Part shown: positions 1 through 36,681 of the stretch, piece after piece
How positions within the stretch are numbered: the stretch's first letter is position 1
Layout of the letters: each line of letters starts with the position of its first letter
Origin: a virus
DNA length: 36,681 nucleotides
Reading direction: 5' to 3' (one strand)
Virus record (IMG/VR): IMGVR_UViG_3300048837_000865
Coordinates: 1-36,681 of that record
The notes under the pieces: generated by a model
What the model was told of the DNA's origin: nothing
The model's input: only the letters and a program-made list of their open reading frames with translations
The model's database searches: none
Program-made: the position numbers and the translations under genes

Positions 1-538
1 TGCCACCGCTACCGCCGAATGTCCACGTCCCCGAGAATGATCCCGTCTCGTAAACATCAACAACGCGCCAATGTGCTGCCGTTGTAGGGGTGTCCTGCAA
101 GCTCATAAGCAATGCATACCCAGCTGCAATTGAAGCGTTCGCGTTTGCAGAGTTGGTTGAATTTATTTCCTGACCACCGCTTGCCTGGATCGTCAAAAGA
201 AATGAAGTGCGATTTTCAATAAGCCATTTGTCACCAGCTTTAATTCCCGTGGTAGGCATTACATTGGTGCGTGCAGCCGATAGGTTGTAAATCTGGTGAC
301 GGTTATCGTCTTTCGTGAGCGTGGTCGTACCCGCACCTTCGCTACCACGCACGTTGGCAAAGCCAGAGACTATCCCACCAGATGTTCCACTGATTATAAA
401 AGCGTCTGTTTTTGTGCCGCCTTTATTAACCTGAAAAATAATATCCTTATCCTGATTGGGATTTTGGATGTATCGATCCCCGCTAGCACCAAGTGCTAGG
501 GTGGAAAAAAGCAAAAGCCAAAGTGTAAATTTTTTCAT
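1..538 (-). CDS. Tail fibre/appendage protein with Sec signal peptide (3' end beyond left edge)
   Basis: The ORF starts at ATG 538 and is still open at base 1, so only the first 179 or so residues are visible. It begins with a textbook signal peptide: MKK, then a hydrophobic stretch (FTLWLLLFSTLALG), then ALGASG as a likely cleavage region. There is no lipobox cysteine. The next part reads DRYIQNPNQDKDIIFQV. A later beta-rich section (KAGDKWLIENRT, LLTIQASGG, DTPTTAAHWRVVDV) is of the kind common in phage tail appendage proteins. It follows two other fibre genes, so an adhesin or fibre role is inferred. A signal peptide is unusual for a virion protein. The C-terminus, which would show any receptor-binding domain, is missing. 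Confidence 0.75.
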   Translation of the reverse strand, partial: MKKFTLWLLLFSTLALGASGDRYIQNPNQDKDIIFQVNKGGTKTDAFIISGTSGGIVSGFANVRGSEGAGTTTLTKDDNRHQIYNLSAARTNVMPTTGIKAGDKWLIENRTSFLLTIQASGGQEINSTNSANANASIAAGYALLMSLQDTPTTAAHWRVVDVYETGSFSGTWTFGGSGG

Positions 539-542
539 AGGT

Positions 543-968
543 TTAAACCTCTTCAAGTATTAGATACGCGCCAGCCAATAATGACCCAGAACCGCCAAAA
601 CTAGAAGTAGTGACGGACAAACTCGTAGTGGTTGCTTTAAAAATTCCACTGCTGTTGTATGGGCAAGATACGTTTGAACCGCTGCCATTTCCCGCGACCA
701 TTCTTGCTAAGTTGGCAGAATCATGAACGATGTTAACAGATTGAATTGCATCACCAGCAGTACAAACACCTTCACCAGCGAAAGTAAATCTATAAGATTT
801 TCCAACAACTAAATTATCAAAGCCAAGATCTGGAACGGTTGTGCTCGTAGTTATATCGCCAGAAAGCACTTTCCTTTGGCGCATACCGAATGTTTGCACC
901 CCACTTTTAGTAAAAAACTTCAGCCCTTTTGAGATCGGATCGTAGAAAATTTTATCGACTAGGTTCAT
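543..968 (-). CDS. Small tail fibre-associated protein
   Basis: The protein has 141 residues with a Ser/Thr/Gly-rich, beta-type composition. It starts with MNLVDKIFYDPISKG and has a central stretch GKSYRFTFAGEGVC followed by a C-terminal ...GAYLILEEV. It sits 14 bases after the large fibre gene and 4 bases before the signal-peptide fibre gene. The central 'KSYRFTF' strand pattern resembles jelly-roll-like C-terminal domains of phage fibres, but I cannot name a family. The probable role is a fibre tip, fibre chaperone or accessory protein; this is inference from position. Confidence 0.7.
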   Translation of the reverse strand: MNLVDKIFYDPISKGLKFFTKSGVQTFGMRQRKVLSGDITTSTTVPDLGFDNLVVGKSYRFTFAGEGVCTAGDAIQSVNIVHDSANLARMVAGNGSGSNVSCPYNSSGIFKATTTSLSVTTSSFGGSGSLLAGAYLILEEV

Positions 969-982
969 TGGTTACTACCTCT

Positions 983-3583
983 TTAAATAATTTCAAACGC
1001 TTGCATACTACCTTGGAAGTTTTTAGCGGACTGACTGAGTATAAAAATTTCAATGTAGTCTGTGGTTCCATTCACATCAACAAGCGCAGAAACGGACGCA
1101 AAACAGTTTTCAGTGCCACCAGTAGTATTAGCTACTCTGATCCCAGAACGTTTATACATAGCCCCATTTTTGTAGATGTAAACTTCAAAATAATTTGACG
1201 CATTGATATTTTCGCCGCGAACTGAAGCTGTAACCATCCAATAGCCAGACCTTGTCGGAGTAAGTCTAAAGTTGGTTGTTGGATCGTACTCAGAATTTGA
1301 ATCTAAATCCTCGACGTTTAGCTGAAACTTAGTTGCTGAACTGCTTATGTTTTGATCCGATGTCCTGGAGGCTATAACCTTGCTATTACCCGCAGATTTT
1401 CTTCCGCCAAGTGTTTGATTTCCCGTAGAGATTATTCCATTGCTTAATGCAGTGGCTTCACCAATTCCCAAAGCAGGCACGCCCACGCTCGCCACGATCC
1501 GAATCGGATGTGTGCCGTCAATCGTGTAGCTTGTCAAGTCAAACTCAATCGCGGTCGTTGTTGCTTTAGCCTGCGCGTCACCTGAAATATCAACCCACTT
1601 ACCGTCGGCATTGGCGTTATGCAAAATGCGAACGTGTGTCGGTAGGTCAGGCAAACCGTGAGTGACGCTTGATCCTGGCGAGCTTGTATACGTGCGGTCG
1701 AATGTTCGTACTGGAACCGTCGTCGCGCCGATACCGCCATCATGCAGCTTTAAAAGAATACTGTCGGTAGATACCGAGCTATCGCCCAAATTGACATAGA
1801 CCTTGGTGTCCTTTTGATCGACAAGCCATGACTTAGGTAACTCAGAGCGTAGACCATTGGCGTCGATATACTGACCTTCCCAGATTTGATTTTCTTTTGC
1901 CACGGACTGCGCGAGGTCAAGGCGTACTGACGCTAGTTTTAAAATCTCAAGATCTGATAGCAAGGCTTTCGCATAACCAAATTGTCCAAGGCGCCCTGTT
2001 AAAAAGTTTGTCGGTGTTGAACGGAAAGCTCCAAGACGCATAATGTTCGCTGAAGCCGCGATGTTTGCTTGAACAAAACTATCTACCGGAACCCCATCAA
2101 CAAATCCGGCCCAGGTGTTTAACGTCGCATTATAGCGCATAGCAAAATGATGGTAAGATCCATCAACAAAGCCAGGATTTGAAAGTCTAAAATTCCCTAC
2201 AGTGGATGACGTTATCGGATATTGAAAAACGATATCACCTGTGGTTTGCACAAGAATCGTCCAACCACGATCGGTTGAAGAAGCCTCATTTGACATAAGC
2301 ACCATATCAGTGCCAGGGGTCCAATCCGTTAAAGCCGCCCAAATATCAGCGGTAAAATCTGCGTCACCGCCGTTAAAGAAATTGTCGGCTGTATAGCTAA
2401 AGCTGTGTGAACTACCAGCCGTCAAAGCTGCTGCGGCGTTCGTTGTGCCGCGAATATCTGTCCCAGTGAAAGGAGTCGAGTTATTGTTAGTAAAATTGCG
2501 AGTGCCGATTGAATCGTTCGCGTTTGCTGCCAAAGCGTAAATAGAAAGTGTTGATGTTGTTAACGACGAGCGGTAACTGTCAGCGTCTTTAAGGTGACCA
2601 CCAGCATAGTTACCGGCAGCTCCAACGGTGCCGATTGCAGTTGGTCCGAAGGTTTGCACCAATGGCGATACGTTCACGCTTGGCGATTGATGACGACGGA
2701 AAGCCAGCGTTCCGAAAAGCGTTGTTGACCACGCTCCAGTTGCGTAACGAGCAAACCCAATTGGGATGTATCGCTCCAAGATCATTGTTGTTGGCTTTGT
2801 TGTTACAGCGACCAAGTGCGATGCCGTAACACCAACTAACGTGCGACCGTTGTTTGTCAATGTCACTGCGTCGCTCAACAATTGCTTGTCGATATAAAGG
2901 TAATACGTGGTGTCGTTCGATGGCGAAGGCACCAACGTGTCTAAGTCAAAAGTTAAGTCGGTTCCGTAATCTGTAGATGCGCTACCAGAACCATCGTAGG
3001 TGGCGTACTCAACCCCAGAATCGTCAATTAAGTAACCGCCCTTGATAACAATTGTTCCATCGGCAGCTACCGATTGGACTTTAAATGAACTGTCGCCTGA
3101 AGCTCCAGGAATAAACTTTTTTGTTGAACTTTCATAAACTAGGGCTTGGCCTTCTTCCGCACCGCTCACGTCAACATCTTCAATGTCGCCTTCGCTTAGG
3201 TACAGCGGGTCGTTGTTGATGACAACGGCCACCAAAAGGTCGTTTCCACCTGAAACGTTTGTGATTTGCAGGACGGTGTCTTCTTCACCTGTTTTTTCAA
3301 CAACCGTAAAGTCAGAAAGCGCAGGTGATGAATCAGCGGTAACCTTGACCCAAGTGCCTCCCGTGTACACATAAATGTCGTAACGTAGCAGCTCAATTTC
3401 CATTTCAAAGTTATGGTCAAGGTCAACTGTTTCGCCATTGTCAAAGTCGGTGAGTTGGTACCAACGTGTCGCGAGCGCGTCGCCAAGCTTTTTGTACAAG
3501 GCCTCAATTTGAGTATGTAAAGCCGCTCCGCCTGTCGTACCTAGGGCGGGATGGTCGAGTTCTAAGCGCGATACGTTAGCCAT
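983..3583 (-). CDS. Large tail fibre protein with LamG-like and C1q-like regions
   Basis: The protein has 866 residues. The N-terminus (MANVSRLELDHPALG) is a likely attachment part. Residues about 395-545 look like a concanavalin/LamG jelly roll: FTADIWAALTDW, GWTILVQTTGDIVF, then DGSYHHFAMRYN and WAGFVDGV. The segment around residue 725 (ALSNGIISTGNQTLGG) matches a linker motif frequent in phage fibres and structural proteins. The last 120 or so residues (TPTRSGYWMVTASV, YFEVYIYKNG, FASVSALVDV, DYIEIFI) have the strand pattern of C1q/TNF-like trimeric heads. The protein is probably a trimeric receptor-binding fibre at the tail tip. The LamG-like region suggests carbohydrate binding, which is inferred and not shown. 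Confidence 0.85.
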   Translation of the reverse strand: MANVSRLELDHPALGTTGGAALHTQIEALYKKLGDALATRWYQLTDFDNGETVDLDHNFEMEIELLRYDIYVYTGGTWVKVTADSSPALSDFTVVEKTGEEDTVLQITNVSGGNDLLVAVVINNDPLYLSEGDIEDVDVSGAEEGQALVYESSTKKFIPGASGDSSFKVQSVAADGTIVIKGGYLIDDSGVEYATYDGSGSASTDYGTDLTFDLDTLVPSPSNDTTYYLYIDKQLLSDAVTLTNNGRTLVGVTASHLVAVTTKPTTMILERYIPIGFARYATGAWSTTLFGTLAFRRHQSPSVNVSPLVQTFGPTAIGTVGAAGNYAGGHLKDADSYRSSLTTSTLSIYALAANANDSIGTRNFTNNNSTPFTGTDIRGTTNAAAALTAGSSHSFSYTADNFFNGGDADFTADIWAALTDWTPGTDMVLMSNEASSTDRGWTILVQTTGDIVFQYPITSSTVGNFRLSNPGFVDGSYHHFAMRYNATLNTWAGFVDGVPVDSFVQANIAASANIMRLGAFRSTPTNFLTGRLGQFGYAKALLSDLEILKLASVRLDLAQSVAKENQIWEGQYIDANGLRSELPKSWLVDQKDTKVYVNLGDSSVSTDSILLKLHDGGIGATTVPVRTFDRTYTSSPGSSVTHGLPDLPTHVRILHNANADGKWVDISGDAQAKATTTAIEFDLTSYTIDGTHPIRIVASVGVPALGIGEATALSNGIISTGNQTLGGRKSAGNSKVIASRTSDQNISSSATKFQLNVEDLDSNSEYDPTTNFRLTPTRSGYWMVTASVRGENINASNYFEVYIYKNGAMYKRSGIRVANTTGGTENCFASVSALVDVNGTTDYIEIFILSQSAKNFQGSMQAFEII

Positions 3584-3595
3584 TTTTTCACCTCA

Positions 3596-4012
3596 TCATT
3601 TACCGAAAGTTGCGTACTGCACGTTTTTTTCGGTCCGTTCATTTTTTCGGACTTCGCCGTTTGGGTAAACTTCGACCGCCGAGTCACGTGTAATTATTTT
3701 TAAACCGACAAGAAAATGAGCTACGTTGGCAGTCCCTTTAAAAAAGGGTTTCATCTTCGCAGCAGCCATCCATTGGAAATTTACAAAGTCATGCCCGTCG
3801 CATTCAGCCAAGGTTTCGATTTCTTTGGTGACCATGTTTTTGCCTTCAATGGAAGCCCGCACAAGGCCCTCTTTGTTTTGGCACCAAGCCTGTGTTTCAG
3901 GCGTCGTGCCAGGACGATTCCATTGGCCGTACTTTGACGGACGACCAAAAAAGTCGAAGCGCCAACGAAGGTCATGGGTGCGGACTTGCGGGTTTGGAGG
4001 AAAAAACGACAT
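3596..4012 (-). CDS. Hypothetical tail-module protein
   Basis: The protein has 138 residues and begins MSFFPPNPQVRTHDLRW. The start follows a ribosome binding site made by AAGGTTGG-like sequence after the previous stop. The protein is aromatic-rich and soluble, with no signal peptide or membrane segment. The short gaps on both sides (12 bases each) place it in the tail-tip/fibre operon. I do not recognise the family. The abundance of Trp and Phe would fit a small structural or fibre-assembly protein, but this is a guess from context. Confidence 0.7.
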   Translation of the reverse strand: MSFFPPNPQVRTHDLRWRFDFFGRPSKYGQWNRPGTTPETQAWCQNKEGLVRASIEGKNMVTKEIETLAECDGHDFVNFQWMAAAKMKPFFKGTANVAHFLVGLKIITRDSAVEVYPNGEVRKNERTEKNVQYATFGK

Positions 4013-4024
4013 CTACCAACCTTT

Positions 4025-4717
4025 TTAAGCTGTGAACGAGTAAGCAATGACCCATTCCCACTGTAAAATACCGCCGTCGGTTTCGTCCGTTCTCAGGTAG
4101 AAACGCAAACGTGGGTGGGCGCGATCACCTAACGTGGTGTCGCCAGTTTTCCCGATTTGGCCGTCAACTGCACCCGAAGGAGCAACCTCAGTGCCGCCGT
4201 TGTTACGCGACATGGCGTCGGCCTTCATGGTGAAAGCAGTCGCTAGGTTGCGTCCGTCACCGGAAGCCGCCCCGCCGTTGTCGCCGTATATTTGAACGAA
4301 CGTTCCAACACGCGAACCAAGGAATTGGTTGGCCGTGGAAACGTCCCAGTCCATGTCAATGTGTAAGCCGTTACCAAGGCCGTCGGAGTTGTTGGCAACC
4401 CCTGCGCCCATCGTGTCGGCGTTACCCATGTTCAACACTTTTGTGAAGTCGGCTGCTGCGCTGTTTGCGCCGCCGTAAGTGAATCCTGTGCCAACGCCGT
4501 ATTGTTGGAGGAATGTTTTAACGTCAGTAATTGGGTCCACGGCTGCGTCATGACGAATGAAAACGTCCTGATGACCAAGGTTGTTGGTCTGGTCCGTGAC
4601 GGGAGCGTACTGACCGTTGATGACACTGCCCAAGTCGATGCCAGTGCCGCCGCCTTCGAGCGCGTCGCTAAACGCTGAGCCCGCAATTGTTTCCGAGACA
4701 GTTAGAAGGACTGCCAC
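4025..4717 (-). CDS. Putative tail-tip structural protein
   Basis: The protein has 230 residues. The start is GTG at 4717, supported by a strong AAGGAGG eight bases upstream. It is rich in Gly, Ala, Asp and Thr with short beta strands. Landmarks are the N-terminal LLTVSETIAGSAFSDAL, the middle DMDWDVSTANQFLGS and the C-terminal ILQWEWVIAYSFTA. It lies between the large tail-tip protein and the fibre genes, so a distal tail or collar role is likely. No catalytic motif is visible and no family is assigned. Confidence 0.75.
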   Translation of the reverse strand: MAVLLTVSETIAGSAFSDALEGGGTGIDLGSVINGQYAPVTDQTNNLGHQDVFIRHDAAVDPITDVKTFLQQYGVGTGFTYGGANSAAADFTKVLNMGNADTMGAGVANNSDGLGNGLHIDMDWDVSTANQFLGSRVGTFVQIYGDNGGAASGDGRNLATAFTMKADAMSRNNGGTEVAPSGAVDGQIGKTGDTTLGDRAHPRLRFYLRTDETDGGILQWEWVIAYSFTA

Positions 4718-4776
4718 TGTTCACCTCCTTGTGAATTACCCTTTATAACTTCCATGAAGTCGCCCAAATCCGTGGG

Positions 4777-6741
4777 CTATTCTTCAACAATATTAGCGTT
4801 ATATCCACCGACTGTACCAGCAAATCCAGGTTCATAGCCAGGAAAAGGTACCATCATCATCGACCATAACTTGACCGGAATCTTTAAACCAGTGGGATCA
4901 TACCCAATGTCGCGGATCATGGCCGGTACTTCGTCGAAGATGGATGATCCTATCTTAACATCAATTGATATAAATTCCCCAATGTCGCGAAGTAATGACC
5001 TCCACGTGAGGTTGAGCTCAATGATTTCAAGCGTGGCGCTTGCCAGCTTTAAAATCTCAACTAGTTGCAGCTCAACGTCTTCGGCTTTGTACAGGTTGGG
5101 AAACTCAATCTTTTTTGAAATTGCCTTACCCATCTGGGTAATTGAATCGGGGTTGTTGTAGATTTTTGTTTGCAGGCCGTTTTCGTTGGTAACTGGCGAA
5201 AAGGCGTAAAAGCCTTGGGCGCGATTGAAGTTGTTGCGCTCGTCGATGGTTGTTTTAAAGCTGTCCTTTTCGACGTCCCAGTTCTTTACGACGAAAGTTG
5301 GCGCGTCGTTGAAGTCGTCAAAGTGCAGGCTATTTATTTTTATCTTCAGGTCACGGTCAATGAAAGCTTCAAGACGAATTTGCTCAAGCATTTGCAGGGC
5401 ATACGTCATGGCTTGTTTGGCGTCCTGCACCCAAACCCTGCCAAGGATGTTGGCAACGGCGCTTTCAGCCGGCGAACTTTTGTCGCGGTACGTTGTCCAG
5501 TTGGCGTGGAAGTCTCCCGAAACAACCCCACCGTAAGTCATCAGGATGTCCCGGGCAATCCAAACCATGTTACCAGTGTAAGCGCCTAGGTCCTTACCAA
5601 CCACGCGCACGTAGAATTGGTCGGAAGCGTCAAAAAGGTAAGCAATATTACCAGCGTCCGTACTTACCCACAGGGTGCCGGTGTTTTGCTGGATTTCAAA
5701 AGTTTTGTTGCCAGCGCCGATGTTGGTGATTTGGCTGGACGGCACCTGCATGTAAACGTCACCGCGTTTCAGGTAGACGTTACCTTGGTCGAACGACTGA
5801 AGGTCGTTTTCGGATATGCGTAACTTAACGTTCAGTCTTGAACCAGCTGGATCTGGCATGTACTTGTGATCGCCTGTCCCAGCCGTCGTAATGTTTATCT
5901 CGGCACCGCCCATCGTTGCCGAAACCTTGAAGTCGTCGCCGTTGGCGTTGATTACGTAGTAGTTGACGCCCGTGTTGAGCGGCGCAGGCAGCGTGCCTGT
6001 GGTGGTGAACTGCACGATGTCGTTGTCGTCTAGGTCATGGTTCGTGGCCAGAATCTGGTTCGTGCCAACGTCAACATCCAGGTCTTTTTCTTTAAAGTGC
6101 ACGTATGGGTCGTTGCCGTTTGTCACCCAAGCCGGTACTGACGCGGGGTTTGGTTCATTGTCGACGGTCCAGTCGCCGTAAATAACTGGCATCAGCTTAC
6201 CAATGTTTTTGACCTCTATTTTTGGATAGGCTGCTTCGGTGAACGCGGTGCTTGGGAAATTAACATTGATCCTATCGTAGTTGTCTCTTGCGATGATCGT
6301 AATGCTCTTAGTAGATCGCTTAAATCCTCCGACGTCAGTGATTCGGCCTCGGAAGACAGTCGTATAGGTCGAGGCCACCTCTGCCAATCCAAGACGAACA
6401 GTGACTGACTTTCCAATCCATCCGCCAAAATCGGATCCCGAAGGCAGGTAATTATTAAATCGGCCATCCACGTTTGAGAGTTCAAGCGTAAGAGTCGAAA
6501 ATTGTAAATCCGGCGACAGCCATTCTCCAACGGTTCGACCAATAACAGGGAAGTTGAGCAACGCCTCATAAAAGGTGCCTCCGACGTATTTGTTTCTGTC
6601 CGAAGCGTAGATTGTGCCGTCTGGAGACTCAATATCGACAACCATTTCCAGGCGGTTTTCCAGGTTGTCGTGACAGTAGTCCAACAAAGTTTGGGTGAGT
6701 GTCATGGAGGTTAGGTAGGAGCGGCGGTCCTTGCTACTCAT
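4777..6741 (-). CDS. Large tail-tip (minor tail) protein
   Basis: The protein has 654 residues. The N-terminal 200 residues (LEMVVDIESPDGTIYASD, WLSPDLQFSTLTLELSNVDGR, VFRGRITDVGGF) follow the pattern of siphophage distal-tail/hub-like proteins that build the tail tip. Residues about 230-290 carry an inserted small beta module (NHDLDDNDIVQF, TGVNYYVI, TTAGTGDH) that occurs widely in phage structural proteins. The middle and C-terminal parts (VVGKDLG, RDIGYDPTG) would form the rest of the hub. It overlaps its upstream neighbour by 8 bases. The exact tail-tip position is inferred from gene order after the tape measure. Confidence 0.8.
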   Translation of the reverse strand: MSSKDRRSYLTSMTLTQTLLDYCHDNLENRLEMVVDIESPDGTIYASDRNKYVGGTFYEALLNFPVIGRTVGEWLSPDLQFSTLTLELSNVDGRFNNYLPSGSDFGGWIGKSVTVRLGLAEVASTYTTVFRGRITDVGGFKRSTKSITIIARDNYDRINVNFPSTAFTEAAYPKIEVKNIGKLMPVIYGDWTVDNEPNPASVPAWVTNGNDPYVHFKEKDLDVDVGTNQILATNHDLDDNDIVQFTTTGTLPAPLNTGVNYYVINANGDDFKVSATMGGAEINITTAGTGDHKYMPDPAGSRLNVKLRISENDLQSFDQGNVYLKRGDVYMQVPSSQITNIGAGNKTFEIQQNTGTLWVSTDAGNIAYLFDASDQFYVRVVGKDLGAYTGNMVWIARDILMTYGGVVSGDFHANWTTYRDKSSPAESAVANILGRVWVQDAKQAMTYALQMLEQIRLEAFIDRDLKIKINSLHFDDFNDAPTFVVKNWDVEKDSFKTTIDERNNFNRAQGFYAFSPVTNENGLQTKIYNNPDSITQMGKAISKKIEFPNLYKAEDVELQLVEILKLASATLEIIELNLTWRSLLRDIGEFISIDVKIGSSIFDEVPAMIRDIGYDPTGLKIPVKLWSMMMVPFPGYEPGFAGTVGGYNANIVEE

Positions 6742-6952
6742 GCTCCACCTCGTGGTGATGCTGTATCTGTGGTTGATTTGGCTTTTGTTTTTTGCTCGTA
6801 AGGTGAAACAGGCCGCAACCAGGACAACGGTAAACGTACAAGTCGTGCCCGCGTATTTGCTTTTCGCGAAAAGCCGCCATTTGTGCGTCGCTCGACGTTA
6901 GGAACGTCACTTTGTTTTTTCCGTGTAGTTGGCATCGGTACTTGAATCTCAT
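6734..6952 (-). CDS. Small zinc-site protein
   Basis: The protein has 72 residues and resembles a compact zinc-finger-like unit. It has an N-terminal RCQLHGK, then after about 35 residues YRCPGCGLFHLTSK; the CxxC plus His arrangement could bind zinc. The C-terminus is rich in Gln and His. The start overlaps the upstream stop by four bases (ATGA) and the end overlaps the tail-tip gene by eight bases, so it is translationally coupled inside the tail operon. The function is unknown; a folding or assembly aid for the tail tip is a guess. Confidence 0.7.
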   Translation of the reverse strand: MRFKYRCQLHGKNKVTFLTSSDAQMAAFREKQIRGHDLYVYRCPGCGLFHLTSKKQKPNQPQIQHHHEVEHE

Positions 6953-7140
6953 TCGTCCTTCGTTGGTTTGTCTCCAAAAGCCTGAGCGATAAGCTTCTTG
7001 TCCTTTTTTATGATTGGTCTAGGTTGCCACCAAGTGTCCTGTGTTGAACACCTGGCAAGTGATTCTCCGCGTTTCATTCTCGCAATCAAGTCTTCGTTTT
7101 CTTTTTTACGCCGCTCGGCGTCTATGTTTCGTACCGTCAT
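6949..7140 (-). CDS. Small basic hypothetical protein
   Basis: The protein has 63 residues and is highly charged (many Lys, Arg, Glu). It begins MTVRNIDAERRKKENED and contains DTWWQPRPIIKKDKK. ATGA overlaps join it to both neighbours, which is good evidence that it is a real coupled gene. There is no membrane segment or recognised domain. Position between the repeat protein and the tail-tip protein suggests a tail assembly accessory. Confidence 0.65.
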   Translation of the reverse strand: MTVRNIDAERRKKENEDLIARMKRGESLARCSTQDTWWQPRPIIKKDKKLIAQAFGDKPTKDE

Positions 7141-8681
7141 AAGCTTTCGTCAACCTCAAGCGTGAAGTCAACGTTGTCGGCAGAAGTTCCCGAACCCCTA
7201 TTGACGTGTTTCTCGGCTGGTATTTGCGTGAGCTTGCCAAACACCGTGAAGCGTTCCATTTGTTGCGGGTCAGGTATCCACAGGCACTTGAGTGACGTGC
7301 GGGCGAATTCAAACAGCTCGCGTAGGTTTTTGAAGTTACCGCGATTGTACTGCATGTTGCGGAAGTCAATTGAAACACTGTTCTTGATGGCGCGGTCGTT
7401 GCTGACGTTGGTAAAGCCTTCGGTCGCCACCTTGTCGGAGAAGTGTTTTGTGAGCTTGGTAACTTCGTCAACAAAAGCCTCGCCTTGGAGGATGACCGTG
7501 GTGCCAAACACGATTGTTCCAATTTGTAAAAATCCTGACGGGTTTGTCGGGTCGTTGATGACCAATCGCCAGTACCGGAACTGTTGAGTTGGGAACGTTG
7601 GCGCGATGTAATACATGTTTGTTTCAGTCGGCGAAAGGTTAACGCTGAATTCCACAGGGCTGAATCCAGAATCGTTTGACGCTTCAAGCACAACGCTGGC
7701 CGAAGTCGTGAGGTTGTGGTTAAGCGCGGCAAAGGTGTCAACAGGAACGCCTTGCACAACCTCTGTGTCGCAAGAAACAATCGCCGAGGTAGTGCCATTT
7801 TCCGAGCGCCAAACCTGTTCGACAATGTCTGTGTTGAGGTTGTTGACGTCAAAGTCGCCTGTCTCCGTGGAGGTGGCTGTCCAGTTTGTGCCACTTGTGC
7901 CACGGCTTGGGAATTCAGCCAGGACGCGCAACCGCGTGGTGTTGTAAAGCACAACCCTGATTTGCATGCCGAAGAAGAACGAACGCAACAAGGCCACCTG
8001 CATGCCGACTGATTTCGTGAAATCAGCAATGATTCGTTCGACTTGCATTGCCAAGCGTTTTTGCGCGTTTACGAACCTGTCAATCTGCATGCCGATTTCG
8101 TGCGGTTCATCGTTGATGTGCCGCTCAATTTGCATTGGCCCCGCCACGCAGTAACCGGCGGTAAGGTACGGTGTTTCAAGGTAGCTTTGCGACAAGTAAC
8201 CCATGTCCGCACAAAGCGTGTGCGGGAAGGTTTTGTCGCGACGAATTTCCATAGCAAAGTCACCGTTCGAGAAAACGATACGGTTTATCTGCATGCCATT
8301 GTTTTGCATAAAATCTGAAATTATACGGTTTGTTTGCATACCGTGTTCTTGCGCGGCTGTAACTACGAGGTCGGTTTGCATCCCATTTTCCGATTCGTAA
8401 TCAACAACTTGGCGGTCAATCTGCATGCCGTTTTCGTCATTTATTGAGGTGATGCGGTGCACCTGCATAGCTAGGACTTCTTCGGTAGTAATTACGCGCT
8501 GCACCTGCATGGCTTGTTCGTCAACAAAGTTGGCGATTTGCCGTTCAACCTGCATGCCGATTTCGTGTTCCGCTGCGATGACGCGCTCGACCTGCATTCC
8601 TGTGGATTCGTAGCCCTCGTCGCCGAGGTACTGGTTTTCCAAATAATCGTCATTCAGGTAGCCACGAAACGACGTCGCCAT
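7137..8681 (-). CDS. Tail protein with GMQ-type tandem repeats
   Basis: The protein has 514 residues. It starts at ATG 8681 with AAGGAG seven bases upstream, directly after the tape measure stop. The N-terminal half has two parts, each led by a spaced YL motif (YLNDDYLENQYL at residue 8; YLSQSYLETPYL at residue 162). Each YL lead is followed by short repeats of the form [G/A]-M-Q-[V/I/T]-x-R-x-I-x(6-7); MQ (once ME) occurs at residues 29, 43, 58, 72, 86, 101, 115, 130, 144, 183, 198, 212, 227 and 239. Residues 250-514 form a beta-rich tail domain (FRYWRLVINDPTNPSGFLQIGTI; FEFARTSLKCLWIPDP). Its place right after the tape measure suggests a distal tail protein. The repeats may build a ring or tube lining. 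Confidence 0.8.
   Translation of the reverse strand: MATSFRGYLNDDYLENQYLGDEGYESTGMQVERVIAAEHEIGMQVERQIANFVDEQAMQVQRVITTEEVLAMQVHRITSINDENGMQIDRQVVDYESENGMQTDLVVTAAQEHGMQTNRIISDFMQNNGMQINRIVFSNGDFAMEIRRDKTFPHTLCADMGYLSQSYLETPYLTAGYCVAGPMQIERHINDEPHEIGMQIDRFVNAQKRLAMQVERIIADFTKSVGMQVALLRSFFFGMQIRVVLYNTTRLRVLAEFPSRGTSGTNWTATSTETGDFDVNNLNTDIVEQVWRSENGTTSAIVSCDTEVVQGVPVDTFAALNHNLTTSASVVLEASNDSGFSPVEFSVNLSPTETNMYYIAPTFPTQQFRYWRLVINDPTNPSGFLQIGTIVFGTTVILQGEAFVDEVTKLTKHFSDKVATEGFTNVSNDRAIKNSVSIDFRNMQYNRGNFKNLRELFEFARTSLKCLWIPDPQQMERFTVFGKLTQIPAEKHVNRGSGTSADNVDFTLEVDESL
7946..8600 (-). repeat. Fourteen imperfect 42-45 bp coding repeats (GMQ repeats)
   Basis: On the plus strand the hexamer family CTGCAT/TTGCAT recurs at about 42-45 base steps, each copy encoding a Met-Gln pair on the minus strand. 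Nine units form one block and five another, separated by the second YL-motif lead. The codons differ between units, so the repeats are diverged and kept mainly at protein level. Confidence 0.85.
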
Positions 8682-11600
8682 CTACTTGCTCCTTATGCCT
8701 GTCGTCGAGATTACGAAGTTTCCGTCAAGCGACATGCGACGGAATTCTTCTTTTACGCGAGGCATCAGTTTGTTGCGGAAGAAGTTTTCGTCAATCGGCT
8801 GTTCGGTTTCAATCTTAAAGTTCATGTTGAACACCTGCTCAACAGGGCGGTTTGACCCGCTGCCGTTGTTCATGGCGTTCAGGTTGGAAAGCCCAATGCG
8901 GTTGACCGCGTTTTGATTCATGACGTATTCGCCAGGCAACAACCTAGCTGGTATTTCGCCAATGCCTTGAACCAACCCACCGTCGTGAAAATTGAGCGGC
9001 GTGTTTTTGCCAAGCGACCGACTGGCCACCTTCATGCCTTCGGCTTTTGCGCGTTTCCAAAGTTCGCGTGGGTCAAGCTGACGCAAGGCCGCAAGCGGAT
9101 CTTTTGCAGTTTTAACGGCAAGGTCAATGGCGTCCTCGCCAAGTTTCATGGTTTGTTTCCACCAGTGGTCGGCCAATTCCTGAACCTGAAGAATATCGTT
9201 CCAACTTATGTCGACATCGATATCGCTAATCATCTCTCCGATGTTAGCTGACGAAATGGTTTTGCCTTGTTTGTCCAACCATTTGCCGATTCCCTCGAAC
9301 TGTTCTGGATTTAAAAACCCAGCAAGTTGTCCGGCGATTGGTCCTAGCGAGCTTTTCGCAAAACCTTTCATGCCTTCCCAAGCGTCGGAGAACGCCCCGC
9401 CGATGGCCGTGTCCCAACCTTCAAACGGGTTGCTCCAGCCGCCGCCGTCGTCAAACGGGTTCAAGTCGCCACCTTTACCAAAGGCAAAACGCGGAACGTC
9501 CATCTTTCCGGATTGAATGTCGTCGATGATTTTTCTGATCCACGGCTTTTGCATGTGCGTGCGTTTGATGACCGCTTCACCTGGCGATAACATGGCCAAA
9601 AAGCGGTCGTTCATTTCCGAGTCGCCGGGAACTGCCGCCGTACCAGGGACGACACCACCTCGCGCAAACCCAACAAATGGAACGTCAATGCCCAACACCT
9701 TTTCCACCGCGCCACGACCACCGCTGTCGAACTTGAACATTTTAGAAAGTAAATTTGTAACGCTTTTTGCAAGGCCGCTGATTTGGTCTGAAAGCACGTT
9801 CTTAACGCTCTTCAGGCCAGACAACAAACCGCCCCAAATCTGATCGCCGATGCTGGCAAAAAACTTTCCACCGCCGCTTAGTCCAGCTTTGAAGGATTCC
9901 CATATCTTGCCGCCAACGTTTGCGATGCCGCTTGTGAAGTTGCTCAGGGCGTTCTTCAGCGAATCGACGGCTGTCTTAAGTGTGTTGACGATGCCGCCCA
10001 AGGCACTGGAGAAGTTGTCGAATATCGACTTAAAAAAGTTAGCAATGTTTTGGAGTTGTCCGGTGATCGCGCCAAAGGTGTTTTGCCAAAGTTGGCGAAC
10101 ACCGTCGAGGAAGCTGATTTTTCCAGAGAACATGTCGATCAACGTTTGGAAGGTGTTCCTAAAAAAGTTTATTACACCCTGGAACGTTCGCGTGATGAAT
10201 TCCCACGCGGCCTTCAACGAATTGATGACGCTGTTGAAGTAGTTCATGGCGGCGTCCCACGCGGCCTTGAATGTTTTTACGAGACCGTCCCAAACTGCCT
10301 TAAGCGTTTTCCAGATGACATCCCACGCCTTTTTTAGGAAGTCGATGAACGGTTTTAAAATTTTGTCCCATATCCACGACCATATCGCCTTAAGCCCCTT
10401 GATAAATTTGTCCCAAAGGTCCTTCAGCCATTTGAACAAGTCTTCGAGTTTGTCGGCGATGGCCTCGCCAACCTTTTCCGTACCTTCAATTTTTCCCATG
10501 TCGCCAAGGTCGGACACGTTAAACATTTGCGACGTGGCATTTGTAAACGCCTTACCCGCCGACTTGAAGGCATTGGTGATGGCCTTTTCGTCAAACTTCG
10601 GCATCTTGATACCGCTGAAAAGCCCTGTCAGCATGCCGATCAGGCGTTTACCGCCCTCGATAATGCCCTTGATGATGGCCTTTGGCAGTTCGATTACCAT
10701 CAGTTTGATCATGGCCATGGCAATCTTCGGAGCACCGCGAATCACCCCTTCCACCAAGGCGATGGCAATGCGCGGCGCATTTGTAATCACGCCAACAACC
10801 AAACGTTCAACAAGGTCGGGAAGCTTTTCAACAACCGCAACGATGATGTCCGGCAACTTGGCAATCAAACCTTCCAGGGCTTCTGGCAGCCGCTCAAACA
10901 AGCCAGTGATGAGTTCGTCCAGGATGGTCGGTATGGAGTTCAGCAAGTTTGGAATGAAATTCTCGACAAAGTTAATTACCGAGTCCATGACGTTGGCAAT
11001 GCCTTCGGCAATTTTATTTGGTAGGTCGGTCAGTGAGTTGAAAATATTTGCAATCTTTGAAAGCACTTGCGGCACGAAGTCGATGAGTTGTTGGACGAAG
11101 TCCAGCACACCGTTGACGGCCCCCATCACCGCGCCAACGCCACCCATCACACCTGACAAAGCCCCTGCCGCCGACCCAATGGACGACGCCGCACCGGCGG
11201 CCCCTTCGCCAAAGGCCGACTTGATGGCAGCCAGTTGGTCGGGCGACACGAGGTTCGGGTTGTTGTTTTGTTCAATTTGTTTACCGGCGCGTTGTTGGAT
11301 CAACTCTTTTTGGGCGTCAAGTCCTGCAGAAATTTCCGAATTGAGCTTGCCCTCCAAGGCCAGTTGCTTGCGTTTTATTTCCACGCGCTCGAGTTCGAGC
11401 TGCATGGTGTTGTAAATCTGCTCATTTTGGGTTTTACCCATGTTGTTGATATCGTTGAACAACGTCTTGTTCTTATCGACAATCTCATCCAGGGCTTTGC
11501 GCATTTCCTCAAGGTTTTGCACCGGTAGATTCGTCGAGTCGGCGAACCCTTTGCCAGCCGCCGCCGCGCCTTTGGCCCCGACCTCCACGTCCTTCATCAA

Positions 11601-13061
11601 ACCGGCCACCAACTTCACGCCTTCGCCGGCAAAGCCAAAGTCAATGCCAACTGACGCTTTTTTGATCGATTCAGTGGACTTGTCTATGGCCCCTTGCAGG
11701 TCGTTGGCGTTTCGGTAGCCGTCCTCCAGGGATTTGTTGAAACTTTCAACATTTACTATGTTCTTTCCAAAGGCGTCGTTTATTTTTTGACCAGCCATCC
11801 CGATTAGGCCAAGCATTTCGGTGATTACAAAGTTAACAGCTTGTAGGGCGGTCAAAAACGCGACTTTAAGGCTTTGGCCGACGATGGTACCCAGTTGGCC
11901 CAGTTTGTCGAAATTGCGTATCAGAATGTCCACGGCGGCTGCGACAGACAGTATTAAACCGGCGATGGCGGCAACCTTAAGCATTGGCACCATGGCGATG
12001 GTCGCAGCGACCCGTAACTTGGAGAACCAGGCGACCGTCTGGGCGATCATCCCACTAAGGCCGCCCATGGCAGCCACGGCCGAACTTAACCCACCGATGG
12101 CCTGAATGGCTTGGTAAATGGCAGCCGCTTTGAGCGCCCCTTGAAAGGCGATGAACGACGCGGTCAATAAAGCAACACCTTGGGCCACCTTCATCCAATC
12201 GACGGCGGCAAAGGCGGACCCTATTTGTTCCATTTTTGGGGTCAGGTCCTTGACCGTCTGCGTCAGGTCGCGCAGCACACCCTTAACGGCCGTAAACAGG
12301 GCTGGCAGGTTTACCGTTTCGGTAATGGCCTTGCCGATGGCCTTCTTGAAGTCGTCAAAGGCCAGGCTTGCACCAATCATGGTGCCTTCCAGGGTTTTGG
12401 CGTCCGACGTGGAAAAGTCCTTCAGGCGTTCGGCCAAAAACTCAATGCCTTTGCCAGCCTGTAGCTCGGCAATCGTAAATTTGTTCAGCTCCGGTATGGT
12501 CTTGGCAATGCGACCAGGCGTACCGGACAGTTGACCCATCAGCTCGCGGAAGGCCGAGTTAACGTCCTTGTCCGTGACGGAGGCCAGGTCAGCCGCCGAC
12601 TTGATAAGTTGTTTGGTCATCTTGTCGGAAAGCCCACCGGCCTTGGCCTGCGCCACGAGACTGAGGGTTACGTCGTCCGACACGTTGGCCACGTTTTGCA
12701 TTTCGTCGGCAAAGTCCGCAAAACTTTGCACGTGTTCTTCTGTGAATTGGCCCACCAACTTGAGCGACGTGGCCACCTTGTTAAGGGCGCGTTGCGCTTT
12801 GGCGTGTTCGTCCACGGCCGAACGAACTGGACTGGAAAGGGCCGACCACGCGGTTTGAGCAATGCCAAGTATGGCGTTCAACTTGACGGCGGCAAACCCA
12901 ATGCCGGTAATGGATTCTTCGGTTTTTTTGGAGGAGGCGTCCGTCGACTTCATGACCTTCATCATGTCGGCGAACTGTTTGTTTAGATTTTGAATGGAGG
13001 CGGATGCATTTTTGGTGTCGACGCTGATGTCCACCAAAAGGCTATCGGTTGTTACCGCCAT
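8682..13061 (-). CDS. Tape measure protein
   Basis: The protein has 1459 residues and is the largest gene of the window, directly after the frameshifted chaperone pair; its start lies inside the chaperone 3' end (20-base overlap). The N-terminal 250 residues are alpha-helical (LNKQFADMMKVMK; EEHVQSFADFADEMQ). Hydrophobic segments follow (ALLTASFIAFQGAL; VAAIAGLILSVAAAVDIL). The middle has Ile/Leu/Pro-rich helices (GLIAKLPDIIVAVVEKLP) and a Trp-rich run (IWSWIWDKILKPF, AWDVIWKTLKAVWDGL). The C-terminus has two GG-V-PG...LSPGE/LLPGE motifs. Using the usual 0.15 nm per residue, the tail would be about 220 nm. It also probably helps DNA cross the inner membrane. Confidence 0.95.
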   Translation of the reverse strand: MAVTTDSLLVDISVDTKNASASIQNLNKQFADMMKVMKSTDASSKKTEESITGIGFAAVKLNAILGIAQTAWSALSSPVRSAVDEHAKAQRALNKVATSLKLVGQFTEEHVQSFADFADEMQNVANVSDDVTLSLVAQAKAGGLSDKMTKQLIKSAADLASVTDKDVNSAFRELMGQLSGTPGRIAKTIPELNKFTIAELQAGKGIEFLAERLKDFSTSDAKTLEGTMIGASLAFDDFKKAIGKAITETVNLPALFTAVKGVLRDLTQTVKDLTPKMEQIGSAFAAVDWMKVAQGVALLTASFIAFQGALKAAAIYQAIQAIGGLSSAVAAMGGLSGMIAQTVAWFSKLRVAATIAMVPMLKVAAIAGLILSVAAAVDILIRNFDKLGQLGTIVGQSLKVAFLTALQAVNFVITEMLGLIGMAGQKINDAFGKNIVNVESFNKSLEDGYRNANDLQGAIDKSTESIKKASVGIDFGFAGEGVKLVAGLMKDVEVGAKGAAAAGKGFADSTNLPVQNLEEMRKALDEIVDKNKTLFNDINNMGKTQNEQIYNTMQLELERVEIKRKQLALEGKLNSEISAGLDAQKELIQQRAGKQIEQNNNPNLVSPDQLAAIKSAFGEGAAGAASSIGSAAGALSGVMGGVGAVMGAVNGVLDFVQQLIDFVPQVLSKIANIFNSLTDLPNKIAEGIANVMDSVINFVENFIPNLLNSIPTILDELITGLFERLPEALEGLIAKLPDIIVAVVEKLPDLVERLVVGVITNAPRIAIALVEGVIRGAPKIAMAMIKLMVIELPKAIIKGIIEGGKRLIGMLTGLFSGIKMPKFDEKAITNAFKSAGKAFTNATSQMFNVSDLGDMGKIEGTEKVGEAIADKLEDLFKWLKDLWDKFIKGLKAIWSWIWDKILKPFIDFLKKAWDVIWKTLKAVWDGLVKTFKAAWDAAMNYFNSVINSLKAAWEFITRTFQGVINFFRNTFQTLIDMFSGKISFLDGVRQLWQNTFGAITGQLQNIANFFKSIFDNFSSALGGIVNTLKTAVDSLKNALSNFTSGIANVGGKIWESFKAGLSGGGKFFASIGDQIWGGLLSGLKSVKNVLSDQISGLAKSVTNLLSKMFKFDSGGRGAVEKVLGIDVPFVGFARGGVVPGTAAVPGDSEMNDRFLAMLSPGEAVIKRTHMQKPWIRKIIDDIQSGKMDVPRFAFGKGGDLNPFDDGGGWSNPFEGWDTAIGGAFSDAWEGMKGFAKSSLGPIAGQLAGFLNPEQFEGIGKWLDKQGKTISSANIGEMISDIDVDISWNDILQVQELADHWWKQTMKLGEDAIDLAVKTAKDPLAALRQLDPRELWKRAKAEGMKVASRSLGKNTPLNFHDGGLVQGIGEIPARLLPGEYVMNQNAVNRIGLSNLNAMNNGSGSNRPVEQVFNMNFKIETEQPIDENFFRNKLMPRVKEEFRRMSLDGNFVISTTGIRSK

Positions 13062-13973
13062 GTGTGACTCCCTTCAACACGGGCTGACTACCTTTCAGCT
13101 TTGAGATCGGGTCGCTTTTGTTACCCTTCCCGTCGCCCAGAATCATCCTTGTTCTGATCGCGAACTTTTGCTGATCGTATCTCGGTACGAACCAACCGAG
13201 CAAATCAATCCACCAAGATGGTTGATCTTCAATTCCACCTTCGGTAAGCATAACACCCGTTTCGGTTGCGATCACTAAAAGCCTGAAAAGCTCGCCAAGT
13301 GATGGGTCCCAAAGGGCCTTGCCAGGGCAAAAACTGTATAACTCACCTTCTGGTTCAACGTACATCGGCCATATCGGGCCGTCAGCTTCCGTAAAGTCTT
13401 CGCGGTCCTCGCGGCAACGTCGAATTTTTTGCGTCGCCAAGGAACAGGTGTCACAGGTGAACCGATCCTTGGCGGACTTCGAGTGCGTGAGTTCGACGAG
13501 TGCCGCTATCCTTTTTTTAAGTCAGCAACACCGGCAGTCTTAGCGTCAATGTAGGTTTGGCGTGCGGTAAAAAGCTCAGTGACGATGTCGCCCAAACAGG
13601 CCAAGAAGTTTTCGTCAATGCCGTCGCCAGTTTTCTTGAGCACCAGGCGTTTTTCCGGTGGAATGTGGTCGGGGTTCTTAACGTCGACAAGCGACATGCG
13701 AACCTCTTCCGACATGAAACCGATTTGCAACTGCATCTCGCCCTTTTCAAGGCGAATCTTGGAGTTGTCCACCTTTTGCTTTTGGCGGTAGTTCAGCTTG
13801 CGCTTCATGACCCAAATGGTCGGCGCGTCGCCTTCCTTGAACTTCAGTTTTCCTAGGTCCAAGGTTTTGAGATATTCCTTGTACTCTTCGTCTGTCACGT
13901 CCAAGGCGCTGTCGCTGCGAACGACGATGTCGAGTAACCCGTCCTCGATGAGGTTGTCTACGGTAATTGCCAT
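13042..13973 (-). CDS. Tail assembly chaperone fusion made by -1 frameshift (GT-like product)
   Basis: The upstream ORF (13973 to 13506) ends GAC TTA AAA AAA GGA TAG. A -1 slip on A-AAA-AAA continues as AGG ATA GCG without a stop into the downstream frame, which ends at 13042. The extended frame reads RIAALVELTHSK, then a CDTCS motif, then ATQKIRRCREDREDF and WWIDLLGWFVPRYDQ. The predicted fusion is 310 residues. The arrangement (chaperone, slippery site, extension, then tape measure) is the conserved lambda G/GT layout. The extension has no good start of its own; the only nearby one is a TTG at 13440 inside the conserved region. The fusion presumably brings tape measure and tail tube subunits together. 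Confidence 0.85.
13506..13973 (-). CDS. Tail assembly chaperone, short form (G-like)
   Basis: The protein has 155 residues and is the unshifted product. It starts at ATG 13973 with AAGGAGCTAACC upstream and begins MAITVDNLIEDGLLDIVV. It is acidic at the N-terminus and helical towards the C-terminus (FLACLGDIVTELFTARQTYIDA). By analogy with lambda gpG it should coat the tape measure during tail assembly and be absent from the mature virion. The identification rests on gene order and the slippery site more than on sequence similarity. Confidence 0.85.
   Translation of the reverse strand: MAITVDNLIEDGLLDIVVRSDSALDVTDEEYKEYLKTLDLGKLKFKEGDAPTIWVMKRKLNYRQKQKVDNSKIRLEKGEMQLQIGFMSEEVRMSLVDVKNPDHIPPEKRLVLKKTGDGIDENFLACLGDIVTELFTARQTYIDAKTAGVADLKKG
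13511..13520 (-). promoter_or_regulatory. -1 ribosomal frameshift site TTAAAAAAAG
   Basis: The heptamer A AAA AAA followed by G sits three codons before the TAG stop of the short chaperone. In-frame reading is TTA AAA AAA GGA TAG. Both tRNAs can re-pair after a one-base backward slip, and the -1 frame is open through to the downstream ORF. This matches the standard X XXY YYZ rule. Confidence 0.85.
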
Positions 13974-14018
13974 GTGGTTAGCTCCTTTTTTTGATGTTAA
14001 GGCATCTTGCCATAAAAA

Positions 14019-14028
14019 GGTAATTACC
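14019..14028. promoter_or_regulatory. Perfect palindrome GGTAATTACC (copy 1)
   Basis: A 10-bp perfect dyad lies about 46 bases ahead of the tail chaperone start. On the minus strand it is followed by TTT, giving the 13-mer GGTAATTACCTTT. The same 13-mer occurs at 17752-17764, again ahead of a late gene with an AAAGGAGCTAA ribosome binding site. It could be an operator or activator site; the role is inferred. Confidence 0.4.
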
Positions 14029-14100
14029 TACAAGGCGCGGTCCCGTTATTACACGATTGTTATAGATGGCTACCTCTAAGCCCACTACCGCGTCGGGCAT

Positions 14101-14138
14101 TAAAATACGAAAGGCCAGTCCTGTAAACTGGCCCTTCG
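14101..14138 (-). terminator. Rho-independent terminator after the tail tube gene
   Basis: On the minus strand a 12-bp stem CGAAGGGCCAGT / ACTGGCCTTTCG (one G-T pair) with a 7-base loop is followed by TATTTTA. It lies about 40 bases after the tail tube stop and before the chaperone gene. The strong stem and short U tract fit an intrinsic terminator that limits read-through from the highly expressed tail tube gene into the chaperone and tape measure genes. Confidence 0.7.
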
Positions 14139-14180
14139 CTTAAGCAAACCCGTGTCGTCCTTGAAACGGGAGGAGCTTTG

Positions 14181-15422
14181 TTACTTGTAGTAAACCGAAA
14201 TCTCGTCGTTGGCGTCCAGGGCGGTCATGTAGGCCGTTCCTTGGAACGTTACCGGCACTGACCCTGTGTCAGGCACCGAGAACGACGGCACTGGGAACCG
14301 CACCTTCGGCAAGTCGATGTCCAAGTGACGTGTCGCCGTGTCGCCGAGTATTACCTCAAGCGTTTGCGCTACGAAGTCTTGAACGTCGTTGAAGAAGGCT
14401 ACCATCGCCTTGCTCATGTTCATTTCAAAACTAACCTCAGCAGTCATGCGGTCGCCAGGCACGAAGAACGGCGAGTCGAGCGCGTCCATGCCGTAGCAGT
14501 AGTTGACCAACTCGTGGTTGTTTTGAAGGTTAAGGCCAATTGACCGCGCACAGTGCAGGCCGTCGTGACCGTCGATTGTGAACGAACCAACCAAGCCCGT
14601 TTGCGGGTTGTTGATTGCGGTTGGCGCTGCTGGTTCGTAGTAACTCAGGTAGATCGGAGCGTTTAGCCCAGAACCGTCGGCATCGGCCAAAGCCGCGCCG
14701 TCGAGGGTTACCACGTCGCCAACAACCGACACAATCTTGCGCGGTGTGCCGTTTGGCGTGTCTGCCGAACGGGTTGTGCCGTTTGCTTCGATGATCATGA
14801 CCAAGCCACCGATGGCTTTTTTGAATTGGCCACCGTCGCCAGTTTCCAACGTTACGGTGTTGCCACCGTTGTTGTCGGCTACCGACTTGCCAATGCCAAG
14901 GTAAAGCGCGTCTTTCGCTGCGCCTGACCATTCAATGGTTGCTTCGCCGTCACCTGGAAACTGCATGTTTGCACCCTGGACGAAAGCTCCACGGCTTTGG
15001 CGTGCGAACTTGTCGCCACACTCAAACAAGCTGAAGGTGATGTCCGGCACAGTTCTCGTGAACTGCACACCGCTGGAAACGGTTTCTTTGCCGAGCATGG
15101 AAGTCCACAAAGTGCGAACCGCTTGGTCCAACTCGGTTGTGCCAGCTGCAACGCCGGTATTGATGTTGATGTACGTTGGAAAGCTCCAGGTACACTCTTT
15201 TTTCTTTTTGATGATGTCAAGGTGGCCACGACCTGAACGGTGCGGGCTGCTTTCAAACGGCTGGCTGAATTCAATCTGCCCACCGCCCAACGTGTACAAG
15301 AAGTCACTGTCGGTTGGTGCAATCAGCTCACCACGGGTTGTTTCAGCTTTAACGTACCAACGCTGTTCAAGGGCGATGGCGTCGTTAGACGAGTTGTAGA
15401 TATCCGCGTAATTCTTAGCCAT
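14181..15422 (-). CDS. Major tail tube protein
   Basis: The protein has 413 residues and starts at ATG 15422 with TAAGGAGGG upstream. The beginning (MAKNYADIYNSS, EQRWYVKAETTRGELIAPT) and later elements (FSQPFESSPHRSGRGHLD; IEWSGAAKDALYLG; FPVPSFSVPDTGSVPVTFQGTAYM) fit a long-tailed phage tube protein. A central insertion (residues about 200-270, AIGGLVMIIEANG, IVSVVGDVVTLDG) may be a surface domain. It precedes the chaperone pair and is bracketed by a promoter candidate and a strong terminator, as expected for one of the most abundant virion proteins. Confidence 0.85.
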   Translation of the reverse strand: MAKNYADIYNSSNDAIALEQRWYVKAETTRGELIAPTDSDFLYTLGGGQIEFSQPFESSPHRSGRGHLDIIKKKKECTWSFPTYININTGVAAGTTELDQAVRTLWTSMLGKETVSSGVQFTRTVPDITFSLFECGDKFARQSRGAFVQGANMQFPGDGEATIEWSGAAKDALYLGIGKSVADNNGGNTVTLETGDGGQFKKAIGGLVMIIEANGTTRSADTPNGTPRKIVSVVGDVVTLDGAALADADGSGLNAPIYLSYYEPAAPTAINNPQTGLVGSFTIDGHDGLHCARSIGLNLQNNHELVNYCYGMDALDSPFFVPGDRMTAEVSFEMNMSKAMVAFFNDVQDFVAQTLEVILGDTATRHLDIDLPKVRFPVPSFSVPDTGSVPVTFQGTAYMTALDANDEISVYYK

Positions 15423-15432
15423 TTGGCCCTCC

Positions 15433-15741
15433 TTAGCCTAATTTAGTTTCGACGTAAGCAACTGACACGCCTTCGCCGTTTTCGTCTGAATCGATATACA
15501 CCTTGCTGAGATCCACAGGAACACCGCTTGGCAATAAGTCAGAAGTTTTTAAAACTTCTCCTGCTGCCAAAACATGACCTGTTTCGTCGTCTACAGTTGC
15601 ACCACCGATGTAAACTTTTTCGGTGTTACCAGCCAAAGCCTTGATGACAAGGCCATAAGCAAGAACTTTGGTTGCCGAAAGGGGTTCGGCTGTGCCAGCG
15701 GCAGCAACAACTTTTTGAAGTGATTTGAGTTCGCCGATCAT
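15433..15741 (-). CDS. Small structural protein upstream of tail tube
   Basis: The protein has 102 residues and begins MIGELKSLQKVVAAAGTAEPL. The core VIKALAGNTEKVYIGGATVDD and the ending DENGEGVSVAYVE fit a compact beta-sandwich type seen in phage head or tail decoration genes. It starts after CCAAGGAGGG, a strong ribosome binding site, and is 10 bases upstream of the tail tube gene, so both are probably made in large amounts from one message. Whether it decorates head or tail cannot be decided from the sequence. Confidence 0.75.
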   Translation of the reverse strand: MIGELKSLQKVVAAAGTAEPLSATKVLAYGLVIKALAGNTEKVYIGGATVDDETGHVLAAGEVLKTSDLLPSGVPVDLSKVYIDSDENGEGVSVAYVETKLG

Positions 15742-15797
15742 TAAAACCCTCCTTGGCTTTAAACAGGTAAGACGCGTTTTCCCTGCGCCATCAATCC

Positions 15798-15824
15798 ATT
15801 ATAGCTTATACCTAACACTGTCGC
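15798..15824 (-). promoter_or_regulatory. Promoter candidate for the tail tube unit
   Basis: The minus strand has a perfect -10 box TATAAT (15798-15803) and, 15 bases upstream, GCGACA (15819-15824), which matches four of six bases of TTGACA. The -35 box overlaps the last codons of the preceding gene. The 70-base gap to the next start has no gene. A spacer of 15 is shorter than ideal, so this is a candidate only. Confidence 0.45.
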
Positions 15825-16264
15825 ACTAAAGGTTGGTAATACTCAACCTCAATTTCAATGCGACCCAAGTAGTAAGGGTCCATGACGTGCAGGTCAGTAT
15901 ACGAATCCAGTAAGTGCATATGAACAACACCGTCATTACCAAGGCCCAACTTCGGGTCGGCAAAAATGGTGTTCTCCGTGTATTCCATCAGGTCCCAAAG
16001 CTTCTTTTGGGTGGCCTCGTAAGTTTGCGTTGGCCCTAGGATAATCTCCAAGGCGATGTTCCAACGCCGTTTGCCGCGCACCATCTCGTGCGTGTTCGGG
16101 TCACCTAAGTCAATGGCCTGTACGGCTGGCAGGTCGTGTTCGGCAAAGTCCGCACTCGTAAGCTTGACCTTGTCAAACTCGCGATAGTTGAACTCCGTGA
16201 CCAAAGCCAAGCGATCCAAGATCTTTTGGGCAATCTTCGACCGTAATGATTCAGGTATTGCCAT
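15812..16264 (-). CDS. Probable tail terminator / minor tail protein
   Basis: The protein has 150 residues and begins MAIPESLRSKIAQKILDRL. The pattern of an N-terminal helix, then AVQAIDLGDPNTHEMVRGKR, a strand (WNIALEIILG), a long helix (YEATQKKLWDLMEYTENTIF) and a last strand (GRIEIEVEYYQPL) is typical of tail terminator (gpU-like) proteins. The start ATG shares one base with the upstream stop (TAATG). Gene order connector - gp10-like - this - tail tube supports the role: closing the tail tube and joining it to the head. Confidence 0.7.
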   Translation of the reverse strand: MAIPESLRSKIAQKILDRLALVTEFNYREFDKVKLTSADFAEHDLPAVQAIDLGDPNTHEMVRGKRRWNIALEIILGPTQTYEATQKKLWDLMEYTENTIFADPKLGLGNDGVVHMHLLDSYTDLHVMDPYYLGRIEIEVEYYQPLVRQC

Positions 16265-16737
16265 TATACACCCTGTTTAGCAAAAGTGACCGCTGCGCGT
16301 AACGTGTCGAGTACAAAGGTGCGGCTTTTGGTAAAAGCAGGCCTCAAGTAAGGACGCGCCCTAAAGCGGTTGCCTTGGATGACACCCTTACTGCCACGAC
16401 GCGAACCGCCACGTTTACGCATTGAGTAAAACATGGCGCGGCGCATTTGTTCGGTAAACACACCGCCAAACTCGTTCAAGGCCGCGTACTTGACGTTAAA
16501 CGAACCAACGAGCACGCCCACTTGGCTGCCCTTGGTGAAAAATTCATAACGTATGGAGTTTATCAAACGGCCACGGTCAACAATGCCTTTGCGTCGCGCT
16601 TCCATCTTGGCCAACGCCGAGACGTAAAGCCCAATGCGGATAAAGGCTTCCTTGAGTTGTGGACTGTTTGGGGCCAGCTCTGCCGTCTTGCGTTGTAGCA
16701 TGGAGATGGTGCCAGCGATGTTGGATTTAACTGCCAA
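16264..16737 (-). CDS. gp10/virion-morphogenesis-type head-tail joining protein
   Basis: The protein has 157 residues. The best start is TTG at 16737 with AGAGGG upstream. It has an alpha N-terminus (LKEAFIRIGLYVSALAK) and then the family landmarks: GRLINSIRYEF, a strand VGVLVGSFNVKYAALNEFGG and a basic loop ending RPYLRPAFTKS. The YAALNEFGG and RPYLRPA motifs are typical of HK97 gp10 and related tail completion proteins. It sits between the connector and tail terminator, as usual for these genes. Confidence 0.85.
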   Translation of the reverse strand: MAVKSNIAGTISMLQRKTAELAPNSPQLKEAFIRIGLYVSALAKMEARRKGIVDRGRLINSIRYEFFTKGSQVGVLVGSFNVKYAALNEFGGVFTEQMRRAMFYSMRKRGGSRRGSKGVIQGNRFRARPYLRPAFTKSRTFVLDTLRAAVTFAKQGV

Positions 16738-16747
16738 ACAAAACCCT

Positions 16748-17353
16748 CTACGTGTTGAACACCAAGGCGTCGGACCCTGGCATTTCGGTGCGCTTGTAAC
16801 TCATGATGCAGTCCCAAATGTCTTTCGGCGCTGATTGCGATATGTCAAAAGATTCGTCACCCTTTGACTTACGCGGTCGGCCGATATCCTTGTTCTCGCG
16901 TGTGGTGTAGTACCACGTCACCAACCATAGGCAGGCGTTTTGTAAATCCGAAGGAACGGGGTCATATCCAGCCGTGTAAACAACCTTGATGTTGTTGTAA
17001 CCGTTGGGAAAAGATCGATTCAAAAGAACCAACGAGTTGCCTTCGTCGCCAATGCGGTACTCGCTTGGGTCAACCAAGGTGTCGCTACCGTAGGACGCTT
17101 CACTGTCGACGTGTAACGAAGTGACCGCTGTAACTGGCCACTGCCTGAAAAGTATGAGGTTTGACTTGCGCCCATGCTTTATGTCGGTGTGGGTTTGTTG
17201 TTTGATTTTACGGTCGGTTTCGCGTTCGATGAATTGCGAACCAGCATTGATAAACAACTCCACCAAGGCGTCGTTGTCCGTGTTGCTGGAAGGAATCTTT
17301 AAATAAGATTTTGCCAAGGCCAAGTCAACCAAGGCATTCGCATTTAGGGCCAT
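16748..17353 (-). CDS. Head-tail connector (gp6-like)
   Basis: The protein has 201 residues. It begins MALNANALVDLALAKSYLKIP and continues with DALVELFINAGSQFIERETDR, LFRQWPVTAVTSL and NNIKVVYTAGYDPVPSDLQNACLWLV. This is the standard layout of HK97 gp6-like connector proteins, whose N-terminal helices and the 'YTAGY...P.DL..A' segment are well conserved. It should form a ring under the portal. The downstream genes complete the neck. Confidence 0.88.
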   Translation of the reverse strand: MALNANALVDLALAKSYLKIPSSNTDNDALVELFINAGSQFIERETDRKIKQQTHTDIKHGRKSNLILFRQWPVTAVTSLHVDSEASYGSDTLVDPSEYRIGDEGNSLVLLNRSFPNGYNNIKVVYTAGYDPVPSDLQNACLWLVTWYYTTRENKDIGRPRKSKGDESFDISQSAPKDIWDCIMSYKRTEMPGSDALVFNT

Positions 17354-17377
17354 CGTTTCGCTCCGTTAAAGCGCGGT

Positions 17378-17686
17378 TTAAACTTCGGCGGACTTATCCG
17401 TAAAAGACTTGAGGCTCTTGTTACGTGGTGCCGCTTTGATTGCTTTGTTAGCCTTGGCTGCCACCTTTTTGGTTTCAGGTTCAGTCTTGGCTTTGGTGCC
17501 AACTTTATCGGTTGTGAACAACCCCTTGTAGCGACGGTCGCCCATGATGGCGTAGCCAAGCTCCTCGTCTACTTCTAGGCTGCCGCCAATGGACACCTTT
17601 TGCATGAAGTAAACTGGTTCTTTCATCATGACAACTAGTGGGTCTTTGTCGCTTGCGTCATGCTTTTTTTTCAAGAAGATTTTCAT
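17378..17686 (-). CDS. Small hypothetical protein with basic tail
   Basis: The protein has 102 residues and starts at ATG 17686 behind CAAAGGAGCTAATTTCT. The first 60 residues are mixed (MKIFLKKKHDASDKDP, PVYFMQKVSIGGSLEVDEELGYAIMGD). The last 40 are Lys/Ala-rich and likely disordered (KKVAAKANKAIKAAP). It is the first gene after a 73-base gap that carries palindrome copy 2. I do not recognise it. Position before the connector suggests a head or neck accessory protein. Confidence 0.7.
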   Translation of the reverse strand: MKIFLKKKHDASDKDPLVVMMKEPVYFMQKVSIGGSLEVDEELGYAIMGDRRYKGLFTTDKVGTKAKTEPETKKVAAKANKAIKAAPRNKSLKSFTDKSAEV

Positions 17687-17754
17687 AGAAATTAGCTCCT
17701 TTGACTTGCTTGGTTAAGTTTTTAGCTCCTACTCAATTTGTATCAGCAAGCAAA

Positions 17755-17764
17755 GGTAATTACC
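17755..17764. promoter_or_regulatory. Perfect palindrome GGTAATTACC (copy 2)
   Basis: It straddles the TAA stop of the upstream gene and lies about 69 bases ahead of the start at 17686. With the flanking TTT on the minus strand it repeats the 13-mer found at 14016-14028. See copy 1. Confidence 0.4.
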
Positions 17765-18314
17765 AGCGCAAGGCATTCATATCGTCAACCCACTGGCCCT
17801 CGTCCTTGAAGTAGCCGGTGCCAAGCAGCGCAGCGTAAAGGGTTCCAGGGGCTATCATTTCCAGGTCGGTGCCTGTTTCCTTGGCCCAAGCGTCAATCCA
17901 CTTGAAGCCACCGGCTAGGGCGGTGCAAAGGGCGTAACCATTTTTAGACCAGGCATTTTTTGCCGGGAACGGTACTTTGAAGAACCTAAACAGGATGCCA
18001 CGCCAAACCCACCAACAAAGCGCGGCGTAGTCGTACCACTGCTTCCGGTATTGGCGGATCAACCCCTTGTAAATTGATTCCTCTTCGGCCAATGGCATTT
18101 CTGTTTTAAAGCTCAGGGCGTAAACAACCTCGTAGTTGTCCAGAAAGTCCTCGAACCAACCAAGCTGAGGCCCGCTGCCGTAACTGTGAAACACAATGCC
18201 GCCACCTTCCTCGTCTTCGTCAAAGCACACGGCAAAGTGCGAACAGTTGGACTTAAGCCCCCAACGTATAATGCGTGAACCAACTTTGTTGGCTTTTACA
18301 AAAAGTAATTTCAT
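17760..18314 (-). CDS. Permuted NlpC/P60-like cysteine protease candidate
   Basis: The protein has 184 residues. The order of possible active-site residues is that of permuted papain-like enzymes (YiiX/YaeF type). His26 in NCSHFAVCFDE comes first, a short strand EVVYALSF follows, and Cys130 in NGYALCTALAGG comes later. No signal peptide or membrane segment is clear, although residues 97-118 are hydrophobic and aromatic (WWVWRGILFRFF). It overlaps the upstream gene by 4 bases within the head/neck cluster. The family usually hydrolyses peptide or lipid amide bonds; a virion-borne or assembly role is inference. Confidence 0.65.
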   Translation of the reverse strand: MKLLFVKANKVGSRIIRWGLKSNCSHFAVCFDEDEEGGGIVFHSYGSGPQLGWFEDFLDNYEVVYALSFKTEMPLAEEESIYKGLIRQYRKQWYDYAALCWWVWRGILFRFFKVPFPAKNAWSKNGYALCTALAGGFKWIDAWAKETGTDLEMIAPGTLYAALLGTGYFKDEGQWVDDMNALRW

Positions 18315-19006
18315 AGTTTTTTCAACAAGTAGTAATTAACCGCCGCCCTGCGTGTCAGGCCAGAATCGACCGCGTGGTAGGTCAGACGAAGGTAAAGTCC
18401 GGCTGTTATTTTTGCAATCAATGGGTGTGTCAACACTTCAATGTTGCTGATGCTGCCAGCTTGTACCGTTCCTGGAACCTCAACCTTGACGTAGGCTTTG
18501 ACAATGTACGTAGCAACAACTGGCCACGCTTCGCAAAGGGCTGCGCGGTAAGGTTCAGGGATAACCGAATCAACATCGTAAACGCTGGCCGTGACGTAAT
18601 CGCCAAACTCGGCGTTCTCAACGAGCAGGCAACCGCCCATGCTCCAAAGTTCTGATGGCAGTTGAAAGCCAATTTCTTCGCTCGTGTTTTTGGCAATTGT
18701 CACAATGTCGGTTGCGTAGCGTTTGGTGCGGTGCGTCGGTTGCGCAAAAGCTATCGGGTCTGGCTGCTCTGTTACAGCTACAGGTTTTGCTTCGTTTTCT
18801 TCCAGCGGTTCGTTAACGTGTTCATCAACGAGGCCATCTAAAATTGTTTCGTCACCTTCGGATAACTCAGCTTTAAAATAAACCTTAGTTTCAGCTGGTG
18901 AATCAACAGTTGTAATATAGTCAAGCGCGGTGACGATGGCGGATTCTTGTATTTCTTTTGCAAGCCTGTCTGAAGCGCACAATTTTTCGTAGCTGTACAT
19001 TGTCAT
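18311..19006 (-). CDS. Head/neck structural protein
   Basis: The protein has 231 residues. The start is set at ATG 19006, which overlaps the upstream stop (ATGA) and has GGAG six bases before it; a longer in-frame start at 19018 lacks this. An acidic linker (residues about 50-80) separates an N-terminal helix from a domain containing VIPEPYRAALCEAWPVVATYIV, then LTHPLIAKITAGLYLRLTYHA and TRRAAVNYYLLKKL. This C-terminal pattern recurs in phage structural proteins next to head fibres, but I cannot name it. It probably lies at the neck or on the capsid. Confidence 0.75.
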   Translation of the reverse strand: MTMYSYEKLCASDRLAKEIQESAIVTALDYITTVDSPAETKVYFKAELSEGDETILDGLVDEHVNEPLEENEAKPVAVTEQPDPIAFAQPTHRTKRYATDIVTIAKNTSEEIGFQLPSELWSMGGCLLVENAEFGDYVTASVYDVDSVIPEPYRAALCEAWPVVATYIVKAYVKVEVPGTVQAGSISNIEVLTHPLIAKITAGLYLRLTYHAVDSGLTRRAAVNYYLLKKL

Positions 19007-19752
19007 GAAATTCTCCAAACAAACATGCGGGCTTTTTGCATATAGACAGTTGTTCCAGTGCCGTTCACCTTAAAATCAAGCTTAAATGAGTAATTTCCGG
19101 ACAAGCTCGCCTGCCTTGTAAAACCGCTCACCAATGTTGTTTCTGTGTTGGACGCGGTGAATGAATTAAATGTTTCAATGTCAGTAGAGTCGCGCTGTAT
19201 GCGTACATCAATTTTTCTATCAGAGTTAGCTGCACGCCACAGAAATTGAAACTGAACCAAATAATTTCCGAACGTTAGTGGGTCGGACGGTGTTAAAGTT
19301 ATTTTATTTAAAAATGTGGTCTTAGAACTTGTGGAAGTTTCTGAGTTGTCTTCAGCATAGTAAAGCTGTGTACCGAAAATGTTACCGCTATCAAGCGTGT
19401 AAGTCAGCGCCCAAACACCCGCTGCTGTGGAGTTGTCCCGCAAGAAAATAAATGTTTGGGCATTGGCGCGAATGGTTGCCAGCACTGCGCCTGTGCTATC
19501 TTGAACCTCAATGGTCTGCGTAGAAAAATTCCAAAGCTCGTAAACTGTATTACCCTGTAGCGTCGTGGCATCAGGTAATTTGAAGCGTTGGCCTGCTGTA
19601 GTCCCAGTAAAAACCCATGTCCTGGATGATCCAGCGTCAAGCGTCGTGATGACGTTAGCCGTTGCTTGCGTCGTCGCAGGTGTTACAAGCCGATCCATGA
19701 CGTAAAGGCCACGGTTGTTGTTTAAACTAATTGGCCCTTGTAGTGGATTCAT
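19003..19752 (-). CDS. Fibre-like virion protein
   Basis: The protein has 249 residues. The chosen start is ATG 19752 (MNPLQGPISLNNN), overlapping the upstream stop by ATGA with GGAG five bases ahead; an ATG 18 bases upstream lacks a ribosome binding site. The first domain (SSRTWVFTGTTAGQRFKLPD, TVYELWNFSTQTIEVQDS, FIFLRDN) is a beta-sandwich typical of phage fibre or appendage proteins. The second (LTFGNYLVQFQFLWRAANS, RKIDVRIQRDS, NYSFKLDFKV) resembles a C1q-like strand pattern. Its place between capsid and connector suggests a head fibre or neck appendage. Confidence 0.75.
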   Translation of the reverse strand: MNPLQGPISLNNNRGLYVMDRLVTPATTQATANVITTLDAGSSRTWVFTGTTAGQRFKLPDATTLQGNTVYELWNFSTQTIEVQDSTGAVLATIRANAQTFIFLRDNSTAAGVWALTYTLDSGNIFGTQLYYAEDNSETSTSSKTTFLNKITLTPSDPLTFGNYLVQFQFLWRAANSDRKIDVRIQRDSTDIETFNSFTASNTETTLVSGFTRQASLSGNYSFKLDFKVNGTGTTVYMQKARMFVWRIS

Positions 19753-20066
19753 CCAATCTCCGAAACCCAAGCGGTTTGTCCGGCCTGTTCGCCAACTATA
19801 TAAACAGCTAAGTCACCTATCGGAAGTGAAACAGATTGCTGTGGCAAAATAGGATAACCGCGATTTGAACCGCTCGACGCGACACTGGATTTACCCCACC
19901 AAAGTGTCTTGCTGTTACTTTCGTTGTAGATGACAACAATCTGCCGCGTGGCGCTACGTGAACCGCCAACCTTAACTTCGGTGATTGTCGTACCGACTGT
20001 TAAAACTGCATGGTCAAGCGAACGCTCGACGACGTCTGCCCTATCTGGACTTTCATTTATTCCCAT
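19749..20066 (-). CDS. Small head-appendage protein
   Basis: The protein has 105 residues and begins MGINESPDRADVVERSLD. A beta sandwich is suggested by TITEVKVGGSRSATRQIVVIYN, KTLWWGKSSVAS and QQSVSLPIGDLAVYIV. Phage genes of this type often sit beside head fibres and encode small decoration or attachment domains. It overlaps the upstream gene by 14 bases and the downstream gene by 4. The exact role is unknown. Confidence 0.7.
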   Translation of the reverse strand: MGINESPDRADVVERSLDHAVLTVGTTITEVKVGGSRSATRQIVVIYNESNSKTLWWGKSSVASSGSNRGYPILPQQSVSLPIGDLAVYIVGEQAGQTAWVSEIG

Positions 20067-20349
20067 GCTTGCCCTTTTTCTTTATCACTTCGCCGTCAGA
20101 CGGCATAGGCACTGGGATTGGTGCGCATTTCCCGTCAGTTGACATTGGTTGCGGATCATCTTGTTTTGGTTGAGTTAGTGGTGCCACAAGCGAAAGCTTC
20201 ATCTTTTGGCTTAGTTCAATTACCCAATGTTGCACTTGGGCAAAGGCCAGTATTTCCGTGCCTTCAAGTTCCCATTTACCGCGACCAAGCATTGACAACA
20301 AAGTTGTAACTCTTTTTGAATCAACATCGGTAATCTCAATTGTTTTCAT
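20053..20349 (-). CDS. Small hypothetical protein in head module
   Basis: The protein has 98 residues. Residues 1-60 form a mixed alpha/beta unit (MKTIEITDVDSKRVTTLLSML, TEILAFAQVQHWVIELSQKM). The C-terminal 40 are Pro/Lys-rich and probably disordered (PIPVPMPSDGEVIKKKGK). It starts with ATG 20349 behind AGAGGACC after a hairpin that ends the previous transcription unit. No family is recognised. Confidence 0.65.
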   Translation of the reverse strand: MKTIEITDVDSKRVTTLLSMLGRGKWELEGTEILAFAQVQHWVIELSQKMKLSLVAPLTQPKQDDPQPMSTDGKCAPIPVPMPSDGEVIKKKGKHGNK

Positions 20350-20367
20350 AGTAGGTCCTCTAAGTAT

Positions 20368-20402
20368 TTGGGGAGCAAGGGCATTGTAGCCGATGCCCCC
20401 AA
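20368..20402 (-). terminator. Hairpin after the 303-residue structural gene
   Basis: On the minus strand TTGGGG...CCCCAA forms an outer stem and GGGCAT/ATGCCC an inner stem around CGGCTACA. The next bases are AATACTT, so the U tract is poor. It lies 19 bases after a stop codon and before a ribosome binding site. It may be a weak terminator or an RNA-stabilising 3' hairpin. Confidence 0.45.
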
Positions 20403-20420
20403 TGAGTCTCGCAAGAACTA

Positions 20421-21332
20421 TTAGGCCAATTGAAGAACGCGAACGTCTTGAGCGCCAGATTCAGCAATGGCTTTCAGCGCTAAATCAGGGCCAAGTTCCA
20501 TCTCTACGTTGGCACCACCGGCCAAAGGAATTCCGTTGGCGAAAGTCACTGTTCCAAAACCAAGGGCGATAGCTTTGTTGCCCATGTTTTTGATGACAAC
20601 ACGACGACGGCCAGCCAAAGGAGAAGCAAACAACGCTACGCCACCCGCAGTGGTGTCAACTGACACGGCTGCATTTGAACCGCTAATGTTTGGTGCGGTG
20701 TTTACCCAGACGCGACGGTAAAGGTCAGAAATCAAATCTGCGCGATCGTTGGTCGCTGATACAGCGGCAAGAGCACCTGAAATTGCGCGTGAACCAATTT
20801 TAATTGGATTGCCTGCGTCAGCTGCATCGTCAGCTACGTCACCAGAAATTGCAGAGTTAGTCCACAAACGGCCAAGGCTGTCGACTTTCAAACCTGCATA
20901 ATCGCCATCAGTGTCGACTGATGAACTGAGTGAATCTTGGCGGATTGCAAGCATGAAAGCACCGATGTCGCCGTCAGAGTGTGCTTCGTCTTCTTCTTTT
21001 TCAAAACCATTGACCATGTCAATGTCAGCGGCAACACGCAAACGACCTTCTGAGTCCAAGGACAGTGGCGAGTAGTCGCCGTCGGCCGATACCAGCGTTC
21101 CACCGGCGTCACTGCGGACAGCTAAAACTTGAGTACCAATATCGCCAGTTGTGTGCGCTGAATCTTCGGCGAACTGACCAGCCGACTGAGCTACGTTAAC
21201 GTCAAGGGCTTCGCTTCCACCAACCGTGGTTGATGTCAATGCAGCTGTTCCTGTTCTCAAAAACGCTGCTACGCTATCGCCATCTGCTGGGGTTGTTGAG
21301 TCATAAATCAATTTGTCTTTACCCAAACTCAT
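20421..21332 (-). CDS. Repeat-containing head structural/decoration protein
   Basis: The protein has 303 residues and begins MSLGKDKLIYDSTTPADGDS. Two copies of a 40-residue unit follow at about residues 60-160: GDIG-x(3)-LAVR-x-D...DGDYSPLSLDSEGRLRV and GDIG-x(3)-LAIR-x-D...DGDYAGLKVDSLGRLW. Motifs of this form recur in structural proteins of many tailed phages. A C-terminal beta domain (RRVVIKNMGNKAIALGFGTVTF) may bind the shell. A strong ribosome binding site (TTTAGGAGGATTTAGAAC) and place near the capsid gene suggest an abundant decoration or head fibre protein. Confidence 0.8.
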   Translation of the reverse strand: MSLGKDKLIYDSTTPADGDSVAAFLRTGTAALTSTTVGGSEALDVNVAQSAGQFAEDSAHTTGDIGTQVLAVRSDAGGTLVSADGDYSPLSLDSEGRLRVAADIDMVNGFEKEEDEAHSDGDIGAFMLAIRQDSLSSSVDTDGDYAGLKVDSLGRLWTNSAISGDVADDAADAGNPIKIGSRAISGALAAVSATNDRADLISDLYRRVWVNTAPNISGSNAAVSVDTTAGGVALFASPLAGRRRVVIKNMGNKAIALGFGTVTFANGIPLAGGANVEMELGPDLALKAIAESGAQDVRVLQLA

Positions 21333-21402
21333 GTTCTAAATCCTCCTAAAAGTTTTAAATATCTAAACCCAAGGGTGGGCATCGGTTTGATCCAACGAAA
21401 CT

Positions 21403-22212
21403 TTACGTCCAATACTCGGCTTCAATCTCCAAGTTAGCGACTGCACTCTGGAAATAAATTGCCTTGGCCTGTGCCACGAACGACTGAGATTCGTAAAATG
21501 AACCGGCCGGAATCGTCAAATAGTCGCCGGCAGCTATGTCGCCGGTGGCGTCGGCCAGTAGTATTTTGGTGGCCACCCGCGCTTTTAACGTGAACCTTTT
21601 GGTCTGCGCCGGAAAGGTAAACGTTGATTCAGTGTTTGCCGCGCCGCCCGTGATCTTGATCTTTTTGCTGGTCGTGAGCTCGCCAACTGTGATTGACCCA
21701 GTAACCTTAACGCCACCGCTTTCAATCGGGAGCATGTAGTACTTGTTGTCAAAGGCGCTGTAACCAACAATCGGTAGGCCCTTGTCCTGCAGCAAAGTTG
21801 CAGTTTGGCCGTCCATCTTCAAGTTAGCTTCAAGGTCAGAGGCAAAGGTCGCAACGACTGTGACGTAAACACCAAAAGTAACGTTGCCACCTGTGACTGT
21901 GATCTCAGCTCGCGGTTTGTTGTGCAGCGAAGTAACGATGATCCGGTCGGTAGTATCGGCTGCATTTAAAAGCAAATGTTCTTGCAGGTCGACGCGTTGC
22001 CCTGGAGTGTCTCCATCTCCTGGACCAAAGTCCCAGTACTTGACCTTTACAGCCGCGCCAACGTCAAGCTGCTTGACCCAAACAGTGGACAGCAGGGAAT
22101 TGCCTTCGGTGGCCATCGGCACGTTGTAAACACCAGGAGGAACATCCTGGACAACAAATATCGACCGCGACTCGTAAAGCGACAGGCGTAATGTTTGATC
22201 GAGTTGAACCAC
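21403..22212 (-). CDS. Beta-rich structural protein downstream of capsid
   Basis: The protein has 269 residues. It starts at GTG 22212 with AAGGGG upstream. It has mostly beta strands: SIFVVQDVPPGVYNVPM, VKVKYWDFGPGDGD, TVTGGNVTFGVYVTVVATF, then KVTGSITVGELTTSKKIKI and RFTLKARVATKILLADA. No signal peptide, membrane segment or enzyme motif is seen. Position just after the major capsid gene and ahead of the repeat protein suggests a head decoration protein or a fibre base. The family is not recognised. Confidence 0.7.
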   Translation of the reverse strand: MVQLDQTLRLSLYESRSIFVVQDVPPGVYNVPMATEGNSLLSTVWVKQLDVGAAVKVKYWDFGPGDGDTPGQRVDLQEHLLLNAADTTDRIIVTSLHNKPRAEITVTGGNVTFGVYVTVVATFASDLEANLKMDGQTATLLQDKGLPIVGYSAFDNKYYMLPIESGGVKVTGSITVGELTTSKKIKITGGAANTESTFTFPAQTKRFTLKARVATKILLADATGDIAAGDYLTIPAGSFYESQSFVAQAKAIYFQSAVANLEIEAEYWT

Positions 22213-22229
22213 CTTAACCCCTTAAACAA

Positions 22230-22265
22230 CAACGGGGTGGCAGCATGTATGCCACCGCCCCGTTG
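22230..22265 (-). terminator. Terminator candidate after the major capsid gene
   Basis: On the minus strand CAACGG-(GGC)-GGTGGCA and TGCCACC-CCGTTG form a 13-bp bulged stem with a 7-base loop TACATGC. The following bases are TTGTTTAAG, only moderately U-rich. It lies 26 bases beyond the capsid stop. It would partly separate capsid expression from the downstream genes or protect the capsid message. Confidence 0.6.
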
Positions 22266-22290
22266 CGTTGAGCCTGAGTAAGGCCAAGGG

Positions 22291-23697
22291 TTACTTGGCG
22301 ATGTTGTATCCGTACGCCACCGATTTCTCGACTGCGCCTTGCGCGTGACCTTGGAAGTCTACGCGACGGTACGATGCCATCAACCACTTGTCTTCCGCTG
22401 GAAGTGAAGGCATGACCTTCATCTTGATCGGACGACGTTGTCCCATGTACCAGCGTTTCAGGTTTACCATGAGTACCCCTGCGCGGGTTGTGGTCACTCC
22501 GTCGTAAACGCCCGTAGCGTTCAAGTCTTCGCGGAATTGTTCTTCGTTCACAATCGGGATGCCCGACCAAGCTGCCAACGCACCTTTGAGGATGGTTGCC
22601 ATTGGGCCGAATTTCTCGACTGTGGTTACTTCGTCTAAGCCGGTCAACTGCAAGTAAACAGCAGGGCCAGCGATAATCAATAGATCTTCAGGGATCGAAC
22701 CGAATTTGCCCATACGTGAGCGGAGGATTTTCATGTTCGCGTGCGTTACCGCCGCGTTTCCGAAGTCCACCGTTACGCCGTTCGCGCTGTTTGCCAACGC
22801 TTGGCGACGCAAGCCTTTCCATGCTTTCTCAGCAAGGTCAGCCGCACCAGCTTGGGTGTCCGAGTCGATGTGAGTGCCGTCGTTGTCACCTGACACTATG
22901 GCCGCTGCTGCTGCGCGTACTTGCGCCAACAACAACTCGCTGCGTCCAGCAGCTAGGAAATCTGGAGCTGAGTCTTCGTCCAGTTCCTCTGGAATTTCAT
23001 AGTACTCAACCAACTTCGTTGCGCTGAAGGTCACTTTTGCGGTTGTGAACTGCGCACCAGTTTTGGTTGCGCCTTCAGCCGCGATGCGTGCCTTGGTAAC
23101 GCCACTGATCTTTGGAAGATCAAACGGGTTGGATGGCATGTTGATCATTTCGAAACGCTTTTCAAGCACCATTGCCAGTTCGTATTCTGGAATGTAGGTG
23201 CTCGCCGAAGCGGTTGGAACCCACTCGTCACCGCCACCAGAAACAGTTGAACCGAATGCTTTGAGCATCGGAGCAACAACTTCTTTACCGTAACGGGTGT
23301 CGAGCATGCTTGGACAACGAGCGATGCGATCTTGCGCTTCGGTTTTGCCGATAACGTCAGTCGGGTCGCCTTTGCAAATTTGCGCGGTCATGCGGGCAAT
23401 GTCCATTGCTTCTTTGAAGCTAAGGGCCATGTGCTTGATTTCTTCAGGAACACGGTCGAAACGCTTCGCAGCAACGTTGATGTCCAACAATTGCTTTGGA
23501 TGCGAGCATCCGAAGTATTTTAACGTGCGGGCTTCGTCGCTGTTGCTACGGTTGCCCGTAGTTGAACCACCGCCAGCAGCGATCCAGTTTTTCTTTTCTT
23601 CCTCAAGCGCGGCAACTTTGCCTTCAGCAGCGTCTACTCGCGTCTTGAGGGACTTTGTTTCCTCGATTTGTGCATCGAGTTCAGCCTTGGTCATCAT
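22291..23697 (-). CDS. Major capsid protein (HK97 fold)
   Basis: The protein has 468 residues. The first 130 residues begin with a coiled coil (MMTKAELDAQIEETKSLK, KVAALEEEKKN) that likely serves as the delta/scaffolding domain removed by the protease. The shell domain has landmarks of gp5-like capsids: WVPTASASTYIPEYE, SNPFDLPKISGVTKARIAAEG, ATKLVEYYEIPEELDEDSA, a helix with AGRSELLLAQVRAAAAAIVSGD, ILRSRMGKFG, and a C-terminal LMASYRRVDFQGHAQGAVEK. The ribosome binding site is AAGGAGGGATCACTG. It follows the protease in the standard order and is flanked by hairpins. Confidence 0.93.
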   Translation of the reverse strand: MMTKAELDAQIEETKSLKTRVDAAEGKVAALEEEKKNWIAAGGGSTTGNRSNSDEARTLKYFGCSHPKQLLDINVAAKRFDRVPEEIKHMALSFKEAMDIARMTAQICKGDPTDVIGKTEAQDRIARCPSMLDTRYGKEVVAPMLKAFGSTVSGGGDEWVPTASASTYIPEYELAMVLEKRFEMINMPSNPFDLPKISGVTKARIAAEGATKTGAQFTTAKVTFSATKLVEYYEIPEELDEDSAPDFLAAGRSELLLAQVRAAAAAIVSGDNDGTHIDSDTQAGAADLAEKAWKGLRRQALANSANGVTVDFGNAAVTHANMKILRSRMGKFGSIPEDLLIIAGPAVYLQLTGLDEVTTVEKFGPMATILKGALAAWSGIPIVNEEQFREDLNATGVYDGVTTTRAGVLMVNLKRWYMGQRRPIKMKVMPSLPAEDKWLMASYRRVDFQGHAQGAVEKSVAYGYNIAK

Positions 23698-23724
23698 CAG
23701 TGATCCCTCCTTGGATGACGTTAC

Positions 23725-23751
23725 AAAAATCGGACCGCAACCTTGCGTTCC
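23725..23751 (-). terminator. Terminator/attenuator candidate between protease and capsid
   Basis: On the minus strand GGAACGCA-AGGT-TGCGGTCC forms an 8-bp stem with one mismatch, followed by GATTTTT. This is the shape of an intrinsic terminator. It lies after the protease stop and 28 bases before the capsid start. No separate promoter is obvious between hairpin and capsid, so partial read-through or RNA processing is a possible function. Confidence 0.5.
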
Positions 23752-23782
23752 TTTCGACCCACGCCGTGACGTTTAAATTATT

Positions 23783-25519
23783 TTAAACACCTAGACGCTT
23801 GAGCTTTGTATCTAAATCTCGCCTGTAAGTCCTCAGCGTGTCAAATCCTTTCGCTGTTTCGTCGTCCTTACCGGCTTCAGAATCGGCATCGTCCATTTCC
23901 TCGGCTTCGCCTTCTTCCTTCGCTTTGGCAAGCGTAAGGTCAGCCAACCCGTCAAGTTTACCGGACATGCCTTGAATCTCTTTAATCAGTGTACCAAGCA
24001 ATACGTTGGTTTGGCCAGCTAGAGCTAAGTACGGATTGTCGTCAGTACCTTCAATGTTCTTGATGCCTAGGGCAGCCAACTCGTCGTTCACCCGTTTGAT
24101 AATGGCAATCACACTGCCACCCTTTGCGCCGTCCTTGGCTTGGGTCGCAGCTTGTTCAAGCAATTTAACGAGGTCGTCCATGCCCTCTTTACCTTGCACC
24201 ATCGCCAGCGCCGAACTTAACAGTTCGCTAACTGATTTGGGTTCGTCCGCTTCGTTTTGGTCGGCATTTTCTTCCTTGCCGTCGCCTTCCGTTTTGGCAG
24301 CTCCGTCACCTTCTTTTCCGTCGGTTTCGTCGCCTTGTTTACCATCGGCACTTTTCTTGTCGTCATTACTTTCTCCGCTTTCGGCACCTTGGCCAGAATC
24401 TTTAGGTTTGGTCGGACAAATAACGGCCATTACGCCGTCGCCTAAGTCCATCTTGGTTGCCTTTTCAAGGTCAAGACCTTCGCCAGGCGATTGTTCGAAG
24501 ACGTAGCCCTCGTCGTTTTCCGACATCTTTTCCGTTGAGTAGCCAGCAGCAGCAGCCATTTCAGCGGCGGCTTCCGGTGTGTCGGCAACGGATTTAGGTA
24601 TCGTCACTTGGTGGATGACGGGCTTGGCAACGCCCTTTTCTTTTTTGTTTTTATCGTCGGTAGGCATTCCTTTGCCTCCTTCGTCGGTTGGTGGTTGGTT
24701 GCGGCGATCAGCTACGCGCTCAATCAAGGCAACGTCACCTTTGTTTAAATTAACCAGGAAGTCTTTGTCCAATCGTAGCATTTTTGCAAAGGCTTCAACA
24801 ATTGGTTCTGGAACAGGGGTTATTTGTCCTGACAAAACATCGGTAATGTCTTTTACGTTTACACCCGCCGACTTGGCAACTTCTTTCAGCGCCGATTCGA
24901 CGTCGGCTATGTCGCCGTGGTCAACCATGTCGTACATGCGTTGGTGCAAAGCCGCCGCTACCCACGCGCCTTTTTTGGCGAGCATGATGCGGTCAACGTG
25001 TTGGCCCCACCATTTTTTGGCAAGCTTCGAGTGTAACTTGAACGACTTGCCAGCCAAGGCAAAGGTGCTGTCTTGGTTCATTGGAATTGGCACAACCGAT
25101 TGTTCGATAAGGTCGGCAATCTTAATGATGTTGACGTCTGGTTCGTCGGCTGACTTCTCGTTTTCAATTGGGTTGAACCCAACGCTGAAAGTCTTGAGGA
25201 TGCCCTCTTCGATGAGGTCGCGTACTGCCGAAATCTTTTCAGTTTTTGAACCTGAAATTTCAATCTCGGTGTACAGGCCCTTGTCCTGTGGTTCAACGAC
25301 GATGGCCTTGCCAATTGGCGTGCTGCCAAACGACGGGTCATGACCGTGGTCAAACAACACGACGGGATTCTTTTTGTAATTATCTAGTCGCCAGCCCTTA
25401 GGGTCGATGCGCTCTTGGATGCGGTCAACGGTGTTGGCGTTTGACAACCCGTGGATTTTCATCTTGCCTGACTTGCTGTTTTTCTGAATGTCTTTGAACT
25501 GAAAATCAATGTAACGCAT
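23783..25519 (-). CDS. Prohead protease with long scaffold-like extension
   Basis: The protein has 578 residues. The N-terminal 170 residues fit the HK97-type (U35) prohead protease: ERIDPKGWRLDNYKKNPVV, LFDHGHDP with the likely catalytic His58 or His60, and GILKTFSVGFNP with Ser112. Ordinary relatives are about 200 residues. Here the chain continues with a helical region (205-260; VAKSAGVNVKDITDVL, helix-turn-helix-like), a very acidic, Gly-rich low-complexity stretch (about 370-430) and a C-terminal helical part. The extension probably acts as an internal scaffold during prohead assembly. It ends just 5 bases after the portal gene. Confidence 0.88.
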   Translation of the reverse strand: MRYIDFQFKDIQKNSKSGKMKIHGLSNANTVDRIQERIDPKGWRLDNYKKNPVVLFDHGHDPSFGSTPIGKAIVVEPQDKGLYTEIEISGSKTEKISAVRDLIEEGILKTFSVGFNPIENEKSADEPDVNIIKIADLIEQSVVPIPMNQDSTFALAGKSFKLHSKLAKKWWGQHVDRIMLAKKGAWVAAALHQRMYDMVDHGDIADVESALKEVAKSAGVNVKDITDVLSGQITPVPEPIVEAFAKMLRLDKDFLVNLNKGDVALIERVADRRNQPPTDEGGKGMPTDDKNKKEKGVAKPVIHQVTIPKSVADTPEAAAEMAAAAGYSTEKMSENDEGYVFEQSPGEGLDLEKATKMDLGDGVMAVICPTKPKDSGQGAESGESNDDKKSADGKQGDETDGKEGDGAAKTEGDGKEENADQNEADEPKSVSELLSSALAMVQGKEGMDDLVKLLEQAATQAKDGAKGGSVIAIIKRVNDELAALGIKNIEGTDDNPYLALAGQTNVLLGTLIKEIQGMSGKLDGLADLTLAKAKEEGEAEEMDDADSEAGKDDETAKGFDTLRTYRRDLDTKLKRLGV

Positions 25520-25523
25520 GGCA

Positions 25524-27926
25524 TTACTCTCCTTCGTTGGAAACTAGGTTGTCACCACTGATCTCATCCATTTGTTCGCTTGGCAAACTAACGAAGGTGC
25601 AGCGGCAATTGATAACTTCTTCAGGCGGCCCACTTGGGTCGCGTGGAAACGACAATTGGTTGCTAAAGGGATCGTCCCAGTTGCGGACTTCGCCGTCAAC
25701 AGCGGCGTGGCTGTCACGTACACGGTCGTCGTCGGCACTGACCCACATCTTCTTGAGGTTGGGTATTACCGTGGCGGCGTCCTTCATGGCGGCGGCTTGT
25801 CCTAATGATACTGCCGTCAACGTCTCGGTGCGGGCGATGGTCATGGCGCGGCTGCCAATTTCCTTCACGTCGGCAAAGCGTGCTTTCAAGGTTTCCGATA
25901 TTTCCTGCACCGTCTTACCTTCGTTGATGCCGTTCTCAATCGAAATGAACACGGCGTTAAGCGTGGTTTCGTTCATGTACTGGAACGCCCGCGCTTGGCG
26001 GTTGTCCAGTGAGTCCATGCGTAGCTGCTCGTTACGTGCCCTGATGGCCTGAATCTCGCTTTGGCTTGGCATGTTGAAGGGCACTTCCAGGATGGCGTCA
26101 TAACCCACGTTAAGCGATCCTACGAGCGCCTTGCGTGTGTCGGTGACCCAACGCTCTTCGTACTTTTCCAGGGCCTTACGTAAGCGGCGGCGCATCTCGG
26201 CTTTGCTTATCAATTGGGCACGTTGCTCGGCCTTCGTGACAATGGATTCGTAACCCTTTTCACGCAGGAACTTGCGGCTGGTTGAAATGATGGTGTAGGC
26301 CATGTCGGAGAACATGCGCAAGGCGATGGATTCCATGGCGTTGGCTGTCTTTACCGTTTCCTGGGATATTTTTTGTTCGCGGCGTTCAAACCAACCGTCG
26401 TTACCCTTGAGGAAGTTGGTCATTTTATCTTTTGCCACACGCGGCGCAGCTTCAGTTGCCGGTGAACCTTCCGATAGGGTGTTTGCAGCCTCGGAGTTGA
26501 GGGTGGCTGCATCTCCTGCAACCGGATTGGATTCCTGTTGATTCGCGGTAGAAGACAGGGATCCGTCCGTCGCTCCTCCACCAAATCCACCACCAAAACC
26601 ACCGCCAAACGGGTTAGCCGTTGCCGTGACCGGCGTTTCGTCACCACCATCCAAAGGCTTGGCGTCGTAAACAAGCTTCCGCACCTCGTTAAGTGTGTGA
26701 GTTTTCAACATCTTTTCGGCGCGTTCAGCCTTTTTAATTTCGTCGTCTTTTAGGGCGTCAACATTCGACAGGTCGAACTCGATGAAGTGATCTTGGCCCA
26801 ACTCGTTCTTAAAGAACTTGGTGAGCTTTGAAGACACCGACTTGGCAGCCGGTTTGAGGGTCGACTCCCAAAAGTTTTTGATCGCCTGCTTGTATTCTTC
26901 CGACCCGAGCGAACCAGCGGTTTGTAGGCCGACCTCGTGCTTTGGCACCTTGAGCAAGGCGAGGATATCCTCGCGTTTCATGTTTACAAGTGACACCAAG
27001 TTTTGTTCGGCGATGTTATGGGCAATCGGCTTGGCCGTTACGCCCTTTGGCAGCGCCATGGTGCGGCGTTGGTTACGGCGGCCTGTGTAGGCCATCTCAA
27101 ACGAACGTATGAGGCGCAAGGCCACCTTTTCGTTGGCTTCCTTGTCCATCTCCAAGGCGATGCCAGGCGTAGCGCCCTTGAGGTAAAAATTGTTGAGGTA
27201 TTCGCCAGTGTACCGGTTGAAAAGCAAGGAACGTTGTCCGGGAACGAATGGCGACAAGCCCCAAAGCATTGAGTCTGGATTAGGGCGCCGAATGTGGACG
27301 ATCTCTTCCGGCATGAACAGGGCCATGCCTTTACGTAGGTTGCCGTCGTCGTTTGTATCGTGGACGCGGTACGCCCGTATGGAAAGATCGCTGTTAAAGT
27401 CGATACTTACAAGCTGCGCCGGTAACGTGATGATTTGATTTTTGGCCCGCATCCGCCATTGAATGGTGTTACCGATGAGGAACAAGTCCACCAGGAGCAT
27501 GTACATCCACTCGTAATAATCTTGGATGCTGTTCGGTGATTCAAACAAGGCTTGCAGCGGGTGTGCTTGCGCCGGTTCGTTGCGGTACTTGCCGTCCACC
27601 ATTGTGCGCTTCATCACGACAAGTGGTTGGCTGGCCAGCTTTGAGGCGATCAGGTCAACGACGATGAATACCCAGTCTTCGCTAAAGAACAGGCTTTTAA
27701 GTGTGATGGCGTCTAGCAGGGCCTTAACGTCCGACTCCCACGGCCCAGAAACACCTTCGCCGGTGGCGTCACGCACGAGGTCAAACGCCCCTGACTTGAA
27801 TTCATAATCACTTACCACTTGGTCGTAATGACGGTCAAACGTGGCGACTTCGGTATGTTCTTTGTCTACAACTTGGCGTGCTTCAATGGCAGCAATTGCG
27901 CTCAACTTTGTTTTTTGTTTCTTCAT
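25524..27926 (-). CDS. Portal protein fused to a MuF-type minor head domain
   Basis: The protein has 800 residues. The first 430 residues fit the HK97-type portal family: VDLIASKLASQPLVV, HPLQALFESPNS, LFLIGNTIQWRMR, HIRRPNPDSMLWGLSPF, and the helical GSEEYKQAIKNFWESTLKP. A Gly/Phe-rich linker (NPFGGGFGGGFGGG) and an acidic Ala/Ser section join it to the C-terminal domain. There ARTETLTAVSLGQAAAM, DDDRVRDSHAAVDGEV, FPRDPSGPPEEVINCRC is the diagnostic MuF pattern. Usually these are two genes. The portal ring is the DNA gate; MuF domains are minor head proteins, some acting after ejection. Confidence 0.92.
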   Translation of the reverse strand: MKKQKTKLSAIAAIEARQVVDKEHTEVATFDRHYDQVVSDYEFKSGAFDLVRDATGEGVSGPWESDVKALLDAITLKSLFFSEDWVFIVVDLIASKLASQPLVVMKRTMVDGKYRNEPAQAHPLQALFESPNSIQDYYEWMYMLLVDLFLIGNTIQWRMRAKNQIITLPAQLVSIDFNSDLSIRAYRVHDTNDDGNLRKGMALFMPEEIVHIRRPNPDSMLWGLSPFVPGQRSLLFNRYTGEYLNNFYLKGATPGIALEMDKEANEKVALRLIRSFEMAYTGRRNQRRTMALPKGVTAKPIAHNIAEQNLVSLVNMKREDILALLKVPKHEVGLQTAGSLGSEEYKQAIKNFWESTLKPAAKSVSSKLTKFFKNELGQDHFIEFDLSNVDALKDDEIKKAERAEKMLKTHTLNEVRKLVYDAKPLDGGDETPVTATANPFGGGFGGGFGGGATDGSLSSTANQQESNPVAGDAATLNSEAANTLSEGSPATEAAPRVAKDKMTNFLKGNDGWFERREQKISQETVKTANAMESIALRMFSDMAYTIISTSRKFLREKGYESIVTKAEQRAQLISKAEMRRRLRKALEKYEERWVTDTRKALVGSLNVGYDAILEVPFNMPSQSEIQAIRARNEQLRMDSLDNRQARAFQYMNETTLNAVFISIENGINEGKTVQEISETLKARFADVKEIGSRAMTIARTETLTAVSLGQAAAMKDAATVIPNLKKMWVSADDDRVRDSHAAVDGEVRNWDDPFSNQLSFPRDPSGPPEEVINCRCTFVSLPSEQMDEISGDNLVSNEGE

Positions 27927-27995
27927 CGCGTCGCGCCTTCCTTGGGCGAATTAGCTTTAGTTTGTGCATTTGTGCACTTCGTAACATGTCACAAT

Positions 27996-29468
27996 TTAAT
28001 CGTCGTCGTCATCATCATCGTTGCGAAGACTGTCATAAAATTGTTCGAAAGCCGTTTTGCGTGGCACTGGTTCTTTTTCGACTTTATCATTATTACTTAC
28101 CTTTTGTCCCTGGTCAGCTTTTGCCTTCTCTTTTTGTTGCTCAGGTGTTGGTTCAAGCGACTTAACCGTGTAGTCCCTGTCGCCGTAGCGCACCAACGCC
28201 AAGTAGGCCAACATCATGGCCGACACGATGTCATCGTGTTTACCTTCAGGCGCGCCGTAAGTCATGTTGCCAGATGGCGTGGTCAAAACTTCGTAAGCGT
28301 CCAGCTCGTCCACGGCTTCGCGCCAATTGGGTACGAAGTGATCTTTTGTTTCAAACCCTGTGATAAGCTTGGAAACCATGTCGGCTTTGGTTGCGTTGGT
28401 AAAGGTGATGCCCTCGTAAGGCAGCTCTGTTTCAGCCAGGTAGTCGTCAATCACGGTGCCCAAGCCTGTTTTGTCGTGGTGCACGATGAGCACATCCTTG
28501 AACTTGCGGGAAAACTTGACCAACCGCCTGATGGCTTCGGTGTACGGTGTTTTGTAAAACCGCCAAAAGCCAACGCAAACGCGGGCGTTAACGTCAATGG
28601 CCCAAAACACGGTGCGGTCCTGCGTCTTCGCCCAATCGGCACCGATAACAACCGTGGAATTTTCTGCGTCCTCGTCCAGCCAATATTGTTGCTTGCCGTC
28701 AAACACCATTTCAGGGCCAAGCACACAATCGCGGAACCCAACAAACACGGAACCGTCGTCAAGGAACTCGGCCAGATAATACTGACGAAACAACCTGTCG
28801 GGCAGAGACCGCTTGGCCTCCTCAATGGCTTCTGGCGTTACCAGTGGACTGTCTGTGGATGGAGCTGTGATAAACATGTGCGTAAGTCGCTTGTTGCGCT
28901 TAAGCTGCCAATCCATGATGTCCTTGGCTTCCATTCCCTTAGTGTAAAACCAGTTCTTGCCACGCGGCGTACTGAACGGCGCAATGAGGCCACGGGTGAT
29001 TGTGGTGGTTGTTTTCACTGAATCGTAAACTTGCTGCCTGAGCTTTGACGCTTCGTCCAGCACGTTGATTTCTGTGCCCTCACCCTCTAGGTCTTCTGGG
29101 TTGCTACCTGACTTGAACTCCAACCTTGGGCCACCGCCTGAAAATTGCAGTGTCAGCTCACCCATGTTCGGCGTGACGTCAGGTGGCGGTGGTAAAATGT
29201 TTTTACAGTAACGGAAACCAATTTTTGTTTGCGCGTAGATTGGCGCAATCCAACGGCCAACGCCACCACGGCGTAACGACAGGCGACCGGAGGTGCCACA
29301 CGCCGCACCGAAAGTTTTGCCAAACTTGGTGCCGCACGCCACGAACAACTCCACGATGTTGGGGTCATTCATCGCGTCGATGATGAGCGCCTGTTTAGGG
29401 CTGATTGGTTTTGGAATGACGAGGTGCCGACGTTGTACGAGGACGCCACCGTCGGTTGTTTCCATCAT
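27996..29468 (-). CDS. Terminase large subunit
   Basis: The protein has 490 residues. The ATPase part has a Walker A-like GTKFGKT (residues 46-52) and Walker B INVLDEAS with Asp138-Glu139. The nuclease part has VVIGADWAKTQDRT (Asp278), LIVHHDKTGLG (Asp332) and KHDDIVSAMMLAYLAL (Asp412/413), the usual acidic triad of the RNase H-like fold. It drives DNA into the prohead and cuts concatemers. The start ATG at 29468 directly follows the upstream TAG. The chain ends in seven Asp residues. The small subunit candidate lies 2.8 kb upstream, an unusual separation. Confidence 0.93.
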   Translation of the reverse strand: MMETTDGGVLVQRRHLVIPKPISPKQALIIDAMNDPNIVELFVACGTKFGKTFGAACGTSGRLSLRRGGVGRWIAPIYAQTKIGFRYCKNILPPPPDVTPNMGELTLQFSGGGPRLEFKSGSNPEDLEGEGTEINVLDEASKLRQQVYDSVKTTTTITRGLIAPFSTPRGKNWFYTKGMEAKDIMDWQLKRNKRLTHMFITAPSTDSPLVTPEAIEEAKRSLPDRLFRQYYLAEFLDDGSVFVGFRDCVLGPEMVFDGKQQYWLDEDAENSTVVIGADWAKTQDRTVFWAIDVNARVCVGFWRFYKTPYTEAIRRLVKFSRKFKDVLIVHHDKTGLGTVIDDYLAETELPYEGITFTNATKADMVSKLITGFETKDHFVPNWREAVDELDAYEVLTTPSGNMTYGAPEGKHDDIVSAMMLAYLALVRYGDRDYTVKSLEPTPEQQKEKAKADQGQKVSNNDKVEKEPVPRKTAFEQFYDSLRNDDDDDDD

Positions 29469-29963
29469 CTACATTAGCCTCTCATCGCAGCCGAGTTGTT
29501 TCAGAACTTTTATTGCATCGGCCCACATAAAGCCGTGGTCACCATTTGTTTGTACCAGACAAGGCTTCAGGTGCACCATGTCGTCGTTGTCGTCAAGTAT
29601 CACGAAATGCGTTACGCCGTGTTCGGCGCCGTTGTCATCCAACCATTTTTGAATCTCTGTGCCGCGCTGCTCGTCGTAAAGGCGAGGCGTTTTTCCAATG
29701 ATCCGGCTTGGTTCTATGTCGCAATAATCATGGAGTAATTTCTTCAGCTCATCGAATACATGGCACTCACGCCACGAGCTGCTGATAACTATCTTGAGGT
29801 GTGGCAACTTGCGCATGATGAGCTTCAAGTTGTTCACGGCGATTGGGCAAAAGAATTCGTGATCGATCCAAATGCAACCTTTTATCTTTCGTTGCAGACG
29901 ATGCCATTCGACGCCCTGTGTTGAGTTAAGTACGCCGTCTATATCAAGGAACAGCACCTTCAT
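29469..29963 (-). CDS. HAD-family phosphatase-like protein
   Basis: The protein has 164 residues; the start is ATG 29963, overlapping the upstream stop by four bases. It shows HAD motif 1, FLDIDGVLN (nucleophile Asp7, acid Asp9), motif 2 VISSSWRE, and motif 4 FVILDDNDDM. The SSWR and DD pattern resembles the HAD domain found alone or in RNA/DNA repair proteins (Swiss-army-knife type), so a polynucleotide end-processing role is possible. Other HAD substrates cannot be excluded. It is the last gene before the large terminase in a coupled cluster. Confidence 0.8.
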   Translation of the reverse strand: MKVLFLDIDGVLNSTQGVEWHRLQRKIKGCIWIDHEFFCPIAVNNLKLIMRKLPHLKIVISSSWRECHVFDELKKLLHDYCDIEPSRIIGKTPRLYDEQRGTEIQKWLDDNGAEHGVTHFVILDDNDDMVHLKPCLVQTNGDHGFMWADAIKVLKQLGCDERLM

Positions 29964-30148
29964 TTTTCGCCCTTCTTCTCCTCGCTTTGTTTCCTGATTG
30001 CTAACACCGCCGCAACCAAAACTTCGACTTCCTCTTGCGTGTAATTGCGATACGAACTCAGAACCTTTTTGCATTGAACGCAAATCCAAGGGTTGCCACC
30101 GTCAGTGGTTGTCAGGCCGACTGGATCATGTGGTGGGCATTTATTCAT
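29960..30148 (-). CDS. Small zinc-ribbon-like protein
   Basis: The protein has 62 residues and starts at ATG 30148. It has an early Cys-x(3)-His (MNKCPPHDPVG) and then WICVQCKKVLSS, so two metal-binding pairs are plausible. The last half is one helix (EEVEVLVAAVLAIRKQSEE). Overlaps of 8 bases upstream and 4 downstream show tight coupling. The function is unknown. Confidence 0.65.
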   Translation of the reverse strand: MNKCPPHDPVGLTTTDGGNPWICVQCKKVLSSYRNYTQEEVEVLVAAVLAIRKQSEEKKGEK

Positions 30149-30422
30149 CGTTGGTCTCTCTCGTTTTTTCAAGAACCTCTTTTGCCCAATTTTCTGTTGA
30201 GCCGCCTGGAGTAAAATGGCCCATCTCAAGAGCGTGCGCCAAGCATTCTCTTACCTTTAGTAGATTGTTAAGCCTGTCACACATGCCCAAAACAAACTGA
30301 TAAGCTTCCGGACTGCATCTCGCCTCGCGCATTTTAACATCTTCATCTTTGACTAACGTTATATGCCCTGGCGGAGTTAAGAACGGGAATCTTAAATTTA
30401 TTTCTTTCAAGGTTTCTTTCAA
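30141..30422 (-). CDS. Hypothetical protein
   Basis: The protein has 93 residues. The start is TTG at 30422, six bases after AAGGGG and overlapping the upstream stop (TTGA). It contains LRFPFLTPPGHITLVKDE, then a helical part (AYQFVLGMCDRLNNLLKVRECLA). No family is recognised; the alternating charges fit a soluble helical protein. It is part of the coupled small-gene chain. Confidence 0.65.
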   Translation of the reverse strand: MKETLKEINLRFPFLTPPGHITLVKDEDVKMREARCSPEAYQFVLGMCDRLNNLLKVRECLAHALEMGHFTPGGSTENWAKEVLEKTRETNDE

Positions 30423-30610
30423 TGCCCACCCCTTATCGTGTCAAGCATCATCTTAACAAGCGGCACCGCGCCTTCGTCACGCTTGTGCCAAACAATTTCA
30501 CCTGTGTCCACTTCGTACTTGTCTTCGCCGTTTTCATTCTGCTCGCCAATGTTCTTGGCCGAACGCGCAAGTATTGGTTTGCCATTCACCATGACGACCA
30601 CGGTTATCAT
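30419..30610 (-). CDS. Small conserved-type phage protein
   Basis: The protein has 63 residues with a compact fold suggested by VVVMVNGKPILARSAKNIG, then EVDTGEIVWHKRDEGAVPLVKMMLDTI. The pattern 'VNGKP.ARSA.N...G.I..HKR..GA..L....LDTI' looks like a small phage protein family I have seen as hypothetical. The start overlaps the upstream stop by ATGA. The function is unknown. Confidence 0.7.
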   Translation of the reverse strand: MITVVVMVNGKPILARSAKNIGEQNENGEDKYEVDTGEIVWHKRDEGAVPLVKMMLDTIRGGH

Positions 30611-30738
30611 TTGTCACCATCACCTTTGAGATAAAACAACCTGCAAAAAAAATCGTGAATGTAATGCGCACAGTTAACAATCGTGATGCAAGCTGATATT
30701 ACGCAAACACTGTAAAACCACGCTTCTTGGTTGCTCAT
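30607..30738 (-). CDS. 43-residue single-pass membrane protein
   Basis: This gene is below usual length cut-offs but has ATGA overlaps with both neighbours (start 30738 on the upstream stop; stop on the next start at 30610). The product, MSNQEAWFYSVCVISACITI and onward, has one hydrophobic segment (residues about 7-24) followed by a His/Phe/Cys-rich tail ending YLKGDGDK. Coupling on both sides is the main reason to call it. Confidence 0.65.
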   Translation of the reverse strand: MSNQEAWFYSVCVISACITIVNCAHYIHDFFCRLFYLKGDGDK

Positions 30739-30938
30739 ATAAACCCCAACCACTGCAAAGCGATGTACCCAACAAAAGCCGTGACCGTGGCAACGGCCAG
30801 CCAGTTGGTCGGCCTACGCAACACGAGGTTGCCGTTGTCCCGCACCTTCACGACAACAAAGCGTTCACCCATGACGCGGACAACTTCGCCTTTTTTAAAA
30901 TGGCCTTTCTCGATTCCTTCAAAAGTTAGGAAGCTCAT
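30735..30938 (-). CDS. Small C-tail-anchored membrane protein
   Basis: The protein has 67 residues. The first 42 are a soluble part (FKKGEVVRVMGERFVVVKVRDNG) reminiscent of a small beta-barrel. Residues about 46-65 (LAVATVTAFVGYIALQWLG) form one transmembrane segment, so the protein would be anchored by its C-terminus. ATGA overlaps link it to both neighbours. The role is unknown. Confidence 0.65.
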   Translation of the reverse strand: MSFLTFEGIEKGHFKKGEVVRVMGERFVVVKVRDNGNLVLRRPTNWLAVATVTAFVGYIALQWLGFI

Positions 30939-31138
30939 TTCGGTTTAGTCCTGTAAAAAATGTGATCGGCCAACAACGGCCCGTAGTAACGCTTCAACTC
31001 TTCCTGGAAATTGTTGGCGGCCTGCATCAGTGGGTGGTCCCACTTCAGGCTTTCGGTGCGGTAAAGGTGCATCAACACCCAACGCAGCCGTTGCGAAATG
31101 CCTTTATAAATTTGCAGTGTGTTGAGCTTCAATTCCAA
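30935..31138 (-). CDS. Hypothetical protein
   Basis: The protein has 67 residues and is probably helical: LQIYKGISQRLRWVLMHLY and ANNFQEELKRYYGPLLADHIF. The apparent start is TTG at 31138 after AAGGGCGG, lying 35 bases inside the upstream gene. Another TTG two codons later is possible. No family is recognised. Confidence 0.6.
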   Translation of the reverse strand: MELKLNTLQIYKGISQRLRWVLMHLYRTESLKWDHPLMQAANNFQEELKRYYGPLLADHIFYRTKPK

Positions 31139-31364
31139 CCGCCCTTGTATCTCTGATGAACGCTCGCACTAAACCGTGGTCGCGATCCAACATCGAGAAG
31201 TGATCGCCTTGATGCCTGTCGTAAAGCGCAACGAAGCGTTTGCCTTTACGCGCTCGCAACACTTGGTAATCACCATAGTTCTCGTCGAGAACCCAACCGT
31301 CTTTAACAAGCCAGGCTTTAAATAAATCGAGCTTAGTACGGTGTAGAAGGCAGCGGTTTGCCAC
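31104..31364 (-). CDS. Hypothetical phage protein
   Basis: The protein has 86 residues. The start is GTG 31364 with a strong GAGGAGG six bases upstream; it overlaps the upstream gene by 32 bases. The pattern TKLDLFKAWLVKDGWVL, DYQVLRARKGKRFVALYDR, HFSMLDRDHGLVRAFIRD resembles small phage proteins of unknown function. It is soluble and basic, with mixed alpha/beta structure expected. Confidence 0.7.
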   Translation of the reverse strand: MANRCLLHRTKLDLFKAWLVKDGWVLDENYGDYQVLRARKGKRFVALYDRHQGDHFSMLDRDHGLVRAFIRDTRAVGIEAQHTANL

Positions 31365-31662
31365 GGTTGGCCTCCTCGATGTCAGCTTTAATTGATTCCG
31401 CTATTTCTTCGACTGAACGCTTCGTCTCGTCGTGAAACTCCGCCACCTCAAGGCCAGCGCCACCGGACGATTGAATTTCATCCCGCAACTTGAGCAGGTC
31501 TTTTCCAAGCGCGATGTTGCGTTTCATCTGGCCTTCCACCAACCAGAGCTGCAAAAACTTGTCGATCTTCAGGTAAAGCAAGTGCGCCAATGTACCGACT
31601 AACAAGCCCCAAGCGAAAATGCTACCAGGGTGCTCTTGCAAGTGTTTAAAAAATCTATCCAT
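31333..31662 (-). CDS. Membrane-anchored coiled-coil protein
   Basis: The protein has 109 residues from ATG 31662. Residues 14-31 (SIFAWGLLVGTLAHLLYL) make one membrane segment. The rest is a helical, charged part likely to be a coiled coil (LGKDLLKLRDEIQSS; FHDETKRSVEEIAESIKADIEE). The start overlaps an upstream 12-codon mini-ORF with a very strong ribosome binding site, implying coupled translation. A spanin or holin role is conceivable but not supported by any specific motif. Confidence 0.65.
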   Translation of the reverse strand: MDRFFKHLQEHPGSIFAWGLLVGTLAHLLYLKIDKFLQLWLVEGQMKRNIALGKDLLKLRDEIQSSGGAGLEVAEFHDETKRSVEEIAESIKADIEEANRGKPLPSTPY

Positions 31663-31693
31663 CAATCTCGCTCCAATCTCTTATGCCGCTCAT
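31655..31693 (-). CDS. 12-residue leader mini-ORF
   Basis: ATG 31693 is preceded by AGAGGAGGTGGTTCA, one of the strongest ribosome binding sites in the window. The frame reads MSGIRDWSEIDG and stops at TAG 31655-31657, overlapping the start of the next gene by eight bases. Such a cistron can deliver ribosomes to the following start. It may be a leader rather than a functional peptide. Confidence 0.4.
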   Translation of the reverse strand: MSGIRDWSEIDG

Positions 31694-31751
31694 TGAACCA
31701 CCTCCTCTGCGCCACCACTCAAAACTTCGACGGACTTTTTTTTTGTTTCAT
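31690..31751 (-). other. Micro-ORF with A9 tract (possible slippage)
   Basis: ATG 31751 overlaps the upstream stop by ATGA. Read normally it gives a 10-residue peptide (MKQKKSPSKF). The run of nine A (31736-31744) allows a one-base backward slip. The shifted frame then reads on through SVEVLSGGAEEVVQ and ends at TGA 31690-31692, overlapping the next ATG. Either the tract has a sequencing indel or slippage occurs. Confidence 0.35.
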
Positions 31752-31957
31752 TTGCGCCTAGCCTTCTCTTGCTGTTCAACAGCCACCTTGCAGGAATATT
31801 CGATCTTGTCCAAAAAAGCTTTGTTACCAAGCATTACGCCCTGCACTTGGGCGTCGTCCGCTTGTTTTTCAAGGCCCATTTCCCACCCTGTTAAATCCAT
31901 CAGCTCCTTGAGCAAAGCGTAAAATCTTTCTTTTTGCTGTGCGTTCAACCTTGTCAT
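31748..31957 (-). CDS. Small helical hypothetical protein
   Basis: The protein has 69 residues with a helix-rich composition: QKERFYALLKELMDLTGWEMG and KAFLDKIEYSCKVAVEQQEKARRK. It starts at ATG 31957 overlapping the upstream stop by four bases. No family is recognised. It is a coupled member of the small-gene chain. Confidence 0.65.
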   Translation of the reverse strand: MTRLNAQQKERFYALLKELMDLTGWEMGLEKQADDAQVQGVMLGNKAFLDKIEYSCKVAVEQQEKARRK

Positions 31958-32265
31958 TTTTTCATCTCCGTCAGCTCTTTCTGTTTACGAATCAAGTACC
32001 TATCGAACTGCACTGAAAGAAAAACAAACGTCCCTGTGCCTGCCACGAAATAGGACGTCCACTTGTCTTCAGCCACCCACCAAAAATAAATCGCTACCGC
32101 CATCCACAACAAAGTTGCCAAGGTGCGGTGCATGAGAATCAACTTCTCGAACAAGCTTTCGAGAAAACGCCGCACCTTCCAATTGAAGTCACGCAGCTCC
32201 TCGTTCTCCTTGCGAAGGCGCTTTGTTTGTTCAGAAAACAATTCTTCCTGTGTTGTCGCTGTCAT
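31954..32265 (-). CDS. Two-pass membrane protein with coiled-coil N-terminus
   Basis: The protein has 103 residues; the start is ATG 32265, overlapping the small terminase stop by ATGA, with GGAGG ten bases upstream. An N-terminal helix (FSEQTKRLRKENEELRDFNW) precedes two hydrophobic segments (LATLLWMAVAIYFWWVA; YFVAGTGTFVFLSVQF) and a charged tail. The layout is compatible with a holin-like or a superinfection-exclusion-type protein, but there is no lysis gene beside it, so no function is assigned. Confidence 0.7.
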   Translation of the reverse strand: MTATTQEELFSEQTKRLRKENEELRDFNWKVRRFLESLFEKLILMHRTLATLLWMAVAIYFWWVAEDKWTSYFVAGTGTFVFLSVQFDRYLIRKQKELTEMKK

Positions 32266-32831
32266 CCTGCCGATACCTCCAAAACCCTGGACGGGTCCAA
32301 CGGCTTGGCGGTTCGCACGAGCTGGCCACCTTCGCCGAATTGCACTGTGTAAATTATGTTCATAGGCGGTGGCGTGTTTTGCTCCATCCGGTTCAACGGA
32401 CTGAGTATGACGCGGGCCGCCGCAATACGTGTGTCGTTGTCGATGTCGGTGGCGTTCACCAGCTTGCGCATCTGTTTGATGGCGTCGCTCTGCGCTTCGA
32501 TCAAAACCTGGAGGATGCCCTTGTTGAACTCGTTCATGGCCGTTTTGAATGCGGGCTTGTTTACCCGTTTTGCAATAGCCGACCTGTTCATTCCACAAGC
32601 TTTGGCAATTTCCTCTTGCGTTATCGAGGGATACTGCGCCATCAGCGACAGGATGGCCCGATCAAGGTTGTCTATTTTGTAGTCGTCGCCAAGGCGCGTG
32701 ATGAGCTTCTCGCGCATTTCCGCCTGTCGTTTCGGGTCGTTATCAACAACCAACGGCGCAAACTTTGGCTTTGGTTCAGGGACAACCTTAGTTGTACCCT
32801 TCTGAGCTGTTTTGTCTTTGGACTTTGACAC
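32262..32831 (-). CDS. Probable terminase small subunit
   Basis: The protein has 189 residues. The start is GTG 32831 with GAAGGA five bases upstream. A disordered Lys/Pro N-terminus is followed by a helix-turn-helix (AILSLMAQYPSITQEEIAKA, then CGMNRSAIAKRVNKPAF) and a helical oligomerisation region (RIAAARVILSPLNRMEQ). This order (N-terminal HTH for pac/cos recognition, then oligomerisation helix) is typical of small terminases. It could alternatively be a transcription regulator. The large subunit is 2.8 kb downstream. Confidence 0.6.
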   Translation of the reverse strand: MSKSKDKTAQKGTTKVVPEPKPKFAPLVVDNDPKRQAEMREKLITRLGDDYKIDNLDRAILSLMAQYPSITQEEIAKACGMNRSAIAKRVNKPAFKTAMNEFNKGILQVLIEAQSDAIKQMRKLVNATDIDNDTRIAAARVILSPLNRMEQNTPPPMNIIYTVQFGEGGQLVRTAKPLDPSRVLEVSAG

Positions 32832-33024
32832 GGCTATCCTTCGCTAAAAACAACGCGCACAACAACGCTAATGGCCACAACAATGCGACAAGTCCGTAGG
32901 CTATGGCCCAACCCCTTAGTCCGTGTTCTTGGACGGCCATACGGTGTTGTACACACACGGCAGCCATAATGGCCCCGACGGTCAAGTGTGTTAACAATGC
33001 TGCGGCGTAGTCAATTGATTCCAT
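32788..33024 (-). CDS. Small two-pass membrane protein
   Basis: The chosen start is ATG 33024 (MESIDYAAALL), eight bases after AGGA; an in-frame ATG at 33060 would add 12 residues but has no good ribosome binding site. Two membrane segments are predicted (YAAALLTHLTVGAIMAAVCV and WAIAYGLVALLWPLALLCAL), followed by a charged tail. It overlaps the small terminase start by 44 bases. The role is unknown. Confidence 0.6.
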   Translation of the reverse strand: MESIDYAAALLTHLTVGAIMAAVCVQHRMAVQEHGLRGWAIAYGLVALLWPLALLCALFLAKDSRVKVQRQNSSEGYN

Positions 33025-33070
33025 AACATCCATCCTACAATCGTACTTACCAAAGGTCATTACGTTTTTT

Positions 33071-33352
33071 TCAACGTAACAGTATCTGCACCATGTACAG
33101 GTAGATCTCCTCGCCGACGAAGCCGTACTGTTCCGGGTGTTGTTCCAACTCCTCGAACTGCCACTTAAACCTGGCGAGGCGGACGGGGTCGTCGCGTAGG
33201 ACTTTGGCTGCCACGATGTAGTCGTACACGAAGTGCAGTTCACCGCGTGGGTGGCAACACCAAATCTTTTTGGCACGATCCTGAATACCCAAAACTGTAA
33301 GGGCTTCGACGAATTCGGGTTCTATGTATTCCTCGTATGTTGTTTCCGACAC
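33071..33352 (-). CDS. Hypothetical protein
   Basis: The protein has 93 residues. The start is GTG 33352 after GGAGG at nine bases; an ATG farther upstream lies inside the preceding gene. It is acidic and helical: SETTYEEYIEPEFVEALTVLG, KKIWCCHPRGELHFVYDY, RFKWQFEELEQHP. No family is recognised. It overlaps the end of the upstream gene closely and is followed by a short A-rich gap. Confidence 0.65.
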   Translation of the reverse strand: MSETTYEEYIEPEFVEALTVLGIQDRAKKIWCCHPRGELHFVYDYIVAAKVLRDDPVRLARFKWQFEELEQHPEQYGFVGEEIYLYMVQILLR

Positions 33353-33353
33353 G

Positions 33354-33515
33354 TTAGGTGTCCTCCACGACGTAGGTCTTCTTGCGCCCACCGGCCACCT
33401 GCCCGCCGCCTGCCCTAGCCAGCTTGTAAAGGGAACGCATCAACCCCTTGGACAAGCCGTGGCGGTACTCCACCAACTTGGCACCGCAATGTTCGCAAAG
33501 CTCCAGTTCACTCAC
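33354..33515 (-). CDS. Small CxxC protein (53 residues)
   Basis: This short gene starts at GTG 33515 behind AAGGAG that overlaps the upstream stop. The product has a zinc-knuckle-like CEHCGAKLVEY at the N-terminus, then HGLSKGLMRSLYKLARAGGG and a basic end RKKTYVVEDT. The CxxCG...Y.HGLSKGL pattern resembles small phage proteins I have seen as hypothetical. It fits exactly between its neighbours. Confidence 0.65.
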   Translation of the reverse strand: MSELELCEHCGAKLVEYRHGLSKGLMRSLYKLARAGGGQVAGGRKKTYVVEDT

Positions 33516-33522
33516 GGGTTCA

Positions 33523-33828
33523 TTACTCCTTGTGCGGGTCGAAAACTTTTACGCCTGAAAAGCGCAAGTGCTCGTTGGCTTCGTGAAACTCTAGCTCCAA
33601 CAACCAAGCCCGCACCATTCGTTGCAATGCCGTTGGGCTGCCTTTGACCATGTTCCAAAACTGTTCCGTCACGGTGAACGTCTGGCTTATCTTGATCCAA
33701 CCAGGGGCGTCCGCATTCTGGCACCACAGACTGACCATGATCGGGCAGACTTTTGATTCCTCGTCGGTAACCGGCGGCAATCGAAACTTGGTCCGTGGCT
33801 TGTACGTGACGGTACCTAAAAATGTCAT
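33523..33828 (-). CDS. Hypothetical protein next to csrA
   Basis: The protein has 101 residues from ATG 33828 (MTFLGTVTYKPRTKFRLPP). In-frame sequence continues upstream through the csrA gene but that part overlaps a recognised gene and is Gln/Arg/Gly-rich, so the internal ATG is preferred. It is a mixed alpha/beta protein with KVCPIMVSLWCQNADAPGWI and AWLLELEFHEANEHLRFSG. It lies 8 bases after csrA and is probably co-translated with it. Confidence 0.65.
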   Translation of the reverse strand: MTFLGTVTYKPRTKFRLPPVTDEESKVCPIMVSLWCQNADAPGWIKISQTFTVTEQFWNMVKGSPTALQRMVRAWLLELEFHEANEHLRFSGVKVFDPHKE

Positions 33829-33836
33829 CAGCTCGG

Positions 33837-34052
33837 TTACCCATGGCCTGCCGTCCCCTCGCCGAAATCCAAGCGACTTCGGCCACTGTGTGTTTCCACT
33901 TTGCCGTTCACATCCTTGCGGTCGATGTGAATGTCCTTCGTTGTTGTTTTGATTCCCAACCGCACCTGCCTGCCCTTGACCGACATGACGAATATTTCCA
34001 CGTCGTTGCCGATGGCTATCGACTGTCCTGGTGTTCGCGTTAAAACTAGCAT
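33837..34052 (-). CDS. csrA: Phage-encoded CsrA/RsmA-type RNA-binding regulator
   Basis: The protein has 71 residues and matches CsrA over the first 48: MLVLTRTPGQSIAIG, then VEIFVMSVKGRQVRLGI and IHIDRKDV. Leu4 and Arg6 (first strand), the KGxQVR(L/I)G segment and Arg45 (equivalent to Arg44 of E. coli CsrA, with one extra residue before it) are present; these form the RNA-binding face. The family binds GGA in hairpin loops near ribosome binding sites as a dimer and changes translation or mRNA decay. The last 20 residues (GRSRLDFGEGTAGHG) are an atypical Gly-rich tail. Good ribosome binding site AAAGGA. Confidence 0.9.
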   Translation of the reverse strand: MLVLTRTPGQSIAIGNDVEIFVMSVKGRQVRLGIKTTTKDIHIDRKDVNGKVETHSGRSRLDFGEGTAGHG

Positions 34053-34077
34053 TGCGTTCCTTTGTCATTTTTTACGT

Positions 34078-34326
34078 TCAGTTTGGTTTTATCATTGGGC
34101 GACCGTTCAACCCGACAAGGGCCGAATCTTCAATTGGCGTGCCTACCGTTGGCACCTGCGCCCAAAATGTTTTACGTTGCGGTACGACGCCGTCTTCACC
34201 GGCTGGCTGCTTGGGTGTTACCAGCATTTGTTCCAACAAGACTTTTCGGCCTTCGTAACGCATGCGGATGATTGGCGTTACCTCGAATTGTTCGCCGTCG
34301 ATTTCTGCCATCCATTGCTCGCTCAT
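34078..34326 (-). CDS. Hypothetical protein upstream of csrA
   Basis: The protein has 82 residues from ATG 34326, overlapping the upstream stop by ATGA. It is a small beta-rich protein: EQWMAEIDGEQFEVTPII, RYEGRKVLLEQMLVTP, then a flexible C-terminus (VGTPIEDSALVGLNGRPM). No family is recognised. It is one of three short coupled genes that precede csrA. Confidence 0.65.
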   Translation of the reverse strand: MSEQWMAEIDGEQFEVTPIIRMRYEGRKVLLEQMLVTPKQPAGEDGVVPQRKTFWAQVPTVGTPIEDSALVGLNGRPMIKPN

Positions 34327-34574
34327 TTCTGGCCCACCCATTCTTCAAAATTTTTTAAGTGCCCGTGTTCCGGTTTAAAATAAAAATCTAAGTCGGACCA
34401 ATCACACATACGAATGCTTGGCGGGCCACGCATGCAATCACAACCGCTGTCATAATACAAATTGCCTTCACGTGAAAAATAGTTGCAGTCGTAACCACAC
34501 ATTGAGCAAACGTTTAAAACGTAGTGGTGCCCGGATTTAAGCTTTTCTTCAAATTTCTCTCTTAGATCAATCAT
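34323..34574 (-). CDS. Small Cys-rich protein
   Basis: The protein has 83 residues, with seven Cys residues, most in NVCSMCGYDCNYF and DSGCDCMRG, which could bind one or two zinc ions. The end is a helical, charged part (EHGHLKNFEEWVG). It starts at ATG 34574 with AGGAAAATAGGA upstream, directly after the structured non-coding stretch. The function is unknown. Confidence 0.7.
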   Translation of the reverse strand: MIDLREKFEEKLKSGHHYVLNVCSMCGYDCNYFSREGNLYYDSGCDCMRGPPSIRMCDWSDLDFYFKPEHGHLKNFEEWVGQK

Positions 34575-34595
34575 TCCTATTTTCCTTTTGTTGCG

Positions 34596-34704
34596 CGGGG
34601 CGTTCGCGGCGTACCCTGACCAAACAGGAACCGCCCCGAAGGACGGCGTGGATTCGAACCACTCGTCCGCAAAACACCCTTTGCTTGTGACTGGCCGGTC
34701 ACAA
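34596..34704 (-). ncRNA. Structured non-coding stretch of contiguous hairpins (RNA candidate)
   Basis: This 139-base gap (34575-34713) has no gene. Three hairpins follow each other with no linker. 34685-34704 is TTGTGAC/GTCACAA. 34669-34684 is GCAAA/TTTGC. 34641-34668 is GGACG and GTGG pairing to CCAC and CGTCC around a T-arm-like loop TTCGAAT. A fourth stem CGGGGCG/CGCCCCG spans 34596-34638. An alternative stem CCGTCC-TTCG-GGGCGG (34631-34646) excludes both its neighbours. It may be a 3' UTR element, a small RNA or a switch. Confidence 0.5.
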
Positions 34705-34713
34705 ACAATCTTT

Positions 34714-34902
34714 TTACTTACCCTTGCGCCGTAACCCGTTTTTCAACAGCAGCACGAGTGCCACGGGGTGACTAGCCACCAAGTCCGACACTATGCCCAG
34801 CATCTCCTTGATTTGCGCTATGGACTGGGACTTCCGCTTGCCCTCGCGCTTCGTTACCAACATCGCTAGGTCGTTCATGCTGCTCAACTTTAACTTCGCC
34901 AT
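34714..34902 (-). CDS. Small basic hypothetical protein
   Basis: The protein has 62 residues and starts at ATG 34902 with GGGAGGAGG upstream. It is helical and basic: LKLSSMNDLAMLVTKREGKRK, IAQIKEMLGIVSDLVASHP, LVLLLKNGLRRKGK. It overlaps the C-terminal 131 bases of the preceding gene in another frame. Its strong ribosome binding site and phage-like sequence make it likely to be real. The function is unknown. Confidence 0.7.
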   Translation of the reverse strand: MAKLKLSSMNDLAMLVTKREGKRKSQSIAQIKEMLGIVSDLVASHPVALVLLLKNGLRRKGK

Positions 34903-35218
34903 CTTTGGCCTCCTCCCTGTTTGGGGTTAATACTCCGACCAACTCAATGTCAGCCGGTATGAAAAACGCCGTAAGGCCATGTTGCCTTAAGACGTGATCA
35001 AAGTTGCGCACGAGGTTTTGGCGCTTTTGCAAGCTAACTTGGTTGCTGAACCTGAAAATAAGCTTGTCGCCTTTTTCGCATTTAATGGCCGATATGCGCT
35101 CGAACGCTTCAAGCATGTGGCTTTCGGCCATCAGTCGCGCCACCTCGCGCAAGTCCGCTTGATCCCGTGGTTCTTCTTTTTCAGTCGTGGTTGTGGTGGG
35201 TGTGTCGGTTGTGCTCAT
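34772..35218 (-). CDS. Hypothetical protein, possibly nucleic-acid related
   Basis: The protein has 148 residues; the start is ATG 35218 with CAGGAG seven bases upstream (38-base overlap with the previous gene). A Thr-rich start is followed by helices (QADLREVARLMAESHMLEAF), then alpha/beta with DKLIFRFSNQVSLQKRQNLV and a strand TAFFIPADIELVGVL. The C-terminal 45 residues are polar and probably disordered; their sequence is shared with an overlapping gene in a different frame. The function is unknown. Confidence 0.7.
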   Translation of the reverse strand: MSTTDTPTTTTTEKEEPRDQADLREVARLMAESHMLEAFERISAIKCEKGDKLIFRFSNQVSLQKRQNLVRNFDHVLRQHGLTAFFIPADIELVGVLTPNREEAKDGEVKVEQHERPSDVGNEARGQAEVPVHSANQGDAGHSVGLGG

Positions 35219-35420
35219 CCCGTTGCTCCTGTTTTTCAAAAACTTTTTTCAAACCTTTAATGTCAGCCTCCAGCATGTCGCGCTCGAACTGTTCGGCGCG
35301 GGTTTTTGGTGGCGTGATTTCCTGCAAACGTTCCTGCATCCGCTTGTAGTTGCGGCGCAAGGCCTCTTCAATTCCAACGACGGCCTTGCCGATTGGTGTT
35401 TCAAAAACTTCGTGGCTCAT
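35181..35420 (-). CDS. Coiled-coil hypothetical protein
   Basis: The protein has 79 residues from ATG 35420, overlapping the upstream stop by ATGA. It is strongly helical: KAVVGIEEALRRNYKRMQERLQE, ERDMLEADIKGLKKVFEK, and ends in a His/Asn-rich run (NRHTHHNHD). The helix heptads suggest a coiled coil; the His tail could bind metal. The function is unknown. Confidence 0.7.
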   Translation of the reverse strand: MSHEVFETPIGKAVVGIEEALRRNYKRMQERLQEITPPKTRAEQFERDMLEADIKGLKKVFEKQEQRDEHNRHTHHNHD

Positions 35421-35692
35421 TGTTCCCTGTCCGCAAAGTAATGCCACACAAGATCGCCGCTGTTTGCCAGCATCGTCCCGATGTACTGCGCCCCTTGCGA
35501 CAGTTCGTTCGTGTTGTGGCCAGTTCCAAATCTTTTGATTCTCCACCAACAACGCGGTGATTCTGTTTCAACCCGCGCCCAAACGCAGACTTGTCCGCGT
35601 TGCATGTTGACATGAAGAAATTCCATAACCTCATACCCTTCGAAGCGCTGGTCCTGGTTGTGATAGGTGTCAAACTTGTAGATGGTTTTCAT
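35417..35692 (-). CDS. DUF7352-like phage protein
   Basis: The protein has 91 residues. The pattern MKTIYKFDTY, then VMEFLHVNMQRGQVCVWARVE, RIKRFGTGHN, and QYIGTMLANSGDLVWHYFAD matches the small beta-rich family I know as DUF7352, found in many phages and with no known function. The start is ATG 35692, overlapping the upstream gene by ATGA. Identification is from memory of the motif layout. Confidence 0.75.
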   Translation of the reverse strand: MKTIYKFDTYHNQDQRFEGYEVMEFLHVNMQRGQVCVWARVETESPRCWWRIKRFGTGHNTNELSQGAQYIGTMLANSGDLVWHYFADREQ

Positions 35693-35979
35693 GGAACCTC
35701 GCTACCGTTGGCGTCGTAACCAGGACCCACCTCAGAACCAAGGTTGCGCGGCGTTTTGAATGTCTGCCTCGCGAGCTCTTCGGCCTCGTGAATGTCCTTG
35801 CGCGTGACACTCATCAAATCTTCGACGGGGCCACGCTTGGTGTTTTCTTCGCGCATGAGTGAAATGTGGGCTTCGTGCAACCTGATTTCTAGGTCAGCAT
35901 TTTGCCTTTCGAGCATTTGGTTTTTTTGAATCAAAAGGTCTATAAACATAGACGCCTGAGCTTCGCTGAGATGCATCAT
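35689..35979 (-). CDS. Coiled-coil hypothetical protein
   Basis: The protein has 96 residues. The first 50 form a heptad-rich helix (IDLLIQKNQMLERQNADLEIRL); the rest is polar (VTRKDIHEAEELARQTF) and ends flexible (GPGYDANGSEVP). The start ATG 35979 overlaps the upstream stop by four bases. No family is recognised. Confidence 0.65.
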   Translation of the reverse strand: MMHLSEAQASMFIDLLIQKNQMLERQNADLEIRLHEAHISLMREENTKRGPVEDLMSVTRKDIHEAEELARQTFKTPRNLGSEVGPGYDANGSEVP

Positions 35980-36158
35980 TGCACCGTCGCTTCTGTGGCG
36001 TGATCTGCCGTATTCATTGGTCTTTTGCTGGCGCGTTGTTGTTTGCGGTCGGCCAACTGTTTGCGCAAACGGGCGTTGTTTTCCTCCAACGTTTTGATTT
36101 GCGCTTCCTTGTCTTCCAGGTCTCGTTCCAAAAAACTGATGTAACGTTCAGTGTTCAT
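35976..36158 (-). CDS. Small coiled-coil protein
   Basis: The protein has 60 residues and is almost entirely a charged helix (ISFLERDLEDKEAQIKTLEE, ARLRKQLADRKQQRASK). It overlaps both neighbours by four bases (ATGA). The heptads suggest dimerisation, possibly with the next coiled-coil protein. The function is unknown. Confidence 0.65.
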   Translation of the reverse strand: MNTERYISFLERDLEDKEAQIKTLEENNARLRKQLADRKQQRASKRPMNTADHATEATVQ

Positions 36159-36553
36159 TTTGCTTCTCCTAAGTTAATTTCCGGCACAACAAAGCGTTGT
36201 GTGTTTTCAATGACTCCAAATGCCGGCGCTTTGTTCACGCGCTGCAACCAAACTTGCAGCGTTGAATTGAGTGCGTCGGACAACTCTTTTTCTTGCTGTG
36301 GTGTCACATCTTCAAGCCAACCGTCAGTAATATCTCCAACTTCCTCGTAAGCCTTTTCACGCAAGCCTTCCAAAACAACATCCACATCGATTTGCGGAAC
36401 ATGGTTTGTAGACGTACCAACCCAAAACTCTTGGCCAGCGACTATGTCCAAATCACTAGGGGCGCAAACTTTCGCGTCCTCAAGTGTGTCGTAAGGCCCT
36501 GCGCAAAACCATTCCTCGGGGTTGTCGGAGGCGTAAAACTTTCCTTCTGACAT
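36155..36553 (-). CDS. Hypothetical phage protein after ssb
   Basis: The protein has 132 residues from ATG 36553, with GGAG 11 bases upstream; a GTG at 36565 lies inside the ssb end. It contains GKFYASDNPEEWFCAGPYDTLEDA, GQEFWVGTSTNH, and TPQQEKELSDALNSTLQVWLQ. This pattern resembles small phage proteins of unknown function. It follows the ssb stop by five bases and is probably co-transcribed with it. Confidence 0.7.
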   Translation of the reverse strand: MSEGKFYASDNPEEWFCAGPYDTLEDAKVCAPSDLDIVAGQEFWVGTSTNHVPQIDVDVVLEGLREKAYEEVGDITDGWLEDVTPQQEKELSDALNSTLQVWLQRVNKAPAFGVIENTQRFVVPEINLGEAK

Positions 36554-36558
36554 GACTG

Positions 36559-36681
36559 TTACCACTCCGCACTGTTACCGCTGGCACCACTACCGCTTTG
36601 GTTGTAGTCAGCGTCTGATTCTTCTTTTTTGCCGCCGCCCAAAAACACCACGCGGTCGGCCTGTATTTCGGTAGCCCAACG
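36559..36681 (-). CDS. ssb: Single-stranded DNA-binding protein, C-terminal end (starts beyond right edge)
   Basis: Only the last 40 residues are in the window. They begin RWATEIQADRVVFLGG, the highly conserved end of the SSB OB-fold (EIxADxVxFLG), followed by a short Gly/Ser/Asp linker. The chain ends GNSAEW, so the usual acidic DDDIPF-like tip that recruits partner proteins is not present. SSB coats single-stranded DNA in replication and recombination. Its presence marks the start of the replication region to the right. Confidence 0.85.
   Translation of the reverse strand, partial: RWATEIQADRVVFLGGGKKEESDADYNQSGSGASGNSAEW

Follow-up and report, generated by a model that had tools for sequence, protein, structure and literature searches.

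Repeat numbers in steps of three in the N-terminal arm of a predicted phage tail-tip protein

Locus and domains of the repeat protein

The DNA analysed here (the window) is a 36,681-base virus record of IMG/VR; its features around the gene under study are listed in Table 1. The gene for a protein with an N-terminal repeat arm adjoins the tape measure gene and so occupies the usual place of the gene for the distal tail protein (Dit). A comparable arrangement was found in related contigs: in 69 of the 71 loci with a long upstream frame, that frame stops 11 bases or fewer from the repeat gene, the identity of the frame as a tape measure having been checked for the window. Gene position supports the assignment of the repeat protein as a tail protein of a siphovirus-like phage, and in role it may be a Dit or Dit-like protein.

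The small gene with a CPGC motif sits between the repeat gene and the gene for a 654-aa protein; in phage JBD30, likewise, two small genes (gp51 and gp52) lie immediately 5' of the hub gene. The 654-aa protein is possibly the hub. Its homologues in two related contigs, L001 and L003, are 57% and 55% identical and are encoded 3' of the repeat gene, the L003 homologue being shorter, at 568 aa. A single segment of the 654-aa protein, at about residues 205–350, has matches among baseplate proteins of Synechococcus phage and tail proteins of Rhizobium/Sinorhizobium phage.

Table 1 Features at the repeat-protein locus of the window. Residue numbers are those of the 514-aa protein.
Feature	Positions	Strand	Basis or remark
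Tail length tape measure protein (1459 aa), its gene adjoining the repeat-protein gene on the upstream side	8682..13061	-	phrog_1272, E 2.3e-36
514-aa tail-tip protein gene: repeat arm at the N terminus, then jelly roll, then C-terminal domain	7137..8681	-	open frame, phrog_8610 match
First YL motif GYLNDDYLENQYL, residues 7-19	8625..8663	-	sequence; same position in almost every full-length relative
Repeat block 1: nine repeats, residues 28-157, last copy AMEIRRDKTFPHTLC	8211..8600	-	motif spacing; AF2 strands at low confidence
Cys157 and Cys178 flanking the second YL motif	8148..8213	-	57 junctions examined
Second YL motif GYLSQSYLETPYL, residues 161-173	8163..8201	-	sequence
Repeat block 2: five repeats, residues 182-247, final spacing 12, leading into invariant Tyr-Asn	7941..8138	-	motif spacing
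F5/8 type C (CBM32-like) jelly roll, predicted, residues 253-398	7488..7925	-	AF2 pLDDT ~90 or more over most
C-terminal domain, residues 400-514: two long strands, helix, short strands	7140..7484	-	AF2 pLDDT mostly 85-95, lower at ~400-430
63-aa small gene, downstream, overlapping the repeat-protein gene	6949..7140	-	open frame
72-aa small gene with CPGC motif, downstream of the repeat-protein gene	6734..6952	-	open frame
654-aa tail-tip protein, downstream	4777..6741	-	in L001 and L003, homologues also follow the repeat gene

The profile of PHROG 8610, a group of unknown function, matched residues 268–487 of the window protein (E 3.7e-17; positions 16–248 of the 270 in the profile) and also matched all 34 relatives scanned. 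Two AF2 runs modelled residues 250–514 mostly at high confidence. The first domain of this half was modelled with the fold of the F5/8 type C/CBM32 group, a jelly roll of about 130–140 residues, and in the structure search many CBM32 chains matched it (Z 14–16, rmsd 2.1–2.9); 4zxe_A matched with a VIA-align Z of 16.3 and an rmsd of 2.3 over 129 residues. SUN domains matched nearly as well (human SUN2, Z 15.4). The window protein had no Pfam match at E 1, and among 34 members no family of the F5/8C/CBM32 fold was matched at E 0.1. From the modelled fold, the jelly roll may bind sugar. For the C-terminal domain, no meaningful Pfam match was obtained, and its profile matched nothing among PDB sequences. 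No distal tail protein was listed in the structure searches, a result that does not speak against a Dit; the lists were filled by jelly-roll matches. We would class the protein with PHROG 8610, as a tail-tip protein that bears a new repeat arm.

The earlier note on this DNA had described 14 repeats of 14–15 residues, Met-Gln in type with one Met-Glu, in two blocks each headed by a YL motif, and motif counts and shuffles bore this description out. The pattern [GAP]-M-[QE]-[VIT] occurs 14 times within residues 28–247, with Met-Gln in 13 copies and Met-Glu in one (ME at residue 144); shuffles of the same residues gave a mean of 0.09 matches, with a maximum of 3 over 20,000 shuffles. Nine copies lie in block 1 and five in block 2, with spacings of 14, 15, 14, 14, 15, 14, 15 and 14 residues, a gap of 39, and then 15, 14, 15 and 12, and each block is headed by a YL-x3-YL-x3-YL motif. 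The coordinates proposed earlier, 7946–8600, fit the repeats; the first leader falls outside them. At the DNA level, pairs of repeats with a gap-free alignment are about 60–75% identical over 35–60 nt, which marks the array as an old one here, and Tandem Repeats Finder reported no tandem array in the window.

Relatives of the protein and the number of their repeats

Relatives were gathered by seven scans of IMG/VR viral contigs. Identical copies, a few near-identical copies and L105, a fragment lacking the arm, were left out before counting, and 76 members entered the counts and the tree of the C-terminal domain. All members share a common plan: a YL motif with its repeats comes first, in most cases a second such motif with further repeats follows, and then come the invariant Tyr-Asn and the domain. 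Eleven complete proteins have a single YL motif (L068, L075, L086, L088, L094, L095, L097, L098, L099, L143 and L146). In L083 the single YL motif is preceded by one repeat, and the protein was scored 1/2. Four rows are cut at the 5' end (L001, L038, L079 and L087). In L003 the first YL leader is replaced by FGETDFGEEPF.

Total repeat number ranged from 2 to 24 across the 76 members. What is conserved in the relatives is the Gln/Glu and the spacing, which is 14 or 15 residues, rarely 16 or 17; the last step is 12 residues in 58 of 58 cases. The methionine, which the earlier note took to be invariant, is not conserved: in 666 automatically found copies its position holds M in 23%, S in 18%, T in 15% and F in 10%, with A and L also found, so that Met-Gln is a local variant. 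At the following position, Q accounts for 85% and E for 15% of these copies, a share that leans towards Q/E because the search model was seeded on Q/E.

The statement that no named repeat family of this kind was known held up, as the arm repeats had no match in Pfam, NCBIfam or PDB sequences, and Pfam searches with 34 members gave scattered single matches only, up to E 0.1, the best at 0.0061. Two scans of genome contigs found no relative. Against the phage set, tblastn searches with four family proteins returned nothing, and a search with L046 returned EBPR siphovirus 2 only. In 2474 open frames of at least 100 aa from the 76 records and from L051 and L107, no chain of three repeats was found outside frames with the family anchor. 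A literature search limited to open-access papers, and to terms other than motif text, turned up nothing on this repeat or on tail proteins whose number of repeats is quantised, which does not imply novelty in print.

To count repeats, block 2 was taken to comprise every repeat lying C-terminal to the last YL motif and ahead of the Tyr-Asn. Its count was 2 in 20 members, 5 in 43, 8 in 11, 11 in one and 12 in one, and is thus 2 modulo 3 in 75 of the 76. The sole clear exception is L068 (9983–11404), where one YL motif is followed by 12 repeats, possibly two blocks fused after loss of the second YL motif. The rule was set down from the first set of relatives before three further scans were made, and all 18 block 2 counts in the new contigs conformed to it: 8 in L110, L115, L117, L121, L126, L143 and L209, 5 in L116, L118, L144, L145, L147, L165, L178, L188 and L190, and 2 in L146 and L212. 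These are not 18 independent tests, since some of the contigs are near earlier rows or each other (L144 to L100; L188 and L190 to L072; L110 to L115). The script's chain supplied 15 of the counts. Those for L146, L147 and L212 were set by eye and are supported by YL-to-YN distances of 42 (from the first YL cluster), 87 and 40 residues.

The same classes were seen without segmentation. The raw distance from the last YL to Tyr-Asn was 40–42, 82–89, 124–135 or 169 residues in 66 of the 76 members; the ten outlying values (L058, L065, L068, L076, L080, L102, L104, L110, L146 and L209) arose because the simple pattern met a spurious YL or missed one, L068 being also a true exception. By parsimony on the tree of the C-terminal domain, at least 19 changes of state have occurred in block 2 and at least 36 in block 1. 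The block 1 count is also restricted, less tightly than that of block 2: in the 61 members that have two blocks and an intact start, it was 0 modulo 3 in 40 and 1 modulo 3 in 20. The lone 2 modulo 3 case, L116 with 8 repeats, is the one violation among the new contigs of the rule for block 1, which had likewise been stated in advance. Tree neighbours may differ by a single repeat in block 1, as in L056 (10) and L061 (9) or L005 (10) and L090 (9). A previously unrecognised three-repeat unit in the arm is well supported.

The junction between the blocks carries a further conserved feature. Among 57 junctions examined, both cysteines flanking the second YL motif were present in 46, neither in 7 and a single one in 4 (Fisher P 3e-6), so that 53 of the 57 have the pair together or not at all; elsewhere in the arms, only 11 Cys occur among 10,831 residues. 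The pair is likely to form a disulfide or a metal site. In the window His154 (8220–8222) stands just ahead of Cys157, and a histidine often precedes the first cysteine in the relatives.

Proposed architecture of the arm and competing explanations

Similarity among repeats within a module also follows a period of three. Repeats at lag 3 were more alike than those at lags 1, 2, 4 and 5, with an excess of 0.257 BLOSUM units (permutation sd 0.049) that was positive in 43 of 61 modules and was reached in none of 2000 permutations. The excess was 0.243 (again 0 of 2000 permutations) without L031 and L032, which carry a recent duplication. Summed column by column, z was +5.0 at lag 3 and -4.7 at lag 4, and the pattern of 14- and 15-residue spacings likewise recurred at lag 3 (8 of 5000 permutations). 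All of these tests take modules as independent, which those of related phages are not. Residue patterns by phase within triads showed weak differences only.

The arm itself was modelled mostly below pLDDT 50 in both AF2 runs, with its packing predicted without confidence. In the second run, which used a phase-consistent alignment, nine strands appeared at low confidence between residues 27 and 148, one per repeat of block 1.

The explanation that best accounts for these observations, to which we give a probability of about 0.55, is a layered three-repeat arm on the tail-tip protein of a siphovirus-like phage, with a 3n+2 phase rule. Each repeat of 14–15 residues would form one beta strand and a corner loop, and three successive repeats form one structural layer, as counting and sequence similarity indirectly show. 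Such a layer would most simply be one turn of a three-sided beta solenoid; this shape is suggested by the count rule, the lag-3 similarity and geometry, and AF2 was not its source. The last two repeats, together with the first jelly-roll strand (YN-x-x-LRIL), would complete the final layer. If the second YL motif is to stay on one face with the domain, block 2 would therefore have to hold 3n+2 repeats. The YL motifs may act as caps or docking sites, the second being closed by the loop with the paired cysteines. Contrary to this explanation are the low pLDDT and unconfident packing of the arm in both AF2 runs, the break of the rule in L068, the two classes allowed in block 1, the differences of one repeat there between near neighbours on the tree, and the count of 8 in L116. 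The nearly equal match to SUN domains counts against sugar binding, and the gene order of JBD30, with a fibre gene next to the tape measure, against a Dit.

An alternative, which we regard as unlikely, is that every three repeats fold into a mini-domain, a small up-down-up sheet of three antiparallel strands, and that the arm is a chain of these with no continuous solenoid. A strand of about 8 residues with a loop of about 6 fits hairpins, and a three-stranded meander may suit the counting equally well, for which the evidence is identical. In a meander, however, the contacts are between successive repeats, and it was lag 3, not lag 1, that showed the excess of similarity. Less probable still is an arrangement in which the arms of three subunits intertwine as a trimeric beta prism like the needle of T4 gp5, with one strand per chain per layer. 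This would agree with the lack of a predicted fold for the single chain, trimers are common at tail tips, and short strand repeats do build intertwined prisms; but an extra repeat would there amount to a 120-degree turn, equivalent by symmetry, and a symmetric trimer is therefore not expected to count in threes.

Length change by recombination, which had been proposed from the repeats of the window, was seen in two relatives. In L031, a 132-nt block of exactly three repeats is present twice with 99% identity, and block 1 has 13 repeats compared with 10 in its relative L037. In L117 (2091–2342), a 42-nt unit of a single repeat stands in tandem in four near-identical copies, a recent expansion; the gain is three repeats if the unit began as one copy, and the blocks, of 12 and 8 repeats, both have allowed counts. 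These cases bear on a third explanation, that the steps of three are mutational in origin: repeats i and i+3 are most alike, and unequal crossing-over would mostly shift blocks of three. The lag-3 similarity and the duplication in L031 speak for it. L117, however, multiplied a single repeat and nevertheless arrived at allowed counts, and an excess as modest as that in 43 of 61 modules looks too weak to produce 75 of 76. A DNA change in single steps with surviving arms at allowed counts favours selection on the protein over pure mutation bias, although two cases are few, and we consider the mutational explanation improbable. In the layered arm, whole layers would be gained or lost by recombination between repeats; one strand per repeat and three repeats per layer would mean that arm length shifts by whole layers.

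A link between repeat number and tail length through the tape measure found no support. The long upstream frame served as a proxy, and its length was uncorrelated with the total number of repeats (Spearman 0.10, P 0.47, n=58) and with the counts of block 1 (rho -0.02) and block 2 (0.19); as far as this proxy reaches, a ruler for tail length was rejected. A flexible arm, acting as a spacer or as a series of weak binding sites without strict length, or an arm that measures out tube length or, as the earlier note proposed, ring size, would suit the low AF2 confidence and the spread of repeat numbers from 2 to 24. It is very improbable in view of the rigid spacing (14/15/12), the counts in threes and the lack of correlation with the upstream frame. 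The layered arm may serve at the tail tip as a length-adjustable spacer or dock, placing the sugar-binding-like domain or holding fibres.

The usual protein repeats come and go singly; here, 3n+2 has been held through at least 19 changes on the tree, one of them an exception. The count rule gives the unit size and the phase of the ends from sequence alone, where AlphaFold cannot fold the arm. An unannotated tail-tip family, occurring in dozens of uncultured phages, now has a name, and phages would have a simple route to adjust host contact, should the arm govern how far the sugar-binding-like domain reaches or how it docks. A bolder form of the layered arm is a new repeat fold, a large triangular beta solenoid with three strand repeats per turn, its length quantised by the phase of the YL motif and domain, and the reach of the tail tip retuned by turns; this we offer tentatively, as more doubtful than not.

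Comparison with known systems

In the left-handed beta helix, hexapeptide repeats are arranged three per turn. The arm would resemble it, if the solenoid holds, in having three sequence repeats per turn; it differs in its period, which is 14–15 residues and not 6, and in its strands of about 8 residues. The intertwined trimeric beta prism of T4 gp5 is built from 8-residue repeats and is likewise a tail-tip structure with short strand repeats, but its symmetry demands no count rule in threes.

One named relative is gp71 of EBPR siphovirus 2, which matches PHROG 8610 (E 9e-35), as does the C-terminal half of the window protein, and lies directly after a 919-aa gene of tape measure size. At 264 aa, gp71 corresponds to the C-terminal half alone and is without the repeat arm. 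A tblastn search with gp71 found gp49 of Azospirillum phage Cd, whose N-terminal part is unrelated to the arm. In the same phage, gp48 (L107, 3409–5103), ahead of this PHROG 8610-like gene, begins TWGTSSWGTTPWG, an aromatic motif spaced five to six residues in the style of the YL leader.

In JBD30, the gene of a fibre protein follows the tape measure, and two fibre genes precede that of the distal tail protein, according to the passages on these genes in PMC11445458. Searched with the family profile, JBD30 gp47, gp48, gp49 and gp50 gave nothing over chance, and gp49, the distal tail protein, had with the family only a 20-residue match at chance level (E 0.056, probability 1%). Unlike the window protein, gp49 has no repeats in its description in those passages of PMC11445458.

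Also comparable are the 'evolved Dits', which carry carbohydrate-binding modules (PMC7291167). In the passages of PMC7291167 that describe them, they are without a repeat arm of this kind, and the window protein differs also in having its jelly roll ahead of the C-terminal domain. Set beside the same passages of PMC7291167, the window gene is Dit-like in following directly on the tape measure gene and in encoding a domain of carbohydrate-binding type.

Follow-up and report, generated by a model that had tools for sequence, protein, structure and literature searches.

The minus-strand transcript of a short gap between two genes of a viral contig is predicted to fold into a domain that mimics tRNA in the layout of the bacterial Y RNA YrlA, and we consider it moderately probable that this domain has such a fold and serves as a decoy or docking site. 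The window analyzed is the whole 36,681-nucleotide stretch of an IMG/VR virus record that contains portal, terminase, head and tail genes and is marked by IMG/VR as a possible fragment. Positions 34575-34713 are, as a sequence-only reading had reported, a gene-free gap among overlapping genes, and its bounds are exactly the stop of 34714-34902(-) and the start of 34323-34574(-); the genes around it overlap each other, and the minus strand carries the RNA as well as the two genes next to it. Along this strand the RNA presents the 5' strand of a closing helix, a T-arm, a UUCG-capped stem, a GG-loop hairpin and the 3' strand of the closing helix, an order that is circularly permuted relative to tRNA. 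These parts and their neighbours are as follows.

34681..34708, minus strand: 5' hairpin right after the upstream stop codon, terminator-like by a loose scan only
34667..34679, minus strand: closing helix, 5' strand, GGGUGUUUUGCGG; partner 34598-34609
34648..34662, minus strand: T-arm-like hairpin GUGG-UUCGAAU-CCAC with a canonical T-loop; stem pair probability 0.99; models R1 and R2
34641..34647, minus strand: acceptor-like stem, tRNA 3'-side strand GCCGUCC; partner 34630-34636, probability ~0.52
34637..34640, minus strand: UUCG tetraloop, C-G closed, capping the acceptor-like stem; read from the sequence
34630..34636, minus strand: acceptor-like stem, tRNA 5'-side strand GGGCGGU, permuted to lie 3' of the T-arm; sequence and folds
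34615..34628, minus strand: D-arm-like hairpin CCUG-UUUGGU-CAGG; pair probability >0.99; GG in the loop, D-loop not canonical
34598..34609, minus strand: closing helix, 3' strand, CCGCGAACGCCC; partner 34667-34679
34575..34590, minus strand: ribosome-binding region of the 83-aa gene, AAAAGGAAAAUAGGA ahead of the AUG at 34574; read from the sequence
34323..34574, minus strand: downstream gene encoding a Cys-rich protein of 83 aa, without relatives found and assigned to no family

The gap had been proposed to hold an undescribed structured RNA, and the structured part of this proposal is likely to be right, with the minus-strand RNA reaching a fold z of -3.2 (1 of 200 shuffles is as good) and the plus strand a weaker z of -2.1. 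The hairpins that had been noticed at 34708-34681, 34670-34641 (the one with the T-arm-like loop) and 34633-34606 were recovered on the minus strand, as was the alternative UUCG-capped stem 34647-34641/34636-34630, which competes with an equally stable fold. These two mutually exclusive folds are computed at -41.5 and -40.8 kcal/mol (pair probabilities ~0.48 and ~0.52), and the competing fold lengthens the T-arm by GGACG/CGUCC and also pairs GGCG with CGCC. The T-arm, the D-like hairpin and the outer closing helix are held at >0.97 in both folds (0.76 for the innermost outer pair), and a small hairpin at 34685-34670 is possible only without the inner closing helix. What had been read as a possible switch is, in these models, a competition between the acceptor stem and the T-arm extension; a two-state switch was rejected, as the near-equal energies came with no sign of a switching function.

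A scan of the window for a T-arm, an adjacent capped stem and a GG-loop hairpin returned one site, the gap RNA, against an expectation of 0.003 per dinucleotide-shuffled window, or 0.047 when the D-like hairpin is dropped from the motif. The flanks that form the closing helix give a duplex of -23.5 kcal/mol; pairing as strong as this arises in 0.2% of flanks after shuffling and in 15 of the 5225 flank pairs taken from the genome. The chance figures for both the motif and the helix somewhat overstate the case, because the criteria were set after the site was seen, and the architecture was itself recognized post hoc in a scan covering many windows. Model R1, built from 31 UUCG-capped phage RNAs, matches the gap site alone in the window at 27.1 bits (E 2.6e-6), a score that is partly circular, since the T-loop and UUCG of the window copy itself served to collect the members, and that lies in a range where chance junctions of ordinary tandem tRNAs reach ~36 bits. 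Model R2, built from 17 relatives chosen without selection for UUCG, also matches the gap site alone, weakly (15.6 bits, E 0.016), and leaves the GG-containing hairpin, in which conserved tRNA D-arm bases are missing, unaligned as a D-arm.

YrlA is described as a mimic of the D, T and acceptor arms of tRNA that tethers Ro60 to PNPase (PMC8394870), a role as competitive inhibitor of an anticodon nuclease has been suggested for it (PMC7790460), and its systems in Salmonella and Deinococcus are credited to Chen et al. 2014 (as cited in PMC8394870, PMC7790460). The descriptions of YrlA consulted name no tRNA arms besides these three. The element order of the window RNA equals that of the Rfam YrlA (RF02553) consensus structure: the T-arm leads directly into an acceptor-like stem that ends in a loop, a hairpin follows at the place of the D-arm, and the tRNA-like domain is enclosed by a helix between its 5' and 3' sides. 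Both would be mimics unable to carry an amino acid. Unlike YrlA, the window copy lies inside an mRNA, has a non-canonical D-loop and a T-stem of 4 bp rather than 5, and lacks the Ro60-binding sequences. The motifs GYGYAG...GUUAC and CGCYUGWUC, taken from the Ro60 side of Ro60-linked phage copies, are absent from the window flanks, TROVE (PF05731) is absent from the 36.7-kb record, itself possibly a fragment, and the window RNA, searched as 151 nt, goes unmatched by Rfam YrlA (cut-off 69 bits) even at E 10.

The same three absences weigh against the window RNA being a diverged but genuine YrlA Y RNA that binds a Ro60 encoded by the phage or its host beyond the fragment, which we hold to be unlikely even though the YrlA layout is shared, the record may be incomplete according to IMG/VR, and phages with related RNAs also carry Ro60. 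Since the motifs, a TROVE gene, an Rfam match and like copies are all missing, the window RNA was filed as having a YrlA-like architecture and not as YrlA, and it is probably, to judge from the modelled structure, an orphan YrlA-like tRNA mimic within an mRNA, represented by a single copy. It is also not an undescribed kind of RNA, as had been supposed, because the permuted, capped tRNA-like architecture is recognizably of YrlA type. Viral, genome and phage collections yielded no homologue of the window copy, which is known from one sequence: blastn with the gap and tblastn with the neighbouring proteins gave no close phage relative, exact and degenerate element patterns gave no similar copy in viral and bacterial genome collections, and a DUF7352 search gave one distant contig (L002), which is without the element.

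The layout, as opposed to the sequence, belongs to a wider class of phage RNAs that are tRNA-like, permuted and capped by UUCG. Scanning viral contigs for a T-arm followed by CTTCGG gave at least 120 matches, and those listed include 45 loci besides the window with a UUCG that caps a stem of at least 5 pairs. Among the matches listed, 40 of these 45 related RNAs, but not the window copy, were called tRNA by ARAGORN after their halves were rotated, a lenient test in which many rotations were tried, and 31 of the 45 show strong covariation of T-arm, capped stem and D-arm, the capped stem having been partly selected for in collecting them. A TROVE/Ro60 gene is present in 23 of the 38 IMG/VR records that contain such RNAs (among the matches listed) versus 0 of 9 controls, and the named phages found by blast (CcrColossus, Xanthomonas 10KY502B and prophiGD43A-5) all have TROVE/Ro60 genes. 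Rfam YrlA matches one phage copy (L105) at 45 bits (E 6e-9), below the 69-bit cut-off. On the basis of the TROVE neighbours and this match of one copy, the class is taken to consist of YrlA-type Y RNAs in phages; a literature search found no description of it as permuted tRNAs in phages. The Ro60-linked phage Y RNAs (for example L078, L119 and CcrColossus, L129) share with the window copy a T-arm that leads directly into the capped stem and, in many, the UUCG cap, but they have canonical D-arms, Ro60-side motifs and, in many cases, an anticodon arm.

Several observations on this class stand apart from the window RNA. At least 16 of ~47 phage or bacterial YrlA-type RNAs contain a complete anticodon arm (a perfect 5-bp stem and a 7-nt loop with U33), where shuffling expects 0.7; carriers include L078:1974-2110(+), L119, L105, L050, L023, L018, L059, L049 and L215 (Actinomadura), and their anticodons are varied (GCU, UGU, GUU, GUG, UCC, UAU and CAU). 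Judging from this pattern, phage Y RNAs are often mimics of whole tRNAs, anticodon loop included, which makes a connection with tRNA-cutting defences testable; those with anticodon arms might be decoys for anticodon nucleases. A second group of phage RNAs with a permuted, UUCG-capped tRNA-like domain (L045:700-830(+), L069, L071, L061, L094 and L090) has other flanks, consisting of an outer stem and an NCWGCRA-like motif, in records without a TROVE gene. In addition, annotated tRNA-Thr genes in the named phages L130 (OQ622092.1 ~20624-20691) and L131 (MW584167.1 26001-26079) overlap permuted Y RNA-like RNAs beside Ro60/TROVE, so these annotations look mistaken.

A tRNA gene, whether standard or permuted, was rejected for the window copy, which has no 5-bp/7-nt anticodon arm and fails in ARAGORN with rotation; a tRNA/tmRNA search of the direct sequence also found none. 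The permuted tmRNAs (RF04321, RF01849-RF01851) likewise place T-arm, acceptor and D region in permuted order inside a closing helix. Ahead of the T-arm, GCGGACGA is reminiscent of tmRNA, as is a G-U pair that the capped stem has at position 3-70, and both would fit a permuted tmRNA or a tRNA-like remnant of one. We judge this origin very unlikely, as the cyano_tmRNA alignment of 9.1 bits is at chance level (E 3.4), no downstream tag frame ends in Ala-Ala, the intervening loop has four bases, and tmRNA_permuted (RF04321) finds nothing at the window, yet it detects a real one in another viral contig (L120:6710-6975(-), 62.1 bits), which served as positive control. The T-arm together with the acceptor 3' strand is the segment used by many integrases. 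Both are present in the gap, and this stretch could in principle belong to an attachment site that includes the 3' end of a tRNA gene of the host (candidate stretch GUGGUUCGAAUCCACGCCGUCC); such an origin is hardly credible, given a complementary acceptor 5' strand, a UUCG loop and a closing helix that it would not lead one to expect, the A-G mismatch at the T-stem base, and the lack of a recognized integrase among the window proteins tested.

It is less improbable, though still rather unlikely in our assessment, that the hairpins make up an ordinary leader of the 83-aa gene, acting in cis near its ribosome-binding site and perhaps through CsrA, and that the tRNA likeness is coincidental. The element stops just short of the ribosome-binding site, which is overlapped by GGAs, the alternative fold is equally stable, and the Rfam L2-Alphaproteobacteria leader (RF03142) aligns at 20.9 bits (E 0.0021). 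That score is far under the 37.8 cut-off, the alignment is mostly confined to a UUCG hairpin plus a purine-rich site, and the 83-aa gene, whose product has no family, is not that of L2; the joint occurrence of T-arm, capped stem and closing helix is also improbable by chance. The csrA gene noticed by the sequence-only reading is genuine (33837-34052(-), Pfam CsrA E 3.5e-15) and starts ~520 bases downstream of the gap, and the count of three GGA triplets in that reading was correct. A CsrA-linked RNA nevertheless found no backing beyond this proximity, since no GGA sits in the loop of a hairpin and two of the three belong to the ribosome-binding region; a CsrA-sequestering RNA of the CsrB/RsmY type, which needs many loop GGAs, was rejected on the same count. 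In the same region, a 181-aa frame at 33523-34068(-) overlaps csrA in another frame, and its match to phrog_1540 is limited to the C-terminal part, so the frame probably begins in reality close to the csrA end.

The resemblance to a tRNA T-arm was the right clue in the earlier reading, and the favoured explanation remains a tRNA-mimicking domain of YrlA layout. The minus-strand transcript would form, in turn, the closing helix, the T-arm, the UUCG-sealed acceptor-like stem and the D-arm-like hairpin before the closing helix is completed, and with its acceptor end capped the predicted RNA could not be aminoacylated as encoded. In its likeliest role it would be a decoy, or a docking site, for proteins recognizing the tRNA elbow and acceptor helix, for which tRNA-modifying or tRNA-processing enzymes, exoribonucleases and tRNA-directed host factors are candidate partners, and it may act either as a stable RNA excised from the transcript of the operon or in cis, as a portion of the leader that precedes the 83-aa gene. 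To our knowledge, the tRNA mimics described so far in bacteria are tmRNA and the Y RNAs bound by Ro60. More tentatively, and with doubt outweighing confidence, the window RNA could be a Ro60-independent, UUCG-locked tRNA mimic in a phage mRNA, used as a decoy for tRNA-directed host factors or as a two-state leader, where adopting the tRNA-like fold would alter how the gene behind it is expressed. If a tRNA-like domain does reside in a protein operon without a tag frame, a Ro60 motif or a Ro60 gene, this would suggest that the capped tRNA module is employed by phages in its own right.

Elsewhere in the record, the protein encoded at 29469-30089(-), just upstream of the terminase gene, has a HAD domain of the type found in Swiss Army Knife RNA repair proteins (PF18143, E 1.8e-26) and is possibly relevant to RNA repair.
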